From the NCBI GenBank assembly GCA_026196615.1, contig JAPHSW010000049.1, positions 1 through 64,000 on the forward strand: a stretch of 64,000 nucleotides of DNA, read 5' to 3'. Origin of the DNA: Gammaproteobacteria bacterium. GTDB lineage: Bacteria > Pseudomonadota > Gammaproteobacteria > GRL18. This document shows, one piece after another, positions 1-64,000 of this stretch (the first letter of the stretch is position 1; each line of letters opens with the position of its first letter). Below the pieces are notes generated by a model. The model worked only from the letters and a program-made list of their open reading frames with translations, had not been told where the DNA came from and searched no databases. A program made the translations under genes and the position numbers.

Positions 1-1292
1 AAAGCATGATCTTTGGTATCATTAGTCATACCACAACCAGTATCACACACATCCAGTCGAACATAGTTGCCTGGAGCTACATTAACTTTTTCCTGAAACA
101 TTAACTCTTTTGTCAAAGTTACGTTTGAGCTTTTAAAACTAAGAGTTCCGCCTTCAGGCATTGCATCTTTTGCATTGAGCGCTAAATTCAATAATGAGTT
201 CTTTATTTGTGTTTGATCACCATCAATGTAAGGGTTAATAGCTTCCATCGAAGATTCAATACTAATATTTTTGTTCAACATATGTTCTAACATCATAATC
301 AACTCCAGCACTTCATGGTGTAAGTCGATTGAGACCAGTTGATATTGCCCCTTACGTGAAAAAGCCAAAAGCTGGCCTGTCAGCTCTGAGGACTGTTTAC
401 CAATGGTGATAATTTTTTCTGCAAAACTTTTTAATTTTTTATCTTCAAGACGAGAATGTAGTATTTCTGCAAACCCCATCAAACCATGCAGCATATTATT
501 GAAATCATGTGCTATACCACCAGCTAACTGCCCAATTGCATCCATTTTATGCTGATGTCTCAACTCTTCTTCCATTTGCCTTTGTCGAGTAATATCAGTA
601 CCAATACTTAATGCACCGATAATATTTTCATCATCATCCTTGAGTACTTTATTGGTCCAGTTTATCCAGATACGATGCCCATCTTTGGTACAATTTTCGT
701 TGATATTGCTTTCATAATTTTCTGGGTGTTCACATATATCATTCATCAATGGAGACAAATCACGCCCGGTAGATTCAGTTTTTGGAACAATGGTATCCAT
801 CACATGTTGACCAATAATCTCCTCTTCTGAATAGCCAAAAAAACTTTGTGCAAATTCATTGAAATAAGTAATATAACCATTTCTATCCCAACGTAAAATA
901 ATTGAGTTTGCATTTTCCACCAGCTCACGATATTTCTCTTCATTTTTACTCAGTTGATGCTCAACCTTAACAAAGGGACCCGTATCAATTAAAAAAAGTT
1001 TCAAAAAAGACCTTTCTCTTTGTGTTTCATAAGAAGCATTAAAAGCACAAAATGCCTTTTTTTCCTTTAAATGATTCACTAAATACAATGTTTGGACAGG
1101 TATTTGCGGTTCCATCTCAGAATGATGAGATATAAATGAGGACAGTATTTGGTAGTCAAGGCCTAATAGGTCAATGCTAAGATTATCTTTTTCATAACCT
1201 AAACGTTTTAATAGTGCGGGATCAGCAGAATTAAAGCTAAAAATGTTCTTTTTTGAACAGTTAAATTCTAAGGAATAAACTATTGGCTGCAT
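1..1292 (-). CDS. PAS-domain sensor histidine kinase, 3' end truncated by window edge
   Basis: Open minus-strand frame from ATG at 1292 to the window edge (absent from the ORF track). Encodes PAS-like ENANSIILRWDRNGYITYFNEFAQSFFGYSEEEIIG, H-box GGIAHDFNNMLHGLMGFAEI, N-box SLLNLALNAKDAMPEGG and DTGCGM. Confidence 0.9.
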   Translation of the reverse strand, partial: MQPIVYSLEFNCSKKNIFSFNSADPALLKRLGYEKDNLSIDLLGLDYQILSSFISHHSEMEPQIPVQTLYLVNHLKEKKAFCAFNASYETQRERSFLKLFLIDTGPFVKVEHQLSKNEEKYRELVENANSIILRWDRNGYITYFNEFAQSFFGYSEEEIIGQHVMDTIVPKTESTGRDLSPLMNDICEHPENYESNINENCTKDGHRIWINWTNKVLKDDDENIIGALSIGTDITRQRQMEEELRHQHKMDAIGQLAGGIAHDFNNMLHGLMGFAEILHSRLEDKKLKSFAEKIITIGKQSSELTGQLLAFSRKGQYQLVSIDLHHEVLELIMMLEHMLNKNISIESSMEAINPYIDGDQTQIKNSLLNLALNAKDAMPEGGTLSFKSSNVTLTKELMFQEKVNVAPGNYVRLDVCDTGCGMTNDTKDHA

Positions 1293-1546
1293 CTTAGATT
1301 CATTTTATTGATTTTAATAATTGGTTCTGTAAACTCATAGGCTCCCGGACAAAATTTAAGTAACTCTAATAACTGGTTAAAGCAGACTAAAATATATGAG
1401 TAATTAATATAATAGTGTAGGCTATTTCCTGACAATGTGTTAACTTTACAAAGGTTTATACACAAATAAATATAAAAATTTAACCCTGTTAACGACCTAT
1501 AGATAACACTGATAATATTTATCTTATAAGACAAAAGGATCAATCC

Positions 1547-2752
1547 ATGAGTAGTAATAACTTCTTACCTATGCCCGATAACAAAGGATTTTTTGGAGAA
1601 TACGGCGGTCAACAATTACCACCTGAACTTATCGCTATAATGGATGATATTAATAATGCTTATCTGGAAATCAAAGATACTGATGCTTTCAAAAATGAAC
1701 TAGCTGATCTGATGACTCACTTTGTTGGTCGCCCCAGCCCCATTTATCATGCAAAAAATCTAAGTGAAAAGTGTGGTGGCGCTCAAATCTACTTTAAAAG
1801 AGAAGATTTAAACCATACAGGAGCTCATAAAATCAATCACTGTCTGGGTGAAGCCTTACTTGCCAAGCATATGGGTAAAACTAAGGTTCTGGCAGAAACC
1901 GGGGCAGGTCAACATGGTGTGGCTTTGGCAACAGCCTGTTCTTTAGTAGGGATTAAATGTGAAATACACATGGGTGAGGTAGACGTAGAAAAAGAACATC
2001 CTAATGTAATCCGTATGAAAATTTTGGGAGCCGATTTAATCCCTGTCAGTCGGGGAACAAGAACCTTAAAAGACGCTGTCGATAGTGCTTTTGAAGCTTA
2101 CCTGCAGGATCCCGTTAATTCACTCTATGCCATTGGTTCTGTTGTTGGCCCTCATCCTTTTCCCATGATGGTCAGAGACTTTCAATCCATTGTCGGTATT
2201 GAAGCCCGTGAACAATTTATGGAAATGGAAGACGTGCTTCCAGACTATCTTGTTGCCTGCGTTGGTGGTGGTAGTAATGCCATGGGACTCTTTACTGCAT
2301 TTCTGGATGATGACAATGTACAGATGATTGGCGTCGAACCATCAGGAAAAGGATTAGAAACACCTGATCATGCAGCAACCATGACCAAGGGAAGCCCTGG
2401 GGTTATTCATGGTTTCAGCTGCTATTTATTACAAAACAGTGAAGGAGAACCATTGCCTGTTTATTCCATTGCCTCTGGTCTGGATTACCCTGGTGTTGGC
2501 CCTCAGCATTGTTATTTAAAAGATATCAAACGCGTTCAATATGAAACAGCCACTGATAAAGAGTGTATGGATGCTTTTATGGATTTATCTCGTTATGAGG
2601 GCATTATTCCTGCACTTGAAAGTGCTCATGCAGTCGCCCACGCAATGAAACTCGCAGCAACACTAGATAAAGATAAACATATTTTGGTTAATCTTAGTGG
2701 TCGAGGTGATAAAGACATCGATTTTGTGGCAAAAAGACTTAACTTAGAATAA
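1547..2752 (+). CDS. trpB: Tryptophan synthase beta chain (stand-alone copy)
   Basis: [56 protein letters not shown] and SGRGDKD motifs; no trpA adjacent. Confidence 0.92.
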
Positions 2753-2772
2753 GTTACGCATTTGCTTTCCCC

Positions 2773-2836
2773 TTATTAACGCTTGAACTGCCAGTATCCT
2801 TTAATAACTACATACTGGCAGTACATTATTAACGCT
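2773..2836. repeat. 11-bp inverted repeat (actgccagtat/atactggcagt) flanked by an 11-bp direct repeat (ttattaacgct)
   Basis: IR arms 2787-2797 and 2812-2822; direct repeats 2773-2783 and 2826-2836. Confidence 0.7.
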
Positions 2837-3128
2837 CTCTCCTATTATTCTTTTCCAGAAAATCACTGCCCCTCTTTAGCATAAACAATAACGTCCCATA
2901 TCACTTTTATTAATAATTAGCCTAGAATAAAAGACTTTAACAGCACTAATACCAATATAAAACTAAAGGGTATTGAATCCAAGTTACAGATACTGTCAGT
3001 TATTTTTACATTATCTAATTCCATCTAAAAGTTTAATGTCAGCTTTTTTTACACCTGTAATTTATCGAATCTTAAAAAAACAAAGAAAACACCTATATCC
3101 TATTGTTTTTTAAAGATTATACAAATTT

Positions 3129-3142
3129 GGCACGCTAACTGC
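3129..3142 (+). promoter_or_regulatory. Candidate sigma-54 (-24/-12) promoter
   Basis: ttGGcacgctaactGCt: GG-N10-GC, close to TGGCACG-N4-TTGCW. Confidence 0.65.
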
Positions 3143-3233
3143 TTTATTTTATGTAACCTCAGTTAACCTAATGCGTTATGCAGTAGGGGCAAATTTTTTA
3201 ATTATAAGATTAACAACCATAAGGAAATTTACA

Positions 3234-3851
3234 ATGAAATTACAATTATCAGGCTTAATACTCGCAGCTGCAGCGTTTTTAGGTACATCATCAACAGCAT
3301 TCGCAGTCCCACAAACAGATGTTCAAGAGTATTCAAACAATACTGCAACAGAATATTTTGTTGATCAAGATTCAAACAAATATAACTCTCCTTATTATCG
3401 TGGTATGAATGATGATTGGGGTTGGACTCATAATGGTATTGCAGGAACTGGCTTTACATCAATCTTACTTGATATTTCAGCATTTGATGTTGATGCTCCA
3501 GGTGAAGACGATATGATTTCAGTTTATACTGGTACTACCTGGTTAGACCTTGGTGATTTAGCAGGTTCTAATAATGCATGGGCTTTCACACAATTTGATC
3601 TATCTGGTTATGCTTGGGCTGAAGCACAGGTTAACGCTGGTCTTCAAGTTAGAATGAACATTGATACTCAAAGAACTGGATGGTTAGTAACTCTTGGTAA
3701 AGCAACTCTAAGTGTTGATGGTGGTAGCCAAAATTGTGTACCTACTCCAGGAGTTCCTTGTGTATCTGTTCCAGAGCCATCAGGTCTTGCTCTATTAGGT
3801 CTTGGTTTAGTAGGTTTTGGTTTTGCTCGTAAGCAAGCTCAAAAAGCTTAA
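3234..3851 (+). CDS. PEP-CTERM sorting domain-containing secreted protein
   Basis: Signal peptide MKLQLSGLILAAAAFLGTSSTAFA and C-terminal VPEPSGLALLGLGLVGFGFARKQAQKA. ATG at 3234 preceded by aagga fits better than the track start at 3171. Confidence 0.93.
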   Translation: MKLQLSGLILAAAAFLGTSSTAFAVPQTDVQEYSNNTATEYFVDQDSNKYNSPYYRGMNDDWGWTHNGIAGTGFTSILLDISAFDVDAPGEDDMISVYTGTTWLDLGDLAGSNNAWAFTQFDLSGYAWAEAQVNAGLQVRMNIDTQRTGWLVTLGKATLSVDGGSQNCVPTPGVPCVSVPEPSGLALLGLGLVGFGFARKQAQKA

Positions 3852-3908
3852 ATTAAGCATTTAGAATTGACGATTATTTTTTAATAGTAGTTAAATATTC
3901 TAGAAAGA

Positions 3909-3936
3909 AACCGCGACTTTGTTCGCGGTTTTTTTT
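3909..3936 (+). terminator. Rho-independent terminator
   Basis: aaccgcga-N6-tcgcggtt followed by a T run. Confidence 0.9.
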
Positions 3937-4061
3937 GTTTTAAAATAAGGGGGACAAATACAATTCACTTTTCTGAAAATAATAGGTATATTATTTTCAA
4001 TCTTTGTACATAAAAGATGCCAATACACTTACGGCATAAAGCCACGCCCACAGAGTTAAAC

Positions 4062-4709
4062 ATGATCAAAGTAAACTTATTTATTACATCGGAATGCCCT
4101 CATTGCCCAAACGTATTACAAGCACTTTCTGAATTAATAAAAGAAGGAACAATTGCTGAGCTGGAAGTAAGTAACATATCACTCATCCCTGAAAAAGCTC
4201 AAGCTCTAAATATTCGCTCCGTCCCATGGGTAAAAATCGGGCCTTTTGAACTCACAGGTAAACAAACAAAAAGCGAATTACAAACCTGGATCAATCGAGT
4301 TCAATCTGAAACAGGTATGCAAGACTATTTTGATGAACTACTAAAAACCGGTCAACTTGATAAGGTTATTCATCTACTAAAAAAAGACTCTGAACTATTC
4401 AGAAATCTTCCCCTTATGATGCAAAATAAAAAGACATCAATGGGTGCTAAAATAGGTATCGGTGCAATTTTTGAAGAGTTTCAAGGTAGCCAGGAAATTC
4501 ATCAACTCATTCCAATGCTATCCAAACTACTTAAGTCTGATAGTGCTAACCTTAGGAATGATGCTTGCTACTATTTAGGCCTTACTGAAAGCTCTGATGC
4601 CATCACCTCCATTCAATCACTCGCTGATGATGAAACCAAAGAAGTAAGAGAAACGGTTCGTGATGCATTGAGCATTATTATGGCTAAGAAAAAACCTCAT
4701 GAATCATAA
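4062..4709 (+). CDS. Thioredoxin-fold (CPHC) protein with C-terminal HEAT-like repeats
   Basis: FITSECPHCPNVLQALSEL, cis-Pro region RSVPWVKIG, then HEAT-like LRNDACYYLGLTESSDAITSIQSLADDETKEVRETVRDAL. Track start 4017 is also possible. Confidence 0.75.
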   Translation: MIKVNLFITSECPHCPNVLQALSELIKEGTIAELEVSNISLIPEKAQALNIRSVPWVKIGPFELTGKQTKSELQTWINRVQSETGMQDYFDELLKTGQLDKVIHLLKKDSELFRNLPLMMQNKKTSMGAKIGIGAIFEEFQGSQEIHQLIPMLSKLLKSDSANLRNDACYYLGLTESSDAITSIQSLADDETKEVRETVRDALSIIMAKKKPHES

Positions 4710-5379
4710 CTCAAATACGAGCTTTAATTTAACCTGCCCTTTATGCCAAATATCTGAAGGAATACCTTTCTTTAAAGATCGCAGAAACTATTTTCAATGC
4801 CCTGAATGTTCTCTTGTCTTTGTCCCTCCTCAACAATACATCTCCACCAAAGAAGAAAAATCAATGTATGACCTACATGAAAATTCTGCCGATGATCCAG
4901 GTTATCGGCAATTTCTTAATCGCTTTTTAATTCCCTTTTTAACTCATATTAAACCTAACAGCCATGGTCTTGATTTTGGCTCAGGTCCTGGTCCAACACT
5001 CTCAATAATGCTCAAAGAAAATGGGCATTCTGTCGTCAATTACGATTGCTTTTATGCACCTGATATCAACCTATTAGAGTCATGCTCAGCTGAAAAAGCA
5101 TATGATTTTATTACTGCAACTGAAGTTGTTGAACATCTACACCACCCAAAAAAAGAACTCGAACGCTTATGGTCATGTTTAAAACCTAATGGTTCACTGG
5201 GAATAATGACGAAAAGAGTGTTGAATCAAAAAGCATTTACTCACTGGCATTATAAAAATGACATTACACATGTTTGTTTTTTTGCTCTTGAAACCTTTCA
5301 ATGGCTTGCCAAACACTGGAATGCCACTCTAACCACACCCGAAAAAGATGTCGTTATTTTTACTAAAGGAAGAAAGTAA
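4699..5379 (+). CDS. Class I SAM-dependent methyltransferase with N-terminal CxxC zinc-ribbon-like segment
   Basis: CPLC...CPEC; GLDFGSGPGPTLSIML; FITATEVVEHLHHPKKEL. Overlaps the upstream gene by 11 nt. Confidence 0.88.
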   Translation: MNHNSNTSFNLTCPLCQISEGIPFFKDRRNYFQCPECSLVFVPPQQYISTKEEKSMYDLHENSADDPGYRQFLNRFLIPFLTHIKPNSHGLDFGSGPGPTLSIMLKENGHSVVNYDCFYAPDINLLESCSAEKAYDFITATEVVEHLHHPKKELERLWSCLKPNGSLGIMTKRVLNQKAFTHWHYKNDITHVCFFALETFQWLAKHWNATLTTPEKDVVIFTKGRK

Positions 5380-5410
5380 TAAAAAACAGATTGTGAACTG
5401 GATCAAAACA

Positions 5411-5437
5411 ATGCACAAAATGTCATATTTTGTGCAT
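5411..5437. promoter_or_regulatory. 11-bp perfect inverted repeat next to TTGACA; possible operator or terminator
   Basis: atgcacaaaat-gtcat-attttgtgcat, then ttgaca at 5441-5446. Confidence 0.5.
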
Positions 5438-5499
5438 AAATTGACATAGCCTAACGGAAAAAAATAAATACAATATCACTATATTTTAATAATTATAGA

Positions 5500-5597
5500 A
5501 AAGGCTACCTATATCGAAAGATATAGCACGCAAAGCAACCATTCTAAGGGTTTTACATGTCAGTTAAAAGCCTATGAAAGTGGGAGTTACCTAAGCA
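5500..5597 (+). ncRNA. c-di-GMP-I (GEMM) riboswitch aptamer
   Basis: P2 hairpin ctatatc-GAAA-gatatag (5509-5526), core ACGCAAAGC (5528-5536), 11-nt tetraloop receptor halves tCTAAG (5543-5548) and TATGa (5573-5577), 3' ggGaGTTACC (5582-5591). Confidence 0.82.
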
Positions 5598-5646
5598 ATT
5601 ATGAATAAAATGTGCCCATTCATGGTCAATGCTTTCTATTTTTTTC
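5594..5646 (+). terminator. Probable expression-platform terminator of the riboswitch
   Basis: agca-N3-atgaat...attcat-N6-tgct followed by ttctattttttt. Confidence 0.55.
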
Positions 5647-5703
5647 TCTGTAATTATTGTCTTTAACTGCAATGTTAAATCACTTTTTTTAAGGACAATA
5701 ACA

Positions 5704-6165
5704 ATGTGTCGATTTTTTAAATTTATTTTACCGAATACCCTGTATTCTTCTACTAAAAAGAAGTCTAAACAAAACAATATTCAAGCATTTCCAAAACGAC
5801 AATTTTATCCGCACCTTAATTACATAAATACTGAAACATTTGCGAATGGTTTATACGATGAGGAATACGATGTTATTGATGTACGAGATAAAGAATCATT
5901 TAATAAACTTCGAATTAAATCAGCCACACACATTTTCTTAAAAAATAAGTATTTTGAACAATACGTTCTGGATTTCTCAGAACAAAGTGAAAAACAAATT
6001 GTCATCTATTCCAGTAGCTTGTCCTGTTCTAAAAGTTATCTCGCATCCTCTAAAATAAAAGAAATATTTAAAGAGAATAATATCACCAATAAAATTATAA
6101 CTTATGATTCAGGCATCAGTGATATCGCCTATTCCCATGCAGACTTAGTATTAAAAAAGGTATAA
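5704..6165 (+). CDS. Rhodanese-fold domain protein, probably lacking the catalytic Cys
   Basis: YDVIDVRDKESFNKLRIKSATHI and QIVIYSSSLSCSKSYLASSKIKEI (Ser where IVVYC is expected). ATG 5704 has RBS aaggac; the track start at 5629 lies inside the leader. Confidence 0.72.
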   Translation: MCRFFKFILPNTLYSSTKKKSKQNNIQAFPKRQFYPHLNYINTETFANGLYDEEYDVIDVRDKESFNKLRIKSATHIFLKNKYFEQYVLDFSEQSEKQIVIYSSSLSCSKSYLASSKIKEIFKENNITNKIITYDSGISDIAYSHADLVLKKV

Positions 6166-6185
6166 TAAAATGTCTTTGATAAAGA

Positions 6186-8345
6186 CTATATTATCGCTTT
6201 AATTCCTTGATAGTCTATTTTTCCTGTTCCTAATAAAGGTAAATTTTCAACGATAACAATCTTCTTCGGCACATTAATTTCACCAAGGTTATTCTCTTTA
6301 GCATGAGCAGAAAGCTCTTTTCTTTGAGCAGCCTGTCGTGTTGTCACTAAAATAAGTTGTTCTCCTTTGCTACTGTCAGGAACACTAACAACAGCATGCA
6401 TTTCATCTGGCCAGCATTGACTTGCCATATCTTCAACCATTGAAAGAGAAACCATTTCACCACCAATTTTAGCAAAACGTTTAACACGTCCTTTTATAGT
6501 GATAAAACCATCATTATCAATTTCAACAATATCACCTGTATCATACCAGTCAGCACCATATTCTGAGTGTGCAGGTTCTATAATTCCAGGGTTTTCATTT
6601 CGTAAATAACCTTTCATAATATTTGGACCTTTCACAAAAAGTTGTCCACCTTCGTCAATACCAGGCACTGCTTTCAATTGATATTCAATACCTGGCAGTA
6701 TAGTACCTACAGTTCCTGTTTTATAATCAATGGGTGTATTTATTGAAATAACAGGGCTGGTTTCAGTTGCACCATAACCTTCCAAAATTCTCAAACCAAA
6801 TTTTTCAGCATACAGCTCTCTGGTTTCTTTCTGAACCGCTTCAGCACCAGCACAAACATAGCGAATGCTATAAAAATCATAATTATGAGCAAATTTAGCG
6901 TACCCTTTCAGGAAGGTATTTGTGCCAAATAACATCGTTGCATTAATATCATAAGCTACTTCAGGAATGATTCGATAATGCAAAGGAGAAGGATATAAAA
7001 ACACTTTCATGCCATTTAACACTGACACTAATGTTGCTGTACTTAAACCAAATGAGTGAAATAAAGGTAAGGCATTTAATATGACATCATTTTTATTAAA
7101 ATCAATCTTTGTTCCCAGCTGTATCGTATTGCTCATTATATTTTTATGAGAAAGAACAACACCTTTGGGAACACCTTCTGAGCCAGATGTAAATAACACA
7201 ACGGCTGGATCTTCTGGTGTAACAGACTGCCATTGTTGTGCATAGATCATTTTCGGAAAAAAACTACATACGATTCCATAAGCCTTGTCTTGCCACATAA
7301 CCTCTTTACGAAGATCTTCAAGATAGATAATATTAACCTGTTTTTCTAATAGAGCAATTAAGTCATCCATTTTTGCCAGATTAATAAAACGTCTAGAGGT
7401 ATATACCGTTTTAATTTGTGCCGTTTCAATTGCAGATAAAAGTCCTTTATAACCTGCTGTATAATTCAACATAGCAGGTATTCGAGCAATACTTTGCAAA
7501 GCAAAAAAACTTAATACAGTGGCATTAGTATTTGGCAGCAGCAGGCCCACAATCTCTTTTTCTTGAGTTTGTTTGATCATCAGTCGTGACAAAACACTGC
7601 TTTTTAATAAGAGTTGTCGATAATCAAGAGGTTGACGTTCAACATCTTCAAGAATAACTTGCCCAGCTCCATGTATATCACGAGCATTAAGTAACTTATC
7701 CATTATTGTCACTTGATTATTACTGGTTGAGTAAATCATATCAGTCATAATACTTTTCAGTACTTTACCAGCTTCTATTCGCCTAAGTCTGCCAACAATT
7801 GAATCATCCAGCTCAATTTTTTGAGGTGGTAAGATGGTTAACTTTATCTTAGGAAAAAACTGGCGCCGTTCAATACCCTTTAAACGCGAGAATAGAGAAT
7901 ATTGAGCTCCATCAATCCGAATAGGTAATACCATGGCTCCTGATTTCAATGCAATTAAACCGGGACCATCATATATTTTCATGAGGGTACCAGTAACAGT
8001 AATACGGCCCTCAGGAAAAATAACCGAACGTTTATCCTGTTCCAGATCTTTAATAAATGACTTTATTGAGAGTGGATTTACTGGATCCATTGGAAATAAT
8101 CGAACAATTTGGCCAAAAGGACTGATCCACCATTTTTTTGCCATTTGGGTATTGATAGCAAAAGTCAGTCTGTTTGGGAGAAAAATGGATAATAGCACGG
8201 CATCAAGAAATGAAGTATGATTGGCAATAATCATCACCCGCTCACCCGCTTTATAATAATTTTCCAGACCTTCTACTTCAACTCGAAATAGAAGTTTTAA
8301 AATAAAACGTATAAATTGCTTTGCCAGCTCCATATTTTTCTCCAT
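6186..8345 (-). CDS. aas: Bifunctional acyltransferase / acyl-ACP synthetase (Aas-like)
   Basis: N-terminal NHTSFLDAVLL and FPEGRITVTGTLMKIYDG (PlsC-like); C-terminal VVLFTSGSEGVPKGVVLSHKN and EGYGATETSPVISIN (AMP-binding). Confidence 0.9.
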   Translation of the reverse strand: MEKNMELAKQFIRFILKLLFRVEVEGLENYYKAGERVMIIANHTSFLDAVLLSIFLPNRLTFAINTQMAKKWWISPFGQIVRLFPMDPVNPLSIKSFIKDLEQDKRSVIFPEGRITVTGTLMKIYDGPGLIALKSGAMVLPIRIDGAQYSLFSRLKGIERRQFFPKIKLTILPPQKIELDDSIVGRLRRIEAGKVLKSIMTDMIYSTSNNQVTIMDKLLNARDIHGAGQVILEDVERQPLDYRQLLLKSSVLSRLMIKQTQEKEIVGLLLPNTNATVLSFFALQSIARIPAMLNYTAGYKGLLSAIETAQIKTVYTSRRFINLAKMDDLIALLEKQVNIIYLEDLRKEVMWQDKAYGIVCSFFPKMIYAQQWQSVTPEDPAVVLFTSGSEGVPKGVVLSHKNIMSNTIQLGTKIDFNKNDVILNALPLFHSFGLSTATLVSVLNGMKVFLYPSPLHYRIIPEVAYDINATMLFGTNTFLKGYAKFAHNYDFYSIRYVCAGAEAVQKETRELYAEKFGLRILEGYGATETSPVISINTPIDYKTGTVGTILPGIEYQLKAVPGIDEGGQLFVKGPNIMKGYLRNENPGIIEPAHSEYGADWYDTGDIVEIDNDGFITIKGRVKRFAKIGGEMVSLSMVEDMASQCWPDEMHAVVSVPDSSKGEQLILVTTRQAAQRKELSAHAKENNLGEINVPKKIVIVENLPLLGTGKIDYQGIKAII

Positions 8346-8546
8346 TAATTGCTAACAGAATAGACTAAAAAGATCAGTTCTCCAATTTAAACTCTTTTTG
8401 TTTGTATCAATGACCTTTAATTAATCACAGTTTAATTAAACATTGTTTAATTGTCAATTTTATTACAAAAGATATTTAGAATTTATCGTGAAATAAGAGT
8501 ACTATTTAATAGAAGTTACACGGTTAAAAATAAACAAGGTTAACAT

Positions 8547-9083
8547 GTGAGCAACTGGAATCAAGAAAAATATATACAGGCGTGGAACTATGCGTCCCAT
8601 GCCCATAATGGACAATTACTCCCTGGAACAAGTCTACCCTATATCAATCATATTGGACTAGTTGCCATGGAGGCAATGGCCGTTATTTCATCTGAGACAA
8701 GAGTTCAAAATTCTGATTTATTACTCCAATGTGCCTTGTTACATGATGTGATTGAAGACACAGAAAAAACTTACGATAATGTTGCGGAGCAATTCGGGAT
8801 CAATGTGGCTGATGGCGTCCTTGCCTTAAGCAAGAATTCAACTCTGTCAGGGAAAACAAAACAAATGCAGGATAGTTTAGAGAGGATAAAGCAACAACCT
8901 AAAGAAATATGGATGGTAAAGCTGTCTGATAGAATCACTAATCTACAACCTCCCCCTTCTCATTGGAATCAGAATAAAATTAATTCATATCGTGAAGAAG
9001 CAAAAGTGATACTAGAACAATTGGGAAGTGCGAGTCAATTTCTTGCTACACGCTTAGAGCTGAAAATATCAGCCTATAGATAG
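8547..9083 (+). CDS. HD-domain phosphohydrolase, SpoT/RelA-hydrolase-like (small)
   Basis: ASHAHNGQLLPGTSLPYINHIGLVAME; LLHDVIEDTEKTYDNV; VKLSDRITNL. GTG start with aagg RBS. Confidence 0.85.
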   Translation: MSNWNQEKYIQAWNYASHAHNGQLLPGTSLPYINHIGLVAMEAMAVISSETRVQNSDLLLQCALLHDVIEDTEKTYDNVAEQFGINVADGVLALSKNSTLSGKTKQMQDSLERIKQQPKEIWMVKLSDRITNLQPPPSHWNQNKINSYREEAKVILEQLGSASQFLATRLELKISAYR

Positions 9084-9084
9084 T

Positions 9085-9146
9085 AAAAAGGAATATGTTT
9101 CAGAAAAAAACACGACTCGTATTTTTCTGAAACATATTCCTTTTTT
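9085..9146. terminator. Long bidirectional hairpin between convergent genes
   Basis: 24-bp perfect inverted repeat aaaaaggaatatgtttcagaaaaa (9085-9108) / tttttctgaaacatattccttttt (9122-9145), T-rich on both strands. Confidence 0.88.
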
Positions 9147-9157
9147 GAAAAGCTAAA

Positions 9158-10750
9158 TTATTCACTAATCCCCTGTTTGGCTAGATACTCATCATAAGTC
9201 CCTTTAAAATCAGTCACACCATCTTCTTTAATCTCAATGATACGTGTTGCTAAAGAAGAGACAAATTCACGGTCATGGCTGACAAAGACAAGTGTGCCTT
9301 CATATATATCTAATGCCATATTAAGTGATTCAATGGACTCCATATCCATGTGGTTAGTGGGTTCATCCATAAATAATACATTGGGCTTTTCCAACATTAA
9401 CTTACCATAAACCATACGTCCCATTTCACCACCAGAAAGAACTTTAACAGACTTATTAGTATCATCTCTTGAAAAGAGTAATCGCCCCAGGATACCTCGA
9501 ATACTCTGATCATCATCACTTTCCTGACCCCATTGATCCATCCAGTCAAATAAAGTCATTTCCGCAGCAAACTCATCAATGTGTTCTTGAGGATAATAAC
9601 CAATATCAGCATTTTCAGAAAATTTGATACGACCACTTTTTGCTTCCAAATCATGAATCATAGTTCTCAACAAAGTTGTCTTACCAATTCCGTTAGCCCC
9701 AATAATTGCAATTCTTTCACCTACTTCAACCAGCATATTAAGATCTTTAAATAAAAGTTCATCAAAACCATTACTGAGATTTTCAATTTCAAAAGCATTA
9801 CGATACAGCTTTTTTTCTTGTTCAAAGCGAATAAATGGATTTTTTCTTGAAGACACTTTAATGTCATCCAGTTGAATTTTTTCCAGACGCTTACGACGTG
9901 AAGTGGCTTGCTTTGCTTTAGAAGCATTAGCAGAAAAACGCTCCACGAATTTTTGTAAATCAGCCATTTCTGATTTCTTTTTCTCATTCGACTGCATTTG
10001 ACGTTCTCTGGCTTGAGTTGCTGCCAGCATATACTCATCATAGTTACCAGGATAGACATTAATCGAGCCATAGTCCAAGTCAGCCATATGGGTACAAACA
10101 CTATTGAGGAAGTGACGATCGTGAGAAATAATAATCATAGTGCAATTACGTTCATTAAGAATCGCTTCTAACCAACGGATGGTATTGATATCCAGATTAT
10201 TTGTCGGCTCATCCAAAAGCATAATATCCGGATCAGAAAATAACACTTGTGCTAATAAGACTCGGAGTTTAAAACCTGGGGCAATTTCAGACATAGGTCC
10301 AAAGTGCTGTTCAACAGGAATTCCAACACCAATCAAAAGTTCACCTGCTCTGGACTCCGCAGTATAACCATCCATCTCACCGTATTGAACTTCCAGGTCA
10401 GCAACTCGCATACCATCTTCTTCACTCATATCAGGATCGGCATAAATCTTATCGCGTTCTTCTTTAACTTTCCAAAGCTCTTCATGCCCCATAATAACCG
10501 TGTCAATAACACTGTATTCTTCATAAGCAAATTGATCCTGACGTAATTTACCGACACGTTCTCCTGTAGAAATCGTTACCGTACCACTAGTTGCATCCAG
10601 GTCACCACCTAAAATTTTCATAAAGGTTGATTTACCACAACCATTAGCACCAATAAGACCATAACGGTTTTCATCACTAAATTTAACTGAAACATTTTCA
10701 AATAAAGGCTTGGCACCAAATTGAATAGTGAGATTTGCTGTTGATATCAA
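9158..10750 (-). CDS. ybiT: ABC-F family ATPase YbiT
   Basis: Two ABC modules; [24 protein letters not shown]...[57 protein letters not shown] match YbiT. Confidence 0.93.
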
Positions 10751-10963
10751 AGTATTTTTCCTAAGCAGTGTCTTTTTTTGCGATATTGCACGATGCGGTA
10801 TTATCCTGTATTACATAGAAAAAATCCATATTCAGCTCATCATTAATCCAGTTTTATCTCTAAATTTATCACCTTAAATAATATAAAAAGACATAGACAT
10901 ATTGATAAAAGTACATTATTCTATAAAAAGAGTTAATTTTAGATAAAAGTAAGGAGAAGGCAC

Positions 10964-11479
10964 ATGCCTAGAGGCGGTAAACGTAGTGGTGCTGGTCGCC
11001 CCAAAGGAACAGGGAAATATTCTGAAGCAACTAAGGCAATTCGTGTTCCAGAAAGTATGGTAGAACGCATTCTAGAGTTTGCTCACTCTGGAGGTTTTAA
11101 GTTACCTCTCTACGGTGGTAAAGTTGCTGCTGGCTGCCCGGCTCCGACAGATGATTATATTGAAGGAATGTTAGATTTATCAGAGCATCTCATCCATGAT
11201 CCCGCATCGACATTTTTTGTAAGAGTAACTGGTTATTCTATGATCAACGCTGGTATTCATCCCGATGATATTCTCATTGTTGATCGCAGTATCGAGGCAC
11301 GACATGGAAAAATTGTTATTGCAGCAGTTGAAGGTGAACTGACGGTTAAACGTCTTGATAAGAAAGGAGGTCAAGTGCGCTTATTACCTGAAAATGATGA
11401 CTTTGAGCCTATTGAGATTGGTCCTGAAGAAACATTGCATATCTGGGGGGTTGTTACAAATGTCATACATACCGTTTAA
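10964..11479 (+). CDS. umuD: UmuD-like S24 family autoprotease, no adjacent umuC
   Basis: AAGCPAPTDDYIEGMLDLSEHLI cleavage-region-like; VTGYSMINAGIHPDDILIVDRS; GELTVKRL (Ser/Lys dyad). Confidence 0.88.
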   Translation: MPRGGKRSGAGRPKGTGKYSEATKAIRVPESMVERILEFAHSGGFKLPLYGGKVAAGCPAPTDDYIEGMLDLSEHLIHDPASTFFVRVTGYSMINAGIHPDDILIVDRSIEARHGKIVIAAVEGELTVKRLDKKGGQVRLLPENDDFEPIEIGPEETLHIWGVVTNVIHTV

Positions 11480-11668
11480 ATAGAGATCACTCATAATACA
11501 CCATGATAATCTTCTAGAAAAAAACCTCTTATAAATTTACTATAAAAAAGTAGCCTTAGTGCATTTTATTTAGGATAATCCTAGCCTGTTTTTTTAATTA
11601 CTTATTTTTCACAATACTCACTTTCAGTTTTAGGAAAGTTAACAAAAGAAAGGCCAGGATGACCCATT

Positions 11669-12601
11669 ATGTGGTTTAAAAACCTAAAAATTTACCGCTT
11701 TAGTAAGCCCTTTACAATCGACTCAGAACAATTGGAAACACATCTCACTGAAAAATCATTTCAGCCTTGTGCTTCAACACAAGCCTCTTCTTTTGGTTGG
11801 GTTTCCCCACTTGGCAATTCACAGGACAACAATAGTGTTTTGCTCACACATACTATTGGCAAAACCACAATGATATGCGTGCGCCAGGAGGAGAGAATAT
11901 TACCCTCCAGTGTAATCAATGATGCATTAAATGAAAAACTGGATGCCATGCAAATTGAAACTGGAAGACGCCCTGTTGGCAAACATAAACAAAGCATTAA
12001 AGATGAACTTATCTTAACTCTTTTGCCAAAAGCCTTCACCCGCTCAAAAAGAACTTATGCCTATCTTGATCAAGATGCACAGTTAATGATTGTTGATGCC
12101 TCAAGCAATAATAAAGCGGAAGAGTTAGTAGAACTTCTACGCCAGACTCTTGGCAGCTTGCCCGTAGTCCCGTTAAAAACAAATACCTTGCCAATATTGC
12201 TTATGACCAGCTGGATTAAAGGGAATGATTTAAAAGATGATTTTCTGATAAAAGATGAATGTGAATTACGTGAATCTGATGATGAAGGCGCTATCTTGCG
12301 CTGTAAACGACAAGATCTGAGCAGTGATGAGATTCAGATGCATCTGGACAGTGGGAAAGAAGTCACCAAACTGGCTGTCAATTGGAATGATACCATCGAA
12401 TGTATAATAGAAGACGACTTATCCATTAAACGCTTAAAGTTTTCTGATGAACTATTAGATCAAGCCGCAGATGATGGTGCAGAAGATGCCGCAGCACAAT
12501 TTGATGCAGATTTTAACCTTATGACAGGTGAATTATCTCGCTTTATCCCCAGATTGATTGAAGTTCTTGGCGGAGAACAAAGCTCAGCAACCAAAACATA
12601 G
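11669..12601 (+). CDS. rdgC: Recombination-associated protein RdgC
   Basis: MWFKNLKIYRFSKPF, FGWVSPLG and overall length typical of RdgC. Confidence 0.95.
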   Translation: MWFKNLKIYRFSKPFTIDSEQLETHLTEKSFQPCASTQASSFGWVSPLGNSQDNNSVLLTHTIGKTTMICVRQEERILPSSVINDALNEKLDAMQIETGRRPVGKHKQSIKDELILTLLPKAFTRSKRTYAYLDQDAQLMIVDASSNNKAEELVELLRQTLGSLPVVPLKTNTLPILLMTSWIKGNDLKDDFLIKDECELRESDDEGAILRCKRQDLSSDEIQMHLDSGKEVTKLAVNWNDTIECIIEDDLSIKRLKFSDELLDQAADDGAEDAAAQFDADFNLMTGELSRFIPRLIEVLGGEQSSATKT

Positions 12602-12918
12602 ACAAGCACTCATTAAAAATGACCTTTGAGCCCATTTATATACACTTTGGGCTCATAATTCAATTTTTAGTAATCGTTCATAAATACATTTATTTTACTT
12701 GTTCACATTCAACAAAAAATAAAATATAAAACGTTCTTGTAGGGAGACTTCCTACAAATTAAACAGACCATAATTATTATATTTCATTACTTATGAACTC
12801 GTGCTATAACAATATATTATAGTGAATTTATCCGTAAATATAATAAAATTGTAATTGTTACCCAAAACTAAACCAGCTAATTTTACAGATTTAGTTTAGA
12901 TCCAAGACAGGGGAAATC

Positions 12919-15711
12919 ATGCGTATTAATAAAAAACTACCACTTCTATGTGTTCTAGCCGGACTTAACGTCTGTATTTTTTCGACTGCTATCGCTGATA
13001 ACATTCAGGATGCAGAACAAGCTATTGAAAAACAAGACTACTCAACTGCAATTATTCATTTAAAAAATCAACTTAAAAAAACACCTAAAAATGCTCATGC
13101 ACGTTTTTTACTTGGAAAAGCTTACCTTTCTACAGGTAAATTAGAGTCTAGCTTAAAAGAACTTGGCAGAGCCTATGAAATTTCTCCCAAAGATACCCAC
13201 ATTTTATTTGCTTATGTTGATATATTACAAGCTATGGGCAAGCAGGAAAAAGTTCTAAAGTTACTTGATACTCCATTTAAAGACTCAAAGCTGGAAAGCC
13301 AGCGACTCTCATATATCGGCTATGCTCATCTTGCATCAAAGCAAGTAACAAATGCCCGAGAAGCTTTTGAAAAATCAAACAAGCTAGAGCAAAGTGCAAA
13401 AGCATACAATGGCCTCATTGCCCTATCTCTGTTTGAAAAAAACTACACTTTAGCCGAAGAATTACTTAAAAAATCAACTTCGATTGATCCCGAAAATAAT
13501 TCAACCTTACTTCTAAAGGCCAAACTTGCTAATCTTAATAAACAACCTGATCAGGCTTTAGAGATCTACAATGAGTTAATTAAGAATAACCCTGAAAACC
13601 TTTCTTATTATCTTGAACGTGCCACCACATTATCACTTCAAGACAAGAAGGAACTTGCAAAAAAAGATCTAAACGTTATTTTATCTAAATATCCTAACTA
13701 CCCTCAAGCTAATTTTCTTATGTCAGAAATACTATTACGAGAAAAAGCTTATGAAGGGGCTCAAAAATCAGCACAGCTTGTTGTTAATGCTTCGCCACAA
13801 CATATGCCAGCAACTTTTGTTTTAGGTGCAGCCAATTTTGCATTAAAAAATTACAACCAGGCAGAAGAAAATTTAACCATATATCTTGCTTCCAAGCCTG
13901 ATAATTTAAAAGCACAGAATTTACTTGCTAATATTTATCTGGCACAAGATAAAACAGAGCAATCATTACTTATTATTGAAGGTATCCCCAAAAAACAGCT
14001 TGAAAAAGATCCATTACTCTTAACTACTCTTGGTAGCACTTATATTAAAAAGGGTGATACAACAAAAGGTTTACAATTCCTAAATCAAGCTCAAGCTCTG
14101 GAACCTAATAATCAGGATATTAGAAAACGTATCATCGCAATTCAATTTCAATCCGGTGAGTTAAAGGATGCTATCAGTGAGTTAGAAGAGTTAACAAGTA
14201 AACAAACAGGTTCTGATCAATCTCATGCACAAACGAATTATTTACTCATTATTTCTTATATCAAACAAGAACAATTCGACAAGGCTGATGAAAAAATTGA
14301 ACAATTTCTGCTCAAAACACCTGAAGATCTCAAATTACTAAATCTTAAAGCACTCACTTTACAACTCAAAGGTCACCCTGAAAAAGCAATGGCTCAGTAT
14401 CAGGCCATTATAAAACAAGATAAAGACAATATTCCTGCTTATATGGGATTAGCACGTCTTTCAGCTTTAGAGTCAAACTGGTCAGAATCTGAAAATTACT
14501 TTAAACAAGTTTTAAAGATTGAGCCAAATACACTTAAAGCTTATTTAGGACTTGCTGCAATTGCAGACAAGCAAGATAAAGAAAAAGAAACCGAACAGTA
14601 TTTTTTTGATGCCATTGAAAGAAGTAACAAAAATATTCCATCTCAACTCACAGTCGCCGAGTTGTTAAGTCAATGGTATCAATCTAAGCAACAACCAGAA
14701 AAAATATTACATCTTGCTGAAAAGCTGGATAAACAACATTCAAACAACAATAACGTCCGTTCTTTCTTAGCACGGGCTCAACTCCTTAACCAACAAAATG
14801 ATCGAGCAGAACGTACTATAAAAAGTATCCTGACTTATGACACCAAAGATGTCAAACACAGAATCCTTCTGGCTCAAATAATAAGTAATGATAAACAAAG
14901 AATCGATGAAGCCATCACTCTTTTAGATGAAGCACTCCTTATTCAGCCAAAAAATCAAGTTGTCTATACCTTAAAAGCAAGCTTATTAATCAAACAGGGG
15001 AAAAATGAAGAGGCTGCAACTCTGGTAAAAACAATGCAGGAGAAATTTCCAGAATCAACAACAGCTCAACTGTTAAACGCTGATATCTACAGAGCTCAAA
15101 AACAATATAAAAAGGCCCTTGCCATTTATCAAGAAATCTACAAAAAAGAGCCTAATAATAAAATCTTTTCAGCAATAATTAGTGTGTTACTGTCTTTAAA
15201 CCAACAAGATAAAGCAGTTTTATTACTAACAGAAAAAGTAAATGCTTCCTCTTCTCCAGATATAGATGATTTATTTAAACTCGCATCATTACATCATGAA
15301 AAGAAGCAGCTTGATAAAGCAGAAGTATATTACCAGAAAGTTTTAGAGAAAAACCCTAAACATGTACTTAGTTTAAATAACCTGGCCTGGATTAAAATTG
15401 ATAGTAATACCAAGGAAGCGGTTAAACTGGCAAAACAAGCTTATGATCAAGCTCCTAAATCAGCTGCAATTATAGACACTTATGGTTATTTTTTAGTTCG
15501 GGATGAACAATACGAAGCAGGTTTAGACCTCTTAAAACAAGCTGCTGAGGGTATTCCAGAGGATAAGGATATTCAATATCATTTAGCATATGCCTATGCA
15601 AAATTAGGGCAACAGAAAAAAGCACAACAAATTTTGGAAACAATTGTTCATTCTAAACAATCTTTTTCAGAACAAAAGAAGGCACAACAGTTATATCAAG
15701 AAGTTAAATAG
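12919..15711 (+). CDS. prsT: TPR-repeat protein, PrsT-like (PEP-CTERM/XrtA system)
   Basis: Signal peptide plus >20 TPRs, first repeats DAEQAIEKQDYSTAIIHLKNQLKKTPKNAHARFLLGKAYLSTGKLESSLKELGRA; about 930 aa. Confidence 0.8.
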   Translation: MRINKKLPLLCVLAGLNVCIFSTAIADNIQDAEQAIEKQDYSTAIIHLKNQLKKTPKNAHARFLLGKAYLSTGKLESSLKELGRAYEISPKDTHILFAYVDILQAMGKQEKVLKLLDTPFKDSKLESQRLSYIGYAHLASKQVTNAREAFEKSNKLEQSAKAYNGLIALSLFEKNYTLAEELLKKSTSIDPENNSTLLLKAKLANLNKQPDQALEIYNELIKNNPENLSYYLERATTLSLQDKKELAKKDLNVILSKYPNYPQANFLMSEILLREKAYEGAQKSAQLVVNASPQHMPATFVLGAANFALKNYNQAEENLTIYLASKPDNLKAQNLLANIYLAQDKTEQSLLIIEGIPKKQLEKDPLLLTTLGSTYIKKGDTTKGLQFLNQAQALEPNNQDIRKRIIAIQFQSGELKDAISELEELTSKQTGSDQSHAQTNYLLIISYIKQEQFDKADEKIEQFLLKTPEDLKLLNLKALTLQLKGHPEKAMAQYQAIIKQDKDNIPAYMGLARLSALESNWSESENYFKQVLKIEPNTLKAYLGLAAIADKQDKEKETEQYFFDAIERSNKNIPSQLTVAELLSQWYQSKQQPEKILHLAEKLDKQHSNNNNVRSFLARAQLLNQQNDRAERTIKSILTYDTKDVKHRILLAQIISNDKQRIDEAITLLDEALLIQPKNQVVYTLKASLLIKQGKNEEAATLVKTMQEKFPESTTAQLLNADIYRAQKQYKKALAIYQEIYKKEPNNKIFSAIISVLLSLNQQDKAVLLLTEKVNASSSPDIDDLFKLASLHHEKKQLDKAEVYYQKVLEKNPKHVLSLNNLAWIKIDSNTKEAVKLAKQAYDQAPKSAAIIDTYGYFLVRDEQYEAGLDLLKQAAEGIPEDKDIQYHLAYAYAKLGQQKKAQQILETIVHSKQSFSEQKKAQQLYQEVK

Positions 15712-16173
15712 GCCGACATGATGTTACTGCTCATACGGGGCGGGCAGTAACAACTATTTATTTCATCACGAGAGACTCACAAGTGAGTATGCTATTGAGT
15801 ACTCTGATGAGTTTCTTTAACACCTTATTGAGTCAGGCGTGACCGTCATTTGCTTTGAACTAATTCACCGTCTTAGAGATTCTCTAGCTACCTAGACACA
15901 CTTTAGAAGAAGGCTTCCAATAGTCTATTCAGACTCCTTCCTTCAGAAGTTAAACCTAAATTAACAAAAATACCCAGAATACAACATCATTTGCAAAAAT
16001 TTTCTATGCATTATAATAAGCTGAATATAAACTATATCCAGCTTATTTTTACCCTGTCTCAATACGCTATAAGTAACTTTCTTATAAAATAAACTGTGTT
16101 AATTATTTATATAATGATAGTGAAATGGTCAGATTTCATACTACTAATTCAAAACACTATCTTAGAACTCAGC

Positions 16174-19100
16174 TTAAACATCTTCGCGATATTCCACTTT
16201 GAAAAACATTGAATACAATACTGGAACTACTATCAATGTCAAAATAGAAGCAAAGGCCAATCCTGACATAATGATAATAGACATATTCACAAAGAAAACA
16301 TCCGAGAGAAGTGGGATCATTCCTAAAATAGTGGTTGCAGCAGCCATCATAACAGGTCTCATACGACTCACCGCTGAATCTAGAATGGCTTTAAATGATT
16401 CAATGCCTGATTCAATCTGTTGATCAATTTCTTCAATCAAAACAATCGCATTTTTAATTAATAACCCAATCAGACTTAATGCTCCCAACAGTCCCATAAA
16501 ATCAAATGCACCATTAAGAGATAAAAGCCCAGCGGTAATACCAATAACTGCCAACGGAACTGTTAACCAAATAATTGCAGGCTGTCTGACTTTACCAAAC
16601 AAGAGTATTGTCGTTAATATCATTAATAAAAATCCACCAGGTAGAGCAGAGGCTAATGAATTAGATGCATTCGTTGAGTCTTCGTATTCCCCTCCCCAGG
16701 CCAATTGATAACCTGGAGGTAACTCCATGGCTTCTATCTGAGGACGTAAACGTTCAAATAATGCAGTTGAATCTACACCAGTTTCAGGATTACACGAAGC
16801 AATAATCGTTGCTCTTCGATCCCGCCCTCTAATCACCGTATTCTCCCATATGGTTTCAAAGCGTTTAACCACTTGAGCAATGGGGATTGATTTTTGCAAC
16901 ACAGGACTCCAAACCTGAATATCTTGAATATTACTAATATCTTCACGTTCATCATCAGTTGCTCTGCTTAAAATAGGCAACAAACGAATACCATCTCGAT
17001 AAAGACCAACCTGAGTACCATCAAAGGCATATTTCAAAGCTTTTGATAAGTCTTCATAGTTTATTCCTAACTGACGCCCTACTTGCTCATTAAATATAGG
17101 TTTTACCAATTTAACAGGCTGACGCCAATCATCACGAATTTCTTTTGTGCCTGCATTACTACGAAAAATTTCCTTAACTTGTTCAGATAAATGCCTTAAG
17201 ACTGAGCCATCAGGTCCACTAATACGAGCTTCAATTTTACTATCTCGCCCAGGGCCAATTCGTAATGGTTTAATAATGGGTTCAATATTAGGAAAGCTCT
17301 TCATATAAGTATCGGTTTTATCCCAAATCTCAGAAATTTGTTCCCGTGTTTCAGTTTGAACTATAATTTGCGCATAGGCAGGACTGCGTTCTTTTGGCTC
17401 ATAAACCAATGAAAAACGTTGATCACCACCACCAATAAGCTCTGTTGTTTTAGTGACTCCAGGTAAGCTACGAATATACTCACTGATTTTCAGAGTGTCA
17501 TCACGTGTTTTATCAATATCAGTTCCCTCAATTTCCCAAACTTCAACGAAGAACATTGGTGTATTCGAATCAGGGAAAAAACCACCTCTAACAAAACCAA
17601 AACCGTAAACAGCAATTGCAAACAAGCCAATAATAATCCCCATAGTAAGACCACGAAAACGAAGTGCTTTTTTTAAGATGCCTCGATAGAACATAAATAT
17701 AAAACCAGAATAGGCTTCCTGTGGTGCTTTATCTGAACCTGTATTATTTTTTGGCTTAATGAAAAGTGCACAGAATAATGGCGTAGTACTCACAGCCGTC
17801 ACCCAACTGAGTAGAAGAGAAATCAAGATCACATAAAACAGAGTACGGCTGAATTCACCTGTCGAATCTTGTGATAGACCAATAGCAGAAAAGGCCAGGA
17901 TTCCAATAATGGTTCCACCCAACAGAGCCACAGAATTTTTCCCTACCACATCTTTGGCGGCTTTTGCCGCATTCATTCCCGATTGAATTCTAACCATCAT
18001 GCCTTCTGCTATCACAATGGCATTATCTACCAACATCCCCAGAGCAATAATCAAAGCACCAAGAGAGATTCTTTGTAAATCAATACCATACATCTCCATA
18101 ACCAGTACAGTACCAGCAACAGTAATAAGCAAAACTGCACCAATAATTAGGCCCGCCGTCACTCCCATAAACAATAACAGTACAATAATAACAATAACAA
18201 TGGCCGCAGCCACGTTGATCATGAAGCCAGAAACTGAATTTTCAACTTCACGAGGTTGATTATAAATCACATCCAACTTCATACCTATTGGAATTAATGA
18301 TGAAATTTCATGCATTCTTTTAGCAATGTTTTCACCAACAGCAACCACATTTTCACCAGATTGCATTGATATACCAAGAGTTAATGCAGGTTTACCTTCA
18401 TAGTAAATTAATAAATCAGGTACTTCTTTATACTCACGACGAATTTGAGCAATATCTTTTAGATAAATCAGGGTTCGGTCTGATGAGCTTATTAAAACAT
18501 CTCCAATCAGACTCACTGATTTAAATTCACCAGTCGGTTGAATTCTCAGATATTCATCACCAACAAGTACTTTACCTGCATCAGTTACTACATTTTGCGA
18601 TTGCAAGATCTGCCCTATTTTCTCTAATGATAAGCCTAATTCACCTAAGCGTTGTCGGGATATATCCAGATAGACCACTTCACTCTGAGCACCGCCTATA
18701 ACAATTTTTCTTACCCCATCAACCAGAACTAATTCTTTTTTGAGAAAATCAGCAGCATCTTTTAAATCACGATAGCTATAACCATCACCTGACAAAGCTA
18801 GATACACACCATAAACATCAGCAAAGCTATCAACAATAACTGGATTCTGGGCTCCTGGTGGTAACTTATACAGCATATCTTCTATTTTGCGTCGTACTTC
18901 ATCATAGATATTTGGAAAATCTTCAGCATTGTATTTATCTTGAAAAGTCACAGTAATATCTGACATACCTGGTCGTGATATGGACATTTTAATCCACTTG
19001 ACCTGTGGCATTAGCTGAACCGCTTCCTCAATATGATAAGTTACTTCATCGTAAACTTGTTGAGCAGTAGCACCAGGATATTGAGTAATAATTTTGACAT

Positions 19101-19230
19101 CTTTAATAGTAAACTCAGGATCTTCAAGCTTACCCATTTTCATAAATCCACTATAGCCACCTGCAAGAAAAACAATTACCAACAGCCAGGAAACAACAGG
19201 ATTTTTTACCGAATATTCTCCGATATTCAT
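16174..19230 (-). CDS. RND efflux transporter permease (AcrB/HAE family)
   Basis: MNIGEYSVKNPVVSWLLVIVFLAGGYSGF...LEDPEFTIKDVKIITQYPGATAQQV; GMLVDNAIVIAEGMMVRI; GLLIKNAIVLIEEID. Confidence 0.95.
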   Translation of the reverse strand: MNIGEYSVKNPVVSWLLVIVFLAGGYSGFMKMGKLEDPEFTIKDVKIITQYPGATAQQVYDEVTYHIEEAVQLMPQVKWIKMSISRPGMSDITVTFQDKYNAEDFPNIYDEVRRKIEDMLYKLPPGAQNPVIVDSFADVYGVYLALSGDGYSYRDLKDAADFLKKELVLVDGVRKIVIGGAQSEVVYLDISRQRLGELGLSLEKIGQILQSQNVVTDAGKVLVGDEYLRIQPTGEFKSVSLIGDVLISSSDRTLIYLKDIAQIRREYKEVPDLLIYYEGKPALTLGISMQSGENVVAVGENIAKRMHEISSLIPIGMKLDVIYNQPREVENSVSGFMINVAAAIVIVIIVLLLFMGVTAGLIIGAVLLITVAGTVLVMEMYGIDLQRISLGALIIALGMLVDNAIVIAEGMMVRIQSGMNAAKAAKDVVGKNSVALLGGTIIGILAFSAIGLSQDSTGEFSRTLFYVILISLLLSWVTAVSTTPLFCALFIKPKNNTGSDKAPQEAYSGFIFMFYRGILKKALRFRGLTMGIIIGLFAIAVYGFGFVRGGFFPDSNTPMFFVEVWEIEGTDIDKTRDDTLKISEYIRSLPGVTKTTELIGGGDQRFSLVYEPKERSPAYAQIIVQTETREQISEIWDKTDTYMKSFPNIEPIIKPLRIGPGRDSKIEARISGPDGSVLRHLSEQVKEIFRSNAGTKEIRDDWRQPVKLVKPIFNEQVGRQLGINYEDLSKALKYAFDGTQVGLYRDGIRLLPILSRATDDEREDISNIQDIQVWSPVLQKSIPIAQVVKRFETIWENTVIRGRDRRATIIASCNPETGVDSTALFERLRPQIEAMELPPGYQLAWGGEYEDSTNASNSLASALPGGFLLMILTTILLFGKVRQPAIIWLTVPLAVIGITAGLLSLNGAFDFMGLLGALSLIGLLIKNAIVLIEEIDQQIESGIESFKAILDSAVSRMRPVMMAAATTILGMIPLLSDVFFVNMSIIIMSGLAFASILTLIVVPVLYSMFFKVEYREDV

Positions 19231-19236
19231 AATAGC

Positions 19237-20418
19237 TTATCCCTTCTCTGGTGTTTGTTGTGAAGATGGCTCCATAACAGGTCGCTCGTGTTTTATATTA
19301 TCCTTTGCCTGCTCCAACTCTTTCATGAGAGTAACTTTAAGACCTTTATATAAAAAAGGAACTCCCGCAGTCACAATTCGTTGTCCAACAGAGAGACCAT
19401 CTGTTACTTGAATGTTATTCCCCCTCATTGTGCCCACTTTCACTGACACAGGTTCAACTTGCATATTTTTTTCATTAACAACCCATACCGTTCCTTGTAG
19501 ATCAACATCAGCAACCACCGCACTCACCGGTAGGTAAAAATCATTTTCACTATCAATAACCTCACTTAAATCGACCTTAACCATAGCTGTCATCCCAGGC
19601 AAAATAATCACACCTTGGGGCTTTGGCATTGTATAGGTGATAGAGAAAGTTTGTGTACTTGAATCCGCTTTAGTCGACATTTCTTTGAATTTTAGAGAAT
19701 ATTCCTTGCCTTTTTGAGAATTAAACATGGCAACAACTGGAATTTGATGTTTCATTCTTGATTCTTCAACAGTATCAACATCCTCCATTTTTTTAATACG
19801 TAAGATTAAATTTTCTGGAAGATCAAATTTTACTTCAAGAATTTCATTATCATTTAATGTAATTATTTCCTGTTTAGCCTGAACTTCTTCGAAGTTTTGG
19901 ATGTAGCGTCTGGCCACTGTGCCATCAAAAGGGGCTTTCAATCCCGTATAAGCAAGCTGTTGTTTGGCAAGGTTTAAGTCAGCTTTAGCACTGAGGAAAT
20001 TAGACTCCAGCTTGTCATAATCCATCTTAGAAATATTACCATCTTTAATCAGGTTTTTACCTCGATTAAAATCATTCGACGTACGGGCAAATAAAGCAGA
20101 TTTATCATTTACTGTAATTTGAAAATCAGTTGAATCCAATCTTGCAATTACATCACCTTCAGCGACTAAGTCCCCCTCTTTAACCAATAATTCATTGACC
20201 TTACCTGAAACACGAAAAGCCAGTTCTGCTTTTCTATTAGCATCAATTCGTCCTGGAAAGTTTCTAATACCTCCAGCATCCGGTGCTTTAACGACAATTG
20301 TCTTCACTGGTCTTATTTCTTCGACCTTTTCTACTTCCTGCTTTTTACTACAGCCTGAGGTGAATAAAAATATTGCTAAGGCAATTATCAATACACAAAA
20401 TGAGTTAAAGCTTTTCAT
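19237..20418 (-). CDS. RND periplasmic adaptor (membrane-fusion lipoprotein)
   Basis: Lipobox LFTSGC; RIDANRKAELAFRVSGKVNELLVKEGDLVAEGDVIARLDSTDF; immediately upstream of the permease. Confidence 0.93.
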   Translation of the reverse strand: MKSFNSFCVLIIALAIFLFTSGCSKKQEVEKVEEIRPVKTIVVKAPDAGGIRNFPGRIDANRKAELAFRVSGKVNELLVKEGDLVAEGDVIARLDSTDFQITVNDKSALFARTSNDFNRGKNLIKDGNISKMDYDKLESNFLSAKADLNLAKQQLAYTGLKAPFDGTVARRYIQNFEEVQAKQEIITLNDNEILEVKFDLPENLILRIKKMEDVDTVEESRMKHQIPVVAMFNSQKGKEYSLKFKEMSTKADSSTQTFSITYTMPKPQGVIILPGMTAMVKVDLSEVIDSENDFYLPVSAVVADVDLQGTVWVVNEKNMQVEPVSVKVGTMRGNNIQVTDGLSVGQRIVTAGVPFLYKGLKVTLMKELEQAKDNIKHERPVMEPSSQQTPEKG

Positions 20419-20585
20419 AATTATTCCATTAGTTTAATTGTGAAGGGTCAGTAGAAGTTATTGTAAAGTCAATTGATATACAAATATAGAAAAATATTGA
20501 TAAAAATCAAAGATAATATATTATCTTCACTTAGTAATTTTAAGTTCACTCATTGAATATAGCAGCATGAAAAAGAGTTCACATA

Positions 20586-21815
20586 ATGGAATTTATCGAT
20601 AATACCCTGGCACTACAATCATTTTTTACTGTCACTTTAGCAATTATTGTTTTGTTTATTGGTAAAGGACTGAATCTGCATTTTGCCATTTTACGTGATT
20701 TCAATATTCCCGAACCTGTCGTCGGTGGCCTATTATTTTCTATCTTGTTTGCAATTGTCCATTTTACTATCGGTATTTCAATTGAATTCGATTTGAAAGC
20801 CAGAGATATTATGCTGGTCTATTTTTTTACCACGATTGGACTCAATTCAAATATCATGGATCTAGTTAAAGGTGGCAAACCTCTCATTATTCTTTTGGCA
20901 GCCACTATTTTTTATATGGTGATACAAAATATTGTAGGTATTTCTGTAGCCACCATATTTGGTCTGGAACCCATTGTAGGCATGTTAGGCGGCACGGTTT
21001 CACTTATTGGCGGGCATGGAACAGCAATTGCCTGGGCTCCCACTTTTGTAGAAAAATTTGGCATTCATAATGCTATGGAAATAGGAATTGCCTGTGCCAC
21101 ATTCGGACTAATTTTAGCCAGTTTAATGGGTGGACCTATTGCTAGCTTCCTGATAAAAAAACATAACCTAAAACCAGAACAAGTTGATGAGCAAGATGTG
21201 GGGATTTCATATGATAAGAAAAACACTCAAATTGATTATTTTTCATTTCTACATGCCATCTTAAGCATTCACTTTAGCATTATTATTGGCTTTTTTCTGA
21301 ATGAAGCCCTTGAAGATGTTGGTTTGAAACTCCCACTCTTTGTCACCTGTTTATTTGCCGGTATTATCATTAGTAGTTTCATTACCCCTAAACTATCCAA
21401 AAAATTCAGCTGGTTGGATTGGCATACAAGAAAAACAGCCATGGCATTAATTGCTGATATTTCACTGGGCATATTTCTATCCATGTCACTAATGAGTATG
21501 CAATTATGGGTTATCGTTGATCTTGCAGGCCCTATTTTAGCCATTATTACTGCCCAATTTGTTGTTGCAGCATCAATCACTTTATTTATTATTTTCAAAA
21601 TCATGGGAAAAACCTATGATGCAGCCGTTATTTGTTCAGGTTTTGGCGGTATTTCACTGGGTTCAACAGCAACGGCTATGGCTAACATGACAGCAGTCAC
21701 TCAGCGCTATGGTGCTTCTCATCTGGCATTTGTCATTGTACCGCTGGTCTGTGCATTTTTTGTCGATCTCGTTAATGTTGTTCTAATACAAACGTTATTA
21801 GGCTATTTTAGTTAA
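20586..21815 (+). CDS. gltS: Sodium/glutamate symporter
   Basis: GKGLNLHFAILRDFNIPEPVVGGL; GGTVSLIGGHGTAIAWAP; GFGGISLGSTATAMANM. Confidence 0.93.
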   Translation: MEFIDNTLALQSFFTVTLAIIVLFIGKGLNLHFAILRDFNIPEPVVGGLLFSILFAIVHFTIGISIEFDLKARDIMLVYFFTTIGLNSNIMDLVKGGKPLIILLAATIFYMVIQNIVGISVATIFGLEPIVGMLGGTVSLIGGHGTAIAWAPTFVEKFGIHNAMEIGIACATFGLILASLMGGPIASFLIKKHNLKPEQVDEQDVGISYDKKNTQIDYFSFLHAILSIHFSIIIGFFLNEALEDVGLKLPLFVTCLFAGIIISSFITPKLSKKFSWLDWHTRKTAMALIADISLGIFLSMSLMSMQLWVIVDLAGPILAIITAQFVVAASITLFIIFKIMGKTYDAAVICSGFGGISLGSTATAMANMTAVTQRYGASHLAFVIVPLVCAFFVDLVNVVLIQTLLGYFS

Positions 21816-22028
21816 AATCAGGTATTCTATGAGAATATCTTCTAAGAAGCAGGTTAAAGCTATTAGTTTTAATTAAGATCATTCGTTAATTATTTGAATT
21901 TTGGATAAATCAGTAAATCACAAATTTCTTATAGTAATAAAATCTATCCTTCATCCCTTGATTAGAGAGCATTCATCAACCATCTTTAAAGTAAACAAAA
22001 AGAAAAATAAGTATGAGGTTGTAGAAAA

Positions 22029-22217
22029 ATGCCTAATTTAATCGATGTAAAATCAACAAAGAAGGAAGACAAAAACTACTGTATTGATTTCCATGGCGCA
22101 ACTTTTATCAATAGAGTTGGCCAGGAGGTTGCTATAACAGAAGAAATGGTTGAAGAAGCTTGTCAACAATATTTAGATGATAGCGCCATGACACCCTATT
22201 TGTTACATTCTGCTTAA
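22029..22217 (+). CDS. Small protein resembling PA1571-type proteins
   Basis: 62 aa with DFHGATFINRVGQEVAITEEMVEEACQQ; gagg-like RBS upstream. Confidence 0.55.
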   Translation: MPNLIDVKSTKKEDKNYCIDFHGATFINRVGQEVAITEEMVEEACQQYLDDSAMTPYLLHSA

Positions 22218-22324
22218 ACACTCACTGCATATAGCGTTTCTGACTTGATTTAAGATTTCAGGTTGCTTGAGTAAATCTCAATCTATTACAATAGAACACT
22301 TCATTCAAGTCAGGAAGTTATTAC

Positions 22325-23398
22325 GTGTCAAACAAACAGAACTCACCATCAGCTTCTCCTTCTCACCTTAGTATCATCCGTCCTGATGACTGGCATTTAC
22401 ATGTTCGAGATAATGAAGGGCTTAAAGCTGTCGTCCCTTTTACTGCAAAGCAATGTGGTCGTGCGATTATTATGCCCAATCTGACGCCACCAGTAACAAC
22501 AACAGATCAAGCCAGAGTTTATCAACAAGCCATTCTGGATGCCGCTGGCAAACAATCTTCATTTCAGCCATTAATGACTTTGTATCTGACGGATAGTACT
22601 CCAGCTCAGGAAATTCAAACAGCAATGGAAAGTGGGATTATTTCTGCCGTTAAACTATATCCTGCTGGAGCAACAACTAATTCTGATGCCGGTGTCACTG
22701 ATATCCGTAAATGTTATCAAACATTAGAAATGATGCAGAAACTGGGCTTACCATTGCTTGTTCATGGAGAAGTCACCAGTCACGACATTGATATTTTCGA
22801 TCGTGAAAAACAATTCATCGATCAACGACTTGAATCTCTGATTAAAGATTTTCCAGAATTAAAAGTGGTCTTTGAACACATTACCACAGCAGATGCCGCT
22901 AACTTTGTCATTGAAAGTTCACCGAATATAGCAGCTACAATTACAGCTCATCATTTATTGATGAATCGTAACGATATGTTGGTTGGTGGAATTAAGCCCC
23001 ACCATTATTGTTTGCCCGTTCTGAAGCGCGAAACTCATCGCAAGGCACTGGTTAAAGCAGCTATATCTGGTAATAATAAATTCTTTATGGGTACTGATAG
23101 TGCCCCTCATAGTAAACATAATAAAGAAACAGCCTGTGGTTGTGCAGGTATGTTTACTGCTTTTGCAGCAATAGAACTCTATGCTGAAGCATTTGATGAA
23201 GCGGGCGCACTCGACAAATTAGAACAATTTTCCAGTTTAAATGGTCCTTTATTTTACGGTCTTGATGCAAATAGTGATAAAATCACCCTCCGGCGTGAAG
23301 AATGGACAGTTCCTGACTCCTACCAGTTTGGTGATGACGTTGTTATCCCGTTAAGAGCAGGCCAAACAATCAATTGGAAATTGGTTTCAGAAAGTTAA
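22325..23398 (+). CDS. pyrC: Dihydroorotase
   Basis: [43 protein letters not shown] start. Confidence 0.96.
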
Positions 23399-23458
23399 CT
23401 ATTTTAGCTTTCAATAGCTAATACTTAGATTACACATTTTATACAACTAAAGATAAAC

Positions 23459-24130
23459 ATGGCAAAAACCAAGAAAAAAATCAAAGAAGACATACCCGCA
23501 ACAGGAATTGCAGCAAGGTTCAGAGGTTTTTTACCCGTTGTTATCGATGTTGAGACAGCTGGCTTCAACCATAAGACAGATGCCCTGCTTGAAGTGGCTG
23601 CCACTTTACTGCGCATGGATGAACAAGGCGATCTGATTTGCTGTGAAACCTATGCTTACAATGTTGAACCATTTAAGGGAGCTAACCTGGATCCTGCAGC
23701 ACTTAAATTCACTGGCATTAATCCATTTAACCCATTTCGAATGAATAAGCCTGAAGACTTTGTCCTAAAAGAAATCTTTCGCCCCATTCGTAGCGAATTA
23801 AAAGAAACTGGCTGCACTCGTGCTATTTTAGTGGGGCATAACCCCACATTCGATCTTAATTTTCTTAATGCAGCAATTGACCGTAATCAAATAAAGCGAA
23901 ATCCCTTCCATAAGTTCAGTACCTTTGACACTGCAACTCTGGGAGGACTGGCTTATGGGCAAACAGTTTTATCTCGTGCTGCTCAGGCATCAGGTATGGA
24001 ATGGGATGATGAATGTGCACATTCTGCTAAATATGATACAGAACAAACTGCTGAATTATTTTGTCGAATAATCAATCGTTGGCATAAACTTGAACGCCTG
24101 GAAAAGTCTCTGGCAGATGAACAACTCTAA
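23459..24130 (+). CDS. rnt: Ribonuclease T
   Basis: RFRGFLPVVIDVETAGFNHKTDALLEVAA; LVGHNPTFDLNFLNAAI; CAHSAKYDTEQTAELF. Confidence 0.95.
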   Translation: MAKTKKKIKEDIPATGIAARFRGFLPVVIDVETAGFNHKTDALLEVAATLLRMDEQGDLICCETYAYNVEPFKGANLDPAALKFTGINPFNPFRMNKPEDFVLKEIFRPIRSELKETGCTRAILVGHNPTFDLNFLNAAIDRNQIKRNPFHKFSTFDTATLGGLAYGQTVLSRAAQASGMEWDDECAHSAKYDTEQTAELFCRIINRWHKLERLEKSLADEQL

Positions 24131-24170
24131 CTTTAAGCAATAGGCAACAACCTAAACAGGAATATTTTAA

Positions 24171-26426
24171 ATGCTGGCAAAATTTTTTGCCCAACTCTTT
24201 AATCACAAGAAAACTCCAGCCATTCTTGGTTTATTGCTTGTCGGCTCACTGCTATATGTTGACATGACCGATAACCGTGCTGTAAACATATTACTCAATC
24301 GTTTTGAATGGCTAGTTTATGATTATCGAATGCAATTGACCCATTATTCCGTTGCTCCTGCACATAAAAAAATTGTCATTATCAATATTGATGATAAATC
24401 ACTTCAGAAACAGGGCCGTTGGCCATGGTCACGCGAAACACTTGCAGACCTGACACAAAAAATAATTGATCTTGGAGTTAATGTCGTTGCTTTTGACATT
24501 CAATTTTCAGAAAAAGAAAGCATTCGCTCCCCTTATCTTAATCAACGAATTAAGCAGCTTAAACAAGAAGGAAAAGATGAGCTGGCTAAAGAATTACTTA
24601 GTATCATCTCCAGTAATTATGGAGATAAAAAGCTAGCACAAATTTTTTCTGAAAATGATGTAGTCCTTGGTTTCACATTTCACTCCAACCCCAATAGCTT
24701 CACTTCAGGGACATTACCAGAAGCAACCCATTTTCTACCAGAGGATACTCGTTTTTATCAGCACATGGAAAAAATGCTGGGCTATTCTGTTCCCATTGAT
24801 ATTCTAAATCAGCAAGAACAAGATCATGAACAACAAACCTTCAATGGCTTTATTAATGCCTCTACTGACGCAGACGGGACAATTCGTAAAAGCAAATTAT
24901 TTCTTAATTATCAAGATAAACTCTATGCTTCTTTATCACTTGAAAGTGTACGTTTAAATTTACTTGCCGATCAGTTATTTGTTAAAACATATAACGAGGA
25001 ATTAGCTTATTTTTCTTTTGCTAAAGGTGAAGAAAATTTTATTCCCGTTCAACGTGATGGTAGTATTTTAATTCCATATCGTGGCACTTATGGCAGTTTC
25101 GAATATATTTCTGCTATTGATATTCTTGAAGGCAAAGTAAGCAATCCAGGAACCTGGGAAATTGCCCTTATTGGTTCTGCAGCCCCTTCATTATTTGACA
25201 GCCATTCCACGCCTGTACAACAACATTTCCCTGGGATTGAAATACAGGCTAACATTATTGCTGGTTTATTAGATAATCATTTTCCGGTCAAACCCGAATG
25301 GAACTACTTATACAATGACTTATTTATTTTTCTTGTAGGAGGCTTACTGGCCCTCATTTTTCCGCACCTTTCTCCATCTAAACAATTAACAATATCTCTG
25401 TTATTTATAGCCTCTATCATTAGTCTGGATTTTTATTTTTGGAAAACTCATTATTATGCATTAGACTCAGTATTACCCCTTTTAACATTGATTGTTTTAA
25501 CTCTTTTCAATGTCAGTTATGGTTTTCTCAAAGAATTCAATAAACGTCGTTCAATGCAACAAATGTTTGGTCAATATATCCCACCACAACTGGTTGAACA
25601 GATGAGTAAGACCAATGAAAGTTTTGGTTTTGATGGAGAACGTCGAGTGATGACAGTACTATTTGCTGATATTCGAAACTTCACCAGCCTATCTGAATCG
25701 TTATCTGCCAATGAGCTAAAAAATATGCTCAATGCTTATTTCACTCCAATGACTGAAATTATTTTCAATGGTCATGGCACAATCGATAAATATGTGGGAG
25801 ATATGATTATGGCTTTTTGGGGAGCCCCATTACATGATAAAGAACATGCTCTTAATGCCACTACAGCGGCTTTAAAAATGCTTGAAACCACAGAACAATT
25901 AAAGCCAGAATTTAAAAAAATGGGATTTCCTGAAGTTTCTATTGGAGTGGGTTTAAATACAGGAGAAATGAACGTTGGAAACATGGGGTCAAGTTATCGC
26001 AAAGCTTATACTGTATTAGGCGATCATGTCAATCTCGGTTCACGTCTGGAAGGTTTAACAAAAAACTATGGTGTCAAACTCATTATCTCAGAATATACCT
26101 ATCAACAAATAAAAGATATTTATGCTGCCCGTATGTTGGATAAAGTCCGCGTTAAAGGAAGAGCCGAAGCACTTTCAATTTATGAGCCCATCGCAACCTA
26201 TCACTCTCTTAGTGATGAAGAAACCATCTGGCAAAATGCTTATCAACAAGCAATTGAAAGATACTATCTCATGCATTGGGGCCTGGCACTAAAAAACTTT
26301 GAATCATTACTTGAAAAAAGACCTGATGATAAAACTGTTCAGATCTATATCGAACGCTGTCAAGATTATTTAATTGAAGCACCTGAGGAAAATTGGGATG
26401 GGATTTACACCCACCTTAGTAAATAA
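24171..26426 (+). CDS. CHASE2 domain adenylate/guanylate cyclase
   Basis: N-terminal CHASE2 (KKIVIINIDDKSLQKQGRWPWSRETLADL), three TMs, cyclase domain RRVMTVLFADIRNFTSLSE...YVGDMIMAFWGAP. Confidence 0.93.
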   Translation: MLAKFFAQLFNHKKTPAILGLLLVGSLLYVDMTDNRAVNILLNRFEWLVYDYRMQLTHYSVAPAHKKIVIINIDDKSLQKQGRWPWSRETLADLTQKIIDLGVNVVAFDIQFSEKESIRSPYLNQRIKQLKQEGKDELAKELLSIISSNYGDKKLAQIFSENDVVLGFTFHSNPNSFTSGTLPEATHFLPEDTRFYQHMEKMLGYSVPIDILNQQEQDHEQQTFNGFINASTDADGTIRKSKLFLNYQDKLYASLSLESVRLNLLADQLFVKTYNEELAYFSFAKGEENFIPVQRDGSILIPYRGTYGSFEYISAIDILEGKVSNPGTWEIALIGSAAPSLFDSHSTPVQQHFPGIEIQANIIAGLLDNHFPVKPEWNYLYNDLFIFLVGGLLALIFPHLSPSKQLTISLLFIASIISLDFYFWKTHYYALDSVLPLLTLIVLTLFNVSYGFLKEFNKRRSMQQMFGQYIPPQLVEQMSKTNESFGFDGERRVMTVLFADIRNFTSLSESLSANELKNMLNAYFTPMTEIIFNGHGTIDKYVGDMIMAFWGAPLHDKEHALNATTAALKMLETTEQLKPEFKKMGFPEVSIGVGLNTGEMNVGNMGSSYRKAYTVLGDHVNLGSRLEGLTKNYGVKLIISEYTYQQIKDIYAARMLDKVRVKGRAEALSIYEPIATYHSLSDEETIWQNAYQQAIERYYLMHWGLALKNFESLLEKRPDDKTVQIYIERCQDYLIEAPEENWDGIYTHLSK

Positions 26427-26434
26427 TTTTCATT

Positions 26435-28246
26435 ATGCTATTCTTTCACAAAATTATAAACCTCAATTATATTAAACAATTATTAATAATTATTATAAGT
26501 TTTTTTCTTTGTTTAATTTTTTATACCAACATACATGCGAAGACACCATCAACACAGCTTAAAGTAGAAATTATTATCACAGGTATCGATGGCGAATTAA
26601 AAAAAAATGCTTTAGATTATATTGAACTAAAAAAAAGCTTAAATGATCCTCATTTTTCTGAGGTCTGGCTAAAAAAATTACACAAAAAAGCTGATAAGAA
26701 TATTTCTGATGCTCTACAACCGTTTGGTTATTATCAAGTTAAGGTTAATAGTAAGCTTGAAAAAAAATCAACAAACAACTGGCAGGCAACCTATTCAGTG
26801 ACCCCTGGTGCACTCGTAAGAATAATTGATCCTGAGATAATTATTGAAGGCCCTGGTAAAAATGATCCCAATGTTATATCTCTCATTGCAAATTTCCCCA
26901 TCAAGCATGGAGATTCATTGCACCATAACAATTATGATACAGCAAAAGAAAAGCTCATTTCTGACATTGGTCGATTGGGATATACACAAATAAAAACACA
27001 ACAAAGCAAAGTCATCGTCAATCCCCAAAAAAATACCGCTAAACTAAACATCAATCTATTAAGTGGTGAAAAATATTCTCTTGGTCACTTCTATTTCCAT
27101 CAAGATTTTCTTCATGAGGAATTTATTCGCTCTTATATAAAAGATATTAAAAAAGGTGAACCACTATCACAGGAAAATTTATTGGAGCTACAAAATGCTC
27201 TACTCAATTCAGCATACTTTTCCTCGGTTAATATCAAACCTGATTTTAGTCGAGAAGAGAATAATCAAGTCCCTATTGATATCACATTAAAGCCTGCAAA
27301 GAGACATAAATTTTCATTAGGTGCAGGTTATGATACAGAAATTGAAGCCAATGTGAGTTTTCGTTGGCAACATAGGCGCTTAAATAAATACGGTCATAAT
27401 AGTGATGTAATGACTAAACTCTCTTCTAAAAAAAGTGTTTTACAAGGTGCTTACTGGATTCCTGTTGGTGATCCGAGTAAGGACAAAATTGGTATCATTT
27501 CAAAATTTGAAACAGAAGATACTGATAATACTGATCGAGATACTTTTGATCTGGAAACAGGTTACTGGTTCAACTGGAAAAACTGGAGTACAAGCTTATT
27601 TACAGAATATAAGTATGAAGAGTTTACCAGCGGTGATGAACCAGAAATCAATACAGAATTATTAAGTTTAGGCGCTAGAATTGAACAAACTCATTTTGAA
27701 AAAGCACTTTTTCCTAGAAAGGGCTGGGCACTTTTTGCTGAAATTCGAGGTGCAAATGCTGGCCTTCTATCTGATATTGACTACACTCGTTTGTATCTAA
27801 AGTCACGTCTATTACTGCCAATAATAGATAATGGTCGACTCATATTGCGTACTGAATTTGGTTTTGCTGAAACCAGTGACTTTGATCAATATCCTTCTTC
27901 ACTGAGATTTTATGCCGGTGGAGATCAAAGTGTAAGAGGTTATAAATGGAAAGCACTTGGTCCCAAGGATAAAGAAGATAACGTTATTGGTGGACGCAAC
28001 GTACTGACAGGTAGTATTGAATACAATCATCAGGTCTCAGAAAAATGGGTCATTGCAGGTTTCTTAGACGCGGGGAATGCTTATAATGATGAGTTAGATA
28101 AAGTATATTCTGGCGCTGGTTTTGGTGCACGCTGGATTGCTCCTTTTGGTTTGGTCAGAACTGATTTGGGATTCCCCTTACAATCAGATGATGACATTAG
28201 TGATGATAATGTTGTTTTATATTTTGGTTTTGAAGTCACCTTATGA
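26435..28246 (+). CDS. tamA: Autotransporter assembly complex Omp85 protein TamA
   Basis: POTRA domains, FFAGGDQSVRGY-like FYAGGDQSVRGYKWKALGP, C-terminal FGFEVTL; upstream of tamB. Confidence 0.9.
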   Translation: MLFFHKIINLNYIKQLLIIIISFFLCLIFYTNIHAKTPSTQLKVEIIITGIDGELKKNALDYIELKKSLNDPHFSEVWLKKLHKKADKNISDALQPFGYYQVKVNSKLEKKSTNNWQATYSVTPGALVRIIDPEIIIEGPGKNDPNVISLIANFPIKHGDSLHHNNYDTAKEKLISDIGRLGYTQIKTQQSKVIVNPQKNTAKLNINLLSGEKYSLGHFYFHQDFLHEEFIRSYIKDIKKGEPLSQENLLELQNALLNSAYFSSVNIKPDFSREENNQVPIDITLKPAKRHKFSLGAGYDTEIEANVSFRWQHRRLNKYGHNSDVMTKLSSKKSVLQGAYWIPVGDPSKDKIGIISKFETEDTDNTDRDTFDLETGYWFNWKNWSTSLFTEYKYEEFTSGDEPEINTELLSLGARIEQTHFEKALFPRKGWALFAEIRGANAGLLSDIDYTRLYLKSRLLLPIIDNGRLILRTEFGFAETSDFDQYPSSLRFYAGGDQSVRGYKWKALGPKDKEDNVIGGRNVLTGSIEYNHQVSEKWVIAGFLDAGNAYNDELDKVYSGAGFGARWIAPFGLVRTDLGFPLQSDDDISDDNVVLYFGFEVTL

Positions 28247-31200
28247 TTCCTTCTTTTTTTAAAAAAATCATACTCCTAATTTTAAGTTTATTTTTACTAA
28301 TTCAAGTCACCGTTTTTTTATTAATTGGAACAGATAGAGGTTTCCGTTTTATGTTGGATATGCTACAGGACATAAGTTCTAATAGCATTCAATTTACAAA
28401 GGTATCCGGGAACCTAATAGACTCATTTATAATCACAGATCTCCAATATCATGATGATGCCTTGGCACTTAGTAGTCATAATTTTCTTTTTAATTGGGAG
28501 CCCAAAGACATATTTAGTGGGAAAATAACAATTAATCAAATTGATGCTTCAGGCCTTAATATCACCCAATTAACACCTGACATTAAAAATGACAAAAATT
28601 CACAAAGCTCTTCCCCTCTCTCACAACTACCTGAAATTAAATTGCCCTTTGAAGTCTTTTTAAAACAAATTAAGCTTTCTGATATAAACTATTCTTTAGC
28701 ACCCAACACTCAGCCTCAACATATAGAAAGTATTTATCTCAAAGCTGACTTTATTAATTCTCGACTGAGTATCCATCAACTCTCCATTTCAGCACCTTTA
28801 CCACTTGAACCAGATTCTTCTGTTGAAAACTTAAGTTTAGAGAATCAAAATTTTGAAGACATTGCACAAGTTCAGATTCAAGGACATGCTGATCTACTTA
28901 ATGATTATCCTCTTACTTTACAATCGAATATTACACTTGATTTAGCAAACCTCATGGCTTCACTTCATCAGCCAAAAACTCCCCACAATGAATCAAAATT
29001 ATTCCTCAAAGGTGAAGTTGCTGGCAGTCTTTCTCAATTAGACATCACCCAAAAAATTACTGGTTTCCTTGAAGTTTCAATGTTGACACAAATCAATCAT
29101 TTACTCGGAGACATGAAATGGAATACTGAACTTCACATTTTAAAACTTCCTGTAAAGCTTCTAACTGCACAAAATCAATCTGACTTTAGCAAAGCAATAC
29201 TTACAGCTCAGCTCACCGCTTCTGGTGATTTAAATCAAGCCACAACTGAAATTCAAGCACACCTTCTTGAAATGAGTCCCATAGACTCGCTACAAGTCAA
29301 TACAACACTTAATTGGCAAGATGCAATTAAATGGCAGGCAAACATACAGACAAAAAAAATTAATCCAGGTATTGTCCATCAAGATTGGTCCGGCTCACTG
29401 GATCTGGACTTACGCTCTGATGGACAGTTATCTGAAGATCAACTCAGTATCAATATTTATTTAGACAGACTCAATGGCCATTTAAGAGAAAAAACCGTGG
29501 ATGGCGGGGGTGCATTCCATATTAATAATAACACTGTGAGTATTGATCAGCTATTTCTCTCCAGTGGTGATGCTAAATTCAATGCAAATGGAAAGCTTGA
29601 CAATTTTGGAGAAAAAGTCAATTTAAACTGGTTTTTAGATATCAAACAATTATCTGATCTACTCCCAGATGCACAAGGCAGCGTCATTGGACAAGGCAAT
29701 ATTGATGGGGTACTTAATCATAATAAAGGACAATACCCTATTGCTAATGCTCAACTTAAATTGGCCAATATTGATTACCAATTAAATCATTTGAATCATG
29801 CGGACATACAAGTCAGCCTCAATATAGATCCAACACAACCATCAAATATAGAATTAAGTGCCAAATCTCTCGTCATTGATTCACAAGAAATAAAACACTT
29901 GGAGTTAGATTTAAAAGGTCCCCTGAAAAAACACCAACTTAAAATAATGGCACAACATGATTTCGCAAACTTAGCTCTGGGAGCTAATGGCCAATTTGAT
30001 ATTGAATCTCTTAATTGGACGGGACAAATTAAGCAATTTGATTTTGATGGTCCAGAATTGGGCCAGTGGCAACAACAAACTCCAGCTGAGTTTATCGCAG
30101 GAAAAGATAAAATATCTTTATCACCTCTTTGTCTAGTTGATATTTCTCCAGACAAGAACTCTCAGGACATTTCAAAAAAAACAGCCGCTACATTATGCAC
30201 ACAACTGGATTGGGCCATAATTGAAAAGAACTTTGAGAAACAAAGTAAAACACAAGCAAAAGGTCAGGCCAGTATCCAATTAAAGCAACTCTCTTTTGAA
30301 CGAATAAAAGCTCACATTCCTGAAGAAATTACAAACTTAACAGGTAAGATGAATATTAAAGCGTATGTTGATTTAGGCCCACAATTACTCGCCAATATAA
30401 AAGCTGATATTGAGCCCGGAGAACTTTCTTTTCAATCATTAAGCCAACAGACCATTAAACTCCCTCACCGCAATGGTTTATTAACAGCAAACTACAATAA
30501 ACAACAACTTGATGCTCAATGGAATATTGAAGTGGGCCCACATAGTATTGATGGCCAGATAAAGATTCCAAGAAAAGACATTGAAATAAATCCCACTATA
30601 GCTCCGATAAAGGGTAATATCGATATTGACATTAAAGACTTAAACCTTTTGACTCTCATCGTGCCACAAGTCAGTGATGCCAGTGGTTATTTATTAGCTA
30701 AATTGACACTCGATGGTCAGTTAAATTCACCACGCCTGTCAGGTCATGCAAATTTTGTTGCCGATGACCTGAGTCTTCACGATGCAGGTATTCGGATTAC
30801 TAAAACCAATATTAGCCTTCAGGATAAACAGAATGGACAAGCACTTATGCTGCTTGGAAAACTACATTCAGGAGATGGTCAACTTGATCTTAATGGTTTA
30901 ATCACACTCGATGCCGATCAAGGATGGCCGATTAGTCTTGAACTCAAAGGTGAAAATTTCCTGGCTATGAACACACCTGATATTTATGCAGTGATATCAC
31001 CCGATATTCAATTTCACCAAGAAAAAAGCTTGATGCACTTAAAAGGTAATATTCTACTTCCTGAGGCCACATTCTCCCCTTCAACCATACCAGAAGGTAG
31101 TGTCAGTGTTTCCTCAGATGTCGAAGTATTAGGAACCGAAAAAGTCCCTCCAGCAAATATTGATCTTAATATTAACCTTGCTCTTGGCAGTCCGGATCAA

Positions 31201-31752
31201 AGCAAGAAGGTCAAACTGGATGCCTTTGGACTCAAAACTAACCTGTCCGGAAATTTAACCATCAATCAACGCCCTCAACAGCTCATGACAGCTCATGGAG
31301 AACTGAATTTAAAGGATGGAACCTATCGAGCCTATGGCCAGGATCTGACTATTGACAAAGGCAGTATTTTTTATGCTGGGGGTTATATAGATAACCCTGG
31401 TATAAAGTTAACAGCATCACGATACATTAGCGATACCACCGTAGGCATTAAAGTATCTGGTTCAGCAAGAAAACCTAAAGTAAACACATTTTCTGATGAT
31501 CCAAACCTGGCGACTAAAGATATTATTGCAATGATGCTGACGGGGCAAAAAGTCAATAACATGGAAAATGCCAAAATATATGCTGGAACCGAAATTAGTG
31601 AGGGCTTGAGCGTTGGAGTTAATGCAGGAATGGGTGATGAAGGCAGTGAGTTTGTCACTCGATATAAGCTCACGGATAAAATTCAACTTGAAGGAACCAG
31701 TAGTGCAACAAAAAGTGGCGGCAGTGTCATTTATACTTTTGAAGTAGAATAA
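28243..31752 (+). CDS. tamB: Translocation and assembly module subunit TamB
   Basis: AsmA-like N-terminus, DUF490 C-terminus (ELNLKDGTYRAYGQDLTIDKGSIFYAGGYIDNPGIKLTASR...TSSATKSGGSVIYTFEVE); 4-nt overlap with tamA. Confidence 0.92.
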   Translation: MIPSFFKKIILLILSLFLLIQVTVFLLIGTDRGFRFMLDMLQDISSNSIQFTKVSGNLIDSFIITDLQYHDDALALSSHNFLFNWEPKDIFSGKITINQIDASGLNITQLTPDIKNDKNSQSSSPLSQLPEIKLPFEVFLKQIKLSDINYSLAPNTQPQHIESIYLKADFINSRLSIHQLSISAPLPLEPDSSVENLSLENQNFEDIAQVQIQGHADLLNDYPLTLQSNITLDLANLMASLHQPKTPHNESKLFLKGEVAGSLSQLDITQKITGFLEVSMLTQINHLLGDMKWNTELHILKLPVKLLTAQNQSDFSKAILTAQLTASGDLNQATTEIQAHLLEMSPIDSLQVNTTLNWQDAIKWQANIQTKKINPGIVHQDWSGSLDLDLRSDGQLSEDQLSINIYLDRLNGHLREKTVDGGGAFHINNNTVSIDQLFLSSGDAKFNANGKLDNFGEKVNLNWFLDIKQLSDLLPDAQGSVIGQGNIDGVLNHNKGQYPIANAQLKLANIDYQLNHLNHADIQVSLNIDPTQPSNIELSAKSLVIDSQEIKHLELDLKGPLKKHQLKIMAQHDFANLALGANGQFDIESLNWTGQIKQFDFDGPELGQWQQQTPAEFIAGKDKISLSPLCLVDISPDKNSQDISKKTAATLCTQLDWAIIEKNFEKQSKTQAKGQASIQLKQLSFERIKAHIPEEITNLTGKMNIKAYVDLGPQLLANIKADIEPGELSFQSLSQQTIKLPHRNGLLTANYNKQQLDAQWNIEVGPHSIDGQIKIPRKDIEINPTIAPIKGNIDIDIKDLNLLTLIVPQVSDASGYLLAKLTLDGQLNSPRLSGHANFVADDLSLHDAGIRITKTNISLQDKQNGQALMLLGKLHSGDGQLDLNGLITLDADQGWPISLELKGENFLAMNTPDIYAVISPDIQFHQEKSLMHLKGNILLPEATFSPSTIPEGSVSVSSDVEVLGTEKVPPANIDLNINLALGSPDQSKKVKLDAFGLKTNLSGNLTINQRPQQLMTAHGELNLKDGTYRAYGQDLTIDKGSIFYAGGYIDNPGIKLTASRYISDTTVGIKVSGSARKPKVNTFSDDPNLATKDIIAMMLTGQKVNNMENAKIYAGTEISEGLSVGVNAGMGDEGSEFVTRYKLTDKIQLEGTSSATKSGGSVIYTFEVE

Positions 31753-31854
31753 ATTAAAAAATGTGTAATTATTACTCAAAAAACCATATTTCGACCTTTT
31801 TAAGCCCTTTTTTATGAATTAGTTTTAATTTTATTAATTTTTTTTCAAATATCT

Positions 31855-31883
31855 TTGGATTTTTTCAAAAAATAGGTTATAGT
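31855..31883 (+). promoter_or_regulatory. Sigma-70 promoter of the cold-shock gene
   Basis: TTGGAT-N17-TATAGT; leaves about 120 nt of 5'UTR. Confidence 0.65.
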
Positions 31884-32011
31884 CAGCCTGTCCGCATTGG
31901 CTCTAGCTGGCTTTCTTAGATTTTTAAAACCTTTTATTACATCTCTGAATTCTCAACGCGTCACAAGCACAATGTAATGTTTATAATTTAGTTAGTTTTA
32001 GGATTTAAAAA

Positions 32012-32215
32012 ATGAGTACTGGTACAGTAAAATGGTTTAACGAATCTAAGGGTTTTGGCTTTATTAAACCAGATGATGGCGGTGATGATGTTTTTGTTCA
32101 CTTTCGTGCAATCGTTGGTGAAGGCTTCAAGACACTTGCAGAAGGTCAAAACGTAAACTTTGAAATTGAGCAGAGCCCTAAAGGCCCTCAAGCGGTTCAA
32201 GTTCAACCGCAGTAA
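32012..32215 (+). CDS. Cold-shock protein, CspA family
   Basis: [32 protein letters not shown]. Confidence 0.97.
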
Positions 32216-32300
32216 GCTCTTTCAAACTTACGTTTGTAAACTGCTCTAGACTATCTCTCGTTTTTTAAACTATTTCTTGTTTTATAGAGATAATAGAGCA

Positions 32301-32333
32301 AAAACCTGAATAACTTGTTGTTCGGGTTTTTTT
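32301..32333 (+). terminator. Rho-independent terminator of csp gene
   Basis: aaaacctgaa-N10-ttcgggttttttt. Confidence 0.88.
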
Positions 32334-32389
32334 ATGCCTGGAATTTAACCTTAAATGTACTAATAAAAATAAGTACCAGTAATCCAGAG

Positions 32390-32866
32390 CTATCTCAAAA
32401 GTAATTTTCCTTCAATGGGCACGTATTTACTGGCCGAGTTTATCAATGAAGTCGCCGTAAGTGCAGGCACACCGTAAACTTCAGTTTCTACTTGATGTTT
32501 TTTATAGGCTCGTTCCAATAACATATCAAAATCACCATCACCTGAGGCCAAAACTATGACATCAGATTTTGCGGCGCACTCCATCACATCCAAGGTAATC
32601 CCCACATCCCAATCCCCTTTTGCCGAACCATCGCTTCGTTGAATAAAAGGTTTTAATTTCACTTCAAAGCCAATGGCCCGTAAAATATTTTGAAACTGAA
32701 TTTGTTTTTCATTACTTCGGTGAATTGCATAAGCATTGGCAGTGACAACTTCACGTCCCTGAGTTGCCGCAGCCCAAAAAGCATTGTAGTCAAAATTGCA
32801 TTGATAATGATCTCTGGTTGTATAATAGATATTCTGTACATCAACAAAGAGTGAAACTTTTTTCAC
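32390..32866 (-). CDS. NYN (PIN-like) domain protein, LabA/DUF88 family
   Basis: VSLFVDVQNIYYTTRD; DWDVGITLDVM; DVIVLASGDGDFDMLLERAYK. Confidence 0.9.
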   Translation of the reverse strand: MKKVSLFVDVQNIYYTTRDHYQCNFDYNAFWAAATQGREVVTANAYAIHRSNEKQIQFQNILRAIGFEVKLKPFIQRSDGSAKGDWDVGITLDVMECAAKSDVIVLASGDGDFDMLLERAYKKHQVETEVYGVPALTATSLINSASKYVPIEGKLLLR

Positions 32867-32925
32867 CTTATCTTCCTTATAAGAACTTTCTGATAAGAGC
32901 CTTCAAACAACTCATAGAGCATGAA

Positions 32926-35454
32926 TCATTCTTCTTCATCAGAATCTTTGTCATGTTTGTGTTGTTCCGTATGTTTTAAAATGGAATATTTTTCCAAATT
33001 AAGTTGAATCTGATAATTAATCGTATTTTTCGGATATTTTCCCAGCTCATCAATCACTCCTGCTTCCATTCCCATTAGAAGGCTTAAAGCATCATCCACA
33101 TGTTCAATGCTGTGGATAATAAACTGTTTATTTTTCACCGCTTGTAGTACTTCATCTTTAAGCATCAGATTAACAACATTACTTTTAGGAATGAGGACTC
33201 CCTGTTTGCCCGTTAATCCCCTTCTATTACAAATATCAAAGAAGCCTTCAACTTTTTCATTCACTCCTCCAATAGCCTGCACTTCTCCTAATTGATTAAC
33301 AGAGCCAGTTAGTGCCATGGACTGCTTCACTGGAATTTCTGAAACCGCCGAAAGTAAAGCACATAATTCAGCTACCGAAGCACTATCACCATCCACTTCA
33401 CCATAAGATTGTTCAAAAGTCAGATTAGCATCCAGTGAGAGTAATTTTGTTTTAGCATAATGGTGGCCAAGATAGGACGATAGAATCATTACACCTTTAC
33501 TATGAATATCTCCACCAAGATCCACTTCACGCTCAATATCAACAATGTGACCATCGCCAATCCTAACCGTTGCCGTTATCCTGGAAGGTTGACCAAAAGC
33601 AAATTCACCGATTTGAAGTACGGAAAGAGCATTCACCTGACCTATTTTTTGGTTATCAGTATCAATTAACACCGTTCCTCGAATAATTTCTTCATATAGA
33701 CTATCCCGATATTGATCCATACGATGAATTCTAGCTTCAATTGCAGAATTCACATCATCAAGATTAATCGTATTGGTCATTGTTTTGTTACTTGATGTAG
33801 AATCACTATGCTTGAGTTGACGTTGACGATAATAATACTCTGCTTCCAGTATGAGATCTCTTAGATCCCCCATATGAAGTGAAATTTTTTCACCATGATC
33901 AACTAGTCTTGAGCTTTGTTCAATAATGCGTTCAACCGCAGTACGTTCAATGGGGGACACCTTTTCTTGACGCTGTAAGTTAGCGATAAGACGAGCATAT
34001 TTATGGGTCATATTCTCAGAACGTGACATTTCTTCCGAGAAATCGACATTCACTTTGAAGAGTTTATTAAATTCAGAATCATTTTGTTTAAGAAGATGAT
34101 AGATATGTCGATCACCAATTAAAACAATTTTTATCCTTAATGGAATAGGATCGGGTTCAAGAGTGAGATTTCTGGAAAAACTATGCAGCTCATCTAAGGG
34201 CTCTATGGTGATGGATGAAGATTTGAGAGCTCTTTTCAAACCTTCCCAGGCATAAGGATTAACTAGAATTTTTTCTGCATCTAATAATAAATAGCCATCA
34301 TTTGCCTTATGTAATGAGCCTGGCTTAATTAAGGTAAACGCCGTAAGAAGATTACCTAATCCAATCGCATTGTCTGTTTTGTTCTGATCTTCTTCTCTTG
34401 TATTGTAATAAGCCAAATGCTCTATACGACCAATTAAATTTGAATACGTAGGATTGTCCTCAAAGATAATCGGCATGTCATCTGACTCTGAATTATCCAC
34501 TAGAACATTCACCAGATATCGATGAAAACTGGCAGTCTTACTAATATGTTTACGCTTTTGACCAGTTTCTTTAGAATGTACATCTTGCTCATAGAATTCA
34601 TCTAAATGATTGATAATATCTTCTTTTACTTCAGTAAGATAATTAATAACCGGATCAAAACCATTATAATCCTTGAAGAGCTCTTCCATTGCAGAATCAA
34701 CCAGCTGAGTCACAATGTCTTTGTCCAGTTTATCGAGTTCCTCTTTACCTTCCTGTTCCCAAACAGGTACTTTCGCTAAAGTTTCCTGAAGCATAAGCTG
34801 ATATTTATCAATGCGTTCATTAAAATCTTTTTGCACATCTTCATCAAGTTGCTTAAAACTATCCAGGTTACTGATTTTTCCATCAACGATAGCTGAAAGA
34901 GTATATCCACTGGGTGTGCGGATCACAGCAACTTGCTCTTCTTTAGCACTATCAATGAGTTCATTAAGAGCTTTATCACCCCGATCATTGATTTCAGTTT
35001 CAATTTCCTGAATCTGAGCAGTATATTCATCACTTTGAAAAGCAACCGTAATCAGGGTTGAAATTAGCTTAACCATTTTTTCCATGGTTTCACTTAAGGG
35101 TTTTGCAGTGCCTGCTGGTAAGCGTAAAAAACGAGGATGTTGAGGATATTCAAAATTATTAACATAGCACCAGTCAAATGTCTTTTTTCGATTCACATAG
35201 TGCTTTTTTAACAATTTTTTTATGAGAGCGGTTTTACCAATCCCTTCAGAGCCCAGAACAAATAAATTATAACCTTTATGGTTCATTCCCATACCAAAAT
35301 CAATGGCTGTTAGCGCTCTTTCCTGACCAATTATTTCTTCTAATTCCGGCAAGTCTTCAGTTGTGTTAAAATTCAAATCACTAAGGTCACATTTTTTGTA
35401 CAGTTGTTCCACAGACAAAACATGATGTGATGGTGTATTATGAGTAGCGTTCAT
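32926..35454 (-). CDS. ATP-dependent Lon-like (S16) protease, AAA+ YcbZ/LonB type
   Basis: FVLGSEGIGKTALIKKLL; NDGYLLLDAEKIL; catalytic GDSASVAELCALLSAVSEIPVKQSMALTGSVNQLGEVQAIGGVNEKVEGFFD. Confidence 0.92.
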   Translation of the reverse strand: MNATHNTPSHHVLSVEQLYKKCDLSDLNFNTTEDLPELEEIIGQERALTAIDFGMGMNHKGYNLFVLGSEGIGKTALIKKLLKKHYVNRKKTFDWCYVNNFEYPQHPRFLRLPAGTAKPLSETMEKMVKLISTLITVAFQSDEYTAQIQEIETEINDRGDKALNELIDSAKEEQVAVIRTPSGYTLSAIVDGKISNLDSFKQLDEDVQKDFNERIDKYQLMLQETLAKVPVWEQEGKEELDKLDKDIVTQLVDSAMEELFKDYNGFDPVINYLTEVKEDIINHLDEFYEQDVHSKETGQKRKHISKTASFHRYLVNVLVDNSESDDMPIIFEDNPTYSNLIGRIEHLAYYNTREEDQNKTDNAIGLGNLLTAFTLIKPGSLHKANDGYLLLDAEKILVNPYAWEGLKRALKSSSITIEPLDELHSFSRNLTLEPDPIPLRIKIVLIGDRHIYHLLKQNDSEFNKLFKVNVDFSEEMSRSENMTHKYARLIANLQRQEKVSPIERTAVERIIEQSSRLVDHGEKISLHMGDLRDLILEAEYYYRQRQLKHSDSTSSNKTMTNTINLDDVNSAIEARIHRMDQYRDSLYEEIIRGTVLIDTDNQKIGQVNALSVLQIGEFAFGQPSRITATVRIGDGHIVDIEREVDLGGDIHSKGVMILSSYLGHHYAKTKLLSLDANLTFEQSYGEVDGDSASVAELCALLSAVSEIPVKQSMALTGSVNQLGEVQAIGGVNEKVEGFFDICNRRGLTGKQGVLIPKSNVVNLMLKDEVLQAVKNKQFIIHSIEHVDDALSLLMGMEAGVIDELGKYPKNTINYQIQLNLEKYSILKHTEQHKHDKDSDEEE

Positions 35455-35553
35455 TCTATTTATTATCCAAAAGAATATATAATTTAATCAAAATTTTTTA
35501 TCGGCTATTTATATTAGCTTTGATATCAAAGACATAGCAGAAAAAGTGTAAAA

Positions 35554-36120
35554 ATGTCAGCAAAAAATTCAAATTTTAAGCCCTGGGGCAAAAAAAAGCA
35601 TCAATTAGAACAACAAGCCATGGAGGATTCTGATGAGCATTATATCAGTAAAACTCAGGCAAAGCGCGATGTAGAAGCATTGCAAAAACTTGGAACTAAG
35701 CTGGTAGAATTATCAAAAAGCTCTCTTGAAACGTTTGATCTGGATGAAGATTTGCTTGATGCAATACTGCTGGCACAAAACATTCAGAGTCATAGTGGCC
35801 ATCGACGCCAAATTCAACTGATTGGAAAAATCATGCGCCGTGTTGATGCGGATGCTATACGTTTAAAATTGGAACGCTTTCACGCACCAGCAGTTGAAGC
35901 CAATGAACATTTTCACAAACTAGAAACATGGCGTGATAAACTGATCTCAGAGGGAGACTCCGCCATTAATGAGATACTCAACGAATATCCTGATTTTGAA
36001 CGTTCCAGACTAAGACAACTGTTAAGAAATATAAAAAAAGAAACCGAAAAAAAGAAGCCTCCTAAAAGTGCAAGACAATTATTTCAATACATTAAAGAAA
36101 TAATCCCCGAAAACGAATAA
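35554..36120 (+). CDS. darP: Ribosome biogenesis factor DarP (YjgA)
   Basis: SKTQAKRDVEALQKLGTKLVELS; HRRQIQLIGKIMRRVD; RSRLRQLLRNIKKE. Confidence 0.92.
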   Translation: MSAKNSNFKPWGKKKHQLEQQAMEDSDEHYISKTQAKRDVEALQKLGTKLVELSKSSLETFDLDEDLLDAILLAQNIQSHSGHRRQIQLIGKIMRRVDADAIRLKLERFHAPAVEANEHFHKLETWRDKLISEGDSAINEILNEYPDFERSRLRQLLRNIKKETEKKKPPKSARQLFQYIKEIIPENE

Positions 36121-36181
36121 TCATAGATCATTTCCATGTTATTGAAATTATCTTTCTGTTTTTATTATTTTCAGTAGCACT

Positions 36182-37051
36182 CTATTTCAAACGACACGGA
36201 AGTTTTATATGATTCAGCACTGGGAAATTTTTTCGAATTTTCTGAACATGGCTAGTCTCAATATCAGCAATAGCAAACCCCGAACCACTGGCCAGATGGT
36301 CAAGTATACCACCCCATGGATCTACAATCATGCTATCACCAAAGGTTTCACGTCCATTGACATGGTATCCACCTTGTGCAGATGAGACGACAAAACATAA
36401 GTTTTCAATCGCTCTGGCACGATTCAATACTTCCCAATGAGCCTTACCTGTTGTTGCAGTAAATGAAGAGACAAGACACAAAATTTCCATTCCCTGACTT
36501 ACCATATCACGAAACAATTCTGGAAAGCGCAAATCATAGCAAATGGCAATGCCTAATTTACCAAATGGAGTATCAACAACGACAACATTTTCACCCGCTT
36601 CGGTAAAAGCTGATTCATTATAAGACCCACCTTGTTCTCCCAGGTCGACATCAAAAAGGTGAATTTTGTCGTAACGAGTAACTACATCGCCTTGATCATT
36701 AAACAATAAGCATGCAGAAAGAATTTTATCTGCTTGATTAGGCACTTTTAAAGGAATAGTGCCTCCTACAATCCAGACTTTTTCTTCTTTTGCAACAGAA
36801 GCCAAAAAGTCTTGTATTTGAGCTTTGGGTTGTTCAATCTGCTCCCCACCCCAAATATAGTCTTCTGCTATACCTAGAATATCAGACTCTGACATTCCCA
36901 TATGTGCAAAATTTTCTGGTAATACAACCAATTCTGCTCCCTGCTTGACTGCATCTGAAATCAGTCGCCTTGCTTCACTCAAATTTGCACTGACATTAGG
37001 CCCAGAGGCCATTTGAATTGCTGCTACTTTTGACATTTTCTCTCTAATCAC
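36182..37051 (-). CDS. Carbon-nitrogen hydrolase (Nit family)
   Basis: VVLPENFA; YDKIHLFDVDLG; GIAICYDLRFPELFR (Glu-Lys-Cys triad). Confidence 0.93.
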   Translation of the reverse strand: MIREKMSKVAAIQMASGPNVSANLSEARRLISDAVKQGAELVVLPENFAHMGMSESDILGIAEDYIWGGEQIEQPKAQIQDFLASVAKEEKVWIVGGTIPLKVPNQADKILSACLLFNDQGDVVTRYDKIHLFDVDLGEQGGSYNESAFTEAGENVVVVDTPFGKLGIAICYDLRFPELFRDMVSQGMEILCLVSSFTATTGKAHWEVLNRARAIENLCFVVSSAQGGYHVNGRETFGDSMIVDPWGGILDHLASGSGFAIADIETSHVQKIRKNFPVLNHIKLPCRLK

Positions 37052-37330
37052 TTTTGGTAAACATAAACTCTTCTATTCTCAATGATTCATAATAAAATTT
37101 CAAGACCCTTCTGAATTAAACAGCCTTTGTATAGAGGCTATATTAAGTATTGAATAATATGTCATGAATTATAGGCAGTATATGAATAACAATAATAATG
37201 GCATCACAAGATTAGGAAAAAAATGACTAGAAAATAGTAATTCTTAATTATTTGGAAGAATTAATTAAAAAATGTGAAACGATTTAAACAAAATATTAGG
37301 GTATAAGGTATTGCAAAATAAACTTAAATT

Positions 37331-40300
37331 TTAAGGCAGTTCAGATGTATCAGTATCAAAAAAATGATCTTCATCAGTAGTAGCCATAGATTCATTTTCA
37401 TCAAGTTTGAAAAGTTGTTTGATCTTATTCAAAGTATTTTGACTCGTTTTGTCCTTCTTAATAACTGGATTTTCCCAATCACCTTTTATTGTGTAATCAT
37501 AGGCAGTTACCTGATTGATCCGATCACCTAATATTTTTTGACCAACCCAAACGACAGCCGCACCAGCTGGTCCAGCTACTGCAGCCCCCGCAAGAGGCAG
37601 TGTTGCAGAAACTTCAGGAATCACAGTGACACGCTGATCAATTTCTTCTGTCACGAGACCTGTACTACCTCGGACTAAAATTTTAGCACTGGGTGAATCA
37701 ATTTTTAAATTATCTGTATAAGCCATTGCATTATTAAAGCGAAAATCACCTTCAATTATATCAAATTCAAATCCATCTTTAGAAACATCTGAAAAATCCA
37801 ATGAAAGTCTACGAGCAAATGCATTCATATTCAGGAGACCTAATAAACGTCCTCCTGCTCCTGGCTTACCTTCAATCCATGCTCCTTTTTCAACCTGAAA
37901 ATTTAGCTTACCTTCAATGCTTTGTTTACTAAAATCATTCAACCCGCCAGGCCAGCTGATGTAGCCTGAAATTTTAGTTTTTCCCTCGCGTATTAATTGA
38001 TCATAACCAAATGCAATAGCCATTTTCTGCAATGAAGGTATATCAGCAGAACCTTCTACATCAACTTCTGGTATTATATTCCAGTGATGCCACTTTCCTT
38101 TACCTTTAAATTTAATTAATTCACCATCTAAATTCAATGCATCAAAAACAATATCTTTATCAACACGGCTGGATTGGATCTCAAAACGACCTAAATCAAT
38201 TTCACCCAGTTTAATTGAATCAATATGGCCATTAAGTAATGGAAAAAATTCTGGTTTAAAACCATCACCTGAGTTATTAGTCGAATTAGAAATAGATTTT
38301 TTTGAAGTTTTAGGCTCAAACTTTATCTTTGGTAAAACTAATTCAGTCATCGAAATTTCAATAGGGATGGTAATACCTTTCACTGGAGACTTATTTTTTG
38401 AAACTGATGTTATAGGTTTATTCTTTTTCTCTGATGTATCAAATATAGATTTCCATTGTTCAAAAGGGACATGCTTTAAAGCACCGGTTATTTTCAAAAG
38501 TTTACCCTTTGGTAATTTTGCCTTATCACCTTCAAATGCAATATTGCCTTTAAGTAATTCAAACTTCCCAGTATCAGACGAGAGATCAAGCAAACAATCC
38601 AGTGATAATATTTTTGAAAATTTCATTTTTAACCGAGCAGATTTTTTTTTCTCTTTTTTTGTTTGCACATTTTCAACATAACTCATAACAAACGGTAGTA
38701 TTTGTTTTGCTTCTTTATTAAAAGGGGCAGGAAGTTTTGATTGAATATCTTTCAAACCTGTATAAATATTAAATGCAAATGCTCGTTGTCCATTGGGTAA
38801 ATCTATATTTAATTTAATATTACTCGTTCCTGAGAGCTGTTCACTCAATGGTGTTATCATTTCAGAAATTAAGTTGTATTCTTTCAATTTTTTAATCGAA
38901 ATTTCACTATCAATATTAACACTCACATCCGGATCTTTTTTTGAAGCTGATGCTAATTTATCAGTTTTTATAACTATCTTTGCAGGCTTGCCCATGATTT
39001 TTGCTGATATATTTTTTGCATTGATTGACTCATTATGAATAATAAGTTCACCATTAAGGTGACTCACCAAACCATCTTTTCTCTCAAAACCAGGGGGATA
39101 ATAGTCAACATTATGAAGCTTTATTTTTGTATTAGTTTCAGGAGCATCTGGTATACTGCCATCATCTTTGTCTAATGGAATTTTTAAATCAAGGTTAATA
39201 CCGATATTACCCTTTGCATCAATTATATTTAACACATCTTGAGAAACTAACCTGGATTGTTCAAGAAATTTAAGTCCATCACTCAGGGTACTTTTTATAT
39301 CACTGGTAATAAGTAAAACTCGTTCAAAATAGTCATCTAAATCCACCACCACATTTTGTGATTGTGCTGAATAAATTTTACTATGCCGACCAATGACTTT
39401 CATTCCTTTTTGAGTAAATTGGACTTGTGAATTGATATTGTTTAACTTTGGCCATTCTTTTAAATATTCTAATAAGACATTTTCTGTATTGAACACAATA
39501 TCCATATTCCCATTGTGTTCCTTATAGGGAAAATCACTGAGGTTTCCGCGAAAAACCATACCACCATCTGGAACCAGGCCAGAGATTAAAGAATAATCTA
39601 ACCATTCAACCAATCCAGGGTTCATTACATGTGCAGGTATATAATTTGAAATAGCTTCAACGTTAACATTTTCATAAAATGCAGTTAAATCCATAAAGGT
39701 TTTACCTGTTGGTGATATCCAAAAATTAATATCAGCGTTTGCTGATGAGTAGTGAGGACTTTTAAGACTGAGCTTTTCAACTCCTACAAACCATTCATTA
39801 TTTTCTCTTTGCCAAAAAAACTCTCCTGTTAAATGCTCAATAGGCCAATTATTACGAAACACAGATTTTATATAAAGTTCCATATCAGTACTATTAACAA
39901 TGGCACGCCCCATCTCTTCATTAAATAATACTTTCGTAGAAAAATTTTTAATTTTAGGCAATGAAAGTACTGAATTCATACCAAAATTATTAATATCTAA
40001 CTGCACCTGATAGGATTGAATATCAATCGGCATTTCAGAGGGATTAAATTGAAATGTTGTAATAACATTTTCCACCTGCCCCTTAGGTTTTAAATGTGAA
40101 AATATTTTTTTATTAAAATCTTTAGGTGAAAAAAAAGAGATGACATCTGAAAACTCACCAATAATTATTTTATCCAAAAATAGCTGAACATGGGTTAAAT
40201 GAGAATCTTTGACGTTTTCAAGTCTCATACTAATAAATTTTTCACTAATTAATTTTGAATCCACACTTAGATTAAAATTGAACAAATCAAGCATCCAGCT

Positions 40301-41326
40301 GGTTTCATTTTTTTCTGTTTGGGAAATTTCTTTGATATCAGATCGTTTGTTTCTTTGTAACTTAAAATTAGTTGACAGTTTGTCAAAGTGAATACTTTTA
40401 TCATTATCAACTCGATTTAAATTTGCATTTTCAATATCAAACTCACCTTGTACAGAATTTAAATTTCCTTTGATAATTGTTGACCAAATTTTGGCATTAG
40501 CCTGGATATCATTAAGTTGAAACTCTTCAACTTGTACAAAATCTTTTTGTAAAAAATGTAGTAGTGCTTGTTGATTCAGGTTTTTAATAGCAGCATAAAC
40601 TTTACCATCCCAATTTGATATATCATTAATATCCCCATTAAAATCAAGTTGAAAATCTAGAAATGTTGCTGAATCATTTAATCTTGCTAACAATGAAATC
40701 TGATGTCGTTCATTATTATTTTTCATTTTTAAATTAATACCAGAAACTAATATTTCTGGTATTTCTTTCATATCATCAATAAAATATATCTCACTTTCAG
40801 AAATAATAAAATTAGTCTGGTTAAGAAGAGAAAAATAATATTGTAATTTTTTTCCGGAATCAGTTTTGTTTTTTTCTGACTTTGTTGACTGTTTCGTTAG
40901 TTGGAAATCAGCTATTGAAATTTCATTGTTAACATCACGATGAATAATCGCATTAAAACCTTTAAGATCAAGTGTATCTATTACCAGTTGACCCGTCATA
41001 ATTGAAAGAGGAATATTAAGACGAATACTGGCAGAACCAAATTCTAAAAGAGATTCTTCATCCAGTTCATTCTGAATTGTAAAGTTATTCATAGAAACAG
41101 ATGGATAAAGAAGGTGAACACCTATCTTTATTTTATCAAAAGTCACTTTGGTTTGTAGGTGAGTTTCGACTAGAGCTTCAACAACCTGATGATTTTTTTC
41201 GAGATAGAAGACAATAGCGTTAAGAGTTAGAAGAACAATTGCCAAAGAAATGATCAGACTAATCACTAATTTTCGATGAAAATGCCAGGTAAATGAAAAT
41301 GTTTTTTTTAGCCAATTTAGTAGCAT
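37331..41326 (-). CDS. yhdP: YhdP-family AsmA-like protein
   Basis: About 1330 aa, one N-terminal TM, next to rng; C-terminal GRLLGLLNMNAFARRLSLDFSDVSKDGFEFDIIEGDFRF and TVIPEVSATLPLAGAAVAGPAGAAVVW. Confidence 0.9.
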   Translation of the reverse strand: MLLNWLKKTFSFTWHFHRKLVISLIISLAIVLLTLNAIVFYLEKNHQVVEALVETHLQTKVTFDKIKIGVHLLYPSVSMNNFTIQNELDEESLLEFGSASIRLNIPLSIMTGQLVIDTLDLKGFNAIIHRDVNNEISIADFQLTKQSTKSEKNKTDSGKKLQYYFSLLNQTNFIISESEIYFIDDMKEIPEILVSGINLKMKNNNERHQISLLARLNDSATFLDFQLDFNGDINDISNWDGKVYAAIKNLNQQALLHFLQKDFVQVEEFQLNDIQANAKIWSTIIKGNLNSVQGEFDIENANLNRVDNDKSIHFDKLSTNFKLQRNKRSDIKEISQTEKNETSWMLDLFNFNLSVDSKLISEKFISMRLENVKDSHLTHVQLFLDKIIIGEFSDVISFFSPKDFNKKIFSHLKPKGQVENVITTFQFNPSEMPIDIQSYQVQLDINNFGMNSVLSLPKIKNFSTKVLFNEEMGRAIVNSTDMELYIKSVFRNNWPIEHLTGEFFWQRENNEWFVGVEKLSLKSPHYSSANADINFWISPTGKTFMDLTAFYENVNVEAISNYIPAHVMNPGLVEWLDYSLISGLVPDGGMVFRGNLSDFPYKEHNGNMDIVFNTENVLLEYLKEWPKLNNINSQVQFTQKGMKVIGRHSKIYSAQSQNVVVDLDDYFERVLLITSDIKSTLSDGLKFLEQSRLVSQDVLNIIDAKGNIGINLDLKIPLDKDDGSIPDAPETNTKIKLHNVDYYPPGFERKDGLVSHLNGELIIHNESINAKNISAKIMGKPAKIVIKTDKLASASKKDPDVSVNIDSEISIKKLKEYNLISEMITPLSEQLSGTSNIKLNIDLPNGQRAFAFNIYTGLKDIQSKLPAPFNKEAKQILPFVMSYVENVQTKKEKKKSARLKMKFSKILSLDCLLDLSSDTGKFELLKGNIAFEGDKAKLPKGKLLKITGALKHVPFEQWKSIFDTSEKKNKPITSVSKNKSPVKGITIPIEISMTELVLPKIKFEPKTSKKSISNSTNNSGDGFKPEFFPLLNGHIDSIKLGEIDLGRFEIQSSRVDKDIVFDALNLDGELIKFKGKGKWHHWNIIPEVDVEGSADIPSLQKMAIAFGYDQLIREGKTKISGYISWPGGLNDFSKQSIEGKLNFQVEKGAWIEGKPGAGGRLLGLLNMNAFARRLSLDFSDVSKDGFEFDIIEGDFRFNNAMAYTDNLKIDSPSAKILVRGSTGLVTEEIDQRVTVIPEVSATLPLAGAAVAGPAGAAVVWVGQKILGDRINQVTAYDYTIKGDWENPVIKKDKTSQNTLNKIKQLFKLDENESMATTDEDHFFDTDTSELP

Positions 41327-41383
41327 AAGAAATCAGGGCACCTATTGCTCAAATCACGGCTACTAAGATCATGATTATTAATA

Positions 41384-42853
41384 TTACATCGGGACAACAT
41401 CATATTGCTCCTGATTGTATTCATTATCAATTTGTAACTGAATAGTACGTTTCATAAACTCTTCCAATTCAGCAATTGATGATGACTCTTCATCCATCAA
41501 ATAATCTCCAACTTCCTTTGACGTCAAAACAAGTAATTTCTCAGTATCAAATTGTCGTGCCTCTCGAATCACCTCTCGGAATATTTCAAATGCAACCGTC
41601 TCAACAGTTTTAACAGTTCCCTTACCATTACAAACGGGACATTCTTCACATAAAATATGTTCCAGACTTTCACGTGTCCGCTTACGTGTCATCTCGATCA
41701 ACCCCAAATTAGAGACTTCTGTAATACATGTTTTCGCATGATCACGCTCTAAAGCTTTCTCAAAAGATCGCAAAACCTGACGCTTATGTTCCAAATCCTT
41801 CATATCGATAAAATCGATAATAATTATACCGCCAAGATTTCTCAATCGTAATTGTCGAACAATAGCCTGTGTTGCTTCAAGATTTGTTTTAAATATGGTC
41901 TCTTCAAGATTACGATTACCAACATAACCTCCCGTATTAATATCAACTGTCGTCATTGCTTCAGTTTGATCAATAATTAAATAACCACCTGATTTAAGTT
42001 TAATTTTAGACTGTAATGCCCTCTGAATTTCATCTTCAACACCATAGAGATCAAATATGGGTCTTTCACCCGGATAATACTCAATACCTGATGACAGCTC
42101 TGGAATAAACTTATTTGCAAACTTAAGCACCTTTTCAAAGGTTTCACGTGAGTCTATGCGAATAGCATCTATATTTGTATCAGCAATATCACGCATAACT
42201 CTCATTGCCAGTGGCAGATCTTCATACACTAGCATCGCAGAACCAACTGATTGATTATTATCTTGAATTGATTCCCATAGTTTTTCTAAAAAAACCATAT
42301 CTGCATGTACAGCTTGCTCTGAAATACCTTCAGCAACTGTTCTGACAATATATCCTCCACCATTAAATTCTGGTAGCAAACCTTTAATAATATCTTTCAG
42401 GCGCTCTCTTTCTTCTTCATCCTCAAGTTTTTGTGATACTCCAATATGGTTTGAATTTGGCATATAGACAAGATATCTGGCTGGTATCGTAATGTGAGTG
42501 GTCAGTCGAGCTCCCTTAGTACCCATTGGATCTTTAACGACCTGCACAAGCAATTCCTGACCATCTCTAAGTAATTCATTGATAGTAGGGTCCTGAGCAT
42601 CAGTTTTCCTTTCATCAGAAGTAACAATATCTGAGAGATGTAAAAAAGCAGTACGCTGTAAACCAATTTCAAGAAAAGCGGCCTGCATGCCCGGTAATAC
42701 TCGGCAAACTTTGCCTTTGTATATATTCCCAACCAAACCTCGTCGACTTGCACGTTCAATGGTTACTTCCTGTAACATCCCATTTTCTACCTTAGCCACA
42801 CGGGTTTCCTGGGGTGTGACATTTATCAGTAGCTCATCACTCATAGTGTTCAT
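41384..42853 (-). CDS. rng: Ribonuclease G
   Basis: DELLINVTPQETRVA; S1-like GNIYKGKVCRVLPGMQAAFLEIG; TEAMTTVDINTGGYVG; CEECPVCNGKGTVKT. Confidence 0.96.
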   Translation of the reverse strand: MNTMSDELLINVTPQETRVAKVENGMLQEVTIERASRRGLVGNIYKGKVCRVLPGMQAAFLEIGLQRTAFLHLSDIVTSDERKTDAQDPTINELLRDGQELLVQVVKDPMGTKGARLTTHITIPARYLVYMPNSNHIGVSQKLEDEEERERLKDIIKGLLPEFNGGGYIVRTVAEGISEQAVHADMVFLEKLWESIQDNNQSVGSAMLVYEDLPLAMRVMRDIADTNIDAIRIDSRETFEKVLKFANKFIPELSSGIEYYPGERPIFDLYGVEDEIQRALQSKIKLKSGGYLIIDQTEAMTTVDINTGGYVGNRNLEETIFKTNLEATQAIVRQLRLRNLGGIIIIDFIDMKDLEHKRQVLRSFEKALERDHAKTCITEVSNLGLIEMTRKRTRESLEHILCEECPVCNGKGTVKTVETVAFEIFREVIREARQFDTEKLLVLTSKEVGDYLMDEESSSIAELEEFMKRTIQLQIDNEYNQEQYDVVPM

Positions 42854-42910
42854 TCTTATATTTGATTTGATTTATGATTAATTTATGTAGAGATTATGTT
42901 CCGAATGTCA

Positions 42911-43495
42911 CTACAATAAATGAATACCGAATTTGTTCAATAGTTTGCCAGTTTCATATACTGGCAAACCCATTACACCAGAATAGCTGCCCTTGATGCT
43001 TTGAATAAAAAGAGCCCCTTTACCTTGTATTCCATAACTTCCCGCTTTATCAACAGGCTCACCTGTGAGCCAATAATTTTCACACATTTCTCTGGTTATT
43101 TCTGAGAATGAAACCTCAGTCATAGAAAGAATTTGCTCTGTTTGCTGTTTATTTTTCAGAGCTACTGCTGTCAAAACCTGATGTGTTTGATTTGACAAAC
43201 TTAATAGCATGTCAATTGCCTGTTCTTTATCTTTTGGTTTGCCCAAAATATTTCCATCAAATATTACAGCGGTATCTGATCCCAGAACTGGAATCTTTTG
43301 ATTGGATTGTCTTAATAATCCATCAGTTGCTTTTTCCAGAGCTAATCGGGACACAAAGGCTTCAGGTGTTTCTAATAGATCATGCTTTTCTTCGGCAAAT
43401 TGCGGTATTACTTTAAATGAGACTCCCATCTGATCAAGAAGTTCCTGTCTCCGAGGTGAGCTGGATGCAAGAAAGATTTGAGGATTTTCAGTCAC
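42911..43495 (-). CDS. maf: Maf-type nucleotide pyrophosphatase
   Basis: FLASSSPRRQELLDQMG; VLGSDTAVIFDGNILGKPKD; GSYGIQGKGALFIQSIKGSYSGVMGLPVYET. Confidence 0.95.
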   Translation of the reverse strand: MTENPQIFLASSSPRRQELLDQMGVSFKVIPQFAEEKHDLLETPEAFVSRLALEKATDGLLRQSNQKIPVLGSDTAVIFDGNILGKPKDKEQAIDMLLSLSNQTHQVLTAVALKNKQQTEQILSMTEVSFSEITREMCENYWLTGEPVDKAGSYGIQGKGALFIQSIKGSYSGVMGLPVYETGKLLNKFGIHLL

Positions 43496-43568
43496 AATAT
43501 ATTATTTCATGTCCAATTTATAGTTCATCTTTATTTATTATGATGAATCATTTTTTCCAAAAGAATAG

Positions 43569-44036
43569 TTATCGATGATATGGATGATTTTTAAGAATAC
43601 TATAAGCTCTGTATATTTGTTCACTGATTAACACTCTCACCAAAGGGTGAGGTAATGTCAGAGGTGACAAAGACCATTTAACATCTGCTCTAGCAACACA
43701 AGCTTCACTTAGTCCTTCAGGGCCGCCAATTAATAAGGCAATATCCTGACCTCCATGCAACCAGTTATCAAGTTGTTTTGAGAGAGCCTCCGTACTCCAG
43801 GATTTCCCATTTACTTCCAGAGCAACAACTAGACATCCTTTGGGAATAGCTTCAAGTAGCTTATCACCTTCAGTCTTTTTTATTCTTGCCAAATCAGCAT
43901 TTTTTCCCCGTTTTCCAGGTGTAATTTCAACCAACTTTAAATGACATTCACCTTTAAGGCGTTTGGCGTATTCATTGTATCCTTTACTGACCCAATCAGG
44001 CATTTTATTACCAACTGCCAGCAAGAATATATTCAT
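43569..44036 (-). CDS. rlmH: 23S rRNA pseudouridine1915 N3-methyltransferase
   Basis: LLAVGNKMPDWV; LLIGGPEGLS; LTLPHPLVRVLISEQIYRAYSILKNHPYHR. Confidence 0.97.
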   Translation of the reverse strand: MNIFLLAVGNKMPDWVSKGYNEYAKRLKGECHLKLVEITPGKRGKNADLARIKKTEGDKLLEAIPKGCLVVALEVNGKSWSTEALSKQLDNWLHGGQDIALLIGGPEGLSEACVARADVKWSLSPLTLPHPLVRVLISEQIYRAYSILKNHPYHR

Positions 44037-44140
44037 TTGACTTTTTATGCCTTTTTAAACATAAGTAATATAATAGTTAAAGCAATAACGACAATACAAT
44101 TTAAAAATATGAAGCTTACTTCACTTTAAGTAATAAACTT

Positions 44141-44500
44141 TTAGCCTTCAATACCTGACCCATCATCATATTCTGGATTATCGACATCCCACATCCGTTC
44201 TATACCATAATAGTCTCTGACTTGAGGCAACATCACATGCACCACCACATCACCCAAATCAACCAAAACCCAATCGCCTGTATTTAAACCTTCAACACCC
44301 AATGGTGCAACGCCGGCTTTTTTAGCTTCCAGTATCACATTATTTGCAATGGATTTAACCTGCCTATCGGAACGACCACTGGCAAAGACCAGAACATCAC
44401 TCACACTGCTTCGCCCCATGACATCCACCACATTTACATCAAATGCTTTTACATCTTCAACTGCATTGACTGCCAGTGATTTCAATTCATCTAAATTCAT
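44141..44500 (-). CDS. rsfS: Ribosome silencing factor
   Basis: VLVFASGRSDRQVKSIANNV; GDWVLVDLGDVVVHVMLPQVRDYYGIERMW. Confidence 0.96.
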   Translation of the reverse strand: MNLDELKSLAVNAVEDVKAFDVNVVDVMGRSSVSDVLVFASGRSDRQVKSIANNVILEAKKAGVAPLGVEGLNTGDWVLVDLGDVVVHVMLPQVRDYYGIERMWDVDNPEYDDGSGIEG

Positions 44501-44556
44501 TTAAGTTCAGTTACCTTTTTATTTCAACTCAATATTCGTTTTAATCAAGAAAGTGT

Positions 44557-45249
44557 TTATGTATAGAGATTATAGTATTTTATCAGATTAATAACGGCTT
44601 CAGGCATTAAAAAACGGACTGAATGCTTATTTTTTAATCGATTTCTAATATCAGTCGCAGATATAGACAACTGAGTGACGGGTTCTATTCTAATTTTCCC
44701 GCTCAATGAATGGTGAATAGATGCTCTGTCTGCCTTATGAGTTTGATAAAAATCCTGTATAACATCAGGCCATAACTGGATCTCATTAAAACCAACATGT
44801 TCATTAAAGCTTGAACCAGGCCTGTGGCTCACAACAATATGGGCATAATCCAATATTTCTTGCCAATGATACCAGCTATCAATACTGGCAAAAGCATCCA
44901 TTCCCATCAATAAACACAAAGGGGTATCAGGAAAGTCCAGGCGTAGACTTTTTAATGTATCAATCGTATAAGAAGCACCTTCACGTTTTATTTCTCTATC
45001 GTCTAGAACAAAATGTGCTTCATCTCTAATTGCCAACTCAACCATTTCCAGACGTTGTGCTACTGACGTCTGAGGATTTTCTTTATGAGGAGGCAGAAAA
45101 GCCGGAACAAATCGGACATGTTCCAGCCCCAAAACTTCACACAGCTCCAGATTTGGCCTCAAATGTCCGAAATGGATGGGATCAAAAGTGCCACCATAGA
45201 CCCCTATAGCTTGTTTATAAATCTGCTTATTGTCTGATATGGCCATCAC
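44557..45249 (-). CDS. nadD: Nicotinate-nucleotide adenylyltransferase
   Basis: [59 protein letters not shown]. Confidence 0.96.
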
Positions 45250-46498
45250 CTAAAACAATATATTTTTGTGATGTCAAACCTTCCAGACCTACAGGGCCTC
45301 GAACATGAATTTTGTCTGTGCTGATACCTATTTCTGCACCTAGCCCATATTCAAACCCATCAGCGAAGCGGGTTGAAGCATTGACCATAACTGAACTGGA
45401 ATCTACTTCAGCCAAAAATTGTCTTGCCCGACTAAAATCTTCAGTAATAATTGATTCCGTGTGCCCTGAACTGTGCTTAAAAATATGTTCGATGGCTTCA
45501 TCCATTCCATCAACAACACGAATGGATAAAATAGGAGATAAATATTCTGTATCCCAATCCTCCTCAGTCGCCGCAACAGTTTTAGTAATTGATAATACCG
45601 ATGCACTACGCTCACAACAACGTAACTCAACCCCTTCCTGTTCATATTTTTGTGCCAGTTCAGGGAGTATGTCGTCAACCACAGAGCGATCAATCAACAA
45701 GGTTTCCATTGCATTACAAACACCATAACGATGCGTTTTGGCATTATAGGCAATATCAATAGCTTTTTTTCTATCAGCTTTACCATCGATATACACATGA
45801 CAGATACCGTTCAAGTGTTTAATGACAGGCACGCGAGAATGACCACTGATACGTTCAATCAGTCCCTTGCCACCACGAGGGACAATAACATCAACATACT
45901 CCTGCATGGTAATTAATTCACCCACAGCTTCTCTATCCGTCGTTTCAATCACCTGAACCACGTCTGTTGGTAGACCAGCAATTTCAAGTCCCTGTTTAAT
46001 ACAAGCTGCTATCGCCTGGTTAGAATTCAATGCTTCCGAACCACCTCGTAAAATAGCCGCATTGCCTGATTTCATACAAAGTGCAGCTGCATCAGCTGTC
46101 ACATTTGGTCTTGATTCGTAAATAATACCAATCACACCTAAAGGCACCCGCATTTTACCAATCTGGAGCCCCGATGGCTGATAGTTCATATCGGATATTT
46201 CACCTACGGGATCAGGTAGAGCCGCAATTTGACGGAGTCCATCAGCCATACCTTGAATACGTTCCTCATTAAGAGCGAGGCGATCCAATAAGGCCTCATC
46301 CAGTCCTTTTTCTTTACCTGCTTGCAAATCCTTATCATTTTCTGCAATTAAAGTGCTCATGGATGATTCCAATAAACCTGCAATTGACAGCAGTGCTTTA
46401 TTCTTTGTATTACTATTTGCTTTAACCAATGCTCTGGAAGCCTGGCGTGCACGTTGACCCATTTGAGTCATGTATTGTTTTATATCCATAGTACCCAC
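45227..46498 (-). CDS. proA: Glutamate-5-semialdehyde dehydrogenase
   Basis: [60 protein letters not shown]. Confidence 0.97.
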
Positions 46499-46563
46499 AC
46501 TAAAATTATTTCATTGTTAATGGTTAATTTCTATTGCTTAATGCATTTAATATCTGTTGTCGC

Positions 46564-47628
46564 TTATAAATAACTTTTCCCAGCTACGCGAGCTAATATC
46601 AGCTGCATCATATCCCAGGGATCACCTTGTTCCATTCCCTTTGCCATTTTATCGGCCTGCAAAAGTTGTTTAAGTAAACTCTGCCATAATTGCGGTCGAG
46701 TTTTGCGTAATGTCTGCGTAATTAGAGCTTTACGTTTGGGGAAAATATAAACCCCTTTCATTGCTGTATCGACACTGGGTTGCTGCCCTTTACCTTCAGG
46801 ATAAAGAACTGCCGTCATTTTAGCCAGCATACGGACTTCCCTGGTGAACAATGACATGATTAAAATAATCGATAAGCCTTCACGTTGAAGACCATATAGC
46901 ATTCGCGATGCTCTTTTCAAGTCGCCAGATAAAGAACAGTCAAAGAGATCAAAAAGGTTAAATCGGGCACTATCAAAAACGGCTTCTGAAACTTGTTCAT
47001 AATCCAGAGTTATTATGTGAGCAGCAGTCTTTTTATCATCACCAGACAAAACCACTGGGTGCAAAAGGCTTAACTTTTCAATCTCTTGATCTGCAGCTAA
47101 TAAATTACCCTCAACTCTGTCATTAATTAACTGAATAGAATCTGCATCTAACTTCAAATCTTTAGATTGCAAGCGATATTGTAGCCACTGATTCAGCTGT
47201 TGACCTTCAATAGGCCACACAGAGATAATAGCAGCAACTTTATCAAGCGCTTTATACCACTTACTCTTTCGAGTTGCTGACTCCACTTTTCCCGCCACAA
47301 TGAGCAAAATAATATCAGGCGGTAGATTTTCACAATACTGAATTAAAGCATTTCCCTTGTCTGAGGGTTTGCCTGTGGGCATGTGAATCTCAATGAGTTT
47401 CTTACTGGCAAATAAAGACAGTTCATTGGCTGCGGTTATTAATAAGTTCCAGTCAAAACTAACATCTGCAGTATAAACTTCCCGCTCTTCATAGCCATAA
47501 TATTTTGCAGCCTTACGCAACATATCAACCGTTTCTCTATGTTGCAATGGTTCTTCACCACAAACCATATAAACGGGATGTTGTCTTGCTTTTAAATCAT
47601 TACGAAGTTGCTCCGGTCTTATTTGCAT
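46564..47628 (-). CDS. holA: DNA polymerase III delta subunit
   Basis: VYMVCGEEPLQHRETVDMLR; synteny lptE-holA; C-terminal QLLQADKMAKGMEQGDPWDMMQ. Confidence 0.94.
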   Translation of the reverse strand: MQIRPEQLRNDLKARQHPVYMVCGEEPLQHRETVDMLRKAAKYYGYEEREVYTADVSFDWNLLITAANELSLFASKKLIEIHMPTGKPSDKGNALIQYCENLPPDIILLIVAGKVESATRKSKWYKALDKVAAIISVWPIEGQQLNQWLQYRLQSKDLKLDADSIQLINDRVEGNLLAADQEIEKLSLLHPVVLSGDDKKTAAHIITLDYEQVSEAVFDSARFNLFDLFDCSLSGDLKRASRMLYGLQREGLSIILIMSLFTREVRMLAKMTAVLYPEGKGQQPSVDTAMKGVYIFPKRKALITQTLRKTRPQLWQSLLKQLLQADKMAKGMEQGDPWDMMQLILARVAGKSYL

Positions 47629-47719
47629 AAGAGCCCTCAGCTAAAAAATGACCTCTACTGCTTTGCCTACATCAAAAAAGCAAAGAGAAGACAGAGGATC
47701 ACTTTATATTAAATAAAAA

Positions 47720-48280
47720 TTATTTTGCGATAGCCTTCATACGACGTAAAACTTGAAAAATTGCAGGTTGCATCATTTCCTGACGAATAATATTCTCTTC
47801 GTTATCTTTGCCAAGCACATCATCTGGATCATTCTGAAAGTTTCGAATCACACTCACCGTTTGTTGTTCAGCAAGCTGCACACCTTTATTATCCTGAACA
47901 ACAAATGAGATATTCAATTGCAATTCATATTCTCGAATCGCTTTACCTGCAACATTAAGTGCTTTACGCTGCGTGCCACTCGATAAAACAGTAACTACCG
48001 ATGTTGAAGCCTCAGGAGAAGAAACAATTTGACTCCCAACATTTTTAAGAGCATCAGATAATGCCTTGCCGACATTAGCATTTCCCTTAGAGACAACATG
48101 AACCCTTTCATATAATTCAGGTAAAACAATATCACCACGCAAATGAAAACCGCAACCTGCAAGCATGAGCGCCATTAGAAAAACTAGGCTAACTCTCTGT
48201 TGTTCATTCAATGTCCCTCTAAAAGATTCACTAAATAGAGCACTTAGCTGAAGCTTAATCGTATTTATTTGTTTCATCAC
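47720..48280 (-). CDS. lptE: LPS assembly lipoprotein LptE
   Basis: MLAGCGFHLRGDIVLPELYERVHV; leuS-lptE-holA order. Confidence 0.94.
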   Translation of the reverse strand: MMKQINTIKLQLSALFSESFRGTLNEQQRVSLVFLMALMLAGCGFHLRGDIVLPELYERVHVVSKGNANVGKALSDALKNVGSQIVSSPEASTSVVTVLSSGTQRKALNVAGKAIREYELQLNISFVVQDNKGVQLAEQQTVSVIRNFQNDPDDVLGKDNEENIIRQEMMQPAIFQVLRRMKAIAK

Positions 48281-48285
48281 ATTTC

Positions 48286-50772
<2,487 letters not shown>

Positions 50773-50882
50773 CTAAACTTTTTTGCATAAGCGCAGAATT
50801 GTAACATTAATTTTTGTCCAAGTAATTCCATTTTCAGCTATACTTAAGGCATAAGCATTTAAAACAAAAGGCAGATGATAAC

Positions 50883-51434
50883 TTGATTTCAAAGGATAAG
50901 CATATGAGCCAGGAAAACAACCATAAAAACAGCTTTGAAGACGCTACCGATAAGTTAGTCCATGGTTACAACACAATGTTGGACAAGCTCTCAGACTGGA
51001 CTGAAAAAGCTGATGAAAAAGCAGGTCCTATGATCATTAATGGTGTAAAAGACACTGAAGAGTTTTTATCTGAACTGCAGGAGTGGAGTAAAGAAGAAAT
51101 AGACCTCATTTCCCGTTATGTTAAACGTGATTTACACGATGCAGCAAGAAAAATGGAAAGCCACAATAAAAGCTTTAAAGAATGGCTGGAATTTGACATG
51201 CACCGGGTTGAAGAAAAACTATTGTCTGTCTTTTCCAATATGGCAGATAAAACCCGAGAAGAATTAGAGCACTTGAAAGAAGCAGGCAATGAGTGGCATA
51301 CAGGTGAAGTCACCAGTATTGGTACTCTAGTCTGTACAAATTGCGGAAAAGAATTACATTTTCATAAACCTGGACGCATTCCACCCTGTTCATCCTGTAA
51401 TCATACACAATTTAAACGAGTGGGTGATGATTAG
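50883..51434 (+). CDS. ybeL: Zinc-ribbon protein, YbeL/DUF1451 family
   Basis: C-terminal GEVTSIGTLVCTNCGKELHFHKPGRIPPCSSCNHTQFKR; divergent from leuS. Confidence 0.88.
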   Translation: MISKDKHMSQENNHKNSFEDATDKLVHGYNTMLDKLSDWTEKADEKAGPMIINGVKDTEEFLSELQEWSKEEIDLISRYVKRDLHDAARKMESHNKSFKEWLEFDMHRVEEKLLSVFSNMADKTREELEHLKEAGNEWHTGEVTSIGTLVCTNCGKELHFHKPGRIPPCSSCNHTQFKRVGDD

Positions 51435-51578
51435 AGTTTGGCTCAATCTCAAATAAGCAAATTTTAAAAGCGTTAATTGGGCATGCTGGTCAATAAAAAT
51501 AGCATAGCATTCCCAAGTAGCGCATAGTGAAAAGCTATTTACTCTATGTAAACAGCACTTCACTTCAACCTTAAAACT

Positions 51579-53336
51579 TTATTTCTTTGTATAAATCACA
51601 CCACTCACAGTCGAATCTGAACTTCTAATATTAAAAGGCCCAGCAGCTCCTTCAGCATTAGCACCGACTAAGACAGTTTGTAAATTTCCACCAAGTAGAG
51701 CACTATTACTACATCCAGTACACGTTCCACCCAACTGGATATCGGCCTTTCCCGCACCGGAAAATGTTGAACTACCCGATGCATTTAACACCTTGCCATT
51801 AATACCAACATTGATAAAAGCATTTATATTTGAACTACCAAAATCAAACACCATTTTAGTGCCTGGTAAAATACTTCCAACATTACCTGTATTGCTAGTC
51901 GGTTTTGTACCTCCAACATAATTAAATGTGAAAACACCCGTCATAGGAACTGAAGCCAAAGGGGTCACATTACCAACATTAACATAGTGCATATTAGTAT
52001 TTGTCTTGGTCAAAACTCCATTTTCTTCCACATTAATTTCTCCAGACCATCGTCCCCAATTAATACCTAAAGCATCACCTCCATCATCCAGTAAAAAAGC
52101 ATTTTCAGCTTTAACTGAGCATATAGGAAGACAATTTTGAGTACTATCTTCTAACTTTATAATGACATTTGCAGGTCCAGAGGCAAATTCACCACGAGTC
52201 ACTATTCCATTATTTCCAGCATCAACAAATTCTGCAACACCATCAAGAGTACCTTGAAAATTAACAAAACTAAGAGCAACTCCACCCGCAGTCCCAACAG
52301 GTGCATTATGAATATTGATCAGACTACTCGTATGAAATCCAGAAAGAGCATTTACTACAGTATTCACAATGGTTGTCGTGTTTGCATCAGCTTGTGTCAC
52401 AGGTACTTCATTTACACCGCCGGTAGTATCGCCACCAATATTTGGTGGAACATTAAGCAACAGACCGCCCATTGCTTGACCATCTGCTGTACTAGAAGAG
52501 TTTTGTTTATTAGGAGGAGGATTACCAGCAGTTGAAGATTGTTTTGTATTGGGAGAGCCATTTGTCTGACCTGAAGAATCACCCGTTGTGTCTCCTTCTT
52601 CATCTTTTGCTTTCTCGTTCGAAGCATTCCTGTCTTTTTGAGGTTTATTTTTTCCCGAATTTAAAATGCCGCCTGTTTGAAGTGGTTCAGGCACATGTAA
52701 CAACATTTGAGGCGCTTGATTTGAACTCTGTACATAAAAATAATCATCCTTTCTTATATTTGCTGTACCTGAACCATTCTTTGTAGAAATACTACCCTGA
52801 TAAACACCACCGTAAAGTCCTTGCTTAACTCGATCACTGAATTTCTGTGCGCAATTACTTTGACAATAATTTAAAACATAATGTGTACCGCGAATACCAA
52901 TGGTCGCAACAGGTGTTTTCATTTGATAATTTTTCTTATTTTTCTTCCCAATTTTTCCCGTGATCGTTCTTAATTTTCCTTCAAGCAATTCAAAAAGCAC
53001 TTGGTCATTCTTATTATCATTAAATGCATATTCAGATATAGTTAATTGTGATTCATCTTCCAGTACCATTAAAGCACCATCAGTAAAACGTAATTGTATG
53101 CCGGCATCTTTACCTGTAGAAATAATGTCATCTTTAAACACTTTTGAACGTCTTTTCAATTTTCGTTGTTTATTTTCACTTTGTGCATAAACATCACCTT
53201 TTACAGAAATCACTTTTGCAATACTCTGTTTTGCTTGAACATTTGTCACAATAAGAAGTGATAGCACAAGAAATAAGGTGAGATACCTATATCCAAATGA
53301 CAATTGTGAAGTTATAGAAATAAATTTAAAATTCAT
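51579..53336 (-). CDS. FecR-domain secreted protein with low-complexity linker and TbpB-like C-terminal barrel
   Basis: Signal peptide ...LFLVLSLLIVTNVQA; FecR domain GKDAGIQLRFTDGALMVLEDESQLTISEYAF...KTPVATIGIRGTHYVL; C-terminal VLVGANAEGAAGPFNIRSSDSTVSGVIYTKK. ATG at 53336 overlaps the upstream stop. Confidence 0.8.
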   Translation of the reverse strand: MNFKFISITSQLSFGYRYLTLFLVLSLLIVTNVQAKQSIAKVISVKGDVYAQSENKQRKLKRRSKVFKDDIISTGKDAGIQLRFTDGALMVLEDESQLTISEYAFNDNKNDQVLFELLEGKLRTITGKIGKKNKKNYQMKTPVATIGIRGTHYVLNYCQSNCAQKFSDRVKQGLYGGVYQGSISTKNGSGTANIRKDDYFYVQSSNQAPQMLLHVPEPLQTGGILNSGKNKPQKDRNASNEKAKDEEGDTTGDSSGQTNGSPNTKQSSTAGNPPPNKQNSSSTADGQAMGGLLLNVPPNIGGDTTGGVNEVPVTQADANTTTIVNTVVNALSGFHTSSLINIHNAPVGTAGGVALSFVNFQGTLDGVAEFVDAGNNGIVTRGEFASGPANVIIKLEDSTQNCLPICSVKAENAFLLDDGGDALGINWGRWSGEINVEENGVLTKTNTNMHYVNVGNVTPLASVPMTGVFTFNYVGGTKPTSNTGNVGSILPGTKMVFDFGSSNINAFINVGINGKVLNASGSSTFSGAGKADIQLGGTCTGCSNSALLGGNLQTVLVGANAEGAAGPFNIRSSDSTVSGVIYTKK

Positions 53337-54690
53337 ATCGAATACCGACCTGACCATAAGTTTTTCTGTATTTGTACAAAGCAAGTGATGAGTAATTATC
53401 AATATGTGAGATCTTGCCTAAAACCTTCCATTTTTCTTTTAAATCCCAAATCATATCTACACTTAAAACTGACATGTAATCTCTACGAAAGGATGAAAAC
53501 CAGGGGTGCTCTCCCTGATATTCACTATCTTGGTAATAAAAGCTACCTCCCAGAGTGATATCATCACCTACTGACATTTGGGTTCCAATATTAACCCCTG
53601 TTATAGTTCGTTGTGTAATCGCCTTTGCGATACTATCATTTTCATCTGCATCCGTATGTCCAAAATAAACTTGAAAATATCCAATAGATTGAAACTTGTT
53701 GTCAAATTGATGCATAGCTCCTACTCGATAAATAAACTCCAGAGCATCTAATAAAGCATTATCTTTATAATCATACTTCATTAGACTTAAATTTCCTGTC
53801 AATAGTGTTCTATTGGATACAGAGTATTTATACTCGCCAAGAAGACCATCCATTTTCCGATAACTCTCATTGTCTAAATTATAGTCTTGATGATAATAAG
53901 AGACATTAAAATGTGTCTTGTCGTATTCAAAGTTTGCACCTATGTTCAAATTAAAGCCATGGTTATCCATTTCATCAACAGTATCGTTGGTACGATTAAA
54001 ATAGTCTGCATCAATAAAAAGTGTTTTTTTGCGATTTAAAGGATGGGTATAACTTCCACCAATTTTTGTTTCACTGTAGAAATCACTCTCTCCAAAAAGT
54101 GCTGCACTCAAGCTTCCTGAAGTACCTAAACTAATATCATCCCCTGGCAGAGCATTAACATTATCATCATAGCCAAAACTTTGTTCTATAAATCCATTTA
54201 ATTGCGGTTGATATTTTTTCCCCCGTTCTTCAATTACTTTTAGATACAGAGCTACCTTATCCACAACATCCTGTGGTGGGTTGTAGGTCAATACTTCATT
54301 AAACATAGCTTTAGATTTATTATTGTCACCAAGTAAAAAATAGCCCCTGGCTAATTCCACACGCACTAAATGCTGATTAAAATATTGGCTTTCTTCACCA
54401 CTGAACAAAACCCTTTCCAGAGCAAAAACACCTTCACTAATGCTGTCATTATCTATTGCACTTACACCAAAAAAATAATCAAAATCAGCCTCACCTTCTA
54501 ATTCATCACGAAATTGTAACGCCTTAGAATACAACGCTTTGCTTTGACCTGTCTGATAAAGTTCTGAAAATTTATTATAGATATTTTTAGTATTCAATGG
54601 AGCAGAAAAAACAGATATTGAATAAAAGCTAACTGATAAAATCATGATGGCGCGAATAAAACACATCCAGCATTTCCCGGAGTGGCACAT
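53326..54690 (-). CDS. TPR plus C-terminal outer-membrane beta-barrel, Slam/DUF560-like
   Basis: Periplasmic TPR-like half (RVELARGYFLLGDNNKSKAMFNEVLTYNPP), then alternating beta strands ending TYGQVGIRYEF. Confidence 0.7.
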   Translation of the reverse strand: MCHSGKCWMCFIRAIMILSVSFYSISVFSAPLNTKNIYNKFSELYQTGQSKALYSKALQFRDELEGEADFDYFFGVSAIDNDSISEGVFALERVLFSGEESQYFNQHLVRVELARGYFLLGDNNKSKAMFNEVLTYNPPQDVVDKVALYLKVIEERGKKYQPQLNGFIEQSFGYDDNVNALPGDDISLGTSGSLSAALFGESDFYSETKIGGSYTHPLNRKKTLFIDADYFNRTNDTVDEMDNHGFNLNIGANFEYDKTHFNVSYYHQDYNLDNESYRKMDGLLGEYKYSVSNRTLLTGNLSLMKYDYKDNALLDALEFIYRVGAMHQFDNKFQSIGYFQVYFGHTDADENDSIAKAITQRTITGVNIGTQMSVGDDITLGGSFYYQDSEYQGEHPWFSSFRRDYMSVLSVDMIWDLKEKWKVLGKISHIDNYSSLALYKYRKTYGQVGIRYEF

Positions 54691-54929
54691 AAAAATTGTA
54701 TCCTTGATGAAAAAAATGATGCTTAATATATTAAGAATATTATAAACACAAATTATAGAATAACCATAGAATCAGTTGATGAACTATAAATTACTTGAAT
54801 TATCAGGCAGTTTCTGAATTTTAGAACAGCTACCTCAAAGTCAAGGTTCACAATAAGTAAAAATGATTTTATAGTCTTAAATCTTCAGTGACGAAAGAGA
54901 GAAATATAATAGGAAATTGTGATGTCACT

Positions 54930-55415
54930 TTAGAAGAACTCCAAATCACCTGAATCTTCTTCAGCAATCGGTTCAATCTTATCGATATAGGTTGTATCAA
55001 TAATCATAATTAATGAGCGATCTTCTCCCTTTGCTACCATGGGTAAAAGAAGGTTCATATTCATTTGGGTATTTTTTAATTCATGTTTCACCATACTTTC
55101 TTGTAGAATCGTTCTAAAACCAATAATTTCGTCAACCAATATGACTAAATATTCCCCCATACTGGTATGAAATACAATCATCCTTTTATTATCATTTTCA
55201 GAAATTGCATAGTTATTCATTGCAAGCCTTTTTCTAAAATCAATGACACAAACCATTTTATCATTAATCATTGCAATACCTGCGTACATTGCACCTTGTT
55301 TGGCAAGCGGACGAATTTTAGGTATCTCATTATAAACATTGAAGATATCTTTTGCATAGAGGCCAAACTTAACTCTGCCCGAGCGAATAATCAGGTATTC
55401 ATTCTCTTCATTCAT
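54930..55415 (-). CDS. CheW-like domain protein with C-terminal SGDLEFF tail
   Basis: YLIIRSGRVKFGLYAKDIFNVYNEIPKIRPL...GIAMINDKMVCVIDFRKRL...YLVILVDEIIGF; ends EEDSGDLEFF. Confidence 0.8.
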   Translation of the reverse strand: MNEENEYLIIRSGRVKFGLYAKDIFNVYNEIPKIRPLAKQGAMYAGIAMINDKMVCVIDFRKRLAMNNYAISENDNKRMIVFHTSMGEYLVILVDEIIGFRTILQESMVKHELKNTQMNMNLLLPMVAKGEDRSLIMIIDTTYIDKIEPIAEEDSGDLEFF

Positions 55416-55467
55416 CGCAGATAGTCCCCCCTCTCAACAACAAAAAAGAAATAAACATTTAATACAA

Positions 55468-55496
55468 CTAATAGTTAATGTCCACAAAATTGTCAA
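55468..55496 (-). promoter_or_regulatory. Sigma-70 promoter for the CheW-like gene
   Basis: Minus strand TTGACA-N17-TATTAG. Confidence 0.65.
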
Positions 55497-55672
55497 GAGT
55501 ATTCACTCACCATTATCCTAAAGGAATTCCAACTCCTACCGATAAGAATAAAAGAGGAATTTATTATAGATTATTATTAAGCGACTATAGTTAATAATAA
55601 ACAGTCACATCACTTATAATAAAAAACAGCTGATTAGCATTTTATTAAACACTTATAGCAATCGAGGTAAAC

Positions 55673-56431
55673 GTGTCTATTCTTGTCATTTTTCTTCTTC
55701 TAGCCTGGGGCATAACGGCACTGCTCTCAGTTTTTTTCTTCCGACGCCAAAAGAAGCGTTTTGAACTATCAGGTATTGAAAATATAAGAACTCTTGAAAG
55801 CAAGAAAGATTGGTTGAACCCTGAAAAACTGGCTGAAATTGAACAGCTCAGACAGCAAGAAAAAGAACAGTTTGAACATTCTAAAGCGCAGCAGCAGCAA
55901 GAATTCAAAACTCAAAAAGAAATTTTGGAAAATAAAATTAATCAGCTAAGTCAGCAGTTAAATCAACAGTCAGATACATCACAACAACAATTTAACATAA
56001 CCAAAGAGAGCATTCTCAATCATGTAAAAGCTCTGGAAGAAGAATCCACTGAATTACTTAAGTACGCAGAAACATTTGATCGATGGCATCATGAACTTGC
56101 CAAATTAATGGATCATAATAGTATTATGCATAAAAAGAATGATGAATTTTTTTCTATTGTTAAACAAGTTATTATCCTCTCATTAAATGCCGCAATCGAA
56201 GCAGCCCGCGCAGGAGAACAAGGCCGTGGTTTTGCTGTTGTAGCAGATGAAGTGCGAACTCTAGCCACACGTTCTGAAAACCTCAGTGCTGATTATAGAG
56301 AAAATCTCAATAAAAATGATTTACTAACAACATCAACATTTCAAGATATTCAAGCTGGTGGCAGAATGATTGAAACCAGTATAAAAAACATTATCAATAC
56401 CAATAAAAATATTAAAGATGCCTATCATTAA
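55673..56431 (+). CDS. Minimal membrane-anchored chemoreceptor-like (MCP signalling tip) protein
   Basis: One N-terminal TM, Gln-rich coiled coil, then [38 protein letters not shown]. No sensor or HAMP domain; GTG start. Confidence 0.85.
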
Positions 56432-56485
56432 AAAATAAGCATGTATTAATTTATTATTAAACTTTCTTACAAAAAAAGTGCCTCT

Positions 56486-57046
56486 ATGTTTAGTGATGAC
56501 AGTCAAAATAACCTATTAAAAATAATTGAAAGCTCAATACGCGATAATTTAAAGGCCGATAGTCTGGTCTTTGGCAATTGTGATGATAAGGAGATTTCAG
56601 AAAAAGAAAACATTATTGTCTTGACTCTTTCATCACATACATTTCGACTTATTTTATTTTGGCATTTTAACTTTGATTCACCCACCAATGATTACATAAG
56701 AAGTCAGTTAAACAAGGATGAAAAGCAACTATCTGATAAAGAGATTGAAAAACAAAATATGGACTTTATTTCTGAATTATCTAACGCTTATTGTGGGCAA
56801 CTAAAGCGGGTACTAGGTCATCAGTTTCTCCATTTGGGCATGTCAACTCCCAACCCACTCAACAAAGATAATTTTATTTTTATTGATGAGCTTGAATGTA
56901 ACTTTAAAAATACCCGTAGGATAAGAATCAACTCAAATGTTAATTTTTATCTAAGTTATTGTTTATGCTTTCAAGATAACACAGACTTCATCATCAACCC
57001 GCCCAAAGAAGATGAAAGTGAATCTGGTGAATTAGAATTTTTTTAA
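56486..57046 (+). CDS. CheX-like (CheC/CheX/FliY phosphatase family-like) protein with SGELEFF tail
   Basis: FISELSNAYCGQLKRVLG...STPNPL with ExxN motif; ends ESESGELEFF. Confidence 0.55.
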   Translation: MFSDDSQNNLLKIIESSIRDNLKADSLVFGNCDDKEISEKENIIVLTLSSHTFRLILFWHFNFDSPTNDYIRSQLNKDEKQLSDKEIEKQNMDFISELSNAYCGQLKRVLGHQFLHLGMSTPNPLNKDNFIFIDELECNFKNTRRIRINSNVNFYLSYCLCFQDNTDFIINPPKEDESESGELEFF

Positions 57047-57221
57047 CCACTTTATTTGACTATAAAATTTAGCAAAAACTCTTTTTTAGTTAATTTCTTG
57101 AAATAAATAAATTTCCCTACTATCGTATAAATAGCTTCTCATAGATAAAAATAAAACTGAAGCATATAAAATTTCTTTTTTTGAAATTAATCATAGACAT
57201 TGAATAATTAACAGGTTTTTT

Positions 57222-58199
57222 ATGGTTGAAAAAGCACGCTTAGTGAGTAAAGTTCTCGTTCATGATTCTAATCCAGACTACTTTGATCGTATAAAAATAT
57301 TTTGTGATAATAATAATCTAATAGGTGTTTGTGCTCAAAATACAAATATAATGGAAGTTCTTCGTTCCAATATTGATTTAGGAGCTATTTTATTATCTGA
57401 GTCAACAGAAGATGATCCTATTGGTGGAATCATGCTTGGTCTGGAGATTCATGAACTCCGCCCTGAATTACCCATTTTTTTACGGCGTGAAAAACAAAGT
57501 TCTTTAGATGGTCTTGATGCAGGGACACAAAGAGCTTTCGCTACAGGCTATCAAATTGATGCCATTGATAAACTTAAACCTCAGCTTGATGAATACATTT
57601 TTAGTTTATATTATCCTAGTGTGCTAGTAAGAGGCATTCAGGAGATCACAACAGATGCGTTAAGCTCACAATTTAAAGAAGTTACTGTTAACACAAACAC
57701 TCCTTATATTGTCAGAGATCGAATTATTCATGGTGAACTCTTCAGCTTAATTCCTATTGAAAGTAACTGGTGTCGTGGCTATCTTATGTTACTCAGTGAC
57801 GAGAACAACATGATGGATATGGTTAAAATGAATAAAACAGCTATTCAGGCTGAACATGCTGATTTTCGTTCAATGAACGAAGTATTTGCAGAAATAACCA
57901 ATTTAGTCTGGGGAACATTCAAAGCACGTTATATTGAAGACAATGAAACAGCAAAAGAAACCGTTCTGACACAGGTTCCCATCATTGTTAATCAACAACA
58001 TAAATACATTTCTTTTGGTACAGATGAGCCGCAATTATGTTTTAAATACGAAATGCATGATACCTCGGATGAAAAACATCAACCCGTTGTTTTATATCAA
58101 AGATTTATTTTTAATCTTAATTGGTCTCCTGATGATTTTAAAGAAATTCAAACATCAGTTGATGACCTACTTGATTCAGGAGAACTTGAATTTTTCTAA
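57222..58199 (+). CDS. Degenerate receiver plus CheX-like domain, CheZ-like tail
   Basis: N-terminal receiver-like fold with GAILLSES at the phosphoacceptor strand; FAEITNLVWGTFK (ExxN); ends VDDLLDSGELEFF. Confidence 0.65.
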   Translation: MVEKARLVSKVLVHDSNPDYFDRIKIFCDNNNLIGVCAQNTNIMEVLRSNIDLGAILLSESTEDDPIGGIMLGLEIHELRPELPIFLRREKQSSLDGLDAGTQRAFATGYQIDAIDKLKPQLDEYIFSLYYPSVLVRGIQEITTDALSSQFKEVTVNTNTPYIVRDRIIHGELFSLIPIESNWCRGYLMLLSDENNMMDMVKMNKTAIQAEHADFRSMNEVFAEITNLVWGTFKARYIEDNETAKETVLTQVPIIVNQQHKYISFGTDEPQLCFKYEMHDTSDEKHQPVVLYQRFIFNLNWSPDDFKEIQTSVDDLLDSGELEFF

Positions 58200-58287
58200 C
58201 TATTAATAACAAATATAATAATAATATTTTTAATAAAAAACACAATAATACATTTAATTTAATCGAAATAACTCAGGTGATAAGCTT

Positions 58288-58653
58288 ATGGCACAAATTC
58301 TTGTTGTAGATGATTCCAGTACCGTCAGAAATGAAGTAACTGACTTTCTTAGTAGTAATGGCATGGATGTAATCAGTGCTGTTGATGGTCAAGATGGATT
58401 AAAAAAATTGCAAGGTGACCCATCAATAAAATTAGTTCTATCAGATGTTAATATGCCAGTAATGGATGGCCTAACTATGGTGGAAAAGATACGTAGTGAA
58501 CTTAATAGCAACGTCAACATTATTATGTTAACAACTGAAAGCAGTCCCTCTATGAAAGAGAGAGGTAAGGCAGCAGGAGTAAAAGGCTGGATAGTTAAGC
58601 CTTTTAAAGGTGATAGTGTTGTTGCAACATTCAAAAAAATGGTTGGTGCGTAG
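58288..58653 (+). CDS. CheY-like single-domain response regulator
   Basis: ILVVDDSSTVRNEV; LVLSDVNMPVMDGL; IIMLTTESS; GWIVKPF. Confidence 0.96.
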   Translation: MAQILVVDDSSTVRNEVTDFLSSNGMDVISAVDGQDGLKKLQGDPSIKLVLSDVNMPVMDGLTMVEKIRSELNSNVNIIMLTTESSPSMKERGKAAGVKGWIVKPFKGDSVVATFKKMVGA

Positions 58654-58669
58654 ACAACCAAACATTCCA

Positions 58670-58729
58670 AGTCTTGATTCAAAGAAAATTACTCACCTTT
58701 CACAAGTTGAGTTTCTTTGATTTAAGACT
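58670..58729. terminator. Hairpin between convergent genes
   Basis: agtcttgattcaaagaaa / tttctttgatttaagact (two mismatches) with inner actca/tgagt. Confidence 0.65.
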
Positions 58730-58741
58730 ATCTGAATATCC

Positions 58742-59794
58742 TTAAAATAAATCAAGCCCTCCTGCTTCAATATCATCTTCTGATTTTTCATTCTTCACAT
58801 ACTCATCTGTATTCCAGTAAAGGTGGAAAGAAAATTTTAAATAAAGAGATATTGGTTTAAAATCGGGATTGTTAGCATCAACATCTGACACAATAAATTT
58901 CAAACAAAGTAGTGGCTTTCTAATACCAAAACTAATGTATTTTTCCTGATGATTAATTGTCATTGGTACTTCTATACTATTAGTACGTCCAGAAAATCCA
59001 TCAGGCATAAATTTCTCTTTAAAACCACCCCAGATATGATTGGTTAATTCTCTTAGTAGATCTTCTGTATAACTGGAAAGTAACTCTTTATCTGCCTTAT
59101 AGCTGGTATGATTAGACATAATTAATTTTTCTACACCACTACCTTCTGACTGAAGCATCATGATACCATCACACCAATTACTTCTAATTGGCATCATCTC
59201 AATTCGTTCTCCAAAAATACGTTTATCTGAAGAAAGATATGGTTCTCTCATTATTGTATTCACATTTTTAAACAATGAATTGATTGCACCTAGCCCAATA
59301 TCTTTTAAAACCTCAATCATTCCATCAGGGTATAATGAATTAAAAACATGCAATGACAAAAGTTCATTTAGAGAGTTAAGATCATTAGTATCATAATATT
59401 CAACAATAGCAGTTTCCAGAAAATTCCATTCCTGACTTTTTGTTGGATCAGAACCAATAAAAAGTGGGATTGAATGATAATCTCGGAGAATATCATGTAA
59501 AGAATCTCTAGTGTAAGCCTCAATATCTGGAATAACAATTGCACCAATATTCAAATTATTCTCAAGTGCTTCTTTTATTTTATCTTGTTCAGGAACAAGA
59601 ACACCTTTTAAATTATTACTCAGGCAAAAGTCTCTCAATTTTTCCTGTTTATTTGATTCTGATTCAATGATTAATAGTTTACTTGCGATTTTTTTATTAC
59701 CATCATTAGCACGATTTACATCTTCATTATCAACATTCATAAAAATATTTACCCAAACTATATTTACTAATATCAATATAGTTTGATTTATCAT
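58742..59794 (-). CDS. Degenerate receiver plus CheX-like domain; paralogue of 57222..58199
   Basis: LRELTNHIWGGFKEKF (ExxN), EVPMTINHQEKYISFGIRKPLLCLKF parallels QVPIIVNQQHKYISFGTDEPQLCFKY; ends EDDIEAGGLDLF. Confidence 0.65.
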   Translation of the reverse strand: MINQTILILVNIVWVNIFMNVDNEDVNRANDGNKKIASKLLIIESESNKQEKLRDFCLSNNLKGVLVPEQDKIKEALENNLNIGAIVIPDIEAYTRDSLHDILRDYHSIPLFIGSDPTKSQEWNFLETAIVEYYDTNDLNSLNELLSLHVFNSLYPDGMIEVLKDIGLGAINSLFKNVNTIMREPYLSSDKRIFGERIEMMPIRSNWCDGIMMLQSEGSGVEKLIMSNHTSYKADKELLSSYTEDLLRELTNHIWGGFKEKFMPDGFSGRTNSIEVPMTINHQEKYISFGIRKPLLCLKFIVSDVDANNPDFKPISLYLKFSFHLYWNTDEYVKNEKSEDDIEAGGLDLF

Positions 59795-59922
59795 AAAGAC
59801 AACAATATTTAAAATTTTTTTCTGCCTTTATTTCTTGCATATAGGAAAAATCCTACTATCTTTAAGGAATAATAAAAATACTTTATATAATAATAAAACC
59901 GACACTTCAGGGTAGAAATAAT

Positions 59923-62900
59923 ATGCTTCAATTTTTCCAAAGCGTCAAAGGGCGTCTCAGCTTTCTATTGTCACTAGCCATTATCTCATTACTATTCTTT
60001 GGATCTTTAAGTTACGAGAAATTTAACAATGTCCGTCATACAATGACAGATTTTCAAACAGAACTAAAAAATAAACGAACTAAAATTGCTGATCAACAGC
60101 AAGAAATTTCTGCAACAAAAGCTGACTTCTCTTTACAAAAAGCACAAATTTCTGAAGAGAAAGCAAATATATCAGAAAAGAAAATTGACATCTCCCGTCA
60201 AAAAGAAGACATGATTGCTAAATCATTTCAAACGGCCCAAAAAACAGGAATTGTTTACCTCTCTCTTGAAACACTTGCAAAAGGTCAACAAGTTTTATGG
60301 GAACACGCTTACCTTCGAAAGTTAACAGGCAAAGATACTGGCTTAATAAAAGAGATGAAAGCTCTGGCCTTAGAACGAAAAAATCTATTGTTGGCTTTCC
60401 ACCATTTAAAAACTCAGGATAAAGAAGAAAAAGAAGCTAAAGAAGCATTTTTTGCTTACATCAAAGAAAAAATCAGACCACTTTTAAAAGAATCTGTTAT
60501 GAGTATTCATAAAGGAAAACTTAATGAATTTGATAAACTAAAAAATAAAATACCAGAAGAATACCAGGAACTTAAAGCACTGGGACATACTCTTATTAAA
60601 ATCATTAACGCACAAACAAAACAATTTGATTCTTTAAGAGAAAGTTTACGCTGGGCTGAAGAAGATTTTATTTCCAAAGAAAAGAAAATGATTGAAAAGG
60701 AAAAAGCCTTCACTGCGAAAGAAGAAAAACTCAAAGAAAAAGAAGTGCATCTTAATGAACAATCCAAACAACTGGAAATCGAAGGCGATGAACATCTTTC
60801 CCAGTTATCTGAGGATATTGATGCAGCAATAAGAACTATTTTCCTTGTTATGGGTATTGCAGTCTTAGTCCTAATGGTCGGTGGTTTCTTATTGGTCCGT
60901 TCAATTACTAAACCAATCGATACTCTCAGAGAAAGTGCCGATCAACTGGCATCAGGAAACCTTGAATTAAAAATTGATACTAGTCGTAAAGATGAGCTTG
61001 GATTTTTGGCTATCAGTTTTGATCAGATGCGTAATGCTATCAGCAAAAAACTCAGTGATTTAGCTATTTTAAATAGCACAGGTGAAAAAATGGCTGGTAT
61101 GTTCCAGGAAGATATTGTTCTTAAAGAAGCCATTCGAATCATGCACAATCAAACCAACGTTGAAACTGGATCAATTTATTTACTGGATGAAAATAATGAA
61201 TTGAGATTATCGGCTTATTATCCTGATAATGCAGCAGCTCCACATAAGGATTATGTAAAAACTTTCCAAATGGGTGAAGGAATTGCTGGCTATGTTGCAA
61301 GCAAGATGAAAACAATCTTTATTCCTGATATCACACGGGCACCAAATTTTATTAAAAACAAAGGAAGTAAACCTCGCGCCCTACTTTGTGTTCCAATGAT
61401 GGATGATAAAAAAATCTTTGGCGTCATGAATTTCAGTGGTGAAGTCGATAAAGTTACCTTTGATGAAGAAGATGAAGGTTTTGCATTAACAATTGCCCGA
61501 ATGGCCGTTATTACTGCAAAGAATATTAATATGGTTTCTGTCATTGAAGAACAAAACAGAACTCTGGAACAAAAAGTACTGGAACGTACAGCAGAACTTA
61601 GAGTTAAGACCAATGATATCAATAGTATGCTACAAAACATGCAACAAGGTATCTTTACCATTATCAAGGGCAATCTCATTCATCAGGAATATTCAGCTTA
61701 TCTTGAAGCTATTTTTGATGATGATGAACTAGCAGGTAAAAATGCACTCAACTTCCTCTTTGATAATAGTAATCTGGGCTCAAATGACCTCAATCAAATT
61801 GATGCTTGTATGGGATCTCTCATTGGAGAAGATGCCATGATGTTTGATTTTAATTCTCATTTATTGGTCACTGAATATGGCAAAACACTGCCAAGTGGTA
61901 AAGAACGTATTCTGGAACTAGACTGGAATGCAGTGGTTGATGAAGATGATGTCATTGATAAAGTTATGGTCACTGTTCGTGATGTCACTGATCTAAGAGC
62001 ATTACAAATTGAAGCTGACAAACAAAAAGAAGAACTTGAACTGATTGGTCAAATATTGTCCCTATCTCAACAAAAATTCCAGGGCTTTATCAAGTCATCC
62101 TACGAGTTTATTGATGAAAATGAAAAACTCATAAAGCAAAATAATAGTAAAGACATGGATATTATTGCCACTCTCTTCCGTAATATGCATACTATCAAGG
62201 GTAACGCACGTACTTATGGCTTAAGTTTTATTACTGATATTGTTCATGATACCGAAACAACCTATGACAAATTACGTCAAGAAGATGACTTTGAATGGCA
62301 ACAAGATGATCTTTTAAATGAACTAAATCAAGTCAAAGAAAGTGTAAAACGATATGAATTGACCTACGATCAAAAACTCTCCGGATTTTCTGGTAAAAAT
62401 GGTCTATTTGTCGATCAGAAACTGTTTGATACAATTACGCATTCTATTGGCGAAGCTAAGCAATCAAATCATCTTGAAGATATTCAAACTAATGTACATA
62501 AAGTTCATAGCACACTTGAAGCCATTGGCACTGAAGAAATCAGTGATGTTCTGGAAGATATATTGGGTGGCTTGCCCAACATGGCAAAAGATTTAAATAA
62601 AGAATTACCTGATGTCATTATTAATGATAATAATATCCGACTAAAAGAAGAAGTGACATCAATACTTAAAGATGTTTTCATGCACACTTTTAGAAACTCA
62701 ATGGATCATGGTTTAGAAACAGCAGAAATTCGTAAAGCGGTAGGCAAAGCAATTACTGGTCGTATTGAAATTGTTATGGAAGTTAAAGGTGACATGCTTT
62801 CAATAAGTTATAATGACGATGGTAAGGGTCTTGGCCTGGATCACCTCTATAAGAAAGCACTTGAAAATGATTATTTCACACCTGATCAAAGGGTTTCCGA

Positions 62901-63120
62901 TCAAGAAATTGCTGAACTCATTTTTAATTCAGGTTGTTCAACTGCCGAAAGTGTCACAATGGTTTCAGGCCGAGGTGTCGGAATGGATGCTATTAAACGC
63001 TTTATTCAACGTTTGGGTGGTGATATTACTTTGGAATTTAAATCTGAACGAGATGAGCAAGGGTTTAGACGTTTTTCTCAAGTGATCACGTTACCAAAAG
63101 AAAATTGTGTGGAGTTATAA
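59923..63120 (+). CDS. Membrane-bound CheA-like kinase: TM, coiled-coil periplasmic domain, TM, HAMP, GAF, PAS-like, HPt, HATPase
   Basis: RSITKPIDTLRESADQLASGNLELKI (HAMP); GAF-like ETGSIYLLDENNELRLSAYYP; HPt FRNMHTIKGNARTYGL; CheA-type N-box HTFRNSMDHGLE; SGRGVGMDAIKR. Confidence 0.9.
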   Translation: MLQFFQSVKGRLSFLLSLAIISLLFFGSLSYEKFNNVRHTMTDFQTELKNKRTKIADQQQEISATKADFSLQKAQISEEKANISEKKIDISRQKEDMIAKSFQTAQKTGIVYLSLETLAKGQQVLWEHAYLRKLTGKDTGLIKEMKALALERKNLLLAFHHLKTQDKEEKEAKEAFFAYIKEKIRPLLKESVMSIHKGKLNEFDKLKNKIPEEYQELKALGHTLIKIINAQTKQFDSLRESLRWAEEDFISKEKKMIEKEKAFTAKEEKLKEKEVHLNEQSKQLEIEGDEHLSQLSEDIDAAIRTIFLVMGIAVLVLMVGGFLLVRSITKPIDTLRESADQLASGNLELKIDTSRKDELGFLAISFDQMRNAISKKLSDLAILNSTGEKMAGMFQEDIVLKEAIRIMHNQTNVETGSIYLLDENNELRLSAYYPDNAAAPHKDYVKTFQMGEGIAGYVASKMKTIFIPDITRAPNFIKNKGSKPRALLCVPMMDDKKIFGVMNFSGEVDKVTFDEEDEGFALTIARMAVITAKNINMVSVIEEQNRTLEQKVLERTAELRVKTNDINSMLQNMQQGIFTIIKGNLIHQEYSAYLEAIFDDDELAGKNALNFLFDNSNLGSNDLNQIDACMGSLIGEDAMMFDFNSHLLVTEYGKTLPSGKERILELDWNAVVDEDDVIDKVMVTVRDVTDLRALQIEADKQKEELELIGQILSLSQQKFQGFIKSSYEFIDENEKLIKQNNSKDMDIIATLFRNMHTIKGNARTYGLSFITDIVHDTETTYDKLRQEDDFEWQQDDLLNELNQVKESVKRYELTYDQKLSGFSGKNGLFVDQKLFDTITHSIGEAKQSNHLEDIQTNVHKVHSTLEAIGTEEISDVLEDILGGLPNMAKDLNKELPDVIINDNNIRLKEEVTSILKDVFMHTFRNSMDHGLETAEIRKAVGKAITGRIEIVMEVKGDMLSISYNDDGKGLGLDHLYKKALENDYFTPDQRVSDQEIAELIFNSGCSTAESVTMVSGRGVGMDAIKRFIQRLGGDITLEFKSERDEQGFRRFSQVITLPKENCVEL

Positions 63121-63150
63121 TGTAAAAGGTAATTTGCACAATGTATGATA

Positions 63151-63183
63151 CCTTGATAGCCATTAAAAACATGGCTATCAAGG
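63151..63183. repeat. 12-bp perfect hairpin downstream of CheA-like gene
   Basis: ccttgatagcca-N9-tggctatcaagg; no T tract. Confidence 0.7.
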
Positions 63184-63348
63184 AGACAATAAATTAAAAA
63201 AATATCCTATCATTCAATAACCTTTCTTTACACTTATTTGATATCACACTTCAGAAATCATTTAATTCTTCTGACTAACTTAATAACAGACATAAGCTCT
63301 AACAATAAAACACATTGTTTATATAAAAAGTACTCACTCAATTTCTCT

Positions 63349-63612
63349 TTAATGGTTTTTCATAAACCACATAGAAAAAGTGAGACTTAATGCACCAGAG
63401 ATAATGAGAAGATGATACTCAAAATAGGTGAAAAAACCTGAACTCAAAGTTGACAAGGTTGCCAAATTTTCAGGAGATTTATGTTCGATAATACCAGAGA
63501 CACCCAAAAAAATAACAAGTACAGAAAGAAATAATAAAATAGTGTGAATGCTTTTTGGATAATGCTCATGACTAGAATTCATGAGGTTATGGTGTTTCTT
63601 ATACATGTTCAC
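63349..63612 (-). CDS. Small membrane protein, two predicted TMs
   Basis: HTILLFLSVLVIFLGVSGII and HLLIISGALSLTFSMWF; family not recognised. Confidence 0.5.
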   Translation of the reverse strand: MNMYKKHHNLMNSSHEHYPKSIHTILLFLSVLVIFLGVSGIIEHKSPENLATLSTLSSGFFTYFEYHLLIISGALSLTFSMWFMKNH

Positions 63613-63720
63613 CTCCTACTTCCTTATTAGAGATAAATTATATATTAACCAAGTGTTTTAGTCAAGTAATATTTTTTATATGAAAACATCTATTCATATA
63701 AAAAATATTAATATCCCAAG

Positions 63721-64000
63721 TCATGATTTGAAACGAAATTTGGGCAAGCTGAGATTAAAATGTATAGCGAGTAACCGTGAGAAAAAGATACTAAAACCAG
63801 CAATGGTTGCTGACCAGGTAACATCTACCTGAAGAGCTAATAAGCTAATAAACAATAATGAACCTCCCCAGGAGACTGTCGCATAAAGTGGGCTCTGAAA
63901 TACTATGGGTTTTTCATTACACAACAAATCCCTGAATATTCCCCCCATAGTTCCTGTCATTACTCCCATAAAACTGGCAATCAACCAAGGAGCCCCTACC
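63721..64000 (-). CDS. TRIC/UPF0126-type membrane channel protein, 5' end truncated by window edge
   Basis: Frame open to window end: VGAPWLIASFMGVMTGTMGGIFRDLLCNEKPIVFQSPLYATVSWGGSLLF. Confidence 0.8.
   Translation of the reverse strand, partial: VGAPWLIASFMGVMTGTMGGIFRDLLCNEKPIVFQSPLYATVSWGGSLLFISLLALQVDVTWSATIAGFSIFFSRLLAIHFNLSLPKFRFKS

Follow-up and report, generated by a model that had tools for sequence, protein, structure and literature searches.

A c-di-GMP-I riboswitch from a duplicated riboswitch–rhodanese unit, now upstream of a truncated gene, and a candidate strand exchange that would switch translation off

The leader of the gene at position 5704 raises the question of what a c-di-GMP sensor is doing in front of this gene, and how ligand binding could reach it. 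A first-pass annotation had placed a c-di-GMP-I (GEMM) riboswitch with a terminator-type expression platform at 5500-5646 of the window, that is, of the whole 64,000-nucleotide stretch of DNA analysed here. The reading to which we give slightly better than even chances is that the riboswitch comes from a duplicated unit of riboswitch and secreted tandem rhodanese gene and now stands on a truncated copy of that gene, that it works as an off-switch by strand exchange, and that the rhodanese is probably inactive and the locus decaying.

A cmscan search of the entire window against Rfam returned a single match, to RF01051 (c-di-GMP-I), covering the full model (1-87); its score, 50.1 bits, clears the 35-bit gathering threshold (E = 8.1e-7). 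The Infernal scan that had been proposed as a check therefore bears out the class, and the sequence motifs listed in the first-pass annotation are present. Its extent stands in part: 5500-5646 takes in most of the aptamer together with a hairpin and T-run, whereas the Rfam aptamer itself runs from 5493 to 5594. In Vc2 of Vibrio cholerae, the ligand is contacted by G20, A47 and C92 (PMC4744006), and the Rfam alignment, combined with direct reading of the sequence for the tetraloop and its receptor, places the corresponding features as follows.

5493-5594 (+): c-di-GMP-I (GEMM-I) aptamer, RF01051 (cmscan)
5503 (+): G, equivalent of the Vc2 ligand contact G20
5516-5519 (+): GAAA tetraloop capping P2
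5529 and 5580 (+): C5529-G5580, equivalent of the interhelical C44-G83 pair of Vc2
5532 (+): A, equivalent of the Vc2 ligand contact A47
5544-5576 (+): tetraloop receptor in P3, CTAAG at 5544-5548 and TATG at 5573-5576
5590 (+): C, equivalent of the Vc2 ligand contact C92

All ligand-contact positions are retained, and the mark of type I, a GNRA tetraloop on P2 with its receptor in P3, is present. GEMM-Ib (cGAMP) riboswitches carry A where Vc2 has G20. On the basis of the G at 5503, cGAMP specificity was rejected; this base favours c-di-GMP, which is presumably the ligand in the cell. As an aptamer, the element is an ordinary and true member of the c-di-GMP-I (GEMM-I) class. The U-A outer pair of the receptor, singled out earlier as a notable change, is in fact the Rfam consensus. 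One departure is peculiar to this copy: at 5584-5585, against 5537, the base of P3 has a single inserted base and an A-A mismatch, both of which are lacking in the other members of the riboswitch-tandem rhodanese family. Upstream of the riboswitch, the promoter scan listed no convincing sigma-70 promoter; a terminator-like inverted repeat (ATGCACAAAATATGACATTTTGTGCAT, minus strand) with a T-run occupies 5411-5437, in the interval that separates the riboswitch from the methyltransferase gene.

The search for further copies, also suggested earlier, found four RF01051 copies in the source genome, the window copy included. Of the remaining three, one stands before the gene for a PAS/GGDEF protein, one before that for a small secreted protein with no Pfam family, and one before a rhodanese gene. 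The last of these (C155) is a riboswitch with an intact 282-aa rhodanese gene, and the same unit is intact in five relatives (G004, G007, G012, G013 and G015). Throughout C155 and these five genomes, a distance of 55-139 bases separates the riboswitch from the downstream gene for a protein of 282-283 aa. This protein has a hydrophobic N-terminus, then a rhodanese domain that Pfam recognises, and a more divergent second half, which we read as a second rhodanese domain. A second rhodanese subfamily (G000 C220, G011 C34, G015 C11 and G010 C100) has no riboswitch, and none lies near the more distant rhodanese matches (Nitrosomonas and others).

The gene behind the window riboswitch belongs to the riboswitch-bearing tandem rhodanese family, as a shortened member.

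5704-6165 (+): truncated single-domain rhodanese, 153 aa (PF00581, 35.3 bits), paralogue of the 282-aa secreted tandem rhodanese
6166-6201 (+): remnant of the family linker beyond two TAA stops (family profile match 5704-6201, two TAA inside)

The start codon at 5704 that had been assigned earlier is supported, because proteins of the tandem rhodanese family start equally far from a shared FPKR motif. Aligned with domain 1 of the tandem proteins (54-60% identity over 123 sites), the window protein ends before their second half; the match to the family profile (A2) runs past its stop, through two TAA, to 6201, a position already within the final part of the convergent acyltransferase gene. It reads SSSLSC where all six intact copies have CNGISC, so that Ser replaces the first Cys (Cys103), which its place after a beta strand suggests is the catalytic one. 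An active rhodanese is expected to open its active-site loop with the catalytic Cys; the window protein does not, and from its sequence it is probably not an active sulfurtransferase. The hydrophobic signal peptide is missing as well, the maximum 12-residue hydropathy being 0.73 against 2.2-3.2 in the intact copies. In the tree, the window copy falls inside the riboswitch-bearing clade, on the longest end branch of that clade (0.54). A recent duplication from C155 was considered and rejected, since C155 resembles the window copy no more than the copies of other species do (54-60% identity). We take the window unit to be an old, shrinking duplicate of a sensor-and-gene unit that relatives keep intact, and the gene to be a truncated, probably decaying paralogue, which the first-pass annotation could not see. 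Elsewhere in the window lie a PEP-CTERM protein (3171-3851, Pfam PF07589), a thioredoxin-like domain fused to HEAT-like repeats (4017-4709) and a 930-aa repeat protein resembling a TPR protein (12919-15711).

The window unit is flanked by the genes for a methyltransferase and for an acyltransferase/AMP-binding protein, which also adjoin each other in G007 and G004. They are only about 39 bases apart in G004 and about 309 bases apart in G007, where the window leader has a 70% alignment with part of the interval, and no rhodanese gene is found within the interval. In this relic, AAAA replaces the GAAA loop and ACGAAAAGC replaces ACGCAAAGC, and Rfam reports no match to it at E up to 1. The switching strands described below are nearly unchanged in the gene-less G007 relic (L115:2275-2450), despite its mutated aptamer core. 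We read G007 as a case of gene loss with decay of the aptamer, and the window genome as one of partial loss; arrival of the unit in G007 without its gene is the less likely alternative. The resulting decay series, from the intact C155 unit through the truncated window gene to no gene in a relative, is a new observation.

Two other views of the locus bear on these data. In one, the product under the leader's control is a working cytoplasmic protein with a single rhodanese-like domain and a new role, perhaps as a binding protein without sulfurtransferase activity. The 153-aa open frame retains the VIDVRD, SCSKSY and TYDSG motifs, and the NG86 dN/dS over 123 sites, a rough ratio because dS is near saturation, is 0.13-0.21 for pairs with the window copy, as against 0.04-0.16 for pairs of intact copies. 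Since the frame is open for 153 codons and dN/dS is well under 1, the protein may still do something. The same ratio is nonetheless raised, the end branch is the longest of the clade, stop codons stand where the family continues, and the corresponding G007 site has no gene. We consider a new role unlikely, and infer that the locus is decaying rather than gaining one.

The other view takes decay further, so that the riboswitch no longer regulates anything useful and the unit is a pseudogene whose aptamer is merely slower to decay. The truncation, the Cys-to-Ser change and the lost signal peptide all point this way, as do the mismatch and insertion at the base of P3 that are unique to the window copy, and the G007 site with neither a gene nor an aptamer that Rfam reports. 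It sits less well with ligand contacts that are all retained, an aptamer score well above the cut-off, a dN/dS of about 0.2 in the remaining domain, and switching strands that the G007 relic retains almost as they are in the window. We would put it a little below even chances, and it is partly compatible with the explanation that we prefer, as a working switch may stand before a useless gene.

How such a switch might act depends on the platform, which had been described as a terminator.

5593-5634 (+): hairpin earlier taken as a terminator stem (-8.1 kcal/mol), followed by T7 at 5639-5645

Under that description, the 5' arm of the hairpin would be freed or blocked by P1, and c-di-GMP would control read-through. 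Hairpin and T7 do both exist in the window leader, and the P1 extension strand shares bases with the 5' arm, which makes the two partly mutually exclusive. An intrinsic terminator would be a stable, G+C-rich hairpin running straight into a T-run. The stem here is weak, being mostly A-U with an 11-nt loop and a gap of four bases before the T-run, and it is absent from the listing of the terminator scan, whose limit of 8 is exceeded by that loop. Its segment (5603-5636) is also more poorly conserved than any other part of the leader, with 17 of 34 sites identical in the relic of the nearest relative, and neither the C155 nor the G015 leader has a T-run at the corresponding place. The terminator-type platform therefore fares poorly, and we regard control by intrinsic termination as improbable; hiding of the ribosome-binding site is the more likely function of the window platform.

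The elements of this second mechanism are a helix, P0, formed by the 5' flank of the aptamer (5487-5499) with 5647-5659, and an anti-Shine-Dalgarno helix that uses the same downstream strand.

5487-5499 (+): 5' switching strand TAATAATTATAGA, pairing with the P1 3' strand (5591-5601) or the P0 3' strand (5647-5659); platform duplex of -11.9 kcal/mol, p = 0.003 against shuffles
5591-5601 (+): P1 3' strand (CTA) with its extension (AATTA), competing with P0 for the 5' strand (direct reading)
5647-5659 (+): P0 3' strand TCTGTAATTATTG, overlapping the anti-Shine-Dalgarno strand
5654-5666 (+): anti-Shine-Dalgarno strand TTATTGTCTTTAA, 13 pairs with 5689-5701; -12.9 kcal/mol, p = 0.021 against shuffles
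5689-5701 (+): Shine-Dalgarno region TTAAGGACAATAA (sequence reading and folding)

The P0 duplex energy was scored against dinucleotide shuffles of the platform in seven leaders of the riboswitch-tandem rhodanese family, namely the window and the six intact units (C155, G004, G007, G012, G013 and G015); these leaders are few and related, so their p-values are not independent. Five of the seven gave low values (window 0.003, C155 0.004, G015 0.006, G004 0.010 and G012 0.020), whereas P0 was not significant against these shuffles in G007 (weak, p = 0.22) or G013 (absent, p = 0.81). Among 11 other c-di-GMP-I leaders of the genus and the taxonomic family that contains it, including two that precede rhodaneses of other types, none beat the shuffles (p = 0.06-0.84). 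Changes in P0 pairs between the window and its relatives affect only one side of each pair. For the anti-Shine-Dalgarno helix, p was 0.021 for the window, 0.042 for C155 and at least 0.068 for the G015, G004, G013, G012 and G007 leaders.

When P1 was forced in folding, the strand at 5654-5666 paired and the mean unpaired probability of the Shine-Dalgarno region fell in six of the seven leaders, most clearly in G004 (0.43 to 0.06). It went from 0.11 to 0.01 in the window, where either state is predicted to leave the region largely paired, and several leaders showed a small change (C155, 0.20 to 0.19; G007, 0.38 to 0.40). Over the whole leader, 141 of 192 sites are identical in the window and in the relic of G007; over the three switching strands (5', P1 3' and P0 3'), the count is 45 of 47, made up of 17/19 at 5487-5505, 13/13 at 5590-5602 and 15/15 at 5644-5658. 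This agreement, set against the 17 of 34 sites kept in the hairpin, favours a translational exchange that is off with ligand over a terminator.

In the mechanism that we propose, the 5' flank would pair with 5647-5659 in the absence of c-di-GMP, and P0 so formed would compete with the anti-Shine-Dalgarno stem, making the ribosome-binding site more accessible. When c-di-GMP is present, P1 would hold the 5' flank and the downstream strand would be released; this strand could then pair with the Shine-Dalgarno region, and translation would fall. Because forced P1 closes the Shine-Dalgarno region in the folding model, c-di-GMP is predicted to lower translation.

The association with rhodaneses extends beyond this family. 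In relatives, two more genes for secreted rhodaneses, each of a different type, follow c-di-GMP-I riboswitches at L006:294-1401 (G008) and L018:554-1593 (G005). A full-text search of a set of open-access papers for ‘c-di-GMP riboswitch’ together with ‘rhodanese’ found no paper that pairs them; PMC10599522 was set aside as a precedent, as it names GEMM and rhodanese in unconnected passages. Rhodanese as a target of a c-di-GMP-I riboswitch is a new observation. We tentatively suggest, while leaning slightly towards doubt, that this genus, made up of uncultured Gammaproteobacteria, acquired c-di-GMP-I riboswitches in front of secreted rhodanese genes on more than one occasion, the rhodaneses being of three types (the A2 family, L006 and L018). 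On the same view, the 5'-flank exchange of the A2 units would reduce translation when c-di-GMP is high, and extracytoplasmic sulfur chemistry would thereby be tied to c-di-GMP. A family of small secreted proteins (118-163 aa) also follows c-di-GMP-I riboswitches repeatedly in the genus (L002:927-1585, L023:883-1586, L027:1501-2062 and L030:845-1586), and the two members tested gave no Pfam match. With this locus, secreted tandem rhodaneses join the classes of gene found under c-di-GMP-I control, and the decay of a riboswitch-gene unit can be followed step by step.

Compared with known systems, the window riboswitch shares with Vc2 and Vc1 of Vibrio cholerae (RF01051) the fold, the G20, A47 and C92 contacts, the C44-G83 pair and the GAAA tetraloop with its receptor, but differs in the mismatch and inserted base at the base of P3, in having a rhodanese gene as its target, and, relative to the RF01051 consensus, in reading GGCTACC in place of GGCAAAC. 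Set beside the secreted tandem rhodaneses of the same genus, the window protein corresponds to their domain 1, with no signal peptide, Ser for Cys103 and the second half lost. The closest likeness in the platform is to Bc1 of Bacillus thuringiensis, which combines terminators with sequestration of the ribosome-binding site, and by analogy both could also act in the window leader (PMC11218506). In Bc1, a c-di-GMP-I aptamer is followed by terminator-like hairpins and a long platform that can enclose both the ribosome-binding site and the start codon in a stem once the ligand binds (PMC11218506); the window leader would resemble it in this arrangement. Bc1, however, has two typical terminators and controls mcpE (PMC11218506), whereas the window hairpin is weak and the putative exchange uses the 5' flank of the aptamer, through P0.
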